Assembly: GCA_030018265.1 (NCBI GenBank)
Contig: JASEFX010000001.1
Coordinates: 228 to 53,531 of the forward strand
Origin: Candidatus Saccharicenans sp.
Lineage (GTDB): Bacteria; Acidobacteriota; Aminicenantia; Aminicenantales; Saccharicenantaceae
Direction: 5' to 3'
DNA length: 53,304 nucleotides
The notes under the pieces are model-generated. The model was given only the letters and a program-made list of their open reading frames with translations, ran no database searches and was not told where the DNA came from. Made by a program: the position numbers and the translations under genes. Shown piece after piece: positions 1-53,304 of the stretch. Each line of letters opens with the position of its first letter. Position 1 is the stretch's first letter.

Positions 1-2294
1 CTGATTATGAAGCGGACATTCTGAGGTTTCTGGCGGAGTTTTTTGAGTCGGGCAACATATACAAAGGAAAGAGGCCGGTTCACTGGTGCTTTCACTGTCA
101 GACGGCTCTGGCCGAAGCCGAGATTGAGTATAAAGAAAAGAAATCTCCTTCGATTTACGTGAAGTTTCCGCTGATCTCTGATCTGTCTGAACGTTTTCCG
201 GAGCTCAAGGGTAAAAAGGTTTCGGTAATCATCTGGACCACCACTCCCTGGACGCTCCCGGCCAACTTAGCGATAGCTTTTCATCCTGATTACGAGTATG
301 TGGCGGCCGGAGTTGGAGAAGAAGTTTACATTCTTGCCCGAAGGCTGCTTCCGGTGGTGGCGGAAGAGCTTGGCTGGGAAAGTTACCGCGTGCTGGTGAC
401 CATGAGCGGGCGGGAGCTGGAAGGGATGAAAGCCAGACATCCGTTCATAGAGCGTGAATCTCTTTTTGTGCTGGCTGATTATGTAACCCTGGATGACGGC
501 ACCGGCTGCGTGCACACGGCTCCCGGGCACGGTTATGAAGATTATCTTACCGGTCTTGGCTACGGTCTTGATATTTACACACCGGTCGATGAAGAGGGAA
601 AATTTCTGCCCCAGGTCGAGCGTTACGGCGGGTTGAATGTTTTTGAAGCCAACCCAAAAATCGTCTCCGATATGGAAAAGGATGGCACGCTGCTGAAGAA
701 ATCTGAAGTCAGCCACTCCTACCCCCACTGCTGGCGCTGTAAACAGCCGGTGATTTTTAGAGCCACCGAGCAGTGGTTCATTTCGATGGACCGGAATCGT
801 CTGAGAGAAAGGATTCTGGAAGAAATCGGGAAGATTCGCTGGATTCCTTACTGGGGAGAAGAGAGAATCGCCAACATGATGAAAGCCCGGCCTGACTGGT
901 GCATTTCCCGCCAGAGGTCATGGGGAGTTCCAATTCCCGCCTTCTACTGCGAAAATTGCGGCTCTATTTTAGCCAGTGAACAGATAACCAGGCATGTGGC
1001 CGATATTTTTGAAAAACATGGTTCTAACGTCTGGTTTGAAAAGCCGGCTGCGGAGCTTCTGCCTCCCGGACAGAAATGCCCTTCCTGCGGCGGGGAAAAA
1101 TTCAGGAAGGAAAATAATATCCTTGACGTCTGGTTTGAATCAGGCGCCAGCCACAGCATCCTGGGAAAGAAGCCCGAGCTGCCCTGGCCGGCTGACCTCT
1201 ACGTGGAGGGGCATGACCAGTACCGGGGCTGGTTTAACAGTTCGCTGGTGATTGGCGTCGGCGCGAAGAACGGGTCGCCCTACCGCACCTGCCTCACTCA
1301 TGGTTTTGTCCTGGACGAGCAGGGAAGGGCCATGTCCAAATCCCTGGGCAATTACATCGAGCCGAACGAAATAATATCCAGACACGGAGCGGAAGTGTTG
1401 AGGCTCTGGGTGGCGATGCTGAATTATAAAGAAGACGCCCGGTTCGGCCAGGAAATCCTGCAGCGGCTGATCGAAGCATATCGCAAGATAAGAAACACCT
1501 GGCGCTTCCTTCTCGGCAATCTTTATGATTTCAACCCCGACCTGGATCGTCTGATTGACGAAAAACTGCTCTGGCTTGACCGCTGGATACTCGAAAGAAC
1601 AAGACAGGTGATTCAGAAGGTGATCAAAGCATATGAAGATTACGAATTCCATGTGGTGTTCCACACGATTTACAATTTCTTTACCGTTGACCTGAGCGCT
1701 TTTTATCTTGATGTGATAAAGGACCGCATGTACTGTTCAGCGGCCGCCTCGGAACTTCGTCGTTCGGGTCAGACCGCGATTTTTCAGGTGCTGGAAAAAA
1801 CACTGAAGCTGATGGCTCCGATTCTGCCCTTTACCACCGAAGAAGCCTGGGAAGCCATGCCGTCCTTCAAGGACAAGGCCGAATCGATCCATCTGTGCTC
1901 ATTCCCTGAAGTGGGGAAGATGTGGCTCGATGAAGAAATGATGAAGAAAGTGGACAGATTGCTGGAGATAAGAGAACAGGTTCAGAAAGAGATGGAAAAA
2001 GCCAGGGCCTCCAAGCTGATCGGCAATTCTCTTGAAGCCAGGCTGGTGTTTAAGGCGCCGGCCAGCGTGTATGACCTTCTGGAAGAATTCAGGAAGGACC
2101 TTCCCACTCTGTTCATAGTTTCTGAAGTTGAGGTTCAACCTGCAGATGGAGAGGAGCTGGTAATTTCAGTGGCTCAGGCTAGCGGTCAGAAATGTGAGCG
2201 CTGCTGGAATTTCTCGGTCACCGTCGGCCAGGATCCGGAATTTCCCGATGTTTGCCAGAGGTGCGCGAATGTTTTAAGAGGAGAAGCCGGGTAA
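1..2294 (+). CDS. ileS: Isoleucyl-tRNA synthetase, 5'-truncated by window edge
   Basis: Charges tRNA-Ile with isoleucine in the cytoplasm. The open frame runs from the left edge (first full codon at base 3), so the N-terminus with the HIGH motif lies outside the window; about 763 of a usual 930 or so residues are present. Visible are the editing-domain stretch (TTTPWTLPANLA), a zinc-binding insert with CENC and CPSC pairs, the class I signature AMSKSLGNY and the anticodon-binding region. The C-terminal zinc finger has paired cysteines (CERCW and CQRC), typical of the bacterial type. No internal frameshift is seen. lspA begins 3 nt after the stop, and the ileS-lspA order is common in bacteria, so the two are probably co-transcribed. 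Confidence 0.97.
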   Translation, partial: DYEADILRFLAEFFESGNIYKGKRPVHWCFHCQTALAEAEIEYKEKKSPSIYVKFPLISDLSERFPELKGKKVSVIIWTTTPWTLPANLAIAFHPDYEYVAAGVGEEVYILARRLLPVVAEELGWESYRVLVTMSGRELEGMKARHPFIERESLFVLADYVTLDDGTGCVHTAPGHGYEDYLTGLGYGLDIYTPVDEEGKFLPQVERYGGLNVFEANPKIVSDMEKDGTLLKKSEVSHSYPHCWRCKQPVIFRATEQWFISMDRNRLRERILEEIGKIRWIPYWGEERIANMMKARPDWCISRQRSWGVPIPAFYCENCGSILASEQITRHVADIFEKHGSNVWFEKPAAELLPPGQKCPSCGGEKFRKENNILDVWFESGASHSILGKKPELPWPADLYVEGHDQYRGWFNSSLVIGVGAKNGSPYRTCLTHGFVLDEQGRAMSKSLGNYIEPNEIISRHGAEVLRLWVAMLNYKEDARFGQEILQRLIEAYRKIRNTWRFLLGNLYDFNPDLDRLIDEKLLWLDRWILERTRQVIQKVIKAYEDYEFHVVFHTIYNFFTVDLSAFYLDVIKDRMYCSAAASELRRSGQTAIFQVLEKTLKLMAPILPFTTEEAWEAMPSFKDKAESIHLCSFPEVGKMWLDEEMMKKVDRLLEIREQVQKEMEKARASKLIGNSLEARLVFKAPASVYDLLEEFRKDLPTLFIVSEVEVQPADGEELVISVAQASGQKCERCWNFSVTVGQDPEFPDVCQRCANVLRGEAG

Positions 2295-2297
2295 AAG

Positions 2298-2804
2298 ATG
2301 GCCATCCGCGGGAAGAATCTTTTTTATTTCGCCTTCATTCTCTTCTGGCTGGTTCTCGACCAGCTGAGCAAATTCCTGGTGGCCAGAAACCTGAATCTTT
2401 ATCAGGTGGTCGAGGTGATTCCGGGTTTTTTTAACCTGACCAGAGTTCACAACAGGGGAGCCATTTTTGGTTTTCTCGGAAATTCCGGAAGCACGCTGGC
2501 GCTTATATTCCTGAATGCCGGCGCTCTGCTGGCTTTCTCGGTGGTGACTTATTACTTTCTGAAAACTCCGCCGGAGATGGTTCTGACAAAAATTTCTTTC
2601 GCCCTGATCATCAGCGGGGCCCTGGGTAACATCATAGACCGGATATCTAGAGGATATGTGATCGATTTTCTCGATTTTTATGCGGGTAATTTCCACTGGC
2701 CCTTTTTCAACCTGGCTGACAGCTGCATTACCCTCGGAGCTATCCTGATGATCATTAACGTATTCAGGAGCGAGAAAAAATGTTCCCGATCCTCCTCAGA
2801 ATAG
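2298..2804 (+). CDS. lspA: Lipoprotein signal peptidase (signal peptidase II)
   Basis: Inner-membrane aspartyl protease that removes signal peptides from diacylglyceryl-prolipoproteins. The 168 residues match the family's usual size and contain four hydrophobic segments. The catalytic aspartates are visible: Asp114 in the GNIIDR block and Asp141 in the FNLADS block; the upstream NRGAIFG motif is also conserved. The gene starts 3 nt after ileS and its 3' end overlaps lgt by 25 nt, so the two consecutive lipoprotein-processing enzymes appear translationally coupled. Substrates in this window could include the DUF5107-TPR lipoprotein at 11247-14297, which carries a lipobox. Confidence 0.96.
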   Translation: MAIRGKNLFYFAFILFWLVLDQLSKFLVARNLNLYQVVEVIPGFFNLTRVHNRGAIFGFLGNSGSTLALIFLNAGALLAFSVVTYYFLKTPPEMVLTKISFALIISGALGNIIDRISRGYVIDFLDFYAGNFHWPFFNLADSCITLGAILMIINVFRSEKKCSRSSSE

Positions 2805-3577
2805 GTCAGTTAACCGTTCATACCTACGGTTTTTTTATGGCCGTCGGGGTTGGAGCCGGATTATGGTTTATCTATGTCCAGGCAAAAAAGATCGGCTATG
2901 ATACCAACCGGTTGCTGGATGCCGCCTTCTGGATCATCCTGGTTTCTTTGCTCGGAGCGAAATTAATTCTTTTTTTTGGTCATTTCTCCTATTATATGGA
3001 AAATCCCGGGGAACTTCTCTCGCTGGCCAGGTCAGGCGGGGTATTTCAGGGGGGACTGACCTTCGGATTGATTTTTGCCATTATTTATTTCAGAAAAAAG
3101 AAAATACCCCTCTGGCCGACAGCCGACCTGGTTGGACCGGCGGTGGCTCTTGGACACGGCTTCGGCCGGGTCGGATGTTTTTCCGCCGGTTGCTGTTACG
3201 GGCGGGAATGTTCACTTCCCTGGGCTGCGGTTTTCAGGAGCGAATACGCTCATGAGCTTACCGGGATTCCCCTGAGCACTCCGTTGCATCCAGTTCAGCT
3301 TTATGAAGCCATCTTGAATTTTATAAATTTTTTCATACTTCTGGCTTTTCTCAAAAGGAAGACATTTCACGGTCAGGTTTTCAGCCTTTACATAATCAAT
3401 TATTCAATTATTCGTTTCTTCACCGAGTATTTCCGCGGCGACCACGAGGATAAGAGCTATATATTCAGAGGGGAAACGGCTTTTAGCAGTCTTTCTCTAC
3501 CTCAGCTCTACTGCTTGCTGGGCCTGGCAGCGGGGTTGATTCTTTACCGTCTGCTTAGACAGAGGAAAGGTGATTGA
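2780..3577 (+). CDS. lgt: Prolipoprotein diacylglyceryl transferase
   Basis: Transfers diacylglycerol from phosphatidylglycerol to the lipobox cysteine, the step before LspA cleavage, in the inner membrane. The 265-residue protein has about seven hydrophobic segments and the Lgt core GFGRVGCFSAGCCYG followed by HPVQLYEA. The family more often has an Asn after the GRxG block, so the Cys-rich version here is a known but less common variant. The ATG at 2780 lies inside the end of lspA and has AGGAG at 2766-2770. The stop overlaps the next gene's GTG start by 8 nt. Confidence 0.95.
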   Translation: MFPILLRIGQLTVHTYGFFMAVGVGAGLWFIYVQAKKIGYDTNRLLDAAFWIILVSLLGAKLILFFGHFSYYMENPGELLSLARSGGVFQGGLTFGLIFAIIYFRKKKIPLWPTADLVGPAVALGHGFGRVGCFSAGCCYGRECSLPWAAVFRSEYAHELTGIPLSTPLHPVQLYEAILNFINFFILLAFLKRKTFHGQVFSLYIINYSIIRFFTEYFRGDHEDKSYIFRGETAFSSLSLPQLYCLLGLAAGLILYRLLRQRKGD

Positions 3578-4511
3578 AAAAAAATTTCAGGTTGAATCGA
3601 GCGAAAACCAGAGGCTGGATCTATTTCTAAAATCCTGTCTGCCGGACCTGAGCCGGTCTCGACTGCAGAAAGCCATCAGGGACGGTCAGGTTCTGGTTAA
3701 CAGTCAAAAAGCCAGGCCAGGTCAGAAGCTGAAAAAGGGTGATACGGTTGAGGTGACTCTGGCTGAACCGGAAGCTGGAGGGGTGCTGATACCCGAGCCG
3801 GTAGAATTCAGGATCATCTATGAAGATGATCAAATACTCGTGGTGGATAAACCGGCCGGGCTGGTGGTACATCCGGGTGCCGGCGTGAAAAGCGGCACGC
3901 TGGTTCATGGCCTTCTTTACTGCTATCCGGAAATCTCCAACGTCGGCTCGCCAGCGCGGCCGGGAATCGTGCATCGGCTGGACAAGGATACTTCCGGAGT
4001 TATGGTGGTAGCCCGGACCGGGACAGCCTATCGTTCACTCCGGGAACAATTTGAAGAAAGGTCGGTTCACAAAACCTACCTGGCGCTGGCGCTCGGGCGG
4101 TTCAAAGAGAAAAAAGGCATCATAGACCTGCCGATCGGGCGTCATGTCCGTCAGAGAGATAAAATTTCCGTGCGCACGAGAAAACCGAGGGTGGCCATAA
4201 CCCATTATAAAGTTTTGAAAGAGTTCAAAGATACCACTTTGCTGGCGCTTCGCCCGGTGACCGGCCGGACACACCAGCTCCGCGTTCATATGTCAGCCAC
4301 CGGCCATCCTCTGGCTGGCGATACCAGGTACGGTGGCGGTGGCCGTTTGAAATCCGGGCTTAACCGGCTTTTCCTCCATGCCTGGAAGCTGAAGTTCAGA
4401 CATCCTGTTTCCGGCGCGGAAGTTGAGTTTGTCAGCCCTCTGCCTGAAGATTTGAAGAAAATCCTGGAAAGAGAATCCGGCGGCAGAATTAACGTTCTGG
4501 ATATTGAGTAA
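3570..4511 (+). CDS. rluD: RluD-family 23S rRNA pseudouridine synthase
   Basis: Isomerises specific uridines to pseudouridine in 23S rRNA. An N-terminal S4 RNA-binding domain (residues about 10-75) precedes the RluA/RluD catalytic domain. The signature HRLDKDTSG is present with the catalytic Asp138, and the GRTHQLRVH block follows. Its 313 residues are normal for RluD. It starts with GTG at 3570 inside the end of lgt, preceded by GAGGAAAG, so it is probably the last gene of the ileS-lspA-lgt-rluD group. RluC or another RluA-family member cannot be fully excluded, although the S4 domain and the lspA neighbourhood favour RluD (compare ylyB beside lspA in Bacillus). Confidence 0.9.
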   Translation: MIEKKFQVESSENQRLDLFLKSCLPDLSRSRLQKAIRDGQVLVNSQKARPGQKLKKGDTVEVTLAEPEAGGVLIPEPVEFRIIYEDDQILVVDKPAGLVVHPGAGVKSGTLVHGLLYCYPEISNVGSPARPGIVHRLDKDTSGVMVVARTGTAYRSLREQFEERSVHKTYLALALGRFKEKKGIIDLPIGRHVRQRDKISVRTRKPRVAITHYKVLKEFKDTTLLALRPVTGRTHQLRVHMSATGHPLAGDTRYGGGGRLKSGLNRLFLHAWKLKFRHPVSGAEVEFVSPLPEDLKKILERESGGRINVLDIE

Positions 4512-4549
4512 CAGCCGGTTTTTTATTATTATATATACTCATTTTTGCG

Positions 4550-4568
4550 CCAAGAATCGCTTTCTTGG
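4550..4568 (+). repeat. Short perfect hairpin upstream of the EF-G2-like gene
   Basis: A 7-bp perfect inverted repeat (CCAAGAA / TTCTTGG) separated by 5 nt lies 29 nt before the start codon, downstream of an AT-rich stretch (about 4520-4540). No T-run follows, so it does not look like a terminator. If it is within the leader of the EF-G2-like mRNA it could be a small regulatory or stabilising stem. Confidence 0.4.
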
Positions 4569-4597
4569 AATGAAATAATCTGACTGGAGGAACAGAA

Positions 4598-6691
4598 ATG
4601 GCCGATTACAGCCCGGAAAAGATAAGAAACATCGCTTTTGTCGGACATGGTTCGTCGGGAAAAACTACCCTGACGGCTGCCGTTCTGTTTAATTGCGGAG
4701 TGACCAGCCGGTTGACGAAGGTTGACAAAGGTAACACGGTTACCGACTACGACCCGGAAGAAATTGAAAGAAAGATTTCGATAAATTCAGCGCCGTGTTT
4801 TGTCGAATGGAAGGGCAACAGAATTAATATCATAGATACCCCCGGTTACGGCAGCTTTCTCTGGGACACGAAAGCCAGCCTGAGGGCGGTCGACTCGGCT
4901 CTGGTGGTGGTTTGCGGAGTGGCCGGAGTGGAAGTGGGCACCGAAAAAGTCTGGGAAATGATGGAGGATCTCAAGCTTCCGAGAATCATCGTGGTGAATA
5001 AGCTTGACCGGGAAAATGCCAGCTTCAGCCGGACGGTCGAGTCAATCCAGCAGTTTTTTGGCCGCCAGGCTATCCCCATTCAGATCCCGATCGGGGAAGA
5101 AAAAAATTTTTCCGGTATGGTGGACCTGATCAAAAAGAAAGCTTATTTGTTTGAGAAGGACGAAAGCGGAAAATTTCAGGAAACTGAGATTCCGGCAGAA
5201 CTCCAGGAAGAAGTGGAAAAAAGATACACCCAGCTGGTGGAAGCGGTGGCCGAGAGCGACGAAAAGTTGATGGAAAAATATTTTGAGCAGGGAGAGCTGA
5301 CTCCGGAAGAACTCCTTCAGGGATTGAAGAAGAGCATCCTCGGTCACCAGGTGTTTCCCGTTCTGGCAGCTTCAGCTTTGCTGAATATTGGCGCCCAGCC
5401 CATTCTGGATGCCATAGTCGATTTCATGCCCTCTCCGGTGGAAAGGGGAAGCGTTAAGGCCAGAGTAAAGGGAGAAGAACAGGATCTGCCGCTGAGCCCG
5501 GACGGAACCTTTGCCGCCCTGGTGTTCAAAACGATTTCTGACCCTTATGCCGGACGCATCTCCATCATGAGAGTTTTTTCCGGCAAAGTCTCGCCCGATG
5601 CCACCGTCAGCAACATAACCAAGGATACGGATGAAAAACTCGGCGGACTTTTTTACCTCCAGGGCAAGGAACAGATTCCGGCCGGACAGACTAAAGCCGG
5701 AGACATTGTGGCCACTTCTAAATTAAAAGCTACTCTGACCGGAGATACTCTCTGTGCCAAGGGTGCCGAGATTCAGTTCGAACCGATCAAGTTCCCCGAG
5801 CCTTCAATTTCTTTCGCCATAGAGCCCAAGACCCGGGCGGACGAAGATAAGATTTCACAGGCGACGCATCGCATCACCGAGGAAGACCCGACGGTGAGAA
5901 TCGAAAGAGACCCGGAAACCAATCAGCTGCTGATTTCCGGCAACGGAGAACTTCACGTCCGGATTATCACCGAAAAACTCAAAAAGCGCTACAACGTCGA
6001 TGTTGAGCTGAAGCCACCGAAGATACCTTATCGGGAGACTATCAAGGGAAAAGCTGACGCTCAGGGCAAGTACAAGAAACAGACTGGCGGGCGCGGACAG
6101 TACGGCGACTGCAAAATCAAGATGGAACCGCTGCCCCGCGGCCGGGATTTTGAGTTTGAGGATAAAATCTTTGGCGGAGCGATTCCGAAAAACTTCATTC
6201 CTTCTATTGAAAAGGGAATCCAGGAGGCCAGGAAGAAAGGAGTGCTGGCTGGCTATCCGGTGGTTGATTTCAAAGTTATTCTCTACGACGGTTCTTACCA
6301 CGAAGTTGATTCCTCCGATATCGCCTTCAAGATAGCGGCTTCGATGGCTTTCAAGAAAGCCATGAAGGAAGCGAAACCGACGCTTCTCGAACCGATAATG
6401 AGTGTGGAAATTTATACCCCGGAAGCTTACATGGGCGATATCATGGGCGCTCTTAACGGTCGCCGCGGGAAAATTCAGGGAATGGAACAGAAAGGAAACA
6501 TGAGAATTCTGAAAGCTCTCGTGCCGATGGCTGAAATGCTCGATTTTGAACCTGTTCTGACTTCAATTACCGGCGGCCGCGGTTCTTTCATCATGGAATT
6601 CTCGCACTATGAAGAAGTTCCGGCCCAGCTGCAGCAGAAAATCATTGCCGAGGCCATAAAAGAAGGCCGGGTGAAGCCCGAAGAAGAGTAA
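4598..6691 (+). CDS. Elongation factor G-like GTPase (EF-G2 type)
   Basis: Full-length EF-G-family translational GTPase of 697 residues. G1 is GHGSSGKT at residues 16-23, G3 is DTPGYGSF, G4 is NKLDR, and domains II-V follow, including the conserved GRGQYGDC stretch of domain IV. The G1 loop with Ser-Ser and the following KVDKGNTVTDYDPEE motif resemble the EF-G-2 paralogue of Thermus and many other bacteria more than canonical FusA (usually GHIDAGKTT). It also lacks the str-operon context of rpsL, rpsG and tuf. GGAGG lies about 7 nt before the ATG. Its role (ribosome binding, stress or recycling) is not settled for this subfamily, so I do not assign fusA. Confidence 0.88.
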   Translation: MADYSPEKIRNIAFVGHGSSGKTTLTAAVLFNCGVTSRLTKVDKGNTVTDYDPEEIERKISINSAPCFVEWKGNRINIIDTPGYGSFLWDTKASLRAVDSALVVVCGVAGVEVGTEKVWEMMEDLKLPRIIVVNKLDRENASFSRTVESIQQFFGRQAIPIQIPIGEEKNFSGMVDLIKKKAYLFEKDESGKFQETEIPAELQEEVEKRYTQLVEAVAESDEKLMEKYFEQGELTPEELLQGLKKSILGHQVFPVLAASALLNIGAQPILDAIVDFMPSPVERGSVKARVKGEEQDLPLSPDGTFAALVFKTISDPYAGRISIMRVFSGKVSPDATVSNITKDTDEKLGGLFYLQGKEQIPAGQTKAGDIVATSKLKATLTGDTLCAKGAEIQFEPIKFPEPSISFAIEPKTRADEDKISQATHRITEEDPTVRIERDPETNQLLISGNGELHVRIITEKLKKRYNVDVELKPPKIPYRETIKGKADAQGKYKKQTGGRGQYGDCKIKMEPLPRGRDFEFEDKIFGGAIPKNFIPSIEKGIQEARKKGVLAGYPVVDFKVILYDGSYHEVDSSDIAFKIAASMAFKKAMKEAKPTLLEPIMSVEIYTPEAYMGDIMGALNGRRGKIQGMEQKGNMRILKALVPMAEMLDFEPVLTSITGGRGSFIMEFSHYEEVPAQLQQKIIAEAIKEGRVKPEEE

Positions 6692-6818
6692 CAGAGTTTC
6701 TTCGGTAAAGCTGATTGATTTCACGGTGCAGAAGGAAGAACCCGGAAAATTGCTATCGTGGCATTTTAATTACGGCGGCGGGAGCTTATTTATATATTCT
6801 TTCAACAGGAGGGGGCAT

Positions 6819-8072
6819 TTGAAAAAACAAAAAAGACTCTCCAGCGTGGTTTTATCTTTTCTTATTTTTCTTCTGGTGTTTCAACTTGCCGGAAACCTGG
6901 CCCGCCCCTGCACCCTGATTGTGGTCTCCGGAAAGGCTACCCCCGACGGGCGACCGCTCATGTGGAAAAACCGAGATACCTCACAACTCTTAAATAAACT
7001 GATGTTTTGCAGGGGAAGCAAGTACAGCTTTATCGGGCTGATTGACGCTGACGATGCCGAAGGCCGGGAAATCTGGGCCGGGCTTAATGAGCGAGGACTC
7101 GCCATCATGAATTCCCAGGCTGATGACCTGGCCCTGAAACAAAAAAAGTTTGACGGGGCGGACAACGGGGCTTTCATGAAGCTGGCTCTGGGTGAATGCG
7201 CCACGATTGAAGATTTTGAAAAGCTGCTGCAGAGAGAAAGGGGAAAATGGGACCTGGCAGCTAATTTCGGGCTGATTGATGCTGAGGGGCGAGCCTGTTT
7301 CTTTGAGACTTCTTCAGAATATTATACCCGTTTTGACGCTGACGATAAAAGAGTGGCTCCTTTCGGTTACATAGTGCGAACGAATTTTTCCTGGACCTCG
7401 CCTGATTATCTGCAGGGCGGGGGATTCATCAGGTTTGAGCGAATGTCTCATCTGGCTGAAATGGCCAGGGCAACCGGCCGGCTTGACGTGCGTTTTATTC
7501 TTCAGGAAGCCGCTCGTGACCTGAATCATGAGAAGCTTCATTCTTTTCCGTTGAGCCGGCCTTTGCCGGAGGATCCGGCACGACCTCTTTATGTGCACAC
7601 CAACGATACCATAAACAGAAACAGCACCGCCTCAGCAGTAGTGTTTCATGGAGCTCCTTCGGCGGAAAGAGCCGACCTGGCCACGATGTGGGTTCTGCTC
7701 GGGCAGCCGGTCGCTGCGGTGGCCATTCCGGTTTGGCCGGTTTCTGGAAAAGTCCCGGCGGTGGCTTCAGCTCCGGGCAGGGAAACCTGTGCGCTGAACG
7801 CCTTCTCCAGAAAACTCGTGGCTTTTCTTTACCCTGACCAGAGGGGCAGGATGCCTCAGTATCTCAATGTGAGCAGATTGCGTACTTACGGCGGTGAGGG
7901 AGTGCTGAGCAAACTCCTGCGGATTGAAAACCAGGTGCTGGAGAAGACTGCCGTACAGATGAAGGCCTGGGAAAGCCGGAAAGAATCGCCATCCAGGGTG
8001 GCCTCGTTTCAGGAAGCCATGGCCGATTTCGTCCTGCAGAGTCTGCTGGCTGAATTTCCGGATATAAGATAG
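6819..8072 (+). CDS. Exported C45/choloylglycine-hydrolase-like Ntn hydrolase
   Basis: Likely amidohydrolase or acyltransferase of the N-terminal-nucleophile superfamily (C45 acyl-CoA:6-aminopenicillanate transferase / penicillin V acylase-like). I choose the TTG at 6819 because AGGAGGGGG (6808-6815) sits directly upstream; a GTG at 6726 would place the signal peptide about 30 residues inside the protein. From TTG, residues 1-30 are a classical signal peptide (KKQKR, then a hydrophobic core), and Cys31 follows exactly where cleavage would expose the nucleophile. Next come the family-like GKATPDGRPLMWKNRDTS and an Asn-rich NDTINRNS block. 417 residues. Substrate unknown; N-acyl amino acids or peptides are plausible. 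It is separated by 127 nt from the EF-G2 gene. Confidence 0.75.
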   Translation: MKKQKRLSSVVLSFLIFLLVFQLAGNLARPCTLIVVSGKATPDGRPLMWKNRDTSQLLNKLMFCRGSKYSFIGLIDADDAEGREIWAGLNERGLAIMNSQADDLALKQKKFDGADNGAFMKLALGECATIEDFEKLLQRERGKWDLAANFGLIDAEGRACFFETSSEYYTRFDADDKRVAPFGYIVRTNFSWTSPDYLQGGGFIRFERMSHLAEMARATGRLDVRFILQEAARDLNHEKLHSFPLSRPLPEDPARPLYVHTNDTINRNSTASAVVFHGAPSAERADLATMWVLLGQPVAAVAIPVWPVSGKVPAVASAPGRETCALNAFSRKLVAFLYPDQRGRMPQYLNVSRLRTYGGEGVLSKLLRIENQVLEKTAVQMKAWESRKESPSRVASFQEAMADFVLQSLLAEFPDIR

Positions 8073-8238
8073 GGAAGAGAATCTTGAAAACAGCCGGATG
8101 AGGCAGCCAGGATTGATTACGATGGAGGGAAGAAGTCCGGGGCCGGGCGCAGGCCTGAGAAATTCAAATCATCTCTGTTCCTCCAGTTCACATAAATGTC
8201 TTTTTAAGTCCGGAATTAATGTTCAGGAGTAATAAAAA

Positions 8239-9510
8239 ATGGAAAAAAATGTTACCGGGCTTTTCCAAAAAGCCATGAAAAAGTCAGTTTTCTGTCTGCT
8301 TTCAGCTGTGATGTTTATCCTGATGGCGCAGACCGGCGTATCTCAGGATCGAAGTTTAACCCTGCCTCTCGGTCCGGAACCATACCGGGGAAAATATGTG
8401 ACGGTTGAGTCCGGCCAGGTTTATTCCGCTCGCAGCGGCAGACCGATCGAGTTTCAGAAGATGATAGCTGAAATGAAAAAAGCGCGCCTTATTCATCTGG
8501 GTGAAACCCACGACAACCTGGAAATGCACGACTGGCAGTTAAGGATTATTCAGGCACTTTACCGGCAATCTCCTGAGCTGGCTATCGGCCTGGAGCAGGT
8601 GACGGTCGACCTGCAACCGGTGCTTGACCGCTGGGTTTCCGGCGAACTCGATGAGGAAAGTTTCCTCAGAGAAATAAAATGGTATGTGACCTGGAATTTT
8701 AACTACAATTACTACAAAAAAATATTTGATTTTGCCAGAGAAAACCGGATTCCCATCTTCGCCCTCAATGCCCCGAGAAATCTTATCAGCAAAGTCCGCC
8801 TTCAGGGATATCAGGCGCTAACTGAGGAGGAAAGGAAGATCATCCCGCCGCTTGACCTGGAGAACCAGGAACACCGGCTTCTGATCAGGACCATTTTTGA
8901 ATCAGAAGAGATTCCGCCGCAGATGAAGGGTACGAATCTTCAGGAAATGTTTGAGGCGCTTTATCGAGCTCAGGTGGCCTGGGACGAAACCATGGGGAAA
9001 AATGCTGTCCGGGCGGCTGAAACTACCGGAAGAAGAGTGGTGGTGCTGGCCGGTTCCGGCCATATGCTCTACGGTCTCGGGTTGAACTACAGAGCCTGGA
9101 AATTAAGCCGGTTGCCTCAGGCCACGGTAATCGGCGTTCAGGTAGCTGAAGGCAGCCGGATAAAAGTTTCCCGCGGTCTGGCTGATTATGTTTATGGAGT
9201 TATCGAGAGGGATTATCCGGCTTTTCCGGCGGTCAATGTTCCGTTGAAGAAGGTGGAAGGGCTGCAGAATCTGGTGGTGGCTGCAACTCCCCAGGAGGCT
9301 CTGGCTAAAGCTGCCGGATTCCAGAAAGGCGATGTTATCCTTTCTGCTGGGGGCCGACCGGCTTTTGATCTCAATGAATTCAGGATGATTATTGCCGGCT
9401 CTGGCTGGGGGGAGGAAGTTCCACTCAAAGTGTTGAGAAACGGAGAGGTATTAAATCTGACCGTTAAAATGGATCCCGAGCTTGTCAAAAGAGACAGAAA
9501 AAAACAATAA
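8239..9510 (+). CDS. Exported ChaN-like protein with C-terminal PDZ domain
   Basis: 423 residues with an N-terminal signal peptide (hydrophobic core around residues 15-32, ending near TGVSQD). The central part (about 60-300) is a ChaN/EreA-like domain, shown by IHLGETHDN, the conserved GLEQV strand and the VVLAGSGHMLYG histidine motif. ChaN proteins are haem-binding envelope proteins and related members are TIKI-like putative metalloproteases. Residues about 345-415 form a PDZ-like domain (AGFQKGDVILSAGG, then a core strand pattern). PDZ domains bind C-terminal peptides or unfolded segments. AGGAG lies about 10 nt before the ATG. The 166 nt upstream show no other gene. Function unknown; the fusion suggests peptide or protein recognition in the periplasm. 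Confidence 0.78.
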   Translation: MEKNVTGLFQKAMKKSVFCLLSAVMFILMAQTGVSQDRSLTLPLGPEPYRGKYVTVESGQVYSARSGRPIEFQKMIAEMKKARLIHLGETHDNLEMHDWQLRIIQALYRQSPELAIGLEQVTVDLQPVLDRWVSGELDEESFLREIKWYVTWNFNYNYYKKIFDFARENRIPIFALNAPRNLISKVRLQGYQALTEEERKIIPPLDLENQEHRLLIRTIFESEEIPPQMKGTNLQEMFEALYRAQVAWDETMGKNAVRAAETTGRRVVVLAGSGHMLYGLGLNYRAWKLSRLPQATVIGVQVAEGSRIKVSRGLADYVYGVIERDYPAFPAVNVPLKKVEGLQNLVVAATPQEALAKAAGFQKGDVILSAGGRPAFDLNEFRMIIAGSGWGEEVPLKVLRNGEVLNLTVKMDPELVKRDRKKQ

Positions 9511-9545
9511 TTAAAGCATGAAATGATAACGAACGGGAGGAGAGA

Positions 9546-11237
9546 ATGACTATCTGGAGAAAATTTTTTGCCCTTATAATTCTGGCGATTACTATTTTCA
9601 TCTCAGCTATACCTTCGTTTTCGCAGCTCAAAACTCCAGCCGAAGAAACCAGATACACCAGATACAGCCAGTATGAGGATGTGGCCAGATTTCTCTCGAT
9701 GCTCGAAGCCAGGTCTCCGGTGGTAAAGGTGAAAATTGTCGGACGCACGCGGGAAACGGAAAAATATCCTTCTCGCGACCTGCTGCTGTGTGTTTTAACC
9801 GAGGAGGGGGTGAGTGAGCCGTCTGCCTTCAATAAAAACAAACCCACTGTTTTGATCATCGCTTCCCAGCACGGCAACGAACAGTCAGCCAAGGAGGCTG
9901 CCCTGAGGTTGGTCAGGGATGTGGCCGTGGGGGAGCTAAGATCGTTGCTGAAAAAAATAAACCTTCTGGTGATTCCTCAGGCCAATCCCTTCGGCAACTA
10001 CTTTGACCTCCGTCAGAACGAGGACGGCCTCGACCTCAACCGGGATCATGTGAAACTCGAAGCTGAAAGCACCCGGGCGCTTCACCGGGTCTTTTCCATC
10101 TACCGGCCCGAAGTCACCATCGATGTTCATGAGAAAGGAGACGATTATTACCGGGTTTCGATCGGCTGCGTTTCTAACCTCAACATACACAGATCGCTTC
10201 AGGATTATTCAAGAAACGTAATTCTGAAAACGGTCGAGAAAAAACTCCAGAAAAAAGGAATTCCTTTTCATGAATACCTGGTGAGCGATGTTATCGGTCT
10301 CGACACTTCCTCGGGAGCCAGGATGAGCGAACCGGCTAGCGGTGAAAGGATGCTTCGTTTCAGTACAACAGACCTGAATGACGGCCGCAACAGCTTCGGA
10401 ATATACGAAACCCTGTCATTTATTCAGGAAGGCGCTTCCCGCCATGACCTGGCCACGCTCGGAGAAAGAACCGGATGGCAGTATGAAGGGTTGCGCGCTT
10501 TTCTGGAAACGGTCGCCGACCGTTCCATGGAAATCCTGAAGATGGTCAGAGACCTAAGGTCCGGTCTCCTGGAAAGGGCGCAGACAAGAGCTGCTGACGA
10601 CCCGGTGCATTTGAGAATGGCTTATGTTCGCGACCCGCAGCAACCGGAGCTGGTGATAAAAGCTTTCGAAAGAACCACCTCCAGCATCAGAGGAATTCTT
10701 AAGGTCGATAAAAGAGCAGGCGATTACCTTCTGGTTGAAGATATAATTCCTTACTCTGGTCCTCAGAATCAGAAGGTTATTACTGTGACCGAGAAAAACT
10801 GGTTCCCGCTGGTGGAATCAAGGCTTACGGTATCACGCCCGGCTGGCTATGTCATACCGGGCGAAAGAGTCGATATCGCTGAGGTACTTGTGCTGCACGG
10901 GATCAGGGTGCAGATGGTGGAAAAGGCGGTCATGGCAGAAGTGACCGCTTACAGAGTGAAAGAAATTATTCCAGCCAGAGCTGATTATCTGGCTCCTCAG
11001 AAAATCGAAGTGGAAGCAGAAAAATTGAAACTTCCTTTGAAAAGGGGAGATTTTTATGTTTCCTGCGAACAGCCGGCAGCCAACCTGATCCCCTGTTTGC
11101 TCGAACCGCAATCCGAGTACGGCCTGATCCGGTACTTCAGGTTCCAGCTCGTTCCTGAAGCCGGGGACTGTTTTTCAATCTACCGGGTGGAAACCACACC
11201 CTCCTGGCCTCTGGTTGATTTCAAGCCGTGGAAGTAA
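9546..11237 (+). CDS. Exported M14-family zinc carboxypeptidase
   Basis: Predicted periplasmic or secreted metallocarboxypeptidase of 563 residues. A signal peptide covers about residues 1-27. The catalytic domain shows zinc ligands His109 and Glu112 (QHGNEQ) and His195 (IDVHEKG), with the substrate-binding DLNRDH motif between them and a candidate general-base Glu in the SFIQEGAS region. After the roughly 330-residue peptidase domain comes a 200-residue C-terminal extension with beta-rich character that I do not recognise. GGGAGGAG precedes the ATG and the gap to the ChaN-PDZ gene is only 35 nt, so the two exported proteins are probably co-transcribed. Confidence 0.88.
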   Translation: MTIWRKFFALIILAITIFISAIPSFSQLKTPAEETRYTRYSQYEDVARFLSMLEARSPVVKVKIVGRTRETEKYPSRDLLLCVLTEEGVSEPSAFNKNKPTVLIIASQHGNEQSAKEAALRLVRDVAVGELRSLLKKINLLVIPQANPFGNYFDLRQNEDGLDLNRDHVKLEAESTRALHRVFSIYRPEVTIDVHEKGDDYYRVSIGCVSNLNIHRSLQDYSRNVILKTVEKKLQKKGIPFHEYLVSDVIGLDTSSGARMSEPASGERMLRFSTTDLNDGRNSFGIYETLSFIQEGASRHDLATLGERTGWQYEGLRAFLETVADRSMEILKMVRDLRSGLLERAQTRAADDPVHLRMAYVRDPQQPELVIKAFERTTSSIRGILKVDKRAGDYLLVEDIIPYSGPQNQKVITVTEKNWFPLVESRLTVSRPAGYVIPGERVDIAEVLVLHGIRVQMVEKAVMAEVTAYRVKEIIPARADYLAPQKIEVEAEKLKLPLKRGDFYVSCEQPAANLIPCLLEPQSEYGLIRYFRFQLVPEAGDCFSIYRVETTPSWPLVDFKPWK

Positions 11238-11246
11238 ATTAACCGG

Positions 11247-14200
11247 CTAAAAGTCCAGAATCTTCTTAAGTTTATCCAGTTTATCTCTGAATTCAGGCGC
11301 CGGGTTGAGTTCGACCGGTGAAGAAATATGGAGTTTTCCCGCCTTTTTAAGCGCCAGCTGATAAAACCCGGCGTAAGGTCCTGCCGGGAAATCCCGGCTG
11401 TAATCAATTATCTCCTGGTATTTCCTCAGTGCTTCTTCCTTCCGTCCAAGTTTTTCCAGACAGAGACCCTCAAGATAGTCCTGAATTCTCTGGTCCGGGT
11501 TGAACGGCCGGCCGGTTCCCAGAGTCTCGGGATATTCTCTCGACCTGGAAATTTCAGAAAGGGCTTCTTCCCATTTTTTCTCCAGCATGAGCTCCAGCGC
11601 TGAATGAAGATGAGCACGGACGAAAAGCTGGTGGATTTCGCTCGCCCCTTCATACGGAAGAACCTTCATTCTATCAAGCAGCCCGGCTGCCTCCCGATAG
11701 CGGCCGCAGGCCAGGAACGCTTTGACCGCATCCGACTGAAGATAGACATTATCCGGGAATCTTTCCAATGCTTGGAGTGAACCTGAAAGAGCAAGATGAT
11801 AGAAACCGCGCGAAAGCTCGTGGTTTAAAAGATGATGCCAGGTTCTCCAGGATTCCGGAGAAAGCTCGCGGGCTTTCTTTAAGTCGCGGTATGCGGCTTC
11901 CTGATTTTCAGAATTGAGGTAAGCTCTGGCGATAAAAACCGGATAATAATCTGCCCGGTCCAGGGTGGAAAAGATTTCTCTGGCCTCATCCAATCGCCCT
12001 TTGTGCCAGAAAATCAGCCCGAGATAGTAACGGAATTTCCAGCAATCTGGCTTTTGAGCTGAAGCCCATTGAAACACCGGGATGGATTCTTCGCGGAACG
12101 GAAAAACCCACCAGGGGGAGGCTTCAGCCGCCCGGTTTAACGCCTCCAGGCTAGCATCTTTCCGGTTAAGTTTATCCAGGATGAAAGCTTTCCAGGTGAT
12201 TAATTCCGGATGGGAGGGGGAAAGCTCGAGCAGGTTCAGGCAGGTTTCCAGCTGGCCGGTTCGGAAATAATAAAGAGCGAGTTCAAGGTATGTTTCTGCC
12301 GGAAACTCATTGCGAATCATCCGCCGGAAATTTTCAAGCTGTTTTTTCCGCGATTTGAGCAGATAGAGTTCATAACGGGCTAAATGGTTCAGAGGGTCGA
12401 GCGAAAGAATCAAACCGCAGGTTCTGTCCGCTTCCTCCTTTCTGCCCTGAAGTCTGAGCACTGAAGCCAGAATTTCCAGCGGAAGGGGGTTCTGGCTGTC
12501 GTACCGGGCTGCTCGTCTGGCGAATTCTTCGGCTGCATATAAATTTCTTTCCAGGAGGGATATTTCCGCCAGACGAAGGTAAGCAGGAACAGCCAGGGCG
12601 GGGGAGCGGGCAGCCCAGCCGAAAGCTTCCCTGGCTTCAGTCAGAAGATCGAGCTGAAGCGAAGCCAGCCCGTACACGTAATTAGCTTCCGGGTCATACA
12701 TCGAAATTTCCAGAGCCCGGCGCGCATAATCCAGAGCTTTCCTGATTTCATGCCGGCGGCAGTACAGCTCGGACAGGCGGCAGAGAGCTCTCAGGTGGCC
12801 TGGCTCTTTTTCAATTACCCTCAGATAAAGATCGAGAGCTCCGCTATAATCCCTTTCGTTTTCCAGCGTTTGAGCCGCCAGGAAAAGGCCTTCGACTGAA
12901 CTGCCGGAGGGTCGCTGAAATTTGAAAGGACGAATAAGCTCCCTGGCTGAAGCCGTTTCGCGGATTAATTTCTGCCCGAGATAAACCTGAAGATTGTCCG
13001 GATTCTTCACGCCCTTCAGCTGGATTTTAATCTTCTCTGAGGGACGAAGAATTATTTCCTGATTGATAATTTCCCGGTCGAGCTCCTTCACCACCAGTTT
13101 TTCTTTTAGAGGTTGAAGCGCGTAGATTCCGAGCTCATGAGCTTCAGCGACTGGCCTGAGGCTTATCGCAGCCATCCGATCAGCTGAAGTGATCGGGCCT
13201 ATACCGCTGTAGGGAAACCAGATTTCGCTCCAGCTGTCGGAAACTCCCGGGTGAAAGGTGCAGTGATCGGATTGATTCAGAAGTCTTCCAGCCTGGGGCT
13301 CGGTGTACTGCCCGTCAGCATCGGTCAGCAGGTCTACCCAGATTTCTCCGGCCCGGCTCAATTCCCAGATCCATATTTTTTTGCCCGGCATGTCCAGATA
13401 ATGAGCCTGATGGCCGAAGCCGGAATCTGAATTTTCGTAATAACCGCCATAAAAGTGGTCATAAGTTCCGATAACAAAATAACTTTTTGAGCCGCCGAAG
13501 TCGTTTTGCCGGTACCAGGAAAGATCCCTGCCCTCTCTGTCCACCGGCCAGCTTTCGAGCGGCACAGAATAGTCATGACCGATAAAATATTTTCCGGGGA
13601 AAATGTATTTAAGGTCAGCTGTGGCCGGGACCGCCGCGCACATCCAGGAATAGTATGATTGACGGTAGGGAGTGGGATTGGTCCAGCGGCTGCAGGTTTC
13701 AAAATAAGCCTGGTCCGGATGCAAGGTGATTCTGACCTGCCAGCGGCTTCGGGATGGCCAGTCGTAATTGCCGACAACGCAGGAAACGCTCCCGTCAGGC
13801 TTCTTCTCCACCAGATAATCAACCGGGGTAGCCGTGGCCGGGGAATGACCGATTATGCCGAAATTGAATTCTATCCCGCCGGAAGTCCATGGTCCCCGCA
13901 GGCCAATTTCTCTGAATTTAAGCACCCGGTTGGTGTAAAGAAAATTCTTTCCGCTAATTAAATCCTTAGCCCCCCAGATTTTTCCGCCAACTTCCGGTAA
14001 GACGGAAACTTCGAGGTATCGGTTTTTCAACCGAACAACGGTCCAGTTTTGAGGACGAGAGGTGTGGCTGAAGCCGTTAAAGACATAGTAAGGATAAATT
14101 TTCGAACCCGAACCCCAGAGGGAAGATCGAGCAAAAACCGGAATAGGGTCGGGATCATAAAAAGGGTAGGTGGCGATGGTTTCTTCTTTTACGGAGAAAT

Positions 14201-14297
14201 ACGCCCGTCTACCGGATTCACAGCCAGTCAGGAGGAAAATTATGAGAAATAAAAGGAAAAAGGCTGTTCTGATTCCAGAAAATTTGTTTTTCTTCAT
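11247..14297 (-). CDS. DUF5107 / TPR-repeat lipoprotein
   Basis: 1016-residue predicted lipoprotein. The ATG at 14297 is chosen because GAAGGA precedes it by 6 nt and the signal sequence starts immediately; the frame stays open upstream to 14372. The lipobox LLTGC gives Cys26. The N-terminal half (about 30-480) is a DUF5107-type beta-sandwich reminiscent of sugar-binding aldose-epimerase-like folds, with SVLPEVGGKIWG, RGPWTSGGIEFNFG and NWTNPT-like motifs (here RWTNPTPYRQSY). The C-terminal half (about 510-980) is an array of TPR-like helical repeats (for example ALDLYLRVIEKEPGHLRAL). The family is common in Bacteroidota and soil or sediment lineages; its enzymatic role is unproven. Its stop faces the M14 gene's stop across 9 nt. 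Confidence 0.85.
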   Translation of the reverse strand: MKKNKFSGIRTAFFLLFLIIFLLTGCESGRRAYFSVKEETIATYPFYDPDPIPVFARSSLWGSGSKIYPYYVFNGFSHTSRPQNWTVVRLKNRYLEVSVLPEVGGKIWGAKDLISGKNFLYTNRVLKFREIGLRGPWTSGGIEFNFGIIGHSPATATPVDYLVEKKPDGSVSCVVGNYDWPSRSRWQVRITLHPDQAYFETCSRWTNPTPYRQSYYSWMCAAVPATADLKYIFPGKYFIGHDYSVPLESWPVDREGRDLSWYRQNDFGGSKSYFVIGTYDHFYGGYYENSDSGFGHQAHYLDMPGKKIWIWELSRAGEIWVDLLTDADGQYTEPQAGRLLNQSDHCTFHPGVSDSWSEIWFPYSGIGPITSADRMAAISLRPVAEAHELGIYALQPLKEKLVVKELDREIINQEIILRPSEKIKIQLKGVKNPDNLQVYLGQKLIRETASARELIRPFKFQRPSGSSVEGLFLAAQTLENERDYSGALDLYLRVIEKEPGHLRALCRLSELYCRRHEIRKALDYARRALEISMYDPEANYVYGLASLQLDLLTEAREAFGWAARSPALAVPAYLRLAEISLLERNLYAAEEFARRAARYDSQNPLPLEILASVLRLQGRKEEADRTCGLILSLDPLNHLARYELYLLKSRKKQLENFRRMIRNEFPAETYLELALYYFRTGQLETCLNLLELSPSHPELITWKAFILDKLNRKDASLEALNRAAEASPWWVFPFREESIPVFQWASAQKPDCWKFRYYLGLIFWHKGRLDEAREIFSTLDRADYYPVFIARAYLNSENQEAAYRDLKKARELSPESWRTWHHLLNHELSRGFYHLALSGSLQALERFPDNVYLQSDAVKAFLACGRYREAAGLLDRMKVLPYEGASEIHQLFVRAHLHSALELMLEKKWEEALSEISRSREYPETLGTGRPFNPDQRIQDYLEGLCLEKLGRKEEALRKYQEIIDYSRDFPAGPYAGFYQLALKKAGKLHISSPVELNPAPEFRDKLDKLKKILDF

Positions 14298-14387
14298 ATT
14301 ATTCCTTCGGAAAATCGGCCGCTTCTGCAGGAAAACGGTTAAATATGCTCCCGCTATATCTGAAAGCGGCACTTCTGTGGTTGAAAT

Positions 14388-15311
14388 CTATTTTTTATCC
14401 ATTATTTCCTGATAGATGATTTCTACCAGAGGCGGCCGACGAACAGGGGTCCCGGCTGCCGGAGCTTGAACACCAAAGGCTTCTTTGATCTCTTCAAGAG
14501 TTTTTCCCTGGTTGATCAACTCGCGAACGCGGGCTTCTTTTTCTTTCAGGCTGGATATAAGTTCTGATACCTGCTGTCTTCCAGCCGGATCAGCGTGTCC
14601 CGAAAGGAAAATTTCTATTTCGGGCTTATAATCCAGCATGGCCTGGAGTGTTTTCAGGTAACCGAAAAAGGTTCCGTTTTTGTGTTTGTGAATGAGCGGG
14701 TCGCGTCCGAAGAACATCAGGTCGCCTGTTATGGCCACCCTGGCTTCAGCGATGAAAATTATCGTATCCCCGCTGGTATGAGCCGGTCCGAAATTTTTCA
14801 GCTCGAGCCTGGTTCCTTCAAAATCGATGATTCTGCTATCCTCATAAGTTTCAGTCGGAAGAATCTCTTTAAGTTCCGGAGTCTGTTCCACCAGCGGCAG
14901 CATTTCTTCATAAGTTTTACGGTGAGCCAGGATTTTTACCTTTCCTTCAAGTCCTCGCAGACCGTTGATATGGTCGCCATCGCTATGAGTCAGGACTATC
15001 ATCCCGAGCGGAAGCGGCGATATTTTTTGAATTTCCTCCAGCATCTGTCGGAAAGAATCAGCCGTCATTTTAGCGTCGACCAGAAGATTGCTTTTTTTGC
15101 CTGGTATAAGAAAGCAGTTTGCCCCCGAACCTCCTTTGATAAAGTATATATTACCTTTAATCTTTACTATGGAGATAGGAGGGGGAGAAAAAGTCTGCTG
15201 AGAAAAATTAATCACCGGTTTCAGAACAAGACAGATGATGAATACTGTGGATATCAGAACCAATCTGGCCTTAACCCTGAAAGCTGGGTTCTTTAAGATT
15301 GAAATTACCAT
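14388..15311 (-). CDS. Exported MBL-fold metallo-hydrolase
   Basis: 307 residues from the ATG at 15311, chosen because AAGGAGG precedes it by a few nt; the frame stays open to 15584 but that extension lacks signal features and runs antisense to a decayed gene. A hydrophobic signal or anchor is at residues about 12-35. The metal motif is THSDGDHINGL, an HxDxDH version of HxHxDH in which the second His is Asp, as in several glyoxalase II-like branches. A downstream HTSGDTI and the SGHADP motif supply further metal ligands. The C-terminal helix resembles Zn-hydrolases acting at the cell surface. Substrate unknown. It lies 90 nt upstream of the DUF5107 gene on the same strand, so co-transcription is possible. 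Confidence 0.82.
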   Translation of the reverse strand: MVISILKNPAFRVKARLVLISTVFIICLVLKPVINFSQQTFSPPPISIVKIKGNIYFIKGGSGANCFLIPGKKSNLLVDAKMTADSFRQMLEEIQKISPLPLGMIVLTHSDGDHINGLRGLEGKVKILAHRKTYEEMLPLVEQTPELKEILPTETYEDSRIIDFEGTRLELKNFGPAHTSGDTIIFIAEARVAITGDLMFFGRDPLIHKHKNGTFFGYLKTLQAMLDYKPEIEIFLSGHADPAGRQQVSELISSLKEKEARVRELINQGKTLEEIKEAFGVQAPAAGTPVRRPPLVEIIYQEIMDKK

Positions 15312-15339
15312 GGAGCCTCCTTCATTGATTCCTGTTATT

Positions 15340-15348
15340 TTTATACCA
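15340..15348 (-). promoter_or_regulatory. Candidate extended -10 promoter for the MBL hydrolase
   Basis: On the minus strand TGGTATAAA (TGn plus TATAAA) lies about 29 nt before the ATG at 15311. No good -35 element is visible at 16-18 nt spacing, so an extended -10 promoter is the best reading. Confidence 0.35.
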
Positions 15349-15356
15349 CAGGCTAA

Positions 15357-15958
15357 ATTAAAATTAAACAGCCTGACCGCGTGGATGAAGAAGTCAGCTG
15401 TTCCGGACCGGGGCCCTTTGATGCCGGGTTGATCCCGTCCTGCGATCTGTGGTTGCTGGAAATAGTCCGACCTTTTGAAACCTGGCTGGCTGTGGGCAGG
15501 ACAGGGGATAGGGAAAATAAGGTAAGTTTCTCCGACCGGGGCTTTACGAGCAGAAAGAATATCCTGTTTTTGAATTCCGGTCAAAAAAGTTGGTCTGCAG
15601 TTTCGCCCGGGGATTTAAGCCCGGGCTGCTGGACCCGATTTATCGCTCGCAGTGTTTTATAATTCGAGAAAAGCTGGACCGGCCTCAACTGCTGGCTACC
15701 AGCCGGCATCTGACCGGCGGGGAGCCTGATCTGCTGGATATGAGCCGGGAGGACCGCTATTAATCGGGAAAGAGTCTATTAACCGCAGGGGATCCTTATG
15801 ATTTTTACATTTACCTTCCACCCGGGTGGGATATGGATAAAATTGTGGTAGACGGGATTCAGCCCGAAAGCATAAGGAAAGAGGAGCCGCTCCGAATAAT
15901 ACTTAAGTCTGAAGCCATGGCAGAGGTCGTCTGGAAAATTACATTCTCCAGAACATAA
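15357..15958 (+). pseudogene. Decayed 3' remnant of a glycoside-hydrolase-like gene
   Basis: This otherwise empty interval reads as the C-terminal tail of a real protein only when frames are stitched. Frame 15357-15539 gives CDLWLLEIVRPFETWLAVG and ENKVSFSDRG. The text then continues one frame over from 15539 with GLYEQKEYPVFEFRSKKLV, REKLDRPQLLATSRHLTGG, an in-frame TAA (15761-15763), then SGKSLLTAGDPYDFYIYLP and WKITFSRT, ending at a TAA at 15956-15958. The join sits in a G-run (15538-15541) and looks like a one-base loss; the TAA replaces what would probably be Leu in an LSGKS motif. The style resembles the C-terminal beta-domain of alpha-galactosidase-like glycosidases. Family assignment is tentative. 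No 5' part, start codon or catalytic domain remains. Confidence 0.6.
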
Positions 15959-15978
15959 CAGCACTTCAGGACTGTAAT

Positions 15979-16025
15979 AAAGTCAGCCGTTGCTTCTTTA
16001 GCGATTGGTCTGAACATCTGACTTT
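15979..16025. repeat. Long-loop inverted repeat between the decayed gene and sucD
   Basis: AAAGTCAG (15979-15986) and CTGACTTT (16018-16025) form an 8-bp perfect inverted repeat around a 31-nt loop, just past the 3' ends of the pseudogene (+) and sucD (-). No strong T-run follows on either strand. It could be a weak bidirectional 3'-end structure. Confidence 0.3.
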
Positions 16026-16043
16026 CCTGGCCGGTGCGTTTAT

Positions 16044-16925
16044 TTATTTTTTTAAAGACAGCGCTTCCGCGGTCATCAGCCCGATTCTGGCCGGGTTATC
16101 TATTATTCTGACTCCGGCTGCTTTGAGTCGTTCGATTTTCTCCCTGGCCGAACCCTTTCCGCCTTCGATGATGGCTCCGGCATGGCCCAGACGTTTTCCG
16201 GCCGGGGCTGTGATTCCGGCCACATAGGCCAGAACCGGTTTAGGGTAAGGGGAGGTCTTAAGATAATCCGCGGCTTCTTCCTCGGCGCTGCCGCCTATCT
16301 CTCCGATCAGGACCACAGCTTCCGTCTGCGGGTCGTGTCTGAACAGCTCAAGAAGCTCGACAAATTTCAACCCGACAACAGGGTCTCCGCCGATACCAGC
16401 CGCGGTTGACTGACCGAGCCCGTTTAGGGTCAGCTGGTGCACCGCTTCATAGGTCAGCGTACCGGAGCGGGAAATGATTCCAACCGGACCGGGCTTATGA
16501 ATATGCCCGGGCATTATGCCAACTTTGCTCTTTCCCGGCGATATCACACCCGGAGTATTCGGTCCGATCAGGTCCGCGCCGTATTTTCTCAGCCAGCTTT
16601 TAACCCTGATCATGTCCTGGACCGGTATTCCTTCAGTGATGCAGACGATCAGCCGGATTCCCGCCGCCGCCGCTTCCATGATAGCTTCAGCGCCGGCAAG
16701 AGGGGGAACGAAAATGACCGAAACATCAGGTTTTTCGGCATTTACCGCCTGTTCAACCGTATTGAATACCGGAAGGCCGAGATGTTTCTGCCCGCCTTTT
16801 CCTGGAGTGACGCCGGCCACCACTCTGGTTCCATACTCCAGCATTCTCTGAGTATGGAATGTGGCCTCCCTTCCGGTTAAACCCTGCACCAGAACCCTTG
16901 AATTTTCGTCTATCAAAATGCTCAT
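16044..16925 (-). CDS. sucD: Succinyl-CoA ligase, alpha subunit
   Basis: CoA-binding and phosphohistidine subunit of succinyl-CoA synthetase, which interconverts succinyl-CoA and succinate with ATP or GTP formation in the TCA cycle. The Rossmann-type N-terminal CoA domain ([16 protein letters not shown]) and the ligase domain are complete. The active-site histidine is His248 in [14 protein letters not shown]. 293 residues is the standard length. Its ATG overlaps the sucC stop by 4 nt (ATGA type), so the two subunits are translationally coupled. It is the last gene of the minus-strand icd-mdh-sucC-sucD group. Confidence 0.97.
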
Positions 16926-18088
16926 TCTGTTTTCCTGCTCAAGATTACCGCCATCCTCGCTGCCTGCTCAAAGTCCGGGGCGAAGCTGAACGGCAATCCG
17001 GATTCTTCCAGAATTCTTCTGCCTTCAGCCACGTTCGTGCCTTCGAGCCTGACCACCACCGGCTTATTGAGCGAAAGGTTCTGAGCTGCCTTGACCACGC
17101 CTCTGGCCACCAGGTCGCAACGAACAATCCCGCCAAATATGTTGATGAGAGCCGATTTTACCTGCGAATCAGCCATGAGAATTTCAAAAGCCCGGCTGAC
17201 CGCTTCCTCGGTGACGCCTCCGCCGATATCGAGGAAGTTCGCCGGCTGTCCACCAAAATATTTAATTATATCCATCGTGGCCATAGCCAGACCCGCGCCG
17301 TTAACCAGGCAGCCTATCTCGCCGTCCATTTTTATGTAGTTTAATCCATGCTTACGGGCATCTCTTTCGAGCTCATTTTCCTGAGATTCGTCCCTGAGGG
17401 AAGCGATTTCCGGATGACGCGGCAGACTGCTGTCGTCAAATTCGAGTCTGGCGTCGAGAGCCACCAGTTTTCCTTCTTCATCGAGACTCAGGGGGTTGAT
17501 CTCTGCCAGTTTGAGATCGCGCTCGATAAAAAACCTTGATAGCTTTTTGATAAGGAAGACAAACTCTTTTATCTGAGCTTCTTCCAGCTCGAGAAAATAT
17601 GCCAGTTGTCTGGCCTGGAAAAGCTTTAATCCTTCATCAGGGTGGAAATGGATTTTTCTGATAGAGTCTGGTCGAGCGGCGGCCAGTCTTTCAATTTCCA
17701 TACCGCCCTGCCGGCCGACTATCGCCACAAGCGCTTCATTTTTCCGGTCGATTCCAATCCCGGCATAGATTTCTCTTCTCACTTTAACGAGTTTTTCCAC
17801 CAGAATTTTCTCGACCGGAAGTCCGGGAGGGCCGCTCTGGGAAGTGACCAGACGGGAGCCGAGCAATTTTGCTGCCAGTTTTTCGGCATCCTCTGGCGTC
17901 AGGGCTTCAAGCACGCCTCCAGCCCGGCCTCTACCTCCGGCCAGCACCTGGGCTTTAAGAACCACCGGACAGGAGAGTTCACTGGCCGCTTCTCTCGCTT
18001 CGGCTGGAGTTGAAACAATCCTGCCCTCAGGAAGGTTTATTCCGAGCTGTTTTAAAAATTCTTTTGCCTGATATTCATGAATGAGCAT
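16922..18088 (-). CDS. sucC: Succinyl-CoA ligase, beta subunit
   Basis: Nucleotide-binding subunit of succinyl-CoA synthetase. From the ATG at 18088 the protein is 388 residues and begins with the family-typical [17 protein letters not shown]. The frame stays open to 18256, but that would run back through the terminator and the mdh 3' end. The ATP-grasp domain is intact, and the C-terminal domain carries [15 protein letters not shown] and a [10 protein letters not shown] block. The start lacks a clear Shine-Dalgarno sequence (upstream is TCTAAAGCTAAG) and lies only 11 nt after the T-run of a strong terminator, suggesting regulated readthrough or a nearby unrecognised promoter. Confidence 0.96.
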
Positions 18089-18099
18089 CTTAGCTTTAG

Positions 18100-18132
18100 A
18101 AAAAAAAGCGGGGCTCTTTCGAGCCCCGCTTT
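18100..18132 (-). terminator. Strong intrinsic terminator after mdh, immediately before sucC
   Basis: A perfect 12-bp stem (arms 18105-18116 and 18121-18132, GC-rich core GCGGGGCTC) closes a 4-nt loop. On the minus strand it is followed by eight T. It sits 35 nt after the mdh stop and its T-run ends 11 nt before the sucC ATG. On the plus strand the tail is only TTTCTCTTT, so the minus strand is the functional direction. Confidence 0.88.
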
Positions 18133-18167
18133 CTCTTTCACCTTCATCGGAATGATAAAATTTTCCT

Positions 18168-19100
18168 TCAGATCTTGCACTCAGCCACTGTTCGGGCAAC
18201 TGAAGCCACGGTTTTCTCAAACTGAGCTTTTTCTTCGGGGGTGAGTTTGATTTCAAAAATCTTTTCCATACCTTTAGCGCTGATCAGGCAGGGGACCCCG
18301 ATGAACAGACCGTTGACTCCGTATTCGCCCTCACACAGAGCAGCGCAGGGGAGAATGCGGCGTTTGTCTTTAAGGTAAGATTCGGCGATGACGATGGCGC
18401 TCCAGGCCGGGCTGAAGAAAGCGGAACCCTTGCCAAACAACTTGACGATCTCAGTGCCAGCTTCTCTTGTCCGGGTGACCAGTCGCTCAATCTGTTCCGG
18501 AGTGGCGATTTCCGTGAGAGGCACTCCGCCGACCGTGGTCAGCCGAGGCAGCGGCACCATGTCGGGTCCATGTCCTCCAAGCACTGTGCCGGCGACATCA
18601 GCCACTGAAACTCCGAGCTCCATGGCGATGAAAGCTCTCCAGCGGGCGGTGTCCAGCGTGCCGGCCATACCCACCACCTGATTTTTCGGGAAACCGGTTA
18701 CCTTGTGGAAAACATAGACCATCGCGTCGAGCGGATTGGTAACGATAATGCAGAAAGCCTTTGGAGCGTACTTTTTTACGCCGTTGGCCACTTCAGTGAT
18801 TATTTTGATGTTGACGTTGAGCAGGTCTTCTCTGGTCATTCCGGCTTCCCTGGGCTTTCCGGCAGTGACGATCACCACGTCAGCACCTTCGATGTCTTTG
18901 TAATCGGAAGTGGCGGTGATGCTGGCATCATAGTTGCCGTGGGGAGCCATTTCCATCAGGTCGAGAGCTTTTCCCTTGCAAACATTGACATAGTCTGGAA
19001 CATCAAGGATAACGATATCCCCGAGTTCTTTCTGAGCGGCTAACATGGCCAGTATCTGACCGATCTGTCCGCCCCCGATCAGAGCTATTTTTTTGCGCAT
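18168..19100 (-). CDS. mdh: Malate dehydrogenase (LDH-like type)
   Basis: Oxidises malate to oxaloacetate with NAD+ in the cytoplasm. 310 residues, with the Rossmann motif GGGQIG at residues 9-14 and Asp33 at the end of beta-2, which favours NAD+. Malate specificity is shown by Arg84 and Arg90 in GKPREAGMTREDLL, where lactate dehydrogenases have Gln at the first site. The catalytic His177 lies in GGHGPDMVPL. It belongs to the short LDH-like group found in many bacteria and some archaea. GGAG precedes the ATG. It lies 57 nt downstream of icd, followed by a strong terminator. Confidence 0.96.
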   Translation of the reverse strand: MRKKIALIGGGQIGQILAMLAAQKELGDIVILDVPDYVNVCKGKALDLMEMAPHGNYDASITATSDYKDIEGADVVIVTAGKPREAGMTREDLLNVNIKIITEVANGVKKYAPKAFCIIVTNPLDAMVYVFHKVTGFPKNQVVGMAGTLDTARWRAFIAMELGVSVADVAGTVLGGHGPDMVPLPRLTTVGGVPLTEIATPEQIERLVTRTREAGTEIVKLFGKGSAFFSPAWSAIVIAESYLKDKRRILPCAALCEGEYGVNGLFIGVPCLISAKGMEKIFEIKLTPEEKAQFEKTVASVARTVAECKI

Positions 19101-19157
19101 TTTTAACTCCTTTCTGGAGAAAATTTTTCAGTTTATTGATGTAAAAATAAAATCAGC

Positions 19158-20360
19158 TCAGCTTTTTGTGTAATTCTCCCAGGTCTCCTCGAGCTTCGGG
19201 TTGTTAATCCACTCGAGCAGATAATCGGTAAAAGCTTTCCCGGTGGCGCCGTTTGAACGCCCGGTGATTACCAGCTTCTTTTCATACTGGCCGCAGATGT
19301 CCAGAGCCAGGTCCACCTTGCGGGCTTTTTCTGGATAGCCAATGTGGTTCAGCAGCATGGCGGCTGCCCGGATCATGCTGGAAGGATCAGCATAAATAGC
19401 TCTGCCTTCCTGCACCATTCTCGGAGCCGAACCATGGATGGCTTCGAACATCGCATACTGCTTTCCGATGTTGGCTGCGCCAGCGGTTCCGACGCCACCC
19501 TGGAATTCAGCCGCTTCGTCAGTCAGGATATCTCCGTAAAGATTCGGCATAACCATTACCTGAAATTCACGGCGCCGCTTTTCATCGACCAGCTTGGCCG
19601 TCATGATGTCGATGTACCAGTCATCTACCTGAATTTCCGGGTACTCCTTGGCGATCTGATAGAAGACTTCCAGGAATTTGCCGTCGGTCGTCTTAACGAC
19701 GTTGGCTTTGGTCACGCAGGTAACTTTAGTTCTTTTATTTTTCCTGGCGTACTCAAAAGCCATCCGGCAGATTCTTTCTGATCCCGGCGTGGTGATCAAC
19801 TTGAAATCTATGGCAATGTCCTGGTCAACTTCAATGCCGTACGGGCCAAGCGCATAGAGGTCTTCCGTGTTTTCTCTGAAGAATATCCAGTCAATCCCCT
19901 GTTTGGGCACACGCACCGGCCTGACGTTGGCAAAAAGGTCGAGTTCCTTTCTCATTGCCACGTTGCAGCTTTCGATGTTCGGCCAGGGATCTCCTTTTCT
20001 GGGAGTGGTGGTGGGTCCCTTCAAAGTTACGTGGTATTTTTTGATTTCTTCCAGCACGTCATCAGGAATAGCTTTATTGTGGGCAGCCCTATTTTCGATG
20101 GTCAGTCCTTCGATGGTGTTGATGTAGATTTTGCCGTTTTTGATTTCCTCATCGAGCATATGTCTGAGAATTCTTTCCGCTTCAGCCGCGATGTAGGGTC
20201 CGATGCCGTCGCCCGGAAGAATTCCTATTTTTATGGGCGAAATTTTGCTGTAATCGACCCAGTCGGGCGCGGCTTTTATCCTGGCCACCCTTTCCATCTG
20301 GCCTTCAAGAAGCTTTCCAAAATGCTCTTTGGCTCTTTCGATAGCACTCCTGTCGATCAT
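19158..20360 (-). CDS. icd: Isocitrate dehydrogenase
   Basis: Oxidative decarboxylation of isocitrate to 2-oxoglutarate. 400 residues of the beta-decarboxylating dehydrogenase fold, with GILPGDGIGP near the N-terminus, the substrate loop SCNVAMRKELDLFANVRPV (with the Ser that is phosphorylated in the E. coli enzyme), FFRENTEDLYA, the metal ligands in NLYGDILTDEAAE and EAIHGSAPR. The residue after GSAP is Arg rather than the Lys or Asp that usually reports NADP or NAD use, so cofactor preference is unclear. A strong SD (AGGAGGT) precedes the ATG. First gene of the minus-strand TCA group and divergent from acnB, which makes its substrate. Confidence 0.94.
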   Translation of the reverse strand: MIDRSAIERAKEHFGKLLEGQMERVARIKAAPDWVDYSKISPIKIGILPGDGIGPYIAAEAERILRHMLDEEIKNGKIYINTIEGLTIENRAAHNKAIPDDVLEEIKKYHVTLKGPTTTPRKGDPWPNIESCNVAMRKELDLFANVRPVRVPKQGIDWIFFRENTEDLYALGPYGIEVDQDIAIDFKLITTPGSERICRMAFEYARKNKRTKVTCVTKANVVKTTDGKFLEVFYQIAKEYPEIQVDDWYIDIMTAKLVDEKRRREFQVMVMPNLYGDILTDEAAEFQGGVGTAGAANIGKQYAMFEAIHGSAPRMVQEGRAIYADPSSMIRAAAMLLNHIGYPEKARKVDLALDICGQYEKKLVITGRSNGATGKAFTDYLLEWINNPKLEETWENYTKS

Positions 20361-20400
20361 TTTACCTCCTGATTTTAATTTAATGAAATTATGAGATTAA

Positions 20401-20429
20401 ATTTTATATTTTCTTTAATTAGAAATCAA
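20401..20429 (-). promoter_or_regulatory. Candidate icd promoter
   Basis: On the minus strand TTGATT (20424-20429) and TAAAAT (20401-20406) are separated by 17 nt in a very AT-rich region, about 40 nt before the icd start. Confidence 0.5.
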
Positions 20430-20458
20430 CCAATTTTTTCAGCTGAGGAAGCAGGTTT

Positions 20459-20487
20459 TTGACAAAAACTCCGTTTATTCATAAGAT
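20459..20487 (+). promoter_or_regulatory. Candidate acnB promoter
   Basis: TTGACA (20459-20464) and TAAGAT (20482-20487) with a 17-nt spacer predict a transcript starting near 20494. This gives a leader of about 43 nt with AAAAGGAG before the acnB ATG. Confidence 0.7.
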
Positions 20488-20536
20488 AATATCCCTTGTT
20501 TTTTCATACAAAACATAAATAAAAGGAGAAAAAATC

Positions 20537-23080
20537 ATGCTGGAGAGCTATTATCAAAAAGCAAGAGAAAGAGAGAAACTCGGAATCCCGCCGCAGCCTT
20601 TAACCGCCGATGAAGCTGCGGAGCTGTGCCAGCTACTGGAAAATCCACCTGCCGGAAAGGAAAATGAGCTGATTTACCTGCTGGAGCAGAGGATTTCACC
20701 TGGAGTTGATCCGGCGGCTAAAGTCAAAGCCGGATGGTTAACAGATATTGCGCTGGGCAGACGGAAATCCCCGCTGGTCTCTCCTGAAAGAGCCGTGTTT
20801 CTGCTCGGGACAATGATCGGCGGATATAACGTGGATCCACTGGTCTCTTTCCTGGAGATGCCCGAGCTGGCTCCGGCGGCGGCCGGTGCTTTGAAAAACA
20901 TAATCCTGGTTTACGGCGCTTACGAGAGGGTGGCTTCTCTGGCAAAAACCAGCAAGTATGCGCTGGAGGTTCTGGAATCCTGGGCCAGGGGAGAATGGTT
21001 CCTGTCACGCCCGGAGTTGCCTGACGAGATTGTGCTGAAGGTTTTTAAGGTTGACGGAGAAATCAACACCGACGACCTTTCTCCGGCCAAACACGCCTGG
21101 AGCCGCCCGGATATCCCGCTTCATGCCCTCAGCATGGGAGAGACCAGGTTTCCGGGAGGGCTGGAAATCATCCGGAAGTTCCGGGAAGAAGGATATAAAG
21201 TAGCTTTCGTCGGGGATGTCGTCGGCACCGGGTCTTCCCGCAAATCTGCCTGTAATTCTCTTATGTGGCATATAGGAGAGGATATACCATACGTCCCGAA
21301 TAAGAGACGCGGCGGGGTGGTTATCGGTGGTTTGATCGCCCCGATATTCTTCAACACCACTGAAGATTCAGGAGGCCTGCCGATTCAGGCTGATGTCAGC
21401 CGCCTTAAAACCGGCGATGTGGTAAAAATTAAAACAAAAGAAGCAGTAATAACCAGCGAAAAGGGAGAAGTCCTGGCCAGATTCGAATGGAAACCGGTAA
21501 CCATCAAGGATGAATACCGGGCCGGCGGACGCCTGAACCTGATCATCGGAAGACAGCTTACGGCCAGAGCCAGAAAGGACCTCGGCTGGCCGGAAGCGGA
21601 CTTTTTTGCCAGGGTGGAAAATCCTGTTCCCGCAGAAGGTCAGGGCTTTACACTCGCCCAGAAAATTGTCGGACGGGCCTGCGGCCTGCCAGGAGTTCTT
21701 CCGGGCACATCCTGCGAGCCGAGAATGACCACCGTCGGTTCCCAGGATACCACCGGACCGATGACGGCTGATGAGCTGACCGAGCTGGCCTGTCTTGAAT
21801 TTCAGACGGAGCTTTTTATGCAGTCGTTCTGCCATACGGCTGCCTATCCAAAGCCGACCGATGTCAGGATGCACCGGAATTTAAGGAAATTCGTGATTGA
21901 AAGGAAAGGGGTCGCTCTTAAACCCGGGGATGGCGTGATTCATTCCTGGTTGAACCGGCTTCTTCTGCCGGACACTGTCGGAACCGGAGGCGATTCCCAT
22001 ACAAGATTTCCGATAGGCATCAGCTTCCCGGCAGGTTCGGGTCTGGTGGCTTTTGCCGGAGCTCTCGGGTTCATGCCGCTCGACATGCCCGAGTCGGTTC
22101 TGGTGAGGTTTTCCGGAAAGCTTAATCCAGGAATTACGCTGAGGGATGTGGTGAATGCCATACCTTATTTCGCCATCAAGCAGGGGTTGCTGACGGTGGC
22201 AAAAAAAGGCAAGAAAAACGTGTTTAACGGCCGGATTCTCGAGATCGAAGGCCTTGAGGACCTCACGGTTGACCAGGCTTACGAGCTGACGGATGCTTCG
22301 GCCGAAAGGTCGGCTGCTGCCGCCGTCATTTCCCTCAAAGAAGAAAAGGTAATCGAGTTTATAAAGAGCAATATCGCGCTTATGAAAAAGATGATCGAAG
22401 CAGGTTACCAGGATGCCGGGACGCTTGAGAGAAGGATAAGAGCCTGCGAGGAATGGCTGAAAAATCCGGTGCTTCTCAAGAGGGACGTAAACGCCCAATA
22501 TGCAGCATTGCTGGAAATCGACCTTTCTGAGATCAAGGAACCGATCCTGGCCTGTCCCAACGACCCGGATGACGTCAGGTTGCTGAGCGAGGTGGCCGGC
22601 GATCGCATCGATGAAGTGTTCATCGGGTCCTGTATGACTAACATCGGTCATTTCCGGGCAGCCGCTAAAATATTTGAAAACAGCTGCTATCCTCCCACAC
22701 GCATCTGGCTGGCTCCGCCCACAAGGATGGATTACGTGCAGTTGATGAAGGAAGGTCTGTTTGCTGCCTTTTCCCAGGTTGGTGCCCGGGTGGAGATACC
22801 GGGATGCTCGCTGTGCATGGGCAATCAGGCGAGGGTAAGACCTGGAGCGACAGTCATCTCCACTTCAACCAGGAATTTTGACAACCGCATGGGCGACAAC
22901 GCCAGGGTATATCTGGGTTCGGCAGAACTGGCGGCGGTGGCGGCAATCGAAGGGAAACTGCCTTCTGTAGATAAATACTTTGCGGTGATGGAAGAAAAAA
23001 TACTGCCTCAGGCGGATAAAATTTATCGTTACTTAGAATTTCACCGGATGCCAGATTTTTCGCTGGATTATCTGGAATAG
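20537..23080 (+). CDS. acnB: Aconitate hydratase B
   Basis: Isomerises citrate to isocitrate using a [4Fe-4S] cluster. The 847-residue protein has the AcnB domain order: N-terminal helical HEAT-like domain (about 1-160), swivel domain (about 170-370, DGEINTDDLSPAKHAW), then the cluster-bearing core. The cluster ligands are Cys699 (FIGSCMTNIGH), Cys757 and Cys760 (PGCSLCMGNQAR), matching the spacing of the E. coli enzyme. In E. coli apo-AcnB binds mRNA, a property not testable here. It has its own promoter and is divergent from icd; the SDR gene follows after 22 nt. Confidence 0.97.
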   Translation: MLESYYQKAREREKLGIPPQPLTADEAAELCQLLENPPAGKENELIYLLEQRISPGVDPAAKVKAGWLTDIALGRRKSPLVSPERAVFLLGTMIGGYNVDPLVSFLEMPELAPAAAGALKNIILVYGAYERVASLAKTSKYALEVLESWARGEWFLSRPELPDEIVLKVFKVDGEINTDDLSPAKHAWSRPDIPLHALSMGETRFPGGLEIIRKFREEGYKVAFVGDVVGTGSSRKSACNSLMWHIGEDIPYVPNKRRGGVVIGGLIAPIFFNTTEDSGGLPIQADVSRLKTGDVVKIKTKEAVITSEKGEVLARFEWKPVTIKDEYRAGGRLNLIIGRQLTARARKDLGWPEADFFARVENPVPAEGQGFTLAQKIVGRACGLPGVLPGTSCEPRMTTVGSQDTTGPMTADELTELACLEFQTELFMQSFCHTAAYPKPTDVRMHRNLRKFVIERKGVALKPGDGVIHSWLNRLLLPDTVGTGGDSHTRFPIGISFPAGSGLVAFAGALGFMPLDMPESVLVRFSGKLNPGITLRDVVNAIPYFAIKQGLLTVAKKGKKNVFNGRILEIEGLEDLTVDQAYELTDASAERSAAAAVISLKEEKVIEFIKSNIALMKKMIEAGYQDAGTLERRIRACEEWLKNPVLLKRDVNAQYAALLEIDLSEIKEPILACPNDPDDVRLLSEVAGDRIDEVFIGSCMTNIGHFRAAAKIFENSCYPPTRIWLAPPTRMDYVQLMKEGLFAAFSQVGARVEIPGCSLCMGNQARVRPGATVISTSTRNFDNRMGDNARVYLGSAELAAVAAIEGKLPSVDKYFAVMEEKILPQADKIYRYLEFHRMPDFSLDYLE

Positions 23081-23102
23081 GAATTGTTAGAGGAAGAAGA
23101 AG

Positions 23103-23864
23103 ATGATAAAACTAAACGGAAGGAAAGCTCTGATAACCGGAGCTTCGCGGGGTATAGGCAGGGCTGCTGCTATCATGCTGGCTCAGGCCGGGGCGGATGT
23201 GGCGGTTCACTATCAGAAGAATGAAGCTGCGGCCAGAGAGGTCAGGGAGAAAATAGAAGCAATCGGCCGGCAGTGTCTTCTCTGTCCCGCGGAGATTTCC
23301 ATCAGGGCGGAAGTAGAGCGCATGGTGGACTCTATAATCAAAGCCTGGGGAAGGATCGACATCCTGGTGAACAATGCCGGCATATGGACCTACGGGGAAA
23401 TGGGCGATATGCCTGAAGAGGTGTGGCGCGAGACGATGGCTGTTAACCTCGATGGGGTTTATTACGTGACCAATGCAGTGGTGCCCTGGATGAAGAAGCA
23501 GAACGCAGGCTGGATAGTCAACGTGGCTTCGACAGCGGCCGTCAGGGGAGAGGCCTTTCACTCTCACTATGCTGCCAGCAAAGGAGCCCTTCTGGCGCTG
23601 ACAAAATCCTTAGCAGTAGAACTGGCGCCTTATAACATAAGGGTAAATTGCGTTGCGCCGGGCTGGGTCGATACCGACATGTGCGCGGAAGTGTTCTCCG
23701 ACCCGGAGTTCAAGGAAAAGGTCAGACAGTCAATTCCGCTTAAAAGGATACCTCCTCCGGAAGATATAGCTGGACCTATTCTATTCCTTGTTTCGGATCT
23801 GGCCCTCCACGTTACAGGTGAAATACTCAACGTCAACGGCGGGTCCGTCCTCTGTGGCGGGTAA
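23103..23864 (+). CDS. SDR-family oxidoreductase (FabG-like)
   Basis: NAD(P)-dependent short-chain dehydrogenase of 253 residues. The cofactor motif TGASRGIGRAA, the NNAG motif and the catalytic Tyr156 / Lys160 (YAASK), with a Ser in VNVAST, are all intact, and the C-terminus GEILNVNGGSV is typical of 3-oxoacyl-ACP reductase-like or glucose dehydrogenase-like members. No fab genes surround it, so the substrate cannot be named. It starts 22 nt after acnB with GAGGAAGAAG upstream, so it is probably in the acnB transcript. Confidence 0.88.
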   Translation: MIKLNGRKALITGASRGIGRAAAIMLAQAGADVAVHYQKNEAAAREVREKIEAIGRQCLLCPAEISIRAEVERMVDSIIKAWGRIDILVNNAGIWTYGEMGDMPEEVWRETMAVNLDGVYYVTNAVVPWMKKQNAGWIVNVASTAAVRGEAFHSHYAASKGALLALTKSLAVELAPYNIRVNCVAPGWVDTDMCAEVFSDPEFKEKVRQSIPLKRIPPPEDIAGPILFLVSDLALHVTGEILNVNGGSVLCGG

Positions 23865-23913
23865 AAATTTGTTTGCCAGAATTCAATTTTTCTGTTATTT
23901 TTAAGACAAATTT
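23865..23913 (+). promoter_or_regulatory. Candidate promoter flanked by inverted repeats
   Basis: TTGCCA (23873-23878) and TATTTT (23896-23901) with a 17-nt spacer precede the small EF-Tu-like gene. AAATTTGT (23865-23872) abuts the -35, and its reverse complement ACAAATTT (23906-23913) covers the predicted start site. The flanking dyad could be an operator pair or a 3' structure of the SDR mRNA. Confidence 0.5.
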
Positions 23914-23929
23914 ATAAGGAGGGTAAAAA

Positions 23930-24190
23930 ATGGAGGAGGTGGAAGTAGGCCGGATTACCCATTATTTTCCCCGGATTCAGGTGGGGGTGGCCAGAATCAC
24001 CGGGCGGGGACTGAAGATCGGCGATGTTGTTCATATCAAAGGACACAGCACGGACTTTTTTCAGAAAATCGAATCGATGCAGATAGAGCACAAGCCGGTG
24101 GAAGAGGCCAGGGCTGGAGAGGAGGTGGCTTTCAAGGTTGACATGCCAGTTCGTGAAAAAGATGTGGTTTTCAAGGTGGTGGAAGGATAA
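23930..24190 (+). CDS. Small EF-Tu domain II-like protein
   Basis: An 86-residue protein resembling a stand-alone beta-barrel domain II of EF-Tu/SelB-type GTPases, usually annotated as translation elongation factor-like protein. The barrel pattern is visible: VGRITHYFPRIQVGVARI, then GLKIGDVVHIKG (as in EF-Tu L-x-x-G-D-x-V), then QIEHKPVEEARAGEEVAFKV. There is no GTPase domain. Members elsewhere often sit near U32 peptidase or tRNA hydroxylation genes; here the neighbours are an SDR and an M23 protein. AAGGAGGG lies 8 nt before the ATG. Molecular function is not established. Confidence 0.8.
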   Translation: MEEVEVGRITHYFPRIQVGVARITGRGLKIGDVVHIKGHSTDFFQKIESMQIEHKPVEEARAGEEVAFKVDMPVREKDVVFKVVEG

Positions 24191-24214
24191 TTGGTTGAAA
24201 AATTCTGGCCCGGG

Positions 24215-24243
24215 TTGACAGAAAAGTAAACAATATGTTAAAA
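24215..24243 (+). promoter_or_regulatory. Candidate promoter giving a very short leader for the M23 gene
   Basis: TTGACA (24215-24220) and TTAAAA (24238-24243) are 17 nt apart. The predicted start is near 24250, only about 5 nt before the ATG at 24255, which has no Shine-Dalgarno sequence. Confidence 0.55.
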
Positions 24244-24254
24244 AAGTTATAAAA

Positions 24255-25145
24255 ATGGCTAAAAAGTTTATTTCGATCATCATAGTTCCGAACTGGAAGA
24301 CGAGTTTCCGCACCATAAACATTCCTCAGAAGGCGGTGCGAGTCTTCCTGGCTTCAGGTGTGACCTTTCTGGTTCTGTTTGTCTTTTTCCTCCTGGACTA
24401 TTTTTCGATGACCGAGACAAAAGCCCGCTATCGGGAACTGTTAAAAGAAAACGCGGCTCAGAAAGAGACCATTGCCACCTACGAAAGCACCATTGCCCAG
24501 ATGAAGAAAACCATCAGCAATTTTGAAGAATACGCTCGCAAAATAAACATCCTGGCCGGAGTGCAATCTCCTGAAAATTTAAGAGGGGAACCCGGCCTGG
24601 GTGGCGGCGAAAAGGTTGACCTCAATTTTCAAATCCAGAAAAAAGGCATAGAGCCTGAAGCCCTCCAGGCAATCAAACAGAGAGCTGACGCAGTTGAGAA
24701 AAACCTGAATTATATGCTCCATTTTTTTGAGAATCAGGCCACCGTGCTGGCTACAACTCCGACTATCTGGCCAACGGTCGGCTGGGTGTCATCCACCTTT
24801 GGCCCGAGGATTGATCCGTTTACCGGAAGAAATGCTTTCCACAATGGGCTGGACATAGCGACCAACATCGATAATCCCGTGGTGGCCACCGCTGATGGGG
24901 TGGTGGTTCAGACCGGCTATGACAAATATAAGGGATATTTTGTCGTGATCAGCCACGGAAATGGTTTTTCCACCGAATACTGGCATCTCAATAAATACAC
25001 AGTTAAGCCCGGGCAGAAGGTTACGAGGGGCCAGAAAATTGGCCATGTTGGTAAAACAGGGAAAGCTCTCGGACCCCATCTCCATTATGAAGTTCATCTG
25101 AACGGAAAGCCGATAAATCCGATTAACTACATTATCGAAGAATAA
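24255..25145 (+). CDS. M23-family membrane-anchored peptidoglycan peptidase
   Basis: 296 residues. The N-terminus has a basic cytoplasmic stretch and one membrane segment (about 28-48). A coiled coil (about 52-100) and a second helical stretch (about 135-165) follow, then a C-terminal LytM/M23 domain from about 172. Zinc ligands are His196 and Asp200 (HNGLD) and His277 in GPHLHYE, with His275 also conserved, so the catalytic site looks intact. This layout, membrane anchor plus coiled coil plus LytM, resembles MepM- or EnvC/NlpD-like proteins that cut or regulate peptidoglycan cleavage. The mre operon lies 3.7 kb downstream. The start lacks an SD. Confidence 0.92.
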   Translation: MAKKFISIIIVPNWKTSFRTINIPQKAVRVFLASGVTFLVLFVFFLLDYFSMTETKARYRELLKENAAQKETIATYESTIAQMKKTISNFEEYARKINILAGVQSPENLRGEPGLGGGEKVDLNFQIQKKGIEPEALQAIKQRADAVEKNLNYMLHFFENQATVLATTPTIWPTVGWVSSTFGPRIDPFTGRNAFHNGLDIATNIDNPVVATADGVVVQTGYDKYKGYFVVISHGNGFSTEYWHLNKYTVKPGQKVTRGQKIGHVGKTGKALGPHLHYEVHLNGKPINPINYIIEE

Positions 25146-25183
25146 AGTTATTTTTCTCTTTTGATCGCCAGACGAAGAGGCTC

Positions 25184-26119
25184 TTATCCGAGAAGCGTCC
25201 CGACCTTGATTTTTCCGCCGAGAGAAAAGGAGAAAGCCGACATTTCCTTTTTGCCTTCGGGTTTAACCCGCTCGACAAGGTAGAAAGTTTTCTGACCGCA
25301 GCAAACGTAGATGCCGGATTTGTCTATCTGGACAACCTCGCCAGGCCGGGCTGAAGGCATCACTCCCTGAGTGGTCTGGCCGCTGATGATTTCCAGACGT
25401 CGCCCGTCGACATAAGTAAAAGCTCCCGGCCATTCATAGAAGGCTCTGACTTTCCGGTCTATAATTTCTGCCGGCTCCTGCCAGTCTAACAATCCCTGTT
25501 CTTTGGTTAAACGCGGGGCATAGGTGGCCAGTTCGTGGTTCTGCTCTTTGAGTTCCAGACGGTCGATATTTTCCAGAGTTCTGACCAGAAGAGCTGCTCC
25601 GATGTGAGAAAGTCTTGTTTCCAGTTCGTGAGCATTTTCCCGCGGAAGTATTTCCACCATCTCCTGGGCTAAAATCGGGCCTTCGTCCATTTTTTCGTTG
25701 AGCTGAAAAATGGTCACCCCGGTAAATTTTTCTCCGTTCAGGATGGCCCACTGGACAGGGGCGGCGCCACGGTATTTAGGCAGAAGGGAAAAATGGATGT
25801 TCAGCGATTTATAACGCGGAAGATATATTATCGAAGCAGGGAGAATCTGGCCGTAGGCCACCACAATGTTTACGTCGGGGTCGGCTTCCCTGATCATTTC
25901 AAGCGCTTTTTCATCCCTGCGAATTTTTTCAGGCTGTATCACATGCAGGCCATGATTCTGCGCAAATACTTTAACGGGAGGAGGGGTCAGTTGACGCCCG
26001 CGACCTGCCGGCCGGTCCGGCTGTGTTACCACCAGCCTTACCTCATGACCCGCTGTCAGAAGGCTGTTTAAGGCAGGCAGGGCGGTAGTCGGACTGCCGA
26101 AGAACACTACTTTCATCAA
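25184..26119 (-). CDS. fmt: Methionyl-tRNA formyltransferase
   Basis: Formylates Met-tRNAfMet for translation initiation using 10-formyl-THF. 311 residues. The catalytic triad positions Asn107, His109 and Asp145 lie in LNIHFSLLPKYRGAAP and NEKMDEGPIL, one residue shifted from the E. coli numbering. The C-terminal OB-like tRNA-binding domain is complete. The ATG overlaps the def stop by 4 nt, giving the classic def-fmt pair; its translation probably depends on def. Confidence 0.97.
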   Translation of the reverse strand: MMKVVFFGSPTTALPALNSLLTAGHEVRLVVTQPDRPAGRGRQLTPPPVKVFAQNHGLHVIQPEKIRRDEKALEMIREADPDVNIVVAYGQILPASIIYLPRYKSLNIHFSLLPKYRGAAPVQWAILNGEKFTGVTIFQLNEKMDEGPILAQEMVEILPRENAHELETRLSHIGAALLVRTLENIDRLELKEQNHELATYAPRLTKEQGLLDWQEPAEIIDRKVRAFYEWPGAFTYVDGRRLEIISGQTTQGVMPSARPGEVVQIDKSGIYVCCGQKTFYLVERVKPEGKKEMSAFSFSLGGKIKVGTLLG

Positions 26120-26622
26120 TCTTTTTCCAGCTGTTTTTTCAGCCGGCTTCTCAGCAGGCGCCTTTTAAGAGGAGAAAGCCGGTCTATGAAGAGTTTTCCT
26201 TCGAGATGATCTATTTCGTGGCAGAAGACTCTCGCCAGAAGATCCTCGGCTTCCAGCCTGATCTCCCTTCCGTCCAGGTTATATCCCCGAACCAGAATCT
26301 TCCGTGGGCGGACCACCTTTTCATATATCCCGGGGACTGAAAGGCAACCTTCTTCAGAAACCTGCTCGCCTTCAGACTCGAGGATTTCAGGGTTGATCAT
26401 AATAAACAGGTCGTCCCTGTTTTTGCCGACTGATAGGTCGACCGTTATCAACCTGAGGCTTTCGTTTACCTGCGGCGCAGCCAGGCCGATGCCGGGCGCC
26501 TGATGCATGGTTTCAACCATGTCTCTGGCGAGTTCGATGATGTGGCCATCGATATTTTCGACAGGGCTGGCCTTTCTGGCCAGAGTCGGATGACCGATGG
26601 TTATGATTTCTCTGATTGCCAT
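26116..26622 (-). CDS. def: Peptide deformylase
   Basis: Removes the N-formyl group from nascent proteins using Fe2+ or Zn2+. 168 residues. All three motifs are present: GIGLAAPQV (44-52), EGCLSVPG with metal ligand Cys93, and HEIDH with His135, Glu136 and His139. It lacks a Shine-Dalgarno sequence; the promoter found upstream predicts transcription from the A of the ATG. It is followed by fmt with a 4-nt overlap and sits 53 nt after the OPT transporter on the same strand. Confidence 0.97.
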   Translation of the reverse strand: MAIREIITIGHPTLARKASPVENIDGHIIELARDMVETMHQAPGIGLAAPQVNESLRLITVDLSVGKNRDDLFIMINPEILESEGEQVSEEGCLSVPGIYEKVVRPRKILVRGYNLDGREIRLEAEDLLARVFCHEIDHLEGKLFIDRLSPLKRRLLRSRLKKQLEKD

Positions 26623-26628
26623 ACTGAT

Positions 26629-26657
26629 ATTTTAGACCAGCCTGTCTGCGCGGGCAA
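26629..26657 (-). promoter_or_regulatory. Candidate promoter for leaderless def mRNA
   Basis: On the minus strand TTGCCC (26652-26657) and TAAAAT (26629-26634) are separated by exactly 17 nt. The usual 6-nt gap after the -10 puts +1 at 26622, the A of the def start codon. Confidence 0.55.
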
Positions 26658-26675
26658 TAGCTCCTTGAGCGAATC

Positions 26676-28700
26676 TCAGATTACCGCCGATGGTGGTGGC
26701 GGTTCGTCAGCCGCTCCGGCGTTTTTCAACGGCACAGCTATCAGATAGAACCCGATCAGAACGAGCACTGCCAGTCCACCCAGATAGGAGGGATTCCTGA
26801 AGATAATCGGAATATCTGTCTTGATCATGTTCTGGAGGAAGAAAAACTTCCAGGCAGCTCTTATCAATCCGGTCAGCGCTTCACCGGCAATCAGTCCGGC
26901 AGCCAGCAGGATTCCAACGTTTTCCACCCTGGCTTTCTGCGCCGCGTTCAGCTGTCTTTTCGCTATCATTCTATCGAGAATACCTTTTATCATTCCGCCG
27001 ACAAAGATGGCGAAGGTGGTTTCCAGAGGCAGGTACATGCCGACAGCCACCAGCATCGGAGAACGGACCTGAACCAGAATCAGAGCAAATCCCATGAGCA
27101 TCCCGACGATTACCAGCGGCCAGGCCATCTCCCCGCCGACAATACCCTGAGAAATGGCCGCCATCAATCCAGCCTGGGGGGCTGGCAGGTCCTTGCTGCC
27201 GAAGGTAAAAGCGCCGTGGAGAATCATCAGAGGAAAGTAGAGGAGCAGAGAGGCCAGAAGCACTCCGAGTATGTCACCAACCTGCATTTTCCAGGGGGTG
27301 CCACCGAGAATGTGTCCAACCTTGAGGTCCTGCAGCATTTCGCCGGCGACGGCTGAGCTCACGCAGACAACCGAAGCCACACCCAGAACCGCGGCCACAC
27401 CGCCGGTTCCACGAGCGCCGATCAGAACCATCAGCAGTCCGGCGATGATCAACGTTGAAAGGGTAAGGCCGGAGATCGGGTTGTTTGAAGAACCGATGGT
27501 TCCAACCAGATTCCCGGATACCGCGGCAAAGAAGAACCCGGTGACAGCCATAACCACCGCTGCCAGAATAGCCGGAGGATAGGTGCCGGCGAAAATTCTG
27601 TAAACAAAAATCATCATTATGACAGTTATGGCCATCAGCAGGAGAACCAGTCTGGTGTTGAGGTCTTTTTCAATCCTGGAAGTTATTTCAGTTTTTTCCG
27701 CTGCTTTTCTGACATCGCCGACGGATCTTTTGATGCCAGCCGCCAGGTTTTTCCTCATGCGGAAAAGCGTATAGCCGGCACCAACCAGCATGCCTCCGAC
27801 GGCGATCGGCCTGATGATAAACTTCCAGACGTTGACCACCAGATCAGGCCAGGGAACTTCGGACATGCTGACCTCCGGACCATAGAACTGGGTAACCAGG
27901 TGCGGTCCAAGGAAATACATCAACAGCGGTGCGAAGAGACCCCAGGCCAGCACCCCGCCGGCGAAGTTAAGAGAAGCCAGACGCGGGCCGATTATGTATC
28001 CCACTCCGATGTAGGCCGGAAAGATTCCAGGACCGGAGACGGTAACGACACCACCGGTGCCGATAGCCCCGGCTTCTTTAGAGGCTCCGAGACGCACAAA
28101 GCTTGAACCTATTCTGCCGAGCTTGATGATGAATTCTTTAGAAGCAGCGTACAGCTGAACAACTCCCAGCGCATAGAAAAGTGCCCCGATCCCCATCGCC
28201 TGAAACAGGAATTTCGCTCCGGCACTGCCTTTCTGTCCGGCTTTGTGAATTTCGGCCGCAGCCACGGATTCTGGAAAGGGAAGTTCCGGATCAGTTACCA
28301 TAATGCGGCGAAGGAAGGTGACGAAGAGAATTCCCAGAAGGCCTCCGACGAACATCAGAGCCGTCGATTTCAGATAGGCATCCAGGGTGTCAAACCTGAG
28401 CCAGGCACCGGTTATCAGAAAGGCGGGAATCGTAAAAATAGCACCGGCCGCCACCGATTCGCCGATCGAACCGATGGTCCTGGCCATGTTTTCTTCCAGA
28501 ATCGAGCCCCGCATTATTTTTAGAATGGCCATTCCGATAACAGCGGCCGGGTAGGTGGCGGCAATGGTCATTCCGGCTCTTAACCCGAGATAAGCGTTGG
28601 CCGCCCCGAGTATTACGGTCATTATCAACCCGAGTATGATCGCTCTGAGAGTAAATTCCTTCATGTCTGTTTTTTCCGGCACATACGGCTTATAATCCAT
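26676..28700 (-). CDS. OPT-family oligopeptide transporter
   Basis: Predicted proton-coupled uptake of small peptides (or metal chelates) across the inner membrane. 674 residues with about 15 hydrophobic segments, starting with a short hydrophilic tail (MDYKPYVPEKTDMKEFTLRA) and the conserved AYLGLRAGMTIAATYPAAV and MARTIGSIGESVAAGAIFT, hallmarks of the bacterial TIGR00733-type branch. A GAAGA-poor, alanine- and glycine-rich core and a charged cytoplasmic loop near residues 310-345 are seen. AAGGAGAG precedes the ATG. With the POT transporter at 42050-43348 it gives the organism two peptide uptake systems within this window. Confidence 0.92.
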   Translation of the reverse strand: MDYKPYVPEKTDMKEFTLRAIILGLIMTVILGAANAYLGLRAGMTIAATYPAAVIGMAILKIMRGSILEENMARTIGSIGESVAAGAIFTIPAFLITGAWLRFDTLDAYLKSTALMFVGGLLGILFVTFLRRIMVTDPELPFPESVAAAEIHKAGQKGSAGAKFLFQAMGIGALFYALGVVQLYAASKEFIIKLGRIGSSFVRLGASKEAGAIGTGGVVTVSGPGIFPAYIGVGYIIGPRLASLNFAGGVLAWGLFAPLLMYFLGPHLVTQFYGPEVSMSEVPWPDLVVNVWKFIIRPIAVGGMLVGAGYTLFRMRKNLAAGIKRSVGDVRKAAEKTEITSRIEKDLNTRLVLLLMAITVIMMIFVYRIFAGTYPPAILAAVVMAVTGFFFAAVSGNLVGTIGSSNNPISGLTLSTLIIAGLLMVLIGARGTGGVAAVLGVASVVCVSSAVAGEMLQDLKVGHILGGTPWKMQVGDILGVLLASLLLYFPLMILHGAFTFGSKDLPAPQAGLMAAISQGIVGGEMAWPLVIVGMLMGFALILVQVRSPMLVAVGMYLPLETTFAIFVGGMIKGILDRMIAKRQLNAAQKARVENVGILLAAGLIAGEALTGLIRAAWKFFFLQNMIKTDIPIIFRNPSYLGGLAVLVLIGFYLIAVPLKNAGAADEPPPPSAVI

Positions 28701-28732
28701 CTGGCTCTCCTTTCCTGTTCGTTTTTTCTTAA

Positions 28733-28762
28733 TGTATATTAAAAAAGGAGCGGTTAAGTCAA
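28733..28762 (-). promoter_or_regulatory. Candidate promoter for the OPT transporter
   Basis: On the minus strand TTGACT (28757-28762) and TATACA (28733-28738) are separated by 18 nt, about 33 nt before the ATG. Confidence 0.55.
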
Positions 28763-28807
28763 GATATTTTTCTCCACAAAACTTTATATTTATTATATTT
28801 ATTTATA

Positions 28808-28836
28808 TTGCCAGAGCCAGGGTTTTGTGTTAAATA
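28808..28836 (+). promoter_or_regulatory. Candidate mreB operon promoter
   Basis: TTGCCA (28808-28813) and TAAATA (28831-28836) have a 17-nt spacer. A nearly pure A+T block at about 28778-28807 lies directly upstream and could act as an UP element. The same TTGCCA box is used at 23873. Confidence 0.6.
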
Positions 28837-28873
28837 ATCTCTCTTGAAGCAATAAGGAAAGAAAGGACATAGC

Positions 28874-29905
28874 ATGAGCGTCTGGACCTGGATAAAAGAC
28901 CGGCTGTTCTGCGACCTGGCGATAGATCTGGGTACAGCCAACACGCTTATATATCTCAAAGGCAAAGGGATAGTTGTCCAGGAACCGTCAATAGTGGTGA
29001 TTAATAAACAGACCGGTAAGATTGAGGCTGTGGGCAATCGGGCGAAAGAGATGCTGGGAAAGACTCCTAATAATGTTGTGGCTATCAGACCGATGAAAGA
29101 CGGGGTGATAGCTGATTTTGAGATAGCCGAACGGATGCTCGATTACTTTATCAAACAGGCAATGAACAATCGTGGCACCTTGCTGCGTCCGAGAATCGTT
29201 ATCGGCATTCCCACCGGTATCACCCAGGTGGAAAGAAGAGCCGTGAGGGACGTAGCTTTGAGAGCCAGAGCTTCGGAAGTCTATATCGTAGAACAACCGA
29301 TGGCTGCGGCCGTTGGTGCCGACCTGCCAATTTCTGAGCCGACCGGAAACATGATTGTTGACATCGGCGGTGGTACAACTGATATAGCAGTTATTTCGCT
29401 GAACGGCGTGGTCTTCAATCATTCGATCAGAGTAGCCAGCAACGAAATGGATGAGGCTATAATTCAATATTTGAAGAAAAAATACAACCTGCTGATTGGA
29501 GAGAGAACGGCGGAGCAGGTGAAAATTCAGCTCGGTTCAGCCTATCCTCTGGAACAATCGCTGACGATGGAAATTAAGGGAAGGGATCTGCGCGAGGGTA
29601 TTCCCCGGACGATTGTGGTGGACGATCAGGAAATCAGAGAGGCCATAGAGGAAGTGGTCACGGCTATCATCAATGCCATCAGAATAGCTCTCGAAAGAAC
29701 TCCGCCTGAACTTTCAGCCGACATCATCGACCGGGGGATTGTTCTCACGGGCGGCGGCGCTCTCCTGAAAAATCTTGACAAGAGAATCAGAGAAGAAACC
29801 CAGCTGCCTGTTTTTATCACTGAAGATCCGCTTACTTCGGTGGTCATGGGAGCCGGCCGCCTGCTGGATGACCTGGATCTGTTGAAAAAAATATCACTGG
29901 AGTAA
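28874..29905 (+). CDS. mreB: Rod shape-determining actin homologue MreB
   Basis: Forms membrane-associated filaments that position lateral cell-wall synthesis. 343 residues with the actin-fold nucleotide motifs: LAIDLGTANTLIY (phosphate 1), MIVDIGGGTTDIAVISL (phosphate 2) and IVLTGGGALLKNLD (adenosine). The N-terminal MSVWTWIKDRLF is a likely amphipathic membrane-binding helix, as in Gram-negative MreB proteins. It is the first gene of mreB-mreC-mreD-mrdA-rodA and has its own promoter; AAGGAAAGAAAGGA lies upstream of the start. Confidence 0.98.
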   Translation: MSVWTWIKDRLFCDLAIDLGTANTLIYLKGKGIVVQEPSIVVINKQTGKIEAVGNRAKEMLGKTPNNVVAIRPMKDGVIADFEIAERMLDYFIKQAMNNRGTLLRPRIVIGIPTGITQVERRAVRDVALRARASEVYIVEQPMAAAVGADLPISEPTGNMIVDIGGGTTDIAVISLNGVVFNHSIRVASNEMDEAIIQYLKKKYNLLIGERTAEQVKIQLGSAYPLEQSLTMEIKGRDLREGIPRTIVVDDQEIREAIEEVVTAIINAIRIALERTPPELSADIIDRGIVLTGGGALLKNLDKRIREETQLPVFITEDPLTSVVMGAGRLLDDLDLLKKISLE

Positions 29906-29923
29906 CGGGTAAACCCGAATTTG

Positions 29924-30760
29924 ATGGCCCGGACCCGCCTTTTCCAGAAGAAGTTTTTAACAGCTGGATTTCTGATTCTGTTCAATCTGTTGTTAATCTC
30001 ATATCAGGTGCCGCTCGGAAGCAAAACGACTCTTCTGGAGAAAATTTTTTTCCAGGTGACGACACCGATAATAAGGGGAGTCAACAGTCTGATCAACCTG
30101 GTCTCTTCCAGCTGGAATAATCTTAAATATCTCCGGCAGGCGGCAGGAAAGAATATTGAGCTTGAAAAGCAGGTTTTTTTTCTCACTCAGGAGAACCGGC
30201 TTCTCCAGGAAAAATTGAGGCTCTATATCAGCCAGTCCGAGCTCGAAAATAATCTGAGGATGCTTGGTCGGGATATTATCCCGGCAAGAGTAATCTCCTT
30301 TGACACGGCGAATTATTACCGGTCGGTAATTATAAATAAGGGAAGCGCTGACGGCATTGTCAAAAATCTTCCGGTCTGCGATCGCTTCGGGAATCTCATC
30401 GGCCGGACGGCTGAACCGGTGGCTTTGCACGAAGCCCGGGTTCTGCTGGTGACCTCGGAGGAAAGTGGGGTTGGCGTGGTGTTTTCTGAAGAACGCTGGC
30501 CTGGCGTTCTCTCAGGAGATGGCCAGGGAAATTGCCTGATAAAGTATATCATGTTGAGCTCGCCCGGAGGAAAGGAAGGAGATGAAGTTCAGACCTCCGG
30601 GTTTGATAAAGTTTTTCCTCCAGGGCTCAGGGTCGGAAGAATAATCAGAGTAGTCTCCGGGGAAGGGGTTTTTAAGAAAATAATTGTTAAACCATACTTC
30701 AGCCTGAAGGATCTGGAACTTGTGGCGGTGATTAAAGACGCACCTTCAATCTTGAGGTAG
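29924..30760 (+). CDS. mreC: Rod shape-determining protein MreC
   Basis: Periplasmic scaffold linking MreB filaments to PBP2/RodA. 278 residues from the ATG at 29924 (a TTG lies one codon earlier). There is one membrane segment (about 12-28), a coiled coil (about 60-110, LEKQVFFLTQENRLLQEKL) and then the double beta-barrel domain with the typical VINKGSADGI and GDEVQTSGFDKVFPPGLRVG. No clear SD precedes the start; it lies 18 nt after mreB and is probably coupled to it. Confidence 0.95.
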   Translation: MARTRLFQKKFLTAGFLILFNLLLISYQVPLGSKTTLLEKIFFQVTTPIIRGVNSLINLVSSSWNNLKYLRQAAGKNIELEKQVFFLTQENRLLQEKLRLYISQSELENNLRMLGRDIIPARVISFDTANYYRSVIINKGSADGIVKNLPVCDRFGNLIGRTAEPVALHEARVLLVTSEESGVGVVFSEERWPGVLSGDGQGNCLIKYIMLSSPGGKEGDEVQTSGFDKVFPPGLRVGRIIRVVSGEGVFKKIIVKPYFSLKDLELVAVIKDAPSILR

Positions 30761-30763
30761 CCG

Positions 30764-31243
30764 ATGATTCGCAAGGGCTTTGTGATATTTCTGGCACTGA
30801 CAGTAGCCGCCGGGCTCTATGCGCTTCTGAGTTCCATGCATCCTTCACTCGTGCTGATGGTCAACGCTTTTGCCGTTGCCGTTATGTTTATCGCCGTCAT
30901 CTATGGAGAGGTGGAGGGAGCAGCTGTCGGCACGACCGCGGGGCTAATTCAGGATGCTCTATCCCACAGCGTTTTCGGCATTGGAGGACTCAGCCTGACC
31001 ATCGCCGGGTTTCTGGCCGGCTGGATCAGCCGCCGGATTGATGTAGGAACCTTTTACCGGTGTTTTGTTATGACCCTTGCTGTAAGCCTCATGCAGCTTA
31101 TAATCTGGGCTTTATTTTACGCTCTTATTTTCGGAAAAGCGCTTCTGTATACAGGGCCGGCTGTTTATTTGCAGGCTGGATTTACTGCTCTTCTATCTTC
31201 AATTTTTATAAAACTTTTCAAAAAGTTGAACCCGGGCGTCTGA
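30764..31243 (+). CDS. mreD: Rod shape-determining protein MreD
   Basis: Small integral-membrane protein of the elongasome, 159 residues with about five hydrophobic segments. Sequence conservation in this family is low; support comes from size, topology, the GEVEGAAVGTTAGLIQDAL loop typical of MreD, and position directly after mreC (3-nt gap) and before mrdA. Confidence 0.92.
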   Translation: MIRKGFVIFLALTVAAGLYALLSSMHPSLVLMVNAFAVAVMFIAVIYGEVEGAAVGTTAGLIQDALSHSVFGIGGLSLTIAGFLAGWISRRIDVGTFYRCFVMTLAVSLMQLIIWALFYALIFGKALLYTGPAVYLQAGFTALLSSIFIKLFKKLNPGV

Positions 31244-31251
31244 GATAGTCC

Positions 31252-33057
31252 ATGGCCAGAATTTACGAAGATCTTTCTACAGTAATAAAAAGAGCCAGGC
31301 TCACCGTTTATTTTCTGGCCGCACTCCTTTTGCTGATAACAGTAGCTTACTGGAAAATTCAGGTCCTGGACCATCAAAAATACTGGAAGATGGCGGAAGC
31401 CAATCGCCTGAGAGAAATACCAATAACTGCTCCCAGGGGCCTTATTCTGGACAGGCAGAAAGTTATTCTCGCTGACAACATTCCGAGTTTTAAGGTCTTT
31501 CTGTTGAGGGAAGCGGTTAAAGATTATGAAAAGACGATTGACAGACTTGAGCCTTTGCTTAATCTAAAGAAAGAAGAACTGAAAAAACGCATCGAGCGAT
31601 ACAGATCCATTCCCGCTTACGAGCCGGTGGTCATCATGGACAATCTCCGGCTGGAAGAGGTATCGATAATCGAAGCCAGAAAAGATGAATTTCCGGAGAT
31701 AAAACTCGAAGTTGAACCCAGAAGATATTATTCGTTCGGATCGACGGCGGCGCATGTTCTCGGCTATCTTCAGGAAGTTTCGGTCGATGACCTCAAGACC
31801 CAGCCGGAAAAAAGGTGGCGAGCAGGTGAAATGGTGGGAAAGGCTGGAGTGGAAAGGCAGTACAACGATTACCTTTCTGGAATTGACGGGAAAATCCAGG
31901 AAATAGTGGACAGTCTGGGTCGTCCGAGGCAGGAGGTCAGCCGTATTGACCCCAGGCCGGGCAAAAACCTGGAATTGACGATTGACTTTGACCTTCAGAA
32001 AAAGGCGGAGCAACTTCTTGAAGGCAGGGAAGGAGCGATAGTTGCTGTTGATCCTCGCAATGGCGAGTGCCTGGTCTGGGCTAGTTCTCCTTCTTACGAC
32101 CCGAATCGTTTTATTTCGCGTTTTTCTGGGGATGAGTGGCTCAGCCTGATCAACGACCCGGGGAAGCCGCTGGAGAATAGAGTTCTTCGTGGGCTTTATT
32201 CACCGGGTTCCACTTTCAAGCCGGTTATGGCCATAGCTGCGCTGTCAGAAGGAATAATCACCGAAAATACCACGTTTTCCTGCAGCGGTTCAATCGAACT
32301 TTTCAACAAGGAGTTCAACTGCTGGTTCAAACCGGGGCATAGAAGCCAGAATCTGCCTGAAGCCATCAAGAATTCCTGCAATGTATATTTTTATCAGCTG
32401 GGACGCAGACTGTCGATCGATAACATCGCGGTTTATGCTCGAAAAATCGGGCTGGGCCAGAAAACCGGTATTGATCTACCAGGGGAAAAGGAAGGTCTGG
32501 TGCCGAGCTCTGACTGGAAAAGAAGGATTCTCGGCCAGCCCTGGTTTCCAGGCGAGACTATATCGGTGGCCATCGGACAGGGCCCGCTGCTGGTAACTCC
32601 TCTGCAGATGGCCTGTATGGCGGCGGTCATTGCCAGGAGGGGAGTCAGGATAAGACCTCATCTGGTAAAAGGCGAAATGGAGGGGTTGCCCGAGGAGAAG
32701 TTGGACATTCCTGAAAGCGTTTTTGAAAAAGTGATCGAAGGTATGTGGCGGTCGGTAAATGATGGGGGGACAGGAAAAGGCGCCTATCAACCCGGCTTTG
32801 AGGTCTGCGGCAAAACTGGATCCACCCAGACCATCAGTCGTGAGACAGCCGAAAGGCTGGCCAGAAAAGGAATGGAGCCGGGTAAAACTCATTCCTGGTT
32901 TATCGGTTTTGCCCCCAGGCATAACCCGGAGATTGTGGTGGCCGTCCTGGTTGAATTCGGCGGTATGGGCGGCCAGACAGCCGCGCCGATAGCCGGGGAA
33001 TTGTTCAAAGCTTACAGGGAAAAATATGTTAGACAGGCGAATATTCAGGGAAACTGA
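31252..33057 (+). CDS. mrdA: Penicillin-binding protein 2 (elongation transpeptidase)
   Basis: Class B PBP that crosslinks lateral-wall peptidoglycan with RodA. 601 residues: a short cytoplasmic tail, one membrane anchor (about 17-37), a dimerisation/pedestal domain (about 55-240) and a transpeptidase domain. The catalytic motifs are complete: Ser320-x-x-Lys323 (STFK), SCN in KNSCNVYFYQ and Lys521-Thr-Gly (CGKTGSTQ). The ATG has no strong SD; it is 8 nt after mreD. Its 3' end overlaps rodA by 32 nt. Confidence 0.97.
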   Translation: MARIYEDLSTVIKRARLTVYFLAALLLLITVAYWKIQVLDHQKYWKMAEANRLREIPITAPRGLILDRQKVILADNIPSFKVFLLREAVKDYEKTIDRLEPLLNLKKEELKKRIERYRSIPAYEPVVIMDNLRLEEVSIIEARKDEFPEIKLEVEPRRYYSFGSTAAHVLGYLQEVSVDDLKTQPEKRWRAGEMVGKAGVERQYNDYLSGIDGKIQEIVDSLGRPRQEVSRIDPRPGKNLELTIDFDLQKKAEQLLEGREGAIVAVDPRNGECLVWASSPSYDPNRFISRFSGDEWLSLINDPGKPLENRVLRGLYSPGSTFKPVMAIAALSEGIITENTTFSCSGSIELFNKEFNCWFKPGHRSQNLPEAIKNSCNVYFYQLGRRLSIDNIAVYARKIGLGQKTGIDLPGEKEGLVPSSDWKRRILGQPWFPGETISVAIGQGPLLVTPLQMACMAAVIARRGVRIRPHLVKGEMEGLPEEKLDIPESVFEKVIEGMWRSVNDGGTGKGAYQPGFEVCGKTGSTQTISRETAERLARKGMEPGKTHSWFIGFAPRHNPEIVVAVLVEFGGMGGQTAAPIAGELFKAYREKYVRQANIQGN

Positions 33058-34117
33058 TTCACTGACGATCCTGCTGGCAGTGGTTATCTCAGTTATTGGC
33101 ATAGCCTTTCTTTACAGCGCGATATATTTTCAAGCTTCCCATTATATCTGGCGCCAGATCATCTGGTTGATAGTAAGCCTTATTATCACCATGGTGGCCA
33201 TCCTCATCGATTATAAATTCCTGCTGACGATTTCCTTTCAACTTTACGTGTTTCTTAACATCATACTGCTGGGCTTGCTTTTGTTCGGAAAGAAAGTGGC
33301 CAACACCAGAAGCTGGATCGTAGTCGGTCCTTTTCAGGGACAGCCCTCTGAGTTGATGAAAGTGGTGGTCATTCTGGTTCTGGCCAGGATTTTTTCCGGC
33401 TATCGTGAAGATAAAATGAGTTTCAAAACTTTTGCTCTGAGTTCACTCGTGGTCGGTGTGCCGGCAATCCTCACTGCCCTGCAACCGGACCTGGGAACCG
33501 CTCTGACTTTTATGCCAGTATTACTTGGAGTTTATATTCTGGCTGGAATAAGGAAAAAATATGTGGTCATTCTGATGATCGGCCTGCTGCTTTCTGGTTT
33601 TGTCGGCTGGAATTTTGCCCTTAAAGATTATCAGAAAAAAAGGATAGAAACCTTGATGACACCCGACCGGGACCCGCGGGGAGCCGGGTATCAGCTGCGA
33701 CAGTCAAAAATTGCCATCGGGTCGGGCGGACTTACCGGTAAGGGATATCACAAAGGAACCCAGAGCCAGTTGCGTTTTCTTCCCGCCCGGCATACGGATT
33801 TTATAATGGCGGTTATAGCTGAGGAAATCGGATTTCTGGGGGTGGTGGCCATTTTCATCCTTTACGCCTTGCTGATGTACCGGATATTCTCGACTGCCTG
33901 GATTTCCCCCGACCGGGCCGGAGTTTATCTGGCCTTTCTTGTCGGGATGATGATTGGCTGTCAGTTTTTGATCAACGTGATGATGTTAGTGGGACTTTTC
34001 CCGATAACCGGAATTCCCGTGCCGTTTTTGAGTTACGGCGGCTCGAGTCTGCTGGCGAACTTTCTGGCCCTGAGCCTGGTTCTGAATGTCAGGATGCGGC
34101 GTTTTGCCTTTATCTGA
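33026..34117 (+). CDS. rodA: SEDS-family peptidoglycan glycosyltransferase RodA
   Basis: Polymerises lipid II into glycan strands with PBP2. 363 residues with about ten hydrophobic segments and the SEDS signatures PSELMKVVVILVLAR, LQPDLGTALTF, RHTDFIMAVIAEEIGFLG and GIPVPFLSYGGSSLLANF. The ATG at 33026 lies within the end of mrdA and has AGGGA just upstream. The partner gene order mrdA-rodA is conserved widely. Confidence 0.97.
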   Translation: MLDRRIFRETDSLTILLAVVISVIGIAFLYSAIYFQASHYIWRQIIWLIVSLIITMVAILIDYKFLLTISFQLYVFLNIILLGLLLFGKKVANTRSWIVVGPFQGQPSELMKVVVILVLARIFSGYREDKMSFKTFALSSLVVGVPAILTALQPDLGTALTFMPVLLGVYILAGIRKKYVVILMIGLLLSGFVGWNFALKDYQKKRIETLMTPDRDPRGAGYQLRQSKIAIGSGGLTGKGYHKGTQSQLRFLPARHTDFIMAVIAEEIGFLGVVAIFILYALLMYRIFSTAWISPDRAGVYLAFLVGMMIGCQFLINVMMLVGLFPITGIPVPFLSYGGSSLLANFLALSLVLNVRMRRFAFI

Positions 34118-34132
34118 GTGGCGGAGATTTCC

Positions 34133-36688
34133 ATGAGACCGTTTAGAAAAATACAACCGGTGGATAGAAAGACTCTGGAAATTTTACTGAGGCGGGTGCA
34201 GAAGCCCGGTCGCTACATCGGGGGTGAATGGAATCAGATTAAAAAAAACCCGGATGAGACAAAGGTCAGAGTAGCTCTGGCTTTTCCTGAAGTTTATGAA
34301 ATAGGACTTTCCTATCTCGGCCAGAGGATTCTTTACAGTATCCTCAACCGCAGACCGGATGTTCTGGCAGAAAGGGTCTACGCGCCCTGGCCTGACCTTG
34401 AAGCTGAGTTGCGCCGCTCAAAAATTCCGCTTTTTACTCTGGAAAATAAAATTCCACTCGATCAATTTGACCTGGTCGGTTTTTCGCTTCTTTACGAGCT
34501 GAATCACACCAATTTGCTCAACATCCTCGAACTCGGCGGGATTCCGCTGCTCAGCCGGGAAAGGCAACCGCACGATCCGCTGATAATTGCCGGAGGTCCG
34601 GCCGCGCTGAATCCAGAACCTCTGGCTGATTTCATCGATATTTTTGCCTTTGGCGATGGTGAACAATTGATTCTGGAGATTGTAGACAGATACCTGGAAG
34701 CCAGAGACAGCGCTGGCAGCCGCGAAGAATTGATCAGAAGTTTTTCTGACATTAAAGGGATTTACCTCCCGGCTTTTTACCGGCCGGCTGCAGTTCCGGG
34801 AAGCTCTCTTCTTGTTCCAAAGCCACAGCCCGGTTTTCCGGAAAGGATTGAAAAAAGGGTGGTCTTTCCGCTGGAAAAAGCTCAGGTGCCGGATAAGTTC
34901 GTCGTGCCGAACATTCAGAGTGTCTTTGACCGCCTCCAGGTGGAAGTGGCCAGGGGTTGCCCGCAGAACTGTCGTTTCTGTCAGGCAGCTGTTCTGTATT
35001 TCCCGTACCGTCTCCGTCCTGCGGCTCAGGCAGTAGATGTTATATGGCAGGGATTGAAGGATACAGGCTACGACGATGTTTCGCTGAATGCTCTTTCAGT
35101 CGGCGATTACCCATTTCTTGAGCAGATGATAGAAACTCTGATGCCGGTGCTGGAAGAAGAAAAAATATCTATTTCTCTGCCCTCGCTGCGTCCGGGCGGA
35201 CTTTCGCGAAAGGTGGTGGAGGAAATAGTCAGGGTGAGGAAAACCGGATTCACCCTGGTGCCCGAAGCGGGGACTGAAAGGCTCAGAAGAGTCATTAACA
35301 AAAAAATATCTGACGAAGAACTTTTCAGGGCAGCACAGTATGCCTTTGAGAATGGCTGGAGGCTTTTAAAATTATATTTTATGATCGGCCTGCCAACCGA
35401 GACGGCCGAAGACCTTAAAGCTATAATTAATTTAATCCAGCAGCTTATCGAACTTGGAAGGAAAATAATTAAAGCTACCCCCGGGATAAACCTCAGCGTA
35501 TCTCCTTTCATCCCGAAACCCCATACTCCCTTCCAGTGGCTGCCGATGGAAGATGAAGACAGGCTTCAGAAAAAACAGGAATACATCAAGAGCAACATCG
35601 GCCGCTGGAAGAAGGTGGAGCTCAAAGAACACCGGATCAAAGCTTCGATCCTGGAAGCGGTTTTTTCCCGCGGCGATCGGAGGCTGGGAGCCGCACTTCT
35701 CGAAGCTTACCGTCTGGGAGCGCGTTTTGACGGCTGGCTCGATCAGTTTGATTTTAACCTGTGGCTTAAGGCTTTTGAGCTTTCCGGAATAGATTATAAA
35801 ATTTATCTCCGTTCGATCAGCCCCGAAGCCGAGCTCCCGTGGGATGTGGTCAACGTCGGTCTTAAAAAAAATTACTTAAAGGAGGAGCTAAAAGCTGCCC
35901 TTGAGGCAAAATATACCGAAGGATGTCCGGAGCGGGATTGCGCTCGCTGTCTTGCCTGCGACAGGCCTGAAATCAAATCTGCACTTTCAGACATCAAAAA
36001 TATTTCCGCTATTTCTCTTAACTCCGGCCATAAAGCCCGGAAAATTGACGTTCCGGTCCGCTACCGCGCGATATACGAAAAGACAGGTCCGGCCAGATTT
36101 ATCTCTCACAATGACCTTCTGAATCAGCTTGAAAGGGGCCTGCGCCGGGCCGGGGTGAAAATGGCTTTTTCCCGGGGATTTCACCCGAAAATGCTGATCA
36201 CTCATGGCCCCGCGCTACCTCTCGGGATGCAGGCAAAAGCCGAGGCTATGGAATTCCGGGCTCTGGAAATTATCGAACCGGATGATTTTCTGAAGGAAAT
36301 TAATGCCTGTCTTCCGGAAGGGCTCAGATTCCGGGGGCTGATGAGTTGTTTCAGCAGTTGCCGGCCTCTAATTCAGGACATAGCTCAAACGGTTTATTCG
36401 CTTGACCTGAGCGACCCCGAGGCTCCTTCTCCAGAAGAGCTGCAAAAAAGATTGGCGCCTGAATCGCTGGAACAGCTGAGCCATTTGTACCAGGAAAAGG
36501 TCAGGGCGGAAATCAACCATGACGGAAATAAACTATGGCTGTTCATAGATTTTCATCCGGAAAAACCGGTAAGGGTGCAGGAAGTGGTGGAGAATCTCCT
36601 GGGCTGGCAGAATGCGGTTTACGCTCTCACCAGAGAATATCTGGTGTTTTCTGACGGACGGAAGTCTTCTGAACTGATCTCTCAATGA
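34133..36688 (+). CDS. B12-binding-like radical SAM protein with C-terminal DUF2344 (TIGR03960/TIGR03936 fusion)
   Basis: 851 residues from the ATG at 34133, preferred over the GTG at 34118 because GGAG (34123-34126) is spaced correctly. The N-terminal part (about 35-215) resembles a cobalamin-binding-like Rossmann domain (AFPEVYEIGLSYLG). The radical SAM core has the [4Fe-4S] cysteines Cys276, Cys280 and Cys283 (RGCPQNCRFCQ). A Cys-rich linker (CPERDCARCLACD) leads to the C-terminal DUF2344 domain (RYRAIYEKTGPARFISH, FHPKMLITHGPALPLG). In Firmicutes and other phyla this family lies beside rodA or the RNase G / rplU genes. Its substrate is unknown; an RNA- or ribosome-related modification is a common guess. 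Confidence 0.88.
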   Translation: MRPFRKIQPVDRKTLEILLRRVQKPGRYIGGEWNQIKKNPDETKVRVALAFPEVYEIGLSYLGQRILYSILNRRPDVLAERVYAPWPDLEAELRRSKIPLFTLENKIPLDQFDLVGFSLLYELNHTNLLNILELGGIPLLSRERQPHDPLIIAGGPAALNPEPLADFIDIFAFGDGEQLILEIVDRYLEARDSAGSREELIRSFSDIKGIYLPAFYRPAAVPGSSLLVPKPQPGFPERIEKRVVFPLEKAQVPDKFVVPNIQSVFDRLQVEVARGCPQNCRFCQAAVLYFPYRLRPAAQAVDVIWQGLKDTGYDDVSLNALSVGDYPFLEQMIETLMPVLEEEKISISLPSLRPGGLSRKVVEEIVRVRKTGFTLVPEAGTERLRRVINKKISDEELFRAAQYAFENGWRLLKLYFMIGLPTETAEDLKAIINLIQQLIELGRKIIKATPGINLSVSPFIPKPHTPFQWLPMEDEDRLQKKQEYIKSNIGRWKKVELKEHRIKASILEAVFSRGDRRLGAALLEAYRLGARFDGWLDQFDFNLWLKAFELSGIDYKIYLRSISPEAELPWDVVNVGLKKNYLKEELKAALEAKYTEGCPERDCARCLACDRPEIKSALSDIKNISAISLNSGHKARKIDVPVRYRAIYEKTGPARFISHNDLLNQLERGLRRAGVKMAFSRGFHPKMLITHGPALPLGMQAKAEAMEFRALEIIEPDDFLKEINACLPEGLRFRGLMSCFSSCRPLIQDIAQTVYSLDLSDPEAPSPEELQKRLAPESLEQLSHLYQEKVRAEINHDGNKLWLFIDFHPEKPVRVQEVVENLLGWQNAVYALTREYLVFSDGRKSSELISQ

Positions 36689-36695
36689 CCGGAAC

Positions 36696-37400
36696 TCAGG
36701 AATCGATCAGCCGGGAACTCTCAGCGATTTTCCTCAAGCCCTGAGACCCGCAGCACAGCCAGAGGTCTAAGGCTGAAAGGTTCCCGATGAAATTTCCCCA
36801 GAATTGAGGGTAGGGTTCCTGAACATATTTCAAAAAAATCACTTTTATGCCCGCTTCCTGGAAAAGGTTCATCTGAAGATGGCGGTCGGCCAGGTAAGGC
36901 AGTATTACCTCACTCGCGCCGGTCTTTACGGCCAGAGAGACCAGGAGTGAGCTTCCTTTTCCTTCAACCTGCGTTTCAGATTGGAATATTAATTCACGAT
37001 TTATGCTGAAAGCCTGAGCCAGGAATTTCAGGCTGGAAACTGCCAGCTGGCAAAAATCGTCTCCGGCGCGGCAGATAATTTCCCTTAAAGCTTCTTCCGT
37101 GGGGTGAAAATAGAGAGAATGCCGGTAGTAATGTTTGAGCAGACCGAGAAATTTTTCGCTCCAGCGAGCCGGCTGATTTATTTTCAGCTGACTTATTTTC
37201 TGAAGACCAAGACCTTTTTTCTTTACGGGCACGGTTATCCAGATTTCTCCCTGCGGTCCTTTCAGCCGGTTGCGATTGACAAAGGTGAAACCGCGGGCAA
37301 ATTGAGTCCAATCAAGCAATATCATCAGGTCCGAATGCAGCAAACGTCCAAAAAATCCTCCCCAGGGAAGAAAAACCGGCTGGCTGAAACTGATTCTCAT
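36696..37400 (-). CDS. WbqC-like family protein
   Basis: 234 residues resembling the WbqC-like family. The N-terminus ISFSQPVFLPWGGFFGRLLHSD carries the family's QP-x-FLPW-x-G pattern, with FVNRNRLKGPQGEIWITVPV and WSEKFLGLLKHYYRHS blocks. Members are often encoded in O-antigen or flagellar glycosylation clusters, and some are annotated as glycine-transferase-like, but biochemical evidence is thin. No glycosylation genes surround it here. It converges on the radical SAM gene with a 7-nt gap. Confidence 0.82.
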   Translation of the reverse strand: MRISFSQPVFLPWGGFFGRLLHSDLMILLDWTQFARGFTFVNRNRLKGPQGEIWITVPVKKKGLGLQKISQLKINQPARWSEKFLGLLKHYYRHSLYFHPTEEALREIICRAGDDFCQLAVSSLKFLAQAFSINRELIFQSETQVEGKGSSLLVSLAVKTGASEVILPYLADRHLQMNLFQEAGIKVIFLKYVQEPYPQFWGNFIGNLSALDLWLCCGSQGLRKIAESSRLIDS

Positions 37401-37470
37401 GGCCCTCGGCTTTCAACCATAATTTTAACCTGAATCATTATTAATAATAAACTGAATGAAGACTATCAGT

Positions 37471-37499
37471 TTGACTTACTCCGTGGCAAAAAAGATAAT
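37471..37499 (+). promoter_or_regulatory. Candidate promoter for the first C69 peptidase
   Basis: TTGACT (37471-37476) and GATAAT (37494-37499) with a 17-nt spacer predict a start near 37506, giving a leader of about 25 nt containing AAGGAG. Confidence 0.65.
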
Positions 37500-37530
37500 A
37501 GAGCCGGTATTTTTATTTTAAGGAGTGTTT

Positions 37531-39162
37531 ATGATGTCCGGATCGTACAGACGAAGGTATTTTCTCCTGAGCGTTCTTTTTGCAGCCCTGGTCCTGCTGG
37601 GTTTGACTCTGCCCGGAGTTCAGACCTCTTCTTATGAAGATCAGTTTACGGACGAAGGCTGGGGGTGTACCAGCATCATGGTCGGGCGGCTGGCCACGGT
37701 TGATGGCTCGGTCATCACCTGCCATACCTGCGACGGCAATTACCGGCAGTGGGTTAATATTGTGCCGCGCCGTCAGCACAAGCAGGGAGAAACCAACAAA
37801 CTGTATGAAGGCAGAATGCACACAGAAAATCCCAGAGATATCAGGGGGATGATTCTCAAAGGAGAAATACCTGAGGTTCCAGAGACTTATGCTTTTCTGA
37901 ACACCGCCTATCCTGCGATGAATGAGTTCGGTCTGGCTATAGGTGAGACCACCATCGGCGGCAGGGAAGAGCTCTACAACCCCGAGGGCATGTTCATGAT
38001 AGAGGAACTCGAGCGGGTGATGCTGGAAAGATGCCGCACCGCGCGGGAAGCCATCAAGCTGGCCGGAGAGCTGGTGAAGGAATACGGTTATGGAGATTAC
38101 GGCGAATGTCTGACCATTGCTGACAGCCGCGAAGTCTGGCATTTTGAAATTTTCGGAGCCGGCCCGCTCGAAAAGGGAGCGGTCTGGGCTGCCGTGCGCA
38201 TTCCCGACGACCATGTTGGTATTTCCGCCAACATTCCGCGCATCGGAGAGTTGAATTTGAAGGATCCCGACCATTACCTTGCTTCAGACAACGTATTCCG
38301 GGTGGCCGAGGAAATGGGCTGGTGGGATCCGAAGAAAGGAGAACCCTTTAAGTTCTGGAAAGCCTACAGCGGACGGAAACCTTTTAGCATCAGGGAATAT
38401 TATGTTTTCAGCCAGCTGGCTCCCTCTCTCAAGCTTGATATGAACGCCGAAGAACTTCCTTTTTCCATCAAGCCTGAGAAGAAGCTTTCAGTGAGGGATG
38501 TGCTTCGCCTGTACCGTGAGACATACGAGGGCACCCCTTACGACATGACCGGAAACCTGCTGGTCAAGAAGAGAAATTCTGAGGAGATGGAAAAAAGTCC
38601 GGTGGTCAGCAACTGGATGTCCAGGGACTGGATTACCCTGATCAACACGCTGAAACCTGGAACGATCACCCCGCAGCGAACGATCGCCATCAACGCCTGC
38701 GCTTACGCCACAGTCATTCAGCTCAGAAGCTGGCTGCCTCCGGCTGTTGGCGCTGTTTGCTGGTTTGCTTTTGACAATCCCGCTCTCAGCCCGAGAATTC
38801 CGATCTTTGCCGGTGTGACCGGGCTGCCGCCAGAGTTTGAAGTCTGCGGTCAGCATGGTTACCGTGAAGATTCAGCCGCCTGGATATTCCGGCGGACTAA
38901 CCGGCTGGCCATCCTGCGCTGGGGCGAAAACCGGAAAATCATCGAAGATACGATAAAATACTTTGAAGAGAAAGCTTTCGCCGAGCTGCCCATGGTCGAG
39001 AAGAAAGTTCTGGAAATAGCCGCCAGCAAAAAACCCGGGGCCGAGCCTTTCACCATAAACCAGTATCTCACTCTCTACACGGGAGATTTTGCCAGGGCGG
39101 CCATGCAGAAATACCGTGAGCTCTATGCGCTTTTCTGGACAAAATACTCACGCGGTTTTTAA
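37531..39162 (+). CDS. Exported C69-family (PepD-like) peptidase, copy 1
   Basis: 543 residues from the ATG at 37531 (AAGGAG ends 6 nt before). A signal or anchor covers about residues 7-30. About 15 residues later comes Cys46 in GWGCTSIMVGRLATVDGSV, the pattern of the N-terminal nucleophile of C69 dipeptidases, so removal of a short propeptide is required to expose it. The conserved IGETTIGG, LTIADSREVWHFEI and DDHVGISAN blocks follow. C69 enzymes cleave dipeptides and small peptides with broad specificity; location here would be the cell surface or periplasm. It is a paralogue of 51513-53258 and has its own promoter. Confidence 0.85.
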   Translation: MMSGSYRRRYFLLSVLFAALVLLGLTLPGVQTSSYEDQFTDEGWGCTSIMVGRLATVDGSVITCHTCDGNYRQWVNIVPRRQHKQGETNKLYEGRMHTENPRDIRGMILKGEIPEVPETYAFLNTAYPAMNEFGLAIGETTIGGREELYNPEGMFMIEELERVMLERCRTAREAIKLAGELVKEYGYGDYGECLTIADSREVWHFEIFGAGPLEKGAVWAAVRIPDDHVGISANIPRIGELNLKDPDHYLASDNVFRVAEEMGWWDPKKGEPFKFWKAYSGRKPFSIREYYVFSQLAPSLKLDMNAEELPFSIKPEKKLSVRDVLRLYRETYEGTPYDMTGNLLVKKRNSEEMEKSPVVSNWMSRDWITLINTLKPGTITPQRTIAINACAYATVIQLRSWLPPAVGAVCWFAFDNPALSPRIPIFAGVTGLPPEFEVCGQHGYREDSAAWIFRRTNRLAILRWGENRKIIEDTIKYFEEKAFAELPMVEKKVLEIAASKKPGAEPFTINQYLTLYTGDFARAAMQKYRELYALFWTKYSRGF

Positions 39163-39242
39163 TTCTTTTATGTTGACGGCTCAGCTTCCAGGGAGGATTT
39201 TTTAACCGGTTTAACTGAAAGAACAGGAGCGAATTATCAGGT

Positions 39243-39279
39243 CTGAAAGATAGAAAATCATTTCTATTTTTCGTTTCAG
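39243..39279 (+). terminator. AT-rich stem-loop downstream of the C69 gene
   Basis: Nested inverted repeats, CTGAAA / TTTCAG outside and ATAGAAA / TTTCTAT inside a 4-nt loop, with a T-rich 3' arm (TATTTTTCG), lie 80 nt after the C69 stop and about 35 nt before the next promoter. The pairing is AT-rich and lacks a clean T-run, so terminator function is only possible. Confidence 0.35.
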
Positions 39280-39314
39280 GTGAAAATCTCCAGGCATAAA
39301 GATAGAGAATTTTG

Positions 39315-39343
39315 TTGACGCCAGCTCGATTTTGAGTTATCAA
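39315..39343 (+). promoter_or_regulatory. Candidate promoter for the Tat-exported M24 peptidase
   Basis: TTGACG (39315-39320) and TATCAA (39338-39343) with a 17-nt spacer; predicted start near 39350, then TGGAG before the ATG at 39373. Confidence 0.55.
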
Positions 39344-39372
39344 AACGAAAATTGGTTAAATGGAGATGATTC

Positions 39373-40644
39373 ATGGCCGGAAGAAGAGATTTTATAAAAG
39401 CCGGGAGCCTGATACTCCTGGCAGCCGGAAAACTGGCTTCAGCACTGGCCGGCGCTCAGTCTGTTAACCCCGGAATAATAGAGGATTCTAAGTTAACAAA
39501 ACTGCTGGCCGGGATTCAGCCTTTCGGACGGGAAGATTATCAGCAGAGATGGCAGAAGGCCTGGAAATTGATCTCTGAGAACAGCACAGGAGCGCTGTTC
39601 GTCGAGCCCGGACCCACAATGCAGTATTTTACCGGGGTGAACTGGTGGAGGAGCGAAAGAACCTTCGGTTTCCTGCTTTTTCCGGAGAGAGAACCGGTAT
39701 GGATCTGTCCGGCTTTTGAACTCGACCGGGCAAGAGAGCTGGTGGATGAGGCTCAGGAAATAAGAACCTGGGAAGAACATGAAAGCCCGTTTGCGGTGAT
39801 CAGGAAAACCTGCCGTGATTATGCGCGCGTTAAAAGAATAGCTCTGGAGCCGTCGACCAGAAGTTTCATATTCTACGGGCTCAGAAAAGACGCGGGCGAT
39901 TTTGAGCTGGTTGACGGAAGTGCTGTCACCGATGGCTGCCGCGGGCAGAAAACGGAAAAAGAGATAACCTGCCTGGAAGCGGCCAACAGAATAACCAAGC
40001 TGGCCTACAGAGAAGCTTTCAGAAGGATTAAAGAAGGAATGACTCAGGAAGAACTGGCCGGGTACATCAGGGAAGCTCATGCCCGTCTGGGGGTCACAGG
40101 CTCAGGCAGTCCTTCTTTAGGTCCGGCCTCCTCTTATCCCCATGGATCGAGGAAGAGAAAAAATATTGAAAGCGGAGACATAATTCTGGTCGATGGCGGC
40201 TGCCGGGTTGAAGGTTATAATTCCGACGTCACCAGAACTCTGGTTTTCGGCCGAACCACTGACCTTCAGAAAAGAATATGGGAAACGGTCAGACGGGCGC
40301 AGCTGGCTGCACTCAGAGCATGCCGGCCGGGTGTGGCTTGCGAGGAGGTGGACCGTGCAGCCAGAAAAGTGATCGAGGAGGCAGGTTTTGGTCCCGGCTA
40401 TAAATACTTCAGCCACCGGCTGGGACACGGGATCGGTCTGGAGGGACATGAATATCCATATCTGGTTGCTGGAAATAAGTTAAAAATCCAGCCAGGGATG
40501 ACCTTTTCCAACGAGCCCGGAATATACCTGCCGGGCGAATTTGGAATCAGAATCGAGGACTGCATGGTGGTCACCGAGGACGGAGCGAGAATACTCGGCG
40601 GGATGGAAGCGCTTTCGCTGGAAGAACCATTCGGGGAAGATTGA
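39373..40644 (+). CDS. Tat-exported M24-family aminopeptidase P/prolidase-like peptidase
   Basis: 423 residues. The N-terminus GRRDFIKAG with a following hydrophobic stretch and Ala-rich cleavage region is a twin-arginine signal (Arg4-Arg5), so the enzyme would be folded, perhaps with metal, before export. After an N-terminal creatinase-like domain (about 45-190) the pita-bread domain has the five metal ligands: two Asp in VDGGCRVEGYNSDVTRT, His in LGHGIGLEGHEYP, and two Glu in NEPGIYLPG and IRIEDCM. Likely cuts Xaa-Pro bonds outside the cytoplasm. The paralogue at 40819-42015 lacks a signal, suggesting an outside/inside pair. Confidence 0.9.
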   Translation: MAGRRDFIKAGSLILLAAGKLASALAGAQSVNPGIIEDSKLTKLLAGIQPFGREDYQQRWQKAWKLISENSTGALFVEPGPTMQYFTGVNWWRSERTFGFLLFPEREPVWICPAFELDRARELVDEAQEIRTWEEHESPFAVIRKTCRDYARVKRIALEPSTRSFIFYGLRKDAGDFELVDGSAVTDGCRGQKTEKEITCLEAANRITKLAYREAFRRIKEGMTQEELAGYIREAHARLGVTGSGSPSLGPASSYPHGSRKRKNIESGDIILVDGGCRVEGYNSDVTRTLVFGRTTDLQKRIWETVRRAQLAALRACRPGVACEEVDRAARKVIEEAGFGPGYKYFSHRLGHGIGLEGHEYPYLVAGNKLKIQPGMTFSNEPGIYLPGEFGIRIEDCMVVTEDGARILGGMEALSLEEPFGED

Positions 40645-40709
40645 GGCGGTCGAAATTTATAGTTGATTTCTGCGAGGAATTCAAGTTACTCCAGAATCAG
40701 CTTAAAACT

Positions 40710-40732
40710 CAGGAAGCTGGATTTCCTGTTTT
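40710..40732 (+). terminator. Possible terminator between the convergent M24 genes
   Basis: A 6-bp stem (CAGGAA / TTCCTG, 7-nt loop) followed by TTTTCTGTCT lies 66 nt after the plus-strand M24 stop. It is short, so confidence is moderate. The rest of 40645-40818 shows no gene. Confidence 0.4.
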
Positions 40733-40818
40733 CTGTCTCCAGGAGCTGAGCTGAATTCAAAAAGCTGGAAGCAGTTCGTTCAGGATTATTATTGAGACCA
40801 GAAAATCAAAACCCGATC

Positions 40819-42015
40819 TTAACCGATCAGAATTAGCTCGGTCTGGGGATGGCTCAAAAATTCAGCTCCTTCTTCTGTAACCAGAACCATCTCTTCGATG
40901 GTCACCACGCCGCGTCCGGGCACAGTTAGCCTGGGTTCCAGCGTAAACACCATCCCGGGTTCGAGCGGACGAAACGGTTTGTCGGCGTATTTCTCCCAGG
41001 CCGGGCCAAGAAGAGCTGTTCCGTCGTGGGCAAATCTTCCAACCTGATGACCGAGAGCGTGCGGAAACTCGTCATATCCGGAAGAGGTAACGATTTCACG
41101 GGCCACTCTGTCAATTTCCAGACCGATCACCCCGGGCTTCATGGCTTTTCTGGCTTCTTCGATCGCCCGCACTATCGTCTCGAAACCTTTCTGCACCTCC
41201 GGTGGAGCTGAGGTTTCGTTTTCTTCCAGCAGGTAGAAAGTCCTCTGCATATCTGAACAATAATTTTCCACTCTGACTCCAAAATCCATGTTCAGGATGT
41301 GCCCCCGCCTCACAACCCTGTCGGTCGGGGTATAATGGGCCTGAGCAGTGTCCGGTCCGGTGAAAACCGCCGGACAGGTAGACTGACTCCAGGCGGTTTT
41401 AAGACCGCGTTTTTTCACTTCTTCCAGCATGAAAGCAGCTATCTCTTTTTCGGTTCTTCCAGGAGCTATATAGTTCTGCACCAGGTGAAAAATTTCTTCG
41501 GTGACTTCTATCGCTTTTCTGATGGCCTGGATTTCATACGGAGTTTTTCTTTCTCTCAGGGCGGAGATTAACCTCTCGGCTGAAACCAGTCTGTTTTCCA
41601 GGCCGATTTCTTTAAGATAGTCATAAAGAGTCAGGTACATTCCATGGGTCAATCCGTCGCAGATTTCGCTCGTGCGTGAAAAATTTATGGCTATCTGGCG
41701 GGGATTCAAGGCGCTTAAAAATTTCTGCAGAGGTTCTTTTATCCCGGTTACGTATCCTTCCACAGAGTCATAGGCTCCGGTGTCTTCTATGGATGTTTTA
41801 TCGTAAAGTCCGACGATGGCTTTTTTCTGTCCGTCTGCTGTAATGATGAAGGCTGAATGCCAGGTGACGGGCGAGGGAGCCAGGAACACCAGCACCGGGT
41901 CGCCGCAGATTTCACTTTCCCGGGTGAAGGTGATCCAGCAGTCGAGGTCAAGTTCCTGCAGAATTTTTATCGCCTGAGAAGTTTTTTCTTTAATCAGAAC
42001 GTGTTCTTCAAACAT
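40819..42015 (-). CDS. Cytoplasmic M24-family Xaa-Pro peptidase
   Basis: 398 residues without a signal peptide, so cytoplasmic. An N-terminal creatinase-like domain (about 10-150) precedes the M24 catalytic domain. Metal ligands are two Asp in LNMDFGVRVENYCSDMQRT, His in HALGHQVG, and two Glu in FTLEPRL and VVTIEEM. Prolidase or aminopeptidase P activity is likely. AGGAG precedes the ATG. It is the last gene of the minus-strand operon class V aminotransferase - class IV aminotransferase - POT transporter - this gene, 34 nt after the transporter, which suggests that it cleaves peptides brought in by that transporter. Confidence 0.9.
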   Translation of the reverse strand: MFEEHVLIKEKTSQAIKILQELDLDCWITFTRESEICGDPVLVFLAPSPVTWHSAFIITADGQKKAIVGLYDKTSIEDTGAYDSVEGYVTGIKEPLQKFLSALNPRQIAINFSRTSEICDGLTHGMYLTLYDYLKEIGLENRLVSAERLISALRERKTPYEIQAIRKAIEVTEEIFHLVQNYIAPGRTEKEIAAFMLEEVKKRGLKTAWSQSTCPAVFTGPDTAQAHYTPTDRVVRRGHILNMDFGVRVENYCSDMQRTFYLLEENETSAPPEVQKGFETIVRAIEEARKAMKPGVIGLEIDRVAREIVTSSGYDEFPHALGHQVGRFAHDGTALLGPAWEKYADKPFRPLEPGMVFTLEPRLTVPGRGVVTIEEMVLVTEEGAEFLSHPQTELILIG

Positions 42016-42049
42016 GGCCTTTCTCCTGATAGATTCGCTGATTTAATGC

Positions 42050-43348
42050 TCAGCGCGCATATTTTTCCAGCTTTTTCATCGAAAGCTGAACCAGAATGGC
42101 AGCCAGAGACAGTAACCCTGCCAGAATCAGGAAAAATTGATGATGGGGAAAACGGCTGTAAAGTTTACCGAGCAATCCGCTTCCGTAGCTGCCGAGGGAA
42201 ATTGCCAGGTACCATCCGCCCATCATCAAACCTCTGATTCTGGCCGGCGCCACTTTCGAAACAAAAGAAAGACCCATCGGGGAGATCAGAATTTCGGCGA
42301 TGGTTACCACGAAATAAGTGGAAATCAGCCAGAGCGGCGAAACGATGTTAACGTCCTGATTGCCTCCACGAAGACAGGCCACGACCATGATCAGCATCGC
42401 TCCCGTCATGAAAATCATGCCGAAAAAGATTTTGCGCGGCGTGGAAGGTTCTTTACCGATGCCTCTCAATCTGGAGAAGACCATGAGCAGCAGGGGAGTA
42501 AGCACCAGAATGAAGAACGGCTCAAAAAACTGGTAGGTTTCCGGGCGCAGCCAGCTGAGGATTACGGTGGACCGAGCAGCGAAAAGGGTCAGGGCGAAAC
42601 CATTCTGATAGAAAGCCAGCCAGAAGAGAATGACGATGGAAAAAAGGATCGACAGAGCGATTATTCTTTCACGGAAATTTTCTTTATCTTCTTTTTCGTC
42701 AGGATGGCTCGTCTGAATATCTTCGGGATTATTCTGACCTTTTTTTTTCGAAATCAGGTCATCAGCCGGTTCCAGATATCTTTTACCGGAGTGGAATATG
42801 ATCAGAGCCAGAATCAGTCCGAAAGCAGAAACCCAGAACGACAGATGGTAGCTGTGGAACACCGCGTTGTTGAGGGTGGCGATCAGGGGAGCCAGCATCG
42901 CTCCCACGTTCACTCCCATATAAAAAATGTTAAAACCGGCATCTTTCAGCTGGGGACGATCCTGATAAATGTTTCCCACCAGCACCGACATGTTAACCTT
43001 GAAAATGCCTGTCCCGATGGCTATCAGCAGGAGCCCGAGCTTGAAGGTCACTGTCTGTGAAATTGAAGAAAGCGCCAGGCCGGTGTAACCCAGAGCCATC
43101 AGGACCGCCCCGATTCTTACAGTTCTCAGACGACCTAAAACCCGGTCACCGAGCCAGCCTCCAATCAGCGGAAACAGGTAGCACAGGCCAAGGAACAGAC
43201 CGTACCAGTTACCCTTGCTTGAATCGCTCCAGCCGAGAACCTGGTCCATGTAAAGAACCAGAATGGCCATCAGCGTGTAAAATCCGATCCTTTCCCACAT
43301 TTCGGTGAGAAAGATGTACATCAGGGAGCGAGGATGATTTCTGAACAT
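42050..43348 (-). CDS. POT-family proton-coupled di/tripeptide transporter
   Basis: 432 residues, about 12 hydrophobic segments. The family signature ExxER appears as TEMWERIGFYTLMAILVLY in helix 1, and the second signature region (FNIFYMGVNVGAMLAPLI) is present. A long charged loop at about residues 190-220 (SKKKGQNNPEDIQTSHPDEK) lies between the two six-helix bundles, and the last part carries SPMGLSFVSKVAPARIRG. Imports di- and tripeptides with protons. The ATG is preceded by AAAGG. It lies 123 nt after the class IV aminotransferase stop and 34 nt before the M24 peptidase. Confidence 0.92.
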   Translation of the reverse strand: MFRNHPRSLMYIFLTEMWERIGFYTLMAILVLYMDQVLGWSDSSKGNWYGLFLGLCYLFPLIGGWLGDRVLGRLRTVRIGAVLMALGYTGLALSSISQTVTFKLGLLLIAIGTGIFKVNMSVLVGNIYQDRPQLKDAGFNIFYMGVNVGAMLAPLIATLNNAVFHSYHLSFWVSAFGLILALIIFHSGKRYLEPADDLISKKKGQNNPEDIQTSHPDEKEDKENFRERIIALSILFSIVILFWLAFYQNGFALTLFAARSTVILSWLRPETYQFFEPFFILVLTPLLLMVFSRLRGIGKEPSTPRKIFFGMIFMTGAMLIMVVACLRGGNQDVNIVSPLWLISTYFVVTIAEILISPMGLSFVSKVAPARIRGLMMGGWYLAISLGSYGSGLLGKLYSRFPHHQFFLILAGLLSLAAILVQLSMKKLEKYAR

Positions 43349-43471
43349 CGGTCAACCTTTATTGTTTATTATTTTCCCGGCAGCTCAGGCTGCTGTTATG
43401 TTTACTTTACCTTTCCGGTCGTTTCCGCCGATGAGTTTTGCGGGAGATTCAACAAATGTTTTTCTGACAGG

Positions 43472-44563
43472 TCAATCAATCTCGTACCTGAAGATTTTCA
43501 AACCTGGAAGCGCCGGACTGATACCCTTATAAACATTCCAGTAATATTCCCTGACCTCGCGCAGTTTCTGATAGAGCGGATGAGATTTCTGGGGCAGATG
43601 CTCGCCGATTATTTTCAGCGAGGCGTCCACCAGGACGAGTTTTTCGCAGCGGTTGAGGATTCCAGCGGTACCGACACTGGCCACGGTCACCAGCTCATTC
43701 TTCCGCACTCTTTCCAGCAGCTCGCCGTAGGTGAAAGGTCTTTCCTCCACCTTTATTCCCATTTCTCTCAGGATGATGACCATGCCTTTTATGGTCACCG
43801 AGGGCAGGATTAGATTGCTTTCCGGTATCTTTACCACCGTGCCGTCGGTGAGAGCAAAAAGACAGCAGGAAGAATCCCACTCGCTTATTTCTCTCTGTTC
43901 GATCGGAAGGTAGGGTCTGTCATCAAGGAATAGAACCGCGGCCGCCTCCGGAACCAGTGCCCGGGCTTCGTCTATTGCCTTGATGCTCATTAAATAATTA
44001 ATCCCGAGTTTCAGGCAGCCGGTGCCGTTTACCCCGAGCGCTCTGACCAGATGGGGAATGACCACTCCGACGAAAGGCTCTCCCAGATACCGGTCGTACA
44101 TGCAGGTAACAGCTCTTATCGCGGGGAAGTTCGGAAAGGTGACTCCCATCGAATGTTCTTCGTCCAGGGTGAACGGACGCAGATATCCCTGCGCGCCTTT
44201 ATCCGCCATTTCTTCCAGATACGACCTCAGAGCCGGATGGGAGAAAAATTTTCTGATGAACAAGTCTTCGAGCTCCTGTACTGTCGGCACAATCGACTGC
44301 TGTTCCCGGCTGAGGTTAAAGGCCATGCTCCGTCTGAACCTTTCGAGGTTCTGGTCCCAGTTGACGAACACCAGTTCCAGCTTGCCTTTTTCGTTCCGGC
44401 GACAGAAATATCTTATCCCTTCGAAACAGAGAAAGCTGGCGTAATAGGTTGACCTGGTGGCCGCGTAGGTTTTCGCCTCCGCTTCGAACATCTCGAAGCT
44501 GCGGTCATAGAGAAAATAACGCATCTGTCCGGGCGCCCATTTAACTCCTTCGAATTTAGCCAT
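43472..44563 (-). CDS. Class IV aminotransferase (branched-chain aminotransferase-like)
   Basis: PLP-dependent fold-type IV enzyme of 363 residues. The PLP lysine is probably Lys185 in GTGCLKLGINYLMSIKAID, followed by a Glu/Asp-rich substrate region; SNLILPSVTIKGMVIILREMG matches the GSILPGITR-like phosphate-binding block of BCATs, and the C-terminal GTAGILNRCEKLVLVD block the usual end of the fold. It likely transaminates leucine, isoleucine, valine or similar residues to keto acids; the sequence is divergent from canonical IlvE, so I do not assign a symbol. AAGGAGT precedes the ATG, 10 nt after the class V gene. Confidence 0.85.
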   Translation of the reverse strand: MAKFEGVKWAPGQMRYFLYDRSFEMFEAEAKTYAATRSTYYASFLCFEGIRYFCRRNEKGKLELVFVNWDQNLERFRRSMAFNLSREQQSIVPTVQELEDLFIRKFFSHPALRSYLEEMADKGAQGYLRPFTLDEEHSMGVTFPNFPAIRAVTCMYDRYLGEPFVGVVIPHLVRALGVNGTGCLKLGINYLMSIKAIDEARALVPEAAAVLFLDDRPYLPIEQREISEWDSSCCLFALTDGTVVKIPESNLILPSVTIKGMVIILREMGIKVEERPFTYGELLERVRKNELVTVASVGTAGILNRCEKLVLVDASLKIIGEHLPQKSHPLYQKLREVREYYWNVYKGISPALPGLKIFRYEID

Positions 44564-44573
44564 TTTTGACTCC

Positions 44574-45863
44574 TTATAATGACGATTTATTTAATTTAAA
44601 AATGATATGTTCCAGACCGTCAAAAAAGCGATCTATTGAATCAGGCCCGTCGTAATGAGCCAGACTTACTCTGTTCAGATCCTTCTTCCCGAGATGTCTC
44701 ACCACCACCGCCGAATAATGGTTGCCGTCAGCGATAAGAATACGGTGGTTTTCCCAGAACTGCCTCTTAACTTCAGCCGGCTTGAGTCCCAGGATTTCCA
44801 GGGCGAAAGTCGGAGTCCTGGAAAGAGCCCGGCGCGGGTCAGAAATTCCGTAAAGTTTAAGCCGCGGAGAATCCATCCTTCTCCACCTTTCCAGGAAATA
44901 CTGGCTGAGTTCGAGTTCGTATTTTTTTATCGACTCCATCGCCCGGAGGAACAATTTTCGCGGGTAAGTCGGAGTGTCTCCGGATTTTGCCTGACTTCCC
45001 GCATCCATCAGGTAATCGAAGGCTCCTTTTAAGCCTGCGAGCAGCTGGTTTGGCAGCATTCCCTGTTCCCAGCAGTATGGCGGCTCAGGTCTGTTGGTTT
45101 CAACCCGGTAGGGAGAAGCCAGCTTCTGCGCTTCGGTCCTGGAATACAGAACTCCGATCATCGGACCGAAAATTTTATAACCGGAGAAGGCTAAGAAATC
45201 GCAGCCGAACTCCTGAACGTCAAGCGGGGCGTGTGGAGCCAGATGAACGGCATCGACCACCACCAGCGCTCTGGACTTTCTTTTTATTTCAGAAATAATG
45301 TCAGCCAGTGGCAGGATTGTTCCGAGAGCGTTGGAGGCGCCGGTTAGCGCCACCAGGACGGTGTTGCTGTCCACTTTGCTTAGAAGGTCTTTCAGGTCGA
45401 GGGTCAGCTCTGAAGTTAGACGCGCGGTTCTGATTTCAGCGCCGCCGGCCCTTCCTATGGTTTCCCACGGGGTGATGTTGGCGAAATGGTCGAGGTCGGT
45501 TACCAGCAGGTTTTTTCCTGGCTGGAATAGTTTTCTCAGGGCGAAAGCCAGGTTGAAAAGCGCCCCGGTGGTGGAAAAATGGAAAGAAATTTCTTCCGGA
45601 CGGCGAGCTCCGGTAAAATCAGCGGCTAACTGTCTTACCGTTTTATGTAAATCCGCAGTGGCTATTTCAGGAGAAGCTATCTGGCCAGGCATAGGATTAA
45701 GCTGGCCGGCTTCGGTCATGGCCCTGATGGAAGAATCAACCATCAGGCTTCCGGCTCCGCTGTTCAAGTAAAGACGCTTCTGGCCGCTCGAATCTATTTC
45801 CAGAGCAGGAAAACGCCCGCGCAGCCGGCTGAAAAGACTGAGAATAATATCAGGGTCTGTCAT
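44574..45863 (-). CDS. Class V aminotransferase-fold PLP enzyme
   Basis: 429 residues of the cysteine desulfurase / isopenicillin-N epimerase-like superfamily. The PLP lysine is Lys230 in FLAFSGYKIFGP, and Asp204 with His207 in VVDAVHLAPH hold the cofactor. The usual cysteine desulfurase active-site loop cysteine is not recognisable, so an epimerase, lyase or transaminase role is more likely than IscS-like sulfur transfer. It is first in the minus-strand peptide/amino-acid operon. The start has no SD, and the predicted promoter gives a leader of only about 11 nt. Confidence 0.82.
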   Translation of the reverse strand: MTDPDIILSLFSRLRGRFPALEIDSSGQKRLYLNSGAGSLMVDSSIRAMTEAGQLNPMPGQIASPEIATADLHKTVRQLAADFTGARRPEEISFHFSTTGALFNLAFALRKLFQPGKNLLVTDLDHFANITPWETIGRAGGAEIRTARLTSELTLDLKDLLSKVDSNTVLVALTGASNALGTILPLADIISEIKRKSRALVVVDAVHLAPHAPLDVQEFGCDFLAFSGYKIFGPMIGVLYSRTEAQKLASPYRVETNRPEPPYCWEQGMLPNQLLAGLKGAFDYLMDAGSQAKSGDTPTYPRKLFLRAMESIKKYELELSQYFLERWRRMDSPRLKLYGISDPRRALSRTPTFALEILGLKPAEVKRQFWENHRILIADGNHYSAVVVRHLGKKDLNRVSLAHYDGPDSIDRFFDGLEHIIFKLNKSSL

Positions 45864-45880
45864 CGGTCGATAAGGGATTA

Positions 45881-45909
45881 TTAATATAAAATTTCGGGGA
45901 AAAATTCAA
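45881..45909 (-). promoter_or_regulatory. Candidate promoter of the aminotransferase-POT-M24 operon
   Basis: On the minus strand TTGAAT (45904-45909) and TATTAA (45881-45886) are 17 nt apart. The predicted start near 45874 leaves about 11 nt before the ATG. The rest of the 251-nt gap holds the palindromes at 46001-46069 and no gene. Confidence 0.5.
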
Positions 45910-46000
45910 TTTGTTTGTGAAAAAATCGCTCCTCTCTTAAAAAACCACGACTCGCGCTTTTCTTAGTCTTTCATACGATTTTAAATTTAGCGGGCGCGGT

Positions 46001-46069
46001 AAAAAGTACTTTTTGTCTTAATCCCGGAATAAAGACAAACCCATTTTTTCGGCGGTAGTGCGGAAAAAA
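46001..46069. promoter_or_regulatory. Stack of three palindromes upstream of the aminotransferase operon
   Basis: AAAAAGTACTTTTT (46001-46014) is a perfect 14-bp palindrome. It overlaps a 28-bp imperfect dyad at 46012-46039 with perfect 8-bp arms TTTGTCTT / AAGACAAA around a near-symmetrical CCGG centre (24 of 28 positions match the reverse complement). A third dyad (TTTTTTC / GAAAAAA) follows at 46044-46069. Candidate operator region for the minus-strand operon, or a 3'-end structure for the OYE gene that ends at 46115. Confidence 0.5.
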
Positions 46070-46114
46070 TTTTGAATTCGAGCGGGAAAAACAGAAGAAA
46101 AAGCACAGCTATTA

Positions 46115-47227
46115 TTAATTTTTCCCGGCCTCACTCTTATTCTGAACACAGCGGATTCCGCGAGGGTTGAAACATTTATTGCATGAAATGCAGGGAGATT
46201 TTTCCAGCCGACCGAGCCTGAAATCTTTTACGAGATGCGGGTTGTTGATAAATGGCCGGCACATCGAAATCAGGTCCACCCGGCCGCTTGCGATAACCTT
46301 TTCCGCCACCCTCAGAGTTCTGATTCCGCCCAGGCCCATTACCGGAATGCTGACCTTCTTCTTAACTTCTACCGCCAGAGGCACGAAATATCCTTCGTCT
46401 TCTTCTGCTCTGACTCCAGGCCAGACCGAACCAAGGCCGGCTTCGTTCATTCCTCCGCTTATTTCTATCGCCTGTAAACCGGCCAGCTCCAGCGAACGGG
46501 CGATGAGCGAAGCCTCTTCCAGGGTAATACCTTCGGGAAGATGGTCGGTGGCGTTCATCTTGATGGCCACAGGAAAATCCGGGCCGCAGACTTTTCTGAT
46601 GCCTGAGATTATTTCTCTGATGATCCGCGAGCGTTTTTCCCAGTTTCCGCCCCAGTCGTCCTGTCGCCGGTTGGTGTGGGGTGAGATGAAGCTGCTCAAA
46701 AGATAACCATGGCCGGCATGGAGCTGCACGCCGTCAAACCCGGCTTCTTTCGCCCTTCTGGCCGCGGCCACGAACCACTCGATTACCTGATATATTTCTA
46801 CCGCCGTCAGCGCCCGGGGCATTATCTTCGACACCGGGTCGTAAACCTCTGATGGAGCCACCGGTTGCTGCCGGCAGAGCGATGGTTTTGTCTGTCTTCC
46901 GGCGTGGGAGATCTGAAGAAATATCCGGGAACCGCTGTCGCTTCCGTGGACGGCTGAAACCAGCTCTTTAAGTCCGGGAATCTTGCTATCGTCATCTGCC
47001 GCTATCTGTCCGGGACTGGCTTTTCCGGAGAGATGGACATAGGCATGCCCGGTAATTATCAGTCCAATCTCGCCTTCGGCCAGCCGGCGGTAGAGTTCAA
47101 CCTGGGCTGGCTGGATGGAACCGTCACGGTCATCTGCCATATAATCGTGAGTGGCTGACCTGACAAATCGATTGATCAGGTGGACTTTGCCGATGTCCAG
47201 CGGAGTGAAGAGTATCGATTTCATCAT
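46115..47227 (-). CDS. OYE-family NADH:flavin oxidoreductase with Fe-S cysteines
   Basis: 370-residue FMN-binding TIM barrel of the old yellow enzyme family. Visible are LQISHAGRQTK, FDGVQLHAGHGYLLSSFISPHTNRR, KMNATD and the phosphate-binding GGIRT region. The C-terminal CISCNKCFNPRGIRC supplies the four cysteines that bind a [4Fe-4S] cluster in 2,4-dienoyl-CoA reductase and trimethylamine dehydrogenase. Those enzymes carry an additional FAD/NAD domain of about 300 residues which is absent here, so electrons must come from a separate partner or the cluster is used differently. Substrate unknown. GGAGGAG precedes the ATG within a small hairpin. Confidence 0.88.
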   Translation of the reverse strand: MMKSILFTPLDIGKVHLINRFVRSATHDYMADDRDGSIQPAQVELYRRLAEGEIGLIITGHAYVHLSGKASPGQIAADDDSKIPGLKELVSAVHGSDSGSRIFLQISHAGRQTKPSLCRQQPVAPSEVYDPVSKIMPRALTAVEIYQVIEWFVAAARRAKEAGFDGVQLHAGHGYLLSSFISPHTNRRQDDWGGNWEKRSRIIREIISGIRKVCGPDFPVAIKMNATDHLPEGITLEEASLIARSLELAGLQAIEISGGMNEAGLGSVWPGVRAEEDEGYFVPLAVEVKKKVSIPVMGLGGIRTLRVAEKVIASGRVDLISMCRPFINNPHLVKDFRLGRLEKSPCISCNKCFNPRGIRCVQNKSEAGKN

Positions 47228-47245
47228 CTCCTCCGGAGTGGAGAT
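47226..47245 (-). promoter_or_regulatory. Hairpin that encloses the OYE ribosome-binding site
   Basis: ATCTCC (47226-47231) and GGAGAT (47240-47245) form a 6-bp perfect stem around an 8-nt CCGG-centred loop. On the minus strand the 3' arm is part of the GGAGGAG Shine-Dalgarno sequence and reaches the start codon, so the folded form could mask translation initiation. Confidence 0.35.
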
Positions 47246-47314
47246 TATATGAAATAACCGGCTGGCTTTAAAGATTTTTTCGGTTGAGTAAAATATGCCT
47301 TTGAAGAAAGAACT

Positions 47315-47827
47315 ATGGAAGAAATAATTCCTGAAGAACGTCGCGTGCTTGATATCCTGGAATCACTCGGCATCCGCTGGGTGAGGTTTTCGCATCCGCC
47401 TGTTTTTACCATGGAAGAGTCCAGCCGTTTCTGGCAGGAACACGGAGGTGCCCACTGCAAAAACCTGTTCATACGAAATTATCGTGGCAATCGCCATTAC
47501 CTGGTGATCGTCAGGGGAGAAAAGAAGGTGAACCTCAAGTGGCTTACACGGAAACTGGACGAAGACCGCCTGAGTTTTGCTTCCCCGGAAAGGCTCAGCC
47601 GTTATCTCGGGTTGACTCCAGGAGCTGTTTCTCTTTTCGGACTGATAAACGACGGGCAGAAAGAAGTCAGGGTGGTGGTTGACCGCGACCTGCTTAAGGA
47701 AACAGAGCTTAATTTCCATCCGAATGTCAACACCTCGACCATCAGGATTTCCAGAGAAGATTTTCTAAAATTCCTCGAGTGGTCCGGTCACCAGGTAATT
47801 TTCCTTGAGATGAAAACAGAAATTTAA
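47315..47827 (+). CDS. YbaK/ProX-family prolyl-tRNA editing protein
   Basis: 170 residues of the INS/YbaK superfamily, which hydrolyses mischarged aminoacyl-tRNA (for example Ala-tRNA-Pro) in trans. The family lysine appears in AHCKNLFIRNY, followed by KKVNLKWL, the GLTPGAVSLFGLIND signature and the C-terminal FHPNVNTSTIRIS, the pattern of ProXp-ala/PrdX-like proteins. It starts 87 nt from the divergent OYE gene, with a weak purine-rich SD (GAAGAAAGA). Confidence 0.88.
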   Translation: MEEIIPEERRVLDILESLGIRWVRFSHPPVFTMEESSRFWQEHGGAHCKNLFIRNYRGNRHYLVIVRGEKKVNLKWLTRKLDEDRLSFASPERLSRYLGLTPGAVSLFGLINDGQKEVRVVVDRDLLKETELNFHPNVNTSTIRISREDFLKFLEWSGHQVIFLEMKTEI

Positions 47828-47852
47828 TCCTTAAATCAGACGGGGAGAGAGC

Positions 47853-48998
47853 ATGATGAAAAAAGCACTGACAACGCTGATTCTTTTTCTGGTGATATCC
47901 GCTTTGACCGTGAATTCTTCTTTCAACACTCTCGGTCGGGTGGAGGAGCCCGGAATAAAACCGGCCCTTAGGTATTACATGTGCTACCGGGCTCCAGAGC
48001 CTCTGACCATCGATGGGAAGCTGGATGAACCTGCCTGGAAAAAAGTTTACTGGTCGGAAGATTTTGTTGACATAGAGGGAAAATCGCGCCCGAAACCAAG
48101 GTTCAAAACAAGAGTGAAAATGCTCTGGGATGATAATTATTTCTACATCGGAGCCGAGCTCGAGGAACCTCATGTCTGGGCCACCCTGACCGAGAGAGAT
48201 TCGATCATCTATCAGGACAATGACTTTGAAGTTTTCATAGATCCCGACGGAGACACCCACAATTACTATGAGCTGGAAATCAACGCGCTGAATACCGTCT
48301 GGGACCTGTTTCTGGTGAAACCATACCGGGATGGCGGTCCGGCCATCCATTCCTGGGATATCCAGGGGTTAAAAACAGCCGTGCATATCGAAGGGACTTT
48401 GAACAATCCCGCGGACAGGGATCGTGGCTGGACGGTGGAAATAGCCATTCCCTGGGAAGTTCTGAAGGAAGCCGCCCCGTTCAAGAAGAGGCCCGAGCCG
48501 GGAGACCTCTGGCGGGTCAACTTTTCCCGCGTTGAGTACCGCACGGTGGTGGAAGGTGGGAAATACGTAAAGATGAAGGACAAAAACACAGGAAGGCCTC
48601 TTCCTGAGGATAACTGGGTCTGGGCGCCACAGGGAGTGATAAACATTCATTATCCGGAAATGTGGGGCTATGTCCAGTTTACCGCTACGGAGGCCGGACG
48701 GACGGCTGAATACTGTAATGAGGACCCGGAAGCTGATGTTAAGTGGGCTTTGAGGTTAATCTATTACCGCCAGAGAAAATTTCATGCTCGCAACGGCAGA
48801 TTCGCTCTGAATCTCGATCAGCTTGACCTCGGACGGGAAAAAGCTCTCCGGGTGAAAGGCTGGAACTTTCCGCCGCAGATCGAAGCCACTGAAAGCCTTT
48901 TTGAAGCTTATTATACGAACAGGAAAGGAGAGAAAATTCACATCAGACAGGATGGCCTTGTCTGGAAAACTCCGGCTTCTCAGGGAGGAAATATATGA
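47853..48998 (+). CDS. Exported CBM9-like domain protein
   Basis: 381 residues with a signal peptide (about 1-25). The central domain (about 48-265) has the family 9 carbohydrate-binding-like pattern: LTIDGKLDEPAWKK, then KMLWDDNYFYIGAELEE, NDFEVFIDPDGDTHNYYELE and GWTVEIAIPWEVL. Such domains bind sugars or sit on surface enzymes; no catalytic domain is seen. The remaining C-terminal 110 residues contain a repeated aromatic and basic pattern I do not recognise. Gap of 25 nt after the editing-protein gene; its stop overlaps the serine hydrolase start by 4 nt. Confidence 0.8.
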   Translation: MMKKALTTLILFLVISALTVNSSFNTLGRVEEPGIKPALRYYMCYRAPEPLTIDGKLDEPAWKKVYWSEDFVDIEGKSRPKPRFKTRVKMLWDDNYFYIGAELEEPHVWATLTERDSIIYQDNDFEVFIDPDGDTHNYYELEINALNTVWDLFLVKPYRDGGPAIHSWDIQGLKTAVHIEGTLNNPADRDRGWTVEIAIPWEVLKEAAPFKKRPEPGDLWRVNFSRVEYRTVVEGGKYVKMKDKNTGRPLPEDNWVWAPQGVINIHYPEMWGYVQFTATEAGRTAEYCNEDPEADVKWALRLIYYRQRKFHARNGRFALNLDQLDLGREKALRVKGWNFPPQIEATESLFEAYYTNRKGEKIHIRQDGLVWKTPASQGGNI

Positions 48999-50209
48999 AA
49001 AATCGTTCATATATCAGCCTGACCATTCTGGGAGTTTTTCTTTTCTGGCTGATCCTGCCGGCGACGGCTGAAGTGCGGCTACCGACGGTCAGTCCGGAAA
49101 AGGTGGGGATGGACAGCCACAGACTCAGTCGCCTCGACGAACTGATGGATGGAGCGATAAAACGCGGCGATTTTCCCGGTGCCGTGCTGCTGGTCCTTAG
49201 ACAGGGTAAAATTGTCTGGCGCAAGGCTTATGGCCTCAGTCAGATTGTGCCAGAGCCAGCTCCGATGAAAGTGGATATGATTTTCGACCTGGCCTCGGTC
49301 ACCAAGCCTGTAGCCACGGCCACTTCGATCATGATCCTGGTGGAACAGGGGAAGATCAGGCTGTGGGATAAGGTCAAAAATTACATTCCGGAATTTGCTC
49401 CTTACCTTGAGGAAAAGGGGATACCGGGAGAGGATGCCAGATTGTTTCATCTTCTGACTCATACCTCGGGGCTCCCGCCATACACCGACCCCAAAGAAGT
49501 GGCGGCTAAATACGGTGATCCCTGTCCGACCGAAGTGCTGGTGAAACATATTGCCGGGTTGAGAAAGGAGGCCCGGCCGGGCGAGAAATTCATCTACAGC
49601 TGTCTTAACTACATCACTCTGGCCTGGATTGTGAAGCTGGTTTCGGGCGAGGACCTGGCTGAATTTTCCAGAAAAAACATTTTTCTTCCGCTTAAAATGA
49701 AGGATACTTTCTTTAATCCACCGCATAATGTTCGGGAAAGATGCGTTCCGACCGAAGTGGTCAACGGGAAACCTCTGCGGGGTGTGGTCCATGACCCGCT
49801 GGCCCGGCTCCAGGGCGGAATTTCCGGAAATGCCGGCCTGTTCTCCACTGCTGACGACCTGGCTGTGTTTGCTCAGATGATGCTTGATGGGGGCGAGTTC
49901 TCCGGGGTGAGAATTCTGAGTCCGCTGGCCGTCGAAAGGATGACTGAAATCTTTCCGCCTTTGAAATTCGCCGGCCGCGGGTTTGGCTGGGATTTAAGCT
50001 CTGATTACGCCACAGTCCGCGGGGATCTTTTTGGCTGGAATTCTTACGGCCATTCAGGTTACACCGGAACCTCTCTCTGGATAGATCCTGAAACCAGGAC
50101 AGCGGTGATTTTCCTCACCAACCGGGTGCATCCCGACGATAAAGGAGAAATAATATCGATGCGCAGCCGGGTGGCCAACGTGGTGGCTTCTTCCATCGTT
50201 AAAAAATAA
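48995..50209 (+). CDS. Exported serine hydrolase of the beta-lactamase class C / S12 family
   Basis: 404 residues with a signal peptide (about 1-27). The catalytic tetrad motif SxxK is Ser101-Val-Thr-Lys104 (ASVTKPVA). The second motif is Tyr201-Ser-Cys203, in place of the usual YxN or YSD. HSG in YGHSGYTGTSLW takes the place of the KTG-like third motif, as in many S12 esterases. Activity as esterase, D-amino peptidase or peptidoglycan-active hydrolase is possible; no resistance function is implied. GGAGGAAAT precedes the ATG, which overlaps the CBM9 gene stop (ATGA). Confidence 0.88.
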   Translation: MKNRSYISLTILGVFLFWLILPATAEVRLPTVSPEKVGMDSHRLSRLDELMDGAIKRGDFPGAVLLVLRQGKIVWRKAYGLSQIVPEPAPMKVDMIFDLASVTKPVATATSIMILVEQGKIRLWDKVKNYIPEFAPYLEEKGIPGEDARLFHLLTHTSGLPPYTDPKEVAAKYGDPCPTEVLVKHIAGLRKEARPGEKFIYSCLNYITLAWIVKLVSGEDLAEFSRKNIFLPLKMKDTFFNPPHNVRERCVPTEVVNGKPLRGVVHDPLARLQGGISGNAGLFSTADDLAVFAQMMLDGGEFSGVRILSPLAVERMTEIFPPLKFAGRGFGWDLSSDYATVRGDLFGWNSYGHSGYTGTSLWIDPETRTAVIFLTNRVHPDDKGEIISMRSRVANVVASSIVKK

Positions 50210-50275
50210 AAATTTTTGAAAATCATGCCGAAAATTGATATCCTTTTGCAGAGCGGATGTTTTCAGGAGGAAGGG

Positions 50276-50794
50276 ATGAAATCGATCGATTTTAATTTTG
50301 AGGTAAAGGTCAAGACTACCTATGAAGCCCTTAGCCAGGCGCTTAGTTTATTCAGGTCCTATCTGGAAGACCGTACCGCCGCCTCCAGTCCTGACTATTA
50401 CCGGGCGAAAAGTCTGCTGAAAGAAGGGAAGCTGTTTTTTGAGGAAGTTCTGAAGGAAGCCAGAAAACTTCTTGGACCACTTCCTCCTTACTCCACACCT
50501 GAATATGCCCGCTGGCGGGATGAGACTGCCCGGGACCTTAAATTGTCCCTCGGGGATAAAGTGGATTATGAAGAAGTAAAAAAAGCTCTGCTCTCCGATA
50601 CCTGTCTGCCAAAACTCTTCTCAGCCGAAGAACTCGAAGAGTATCTTAAAAAATATTACGAGAACCAGGGCAAGGGCCAGCGCAAGATGGAAAACTTAAA
50701 ATGCCGTCTGGTCATAGCTCGCCTTGACGATATGATACGCGAAGGCGAGGAACTGCTGAAGCTGGCTCAGAAAAAATTGCAGTCAATAATCTGA
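50276..50794 (+). CDS. Hypothetical all-helical protein
   Basis: 172 residues from the ATG at 50276, chosen because AGGAGGAAGGG lies immediately before it; the frame stays open upstream to 50216. I do not recognise the family. The protein is highly charged and helical (for example YEALSQALSLFRSYLED, REGEELLKLAQKKLQ), with no signal peptide, membrane segment or cysteine motif, except for one Cys in LSDTCLPKLFS and one in ENLKCRLVIA. It lies 66 nt after the serine hydrolase and may be co-transcribed. It converges on the DUF6305-like gene across 52 nt. Confidence 0.7.
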   Translation: MKSIDFNFEVKVKTTYEALSQALSLFRSYLEDRTAASSPDYYRAKSLLKEGKLFFEEVLKEARKLLGPLPPYSTPEYARWRDETARDLKLSLGDKVDYEEVKKALLSDTCLPKLFSAEELEEYLKKYYENQGKGQRKMENLKCRLVIARLDDMIREGEELLKLAQKKLQSII

Positions 50795-50846
50795 CCTCAA
50801 CATTTACCGCTTCCTTTTCTTCTGAAGCTATGATGGAGTTTTATTT

Positions 50847-51500
50847 TCAGAGAAAAATTTTCTTCATCAGGTCTACAATTTCCAGAGCGTTTTTAACTTC
50901 GATCAGCGGTATATTCTTCTGGGTGGCGATTCTGGTGAAACGGCCATCCTTGTTTCCGTCCCGGGTGACGATCAGAAGGTTGGCCCTCGGGGCCACCGTG
51001 TCGATCATCCTTTCGTTGTCGCTTCCGGGAGCTCCGCGTTTTGATTCTCCTCCGATGTGCATGGCGATGACAAAAATCTTATTAGCTTCGCAGTAATCAA
51101 GAACTTTTTTCAGCCGGGCTTCTTCCGTCTCAACCGTCAGTCCTGAGGCTCCCATGCCTTTCAGGCTGGCTCCGATCGCCATGATGACCGTGCGGTAGGG
51201 GGTTCCTTTTTTGAACCTGCTGAGGTCGGTGTTTATTTCCACATGAAAGCCGGGCTCTGATTCCCGGTCGCCGAGTCCGACACCGTCAGCCAGGATGTCC
51301 GGTGTGGGTACATCGCAGTAGTCATAACCGATTCCGGCTTCTTCCAGAATGATGTTGACGGTGGTTATGTCCGGGCTCTGGCCGGCCGAGGTGGTCAGAA
51401 CCGGCAGGCTGGCCTTCGGGATGGTCTGTCCGAATAGCCACAGGCCCGCGGCTATGACCATTCCTGTTGCCAGAGCTGGAAACAGATATCTTTTTCTCAT
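50847..51500 (-). CDS. Exported DUF6305-like protein
   Basis: 217 residues with an N-terminal signal peptide or anchor (about 1-26). The mature part has a repeating alpha/beta pattern (PVLTTSAGQSPDITTVNI, RTVIMAIGASLKGMGASG, IFVIAMHIGGES, NLLIVTRDGN, IPLIEVKNALEIVDLMK), resembling a small Rossmann-like domain. I associate it with the DUF6305 family, with moderate certainty. GGAG precedes the ATG. It follows the second C69 peptidase by 12 nt on the same strand, so it may be exported with and act beside it. Function unknown. Confidence 0.65.
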   Translation of the reverse strand: MRKRYLFPALATGMVIAAGLWLFGQTIPKASLPVLTTSAGQSPDITTVNIILEEAGIGYDYCDVPTPDILADGVGLGDRESEPGFHVEINTDLSRFKKGTPYRTVIMAIGASLKGMGASGLTVETEEARLKKVLDYCEANKIFVIAMHIGGESKRGAPGSDNERMIDTVAPRANLLIVTRDGNKDGRFTRIATQKNIPLIEVKNALEIVDLMKKIFL

Positions 51501-51512
51501 TTCTTTCTCTCC

Positions 51513-53258
51513 TTATTTTTTCTCATCCTGTTCGAAAAGAATATCAAAAACCTTTACCGCTTTCTGCCAGATGTCAGAATAAACAGGGAAGCGCCGCTGG
51601 AAGGTTCTTTTTTCTACGTTGTACAGGTAGAGGTGATTGTATTTTACCAGCAGCTGATCACCGAGCTCCCACCAGGCTTTGATCACATTCTGAGCGTTGT
51701 TCAGGCAGAAGGCGGTGAGGAATTTGATGGCTTCGTTCGGATTTTTTTTGTAAAGCTCAACTGCCCTGCGGTCAATTTCGGGAATCTGTTCGATCACCGG
51801 CCTTTCGTACTTTTCAATCGCCAACTGGACGTCTTTGATCGCTTCCGAATAGATAACCTGGACGTGAAAATCGACATAGTCAAAGGCCCAGCGGGCGGAG
51901 TCGCGGCTGAAAACCCAGTGATCGCCCACAGAAAAGGATTTGGGCAGTTCGCTCACCCCGGCATAAAAGGGCATGTAGCAGGAGGTATCCTGAGAACCGA
52001 AGGCTATCCAGACGATTCCTCCGATCGGGTCAGGCAGCCAGTCGCGGCACTGGGTGACGGTGGTGTATTCAGCACGGCTGTCGCAGATCGTCCTGGCCTG
52101 CCGGTAATAATTCGGATTCTTAAACGGGCCACCACGAATTCCCTTCACCGGGTCAAAAGGCGTTCCGTAACTGCGGTCTCTGGTCATGTTGATGACATCG
52201 GCCACAGAAAGTTTCCTGTCGGGCTTTACCGAGAAGGGAAGTTCCATGTTCGGAGTGGACGGCGAAAGTTTAAGCGACGGCGCCACCAGGTCGAAAAACC
52301 GCCAGAGTCGCTGGTAGCGTCCGTTAGAGCTGAGCGCGCTTTCGTTCACCGGTGAGTAAGCCTTTTTCCAGTTGAAAGGTTTGCCGCTCGACGGGTCGTA
52401 AAGCCCGTTTTCCACCGCGCAGGAAATGACGTTCGGAGAGGCCATGAAGTAATCCGGGTTGTTCAGGTCAATTTCGCCTATTCTTGACTCGTTGGGGCAA
52501 ACGCTGACATGGTCGTCAGGCACTCTCTGAGCGCACCAGACCGCTCCGGGTTTTCCGCTGTCGGGCGTCCACAGCGGTCCGACCGGGAAGATTTCGAAAA
52601 TCCAGACTTCTTTCGGGTCGGCCACAGCCAGCATTTCTCCGTTGTCGTGGAATCCGTAGCCGTATTTCTCAGCCAGCTCGCCCATGATCCTGATGGCTTC
52701 CCGGGCGGTGCTGGCTCTTTCCATCGCTATGATGGTCAGCATCGTGATGTCAAAGGCTGGAGTCGGAGTGGGGTTGTCGAGCTTTTTCACGTTGCCTATG
52801 GTTGATTCTCCGATGGCCACCTGCTTTTCGTTGATATAACCGAACATCCCGTGATGGTAAGCATAGGTATATGGAACTTCCGGTATTTCCACACCGGTAA
52901 AATCTTTTTTGATCAGGTCCCATTTCAAACCTTCGGTTGGTGGCCAGGTTTTAAACTGGGAGATGTGGTAGATCTTTCTGGTTTCACCCGGCCTGTGGCG
53001 ACGGCCAGGAACGTGACGCCAGGTCCAGTCGCAGAGTCCGCAGTCGCAGGTATGGGTGGTCATGGTTGACCCGTCGACAGAAGCCAGCCTTCCGACCAGG
53101 ATGGAGGTGCAGTTATCAGAAGGTCTCGAGAGCTCAAGTCCGGGGTCGCTTTTTTCCGCTCTTCCAAAGAAAAAGAATACAGTCAGCAGCAAAAGCAGGA
53201 TTCCAGCCACTGGAAGATAACGGCGAAAGCCGATAACATTCCTCTCTTTCTCGGTCAT
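51513..53258 (-). CDS. Exported C69-family (PepD-like) peptidase, copy 2
   Basis: 581 residues from the ATG at 53258, chosen because GGGAGG sits just upstream; another in-frame ATG lies 7 codons earlier. A membrane or signal segment (about 13-32) is followed by a 17-residue propeptide-like stretch and Cys50 in SDNCTSILVGRLASVDGST, the presumed N-terminal nucleophile. IGESTIGN, LAVADPKEVWIFEIF and DDHVSVCPN follow, clear counterparts of the copy at 37531-39162, with the same C-terminal DWLPDPIGGIVW-type region. Likely a surface or periplasmic dipeptidase. The divergence between copies is high, so this is an old duplication. It is followed by the DUF6305-like gene. Confidence 0.85.
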   Translation of the reverse strand: MTEKERNVIGFRRYLPVAGILLLLLTVFFFFGRAEKSDPGLELSRPSDNCTSILVGRLASVDGSTMTTHTCDCGLCDWTWRHVPGRRHRPGETRKIYHISQFKTWPPTEGLKWDLIKKDFTGVEIPEVPYTYAYHHGMFGYINEKQVAIGESTIGNVKKLDNPTPTPAFDITMLTIIAMERASTAREAIRIMGELAEKYGYGFHDNGEMLAVADPKEVWIFEIFPVGPLWTPDSGKPGAVWCAQRVPDDHVSVCPNESRIGEIDLNNPDYFMASPNVISCAVENGLYDPSSGKPFNWKKAYSPVNESALSSNGRYQRLWRFFDLVAPSLKLSPSTPNMELPFSVKPDRKLSVADVINMTRDRSYGTPFDPVKGIRGGPFKNPNYYRQARTICDSRAEYTTVTQCRDWLPDPIGGIVWIAFGSQDTSCYMPFYAGVSELPKSFSVGDHWVFSRDSARWAFDYVDFHVQVIYSEAIKDVQLAIEKYERPVIEQIPEIDRRAVELYKKNPNEAIKFLTAFCLNNAQNVIKAWWELGDQLLVKYNHLYLYNVEKRTFQRRFPVYSDIWQKAVKVFDILFEQDEKK

Positions 53259-53304
53259 TTTTGCCTCCCGTTTGTTCATTTTATTTTTTATTCAAAAATT
53301 GCAT

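Follow-up and report, generated by a model that had tools for sequence, protein, structure and literature searches.

A remnant of a GH36-type alpha-galactosidase-like gene in Candidatus Saccharicenans sp., and a second remnant with other breakpoints in a congener

Introduction

Does the longest gene-free interval in a 53,304-nucleotide stretch of DNA from Candidatus Saccharicenans sp. (the whole of which we call the window) hold what is left of a gene and, if so, which gene was it and how was it broken? A sequence-only reading of the window had described two overlapping frames in this interval as the C-terminus of one alpha-galactosidase-like protein, interrupted by a frameshift and a TAA and lacking its 5′ part. 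A decayed carbohydrate-active gene of this sort is missed by a list of open reading frames (ORFs) alone. Among the matches listed, the locus is unreported in the literature on Saccharicenans, on GH36 pseudogenes, on glycoside hydrolases of Aminicenantes and on gene loss in MAGs.

We conclude, with high confidence, that positions 15375–15958 are a pseudogene of an exported GH36-type alpha-galactosidase-like gene, broken after its lineage split from that of the nearest genome with an intact copy. This is an ordinary pseudogene, the product of a known kind of event, and it alters no general understanding; what is new is that a congener holds a remnant of the same gene with different breakpoints.

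Materials and Methods

The window comes from a draft MAG (G000; 105 contigs, 90.64% complete), in which the site lies within a contig of 171,863 bases. Nineteen genomes of the genus were searched, G000 included. The site comparison covered G000, G002, G004, G005, G006, G008, G009, G010, G011, G012, G014 and G015; in the other seven (G001, G003, G007, G013, G016, G017 and G018), no adjacency of the flanking MBL-fold and sucD genes was seen. The nearest intact copy belongs to the MAG Candidatus Saccharicenans sp. Yes71-14 (JASEIU010000005.1; G009), and its protein is referred to as P0001.

Homology searches relied on blastn and tblastn; blastn and MAFFT alignments differ near 15913–15920, and a few changes there are alignment-dependent. 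The Pfam and NCBIfam scan took P0001 and P0004 of the genus (from G009 and G011) and, from the same order, P0005 of G049. Changes in the remnant and in the flanking MBL-fold and sucD genes were polarised with G008, G014 and G011 as outgroups, setting aside differences between G000 and G009 at which the three outgroups did not agree (36 for the remnant; 64 and 69 for the two flanking genes). Trees were built from two and from eight genes, several of the eight being incomplete or missing in some genomes.

Results and Discussion

Position and homology of the remnant

The features of the site are as follows (positions are those of the window).

14388–15311, minus strand: intact MBL-fold hydrolase gene (PF00753), left neighbour, divergent from the start of the lost gene and conserved as a neighbour in relatives
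15375–15958, plus strand: remnant of a GH36/melibiase-like gene, equivalent to codons 526–720 of a 720-codon intact relative (blastn, tblastn)
15375–15378: junction of a deletion of ~1.8 kb, at which the flanking matches overlap by 4 bases (GACC, with one left-side mismatch to G009)
15537–15541, plus strand: frameshift, one base being absent right before GGGG by comparison with four intact relatives
15761–15763, plus strand: in-frame TAA where each of the four intact relatives has a sense codon
15900–15903, plus strand: in-frame loss of three bases, ambiguously placed, near 15901
16044–16925, minus strand: intact sucD-like gene, right neighbour (presumably sucD, judging by its sequence), convergent with the remnant

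What survives are the final ~195 codons of a glycoside hydrolase gene that, when intact, has 720 codons and is of the alpha-galactosidase (GH36/melibiase) kind. Its blastn match to G009 is identical in 605 of 732 aligned columns and extends beyond the end of the gene. In tblastn, residues 526–593 of P0001 (720 aa) matched the window at 72% identity (E 8.4e-27) and residues 573–720 at 78% (E 3.3e-68, with internal stops); the two pieces are collinear and far beyond chance. One homologue covers the two frames as well as the stop, as had been supposed. Six-frame translation of 15300–16060 and base-level alignment bore out the description of the two frames and the TAA: the first frame runs to ~15537, the second takes over from the GGGG at 15538–15541 and is cut by the TAA at 15761–15763, and the TAA at 15956–15958 is the natural stop. 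Homologous coding sequence starts at 15375 and not, as first put, at 15357. The frame at 15381–15662 stays open for 93 codons and has no Pfam match. In Yes71-14, at the same site and between the same neighbours, the ORF is complete, whereas the window keeps codons 526–720 only, in broken form, with 72–78% protein identity over the retained part.

As the sequence-only reading had stated, this is the largest gene-free interval in the window, at 459 bp against 251 bp for the next (greedy tiling, ORFs ≥90 aa), or 732 bp if the MBL-fold gene starts at the ATG at 15311. The ORF list (14388–15584) has that gene start at a TTG inside the remnant, antisense to it; the alignment of relatives favours the ATG.

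What the intact gene encodes

Intact ORFs of 720–721 aa occupy the same site in G008, G009, G011 and G014. The Pfam Melibiase family (PF02065) was matched by all three scanned relatives at 36.6, 42.9 and 43.1 bits (cut-off 27), while the same three had no NCBIfam match at E 0.001. A phmmer search of the PDB returned the GH36 alpha-galactosidase of T. maritima (1zy9, E 1.4e-21), with which a KxD motif (FKVD, 368–371) and a RIGxD motif (CRIGTD, 433–438) align, both before codon 526. D371 and D438, which we take to be the catalytic residues, are invariant in 23 aligned homologues; PDB entry 6gwf is titled as a D387A mutant.

An AlphaFold2 model of the intact protein (mean pLDDT 89.5) predicts beta structure at the N-terminus, followed by mixed helices and strands up to ~530, where the last listed helix ends, and then strands only, from 550 onwards. 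The T. maritima enzyme took all of the top eight Foldseek ranks against the PDB and was the best match by E-value; over the whole chain, its TM-scores are low (TMq 0.34–0.36, with an rmsd of 16 at 0.36), and the best TMq in the list (~0.50) belongs to a plant enzyme. It is thus the barrel, rather than the fold as a whole, that supports the family assignment. Some distant relatives on plasmids carry the annotation glycoside hydrolase family 36; all 50 records from the plasmid search fall below 60% identity and none covers 80% of the query. These matches place the intact relatives in the alpha-galactosidase/GH36 melibiase clan, in agreement with the alpha-galactosidase-like family inferred in the sequence-only reading.

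The intact relatives share the barrel region and both motifs with the T. maritima GH36 enzyme (1zy9, 5m0x; D387A mutant 6gwf), but their sequence match to it is confined to residues 221–442, none of which the remnant retains. They are also longer (720 aa against 564–575) and begin with a signal that includes, as read by eye, a lipobox-like cysteine near residue 41. The intact enzyme would accordingly be a lipoprotein, with a substrate of the sort that its family suggests.

Lesions and loss of function

The window matches G009 to ~15378 and then again from 15375, at two G009 places ~1.8 kb apart (blastn). Relative to G009, it has lost ~220 bp of upstream sequence and the first 525 codons, both presumed catalytic aspartates included; the 5′ part is absent, as first described. 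The barrel and both motifs precede codon 526, save at most one short helix, and the catalytic barrel is missing from the remnant. Starting past both aspartates, the remnant cannot be an enzyme: it has no start region, and any product would be limited to fragments of the C-terminal beta domains. We rejected a functional short enzyme on the grounds that both catalytic motifs are deleted. We likewise rejected a transfer of the 5′ half to another part of the assembly, as a tblastn search of the window's own genome with P0001 found no second copy of the lost part and no match to residues 1–201.

The frameshift had been ascribed to the G-run at 15538–15541, but the missing base lies beside the run, whose length is unchanged (GGGG also in G009, G008 and G011; GGG in G014).

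Two marks of a bacterial pseudogene are present: a homologue stands intact at the same site in 4 of the 18 other genus members, and the copy in the window has lost its start and 525 codons and carries a frameshift and a premature stop. On our reading, the ancestor carried, between the MBL-fold gene and sucD, a gene for an alpha-galactosidase-like enzyme of the GH36 type, exported and probably lipid-anchored. Once the window lineage had split from G009, a deletion of ~1.8 kb removed the start, together with the sequence upstream of it and the entire catalytic barrel; the one-base loss, the stop codon, the loss of three bases and changes of conserved amino acids accumulated, probably in the wake of the deletion. 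The 4-base overlap at the junction fits illegitimate recombination without proving it, and a substrate that had become dispensable may have permitted the loss.

Age and constraint

Polarised changes on the window branch and the G009 branch number 43:12 in the remnant and 165:102 in the flanking genes, an excess on the window branch (p 0.021, uncorrected, small sample). On the window branch, 24/43 changes in the remnant fall at codon positions 1–2, against 65/165 in the flanks (p 0.059, uncorrected, not significant); the corresponding count for the remnant on the G009 branch is 4/12 (p 0.20, uncorrected, not significant). Among residues invariant in the four intact copies, the remnant has changes at 14 of 120; with the roles swapped, G009 has changes at 3 of 109. 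These small numbers fit a period of relaxed constraint covering part of the branch after G009 diverged and set no absolute age. The sequence-only reading had called the lesions young, which is plausible in so far as the counts of changes and of altered conserved residues fit decay after that split, but no date follows from them.

Probable independent losses within the genus

Clear remnants were found in G000 and G015. In G015 (L129, 1844–2535), residues up to ~136 are joined to ~619–719, with a TAA, by an internal deletion of roughly 480 codons; the coding match reaches 181 bits, where the best shuffle gives 30.1. A single ancestral deletion shared by the two was rejected, given that G000 keeps codons 526–618, lost in G015, and G015 keeps codons up to ~136, lost in G000. 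Neither set of breakpoints can be derived from the other, and the simplest account is that the gene was lost independently at least twice, or three times if G004 is counted.

The third, probable, case is G004 (L123, ~1690–2221), which at this site would retain a short 5′ stub of the gene; neither the genus protein search nor the DNA search had found anything there. Leader and gene combined gave 45.5 bits in a first test, the highest of 100 block shuffles being 29.2. The leader alone matches the intact loci at 34.6 bits, a score reached by 0/60 dinucleotide shuffles. The coding DNA is marginal (29.2 bits, reached by 1/60 dinucleotide shuffles, maximum 31.9); at the protein level, one diagonal at residues ~31–74 scores 28.9 bits, above all 40 shuffles (maximum 25.4). 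We call the case no more than probable on account of the marginal coding part, clear though the leader is.

The five other genomes with adjacent MBL-fold and sucD genes have no convincing coding remnant: shuffles reached the coding-DNA score in 54/60 trials for G002, 50/60 for G005, 41/60 for G006, 5/60 for G010 and 0/60 for G012, whose score (27.4 bits, shuffle maximum 26.5) rests on one 22-base match. Leader matches above all 60 shuffles, all of them short, occur in G006 (25.6 bits), G010 (29.2 bits) and G005 (24.7 bits); those of G010 and G006 lie in the first 41 bases by the MBL start and are therefore uninformative about the lost gene. The interval compared for G005 lacked ~75 bases; for G010 and G012, it begins where the MBL match ends and may include MBL codons.

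G000 pairs with the intact G009 with weak support (62% in the two-gene tree, 55% in the eight-gene tree). Both trees put G015 and G004 on separate branches around the intact group of G008, G011 and G014, in an order that differs between the trees, which disagree as to whether G004 or G015 is the closer to that group. Together with that of the window, the copies in G015 and probably G004 offer a natural, if small, series of losses of one enzyme in a single genus of MAGs.

Alternative explanations

Two other accounts of the remnant were weighed. The gene might be intact in the living organism and collapsed or mis-joined in the contig, as could happen in a draft MAG of 105 contigs, in which single lesions may be errors of assembly or polishing. 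Here, however, the site is embedded in a contig of 171,863 bases, four unlike lesions occur together, conserved residues have changed more than in G009 and a congener (G015) has a remnant with other breakpoints; we judge an artefact very improbable. Slightly less credible still is that the remnant has been kept for a new use—as a short peptide, an RNA or a 3′ boundary between convergent transcripts. The first piece does remain open for 93 codons and the region is still recognisable, but conserved residues have again changed more than in G009, and G015 retains other parts of the gene. An RNA was rejected on finding no Rfam match at gathering score, and promoters and terminators on finding no clear excess over shuffles (two promoter-like sites against a mean of 1.0, two terminator-like sites against 1.2). 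Decay of the gene into a pseudogene remains our reading.

A second melibiase-like gene

Besides the two remnant pieces, tblastn of P0001 against the assembly that holds the window (G000) matched a distant paralog over residues 202–718 (36% and 30%). This gene (G000:C72:76537-78072; L061, L077, L088) has an open frame of 855 aa, with 36% identity over residues 202–520. Frames of 853–906 aa, matching at 30–32%, occur in G003, G007, G016 and G017, and G013 has two pieces. The genus protein search found no gene of this second kind in the four genomes with the first gene intact, and G000 is the only genome seen with the second kind plus a remnant of the first. Three of the four intact-gene genomes, and six others, have a third kind, whose weaker match is limited to residues 225–309.

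Replacement of the lost gene by the C72 gene is possible in the window lineage; it cannot explain G015 or G004, where the genus protein search found no gene of the second kind. The broader proposal, that this is a site of parallel and possibly advantageous loss of the exported enzyme in at least two, probably three, sampled lineages by different deletions, with the 855-aa melibiase-like enzyme as a possible replacement in the window lineage, strikes us as unlikely, if less so than the two alternatives weighed above.

Elsewhere in the window, ~10 bp (11237–11247) separate an M14-like peptidase gene from a DUF5107-TPR gene. Between the same two genes, G008, G011 and G015 have an ORF of 222 aa, missing from the window, that reads by eye like a glycine-zipper/OmpA-type lipoprotein.
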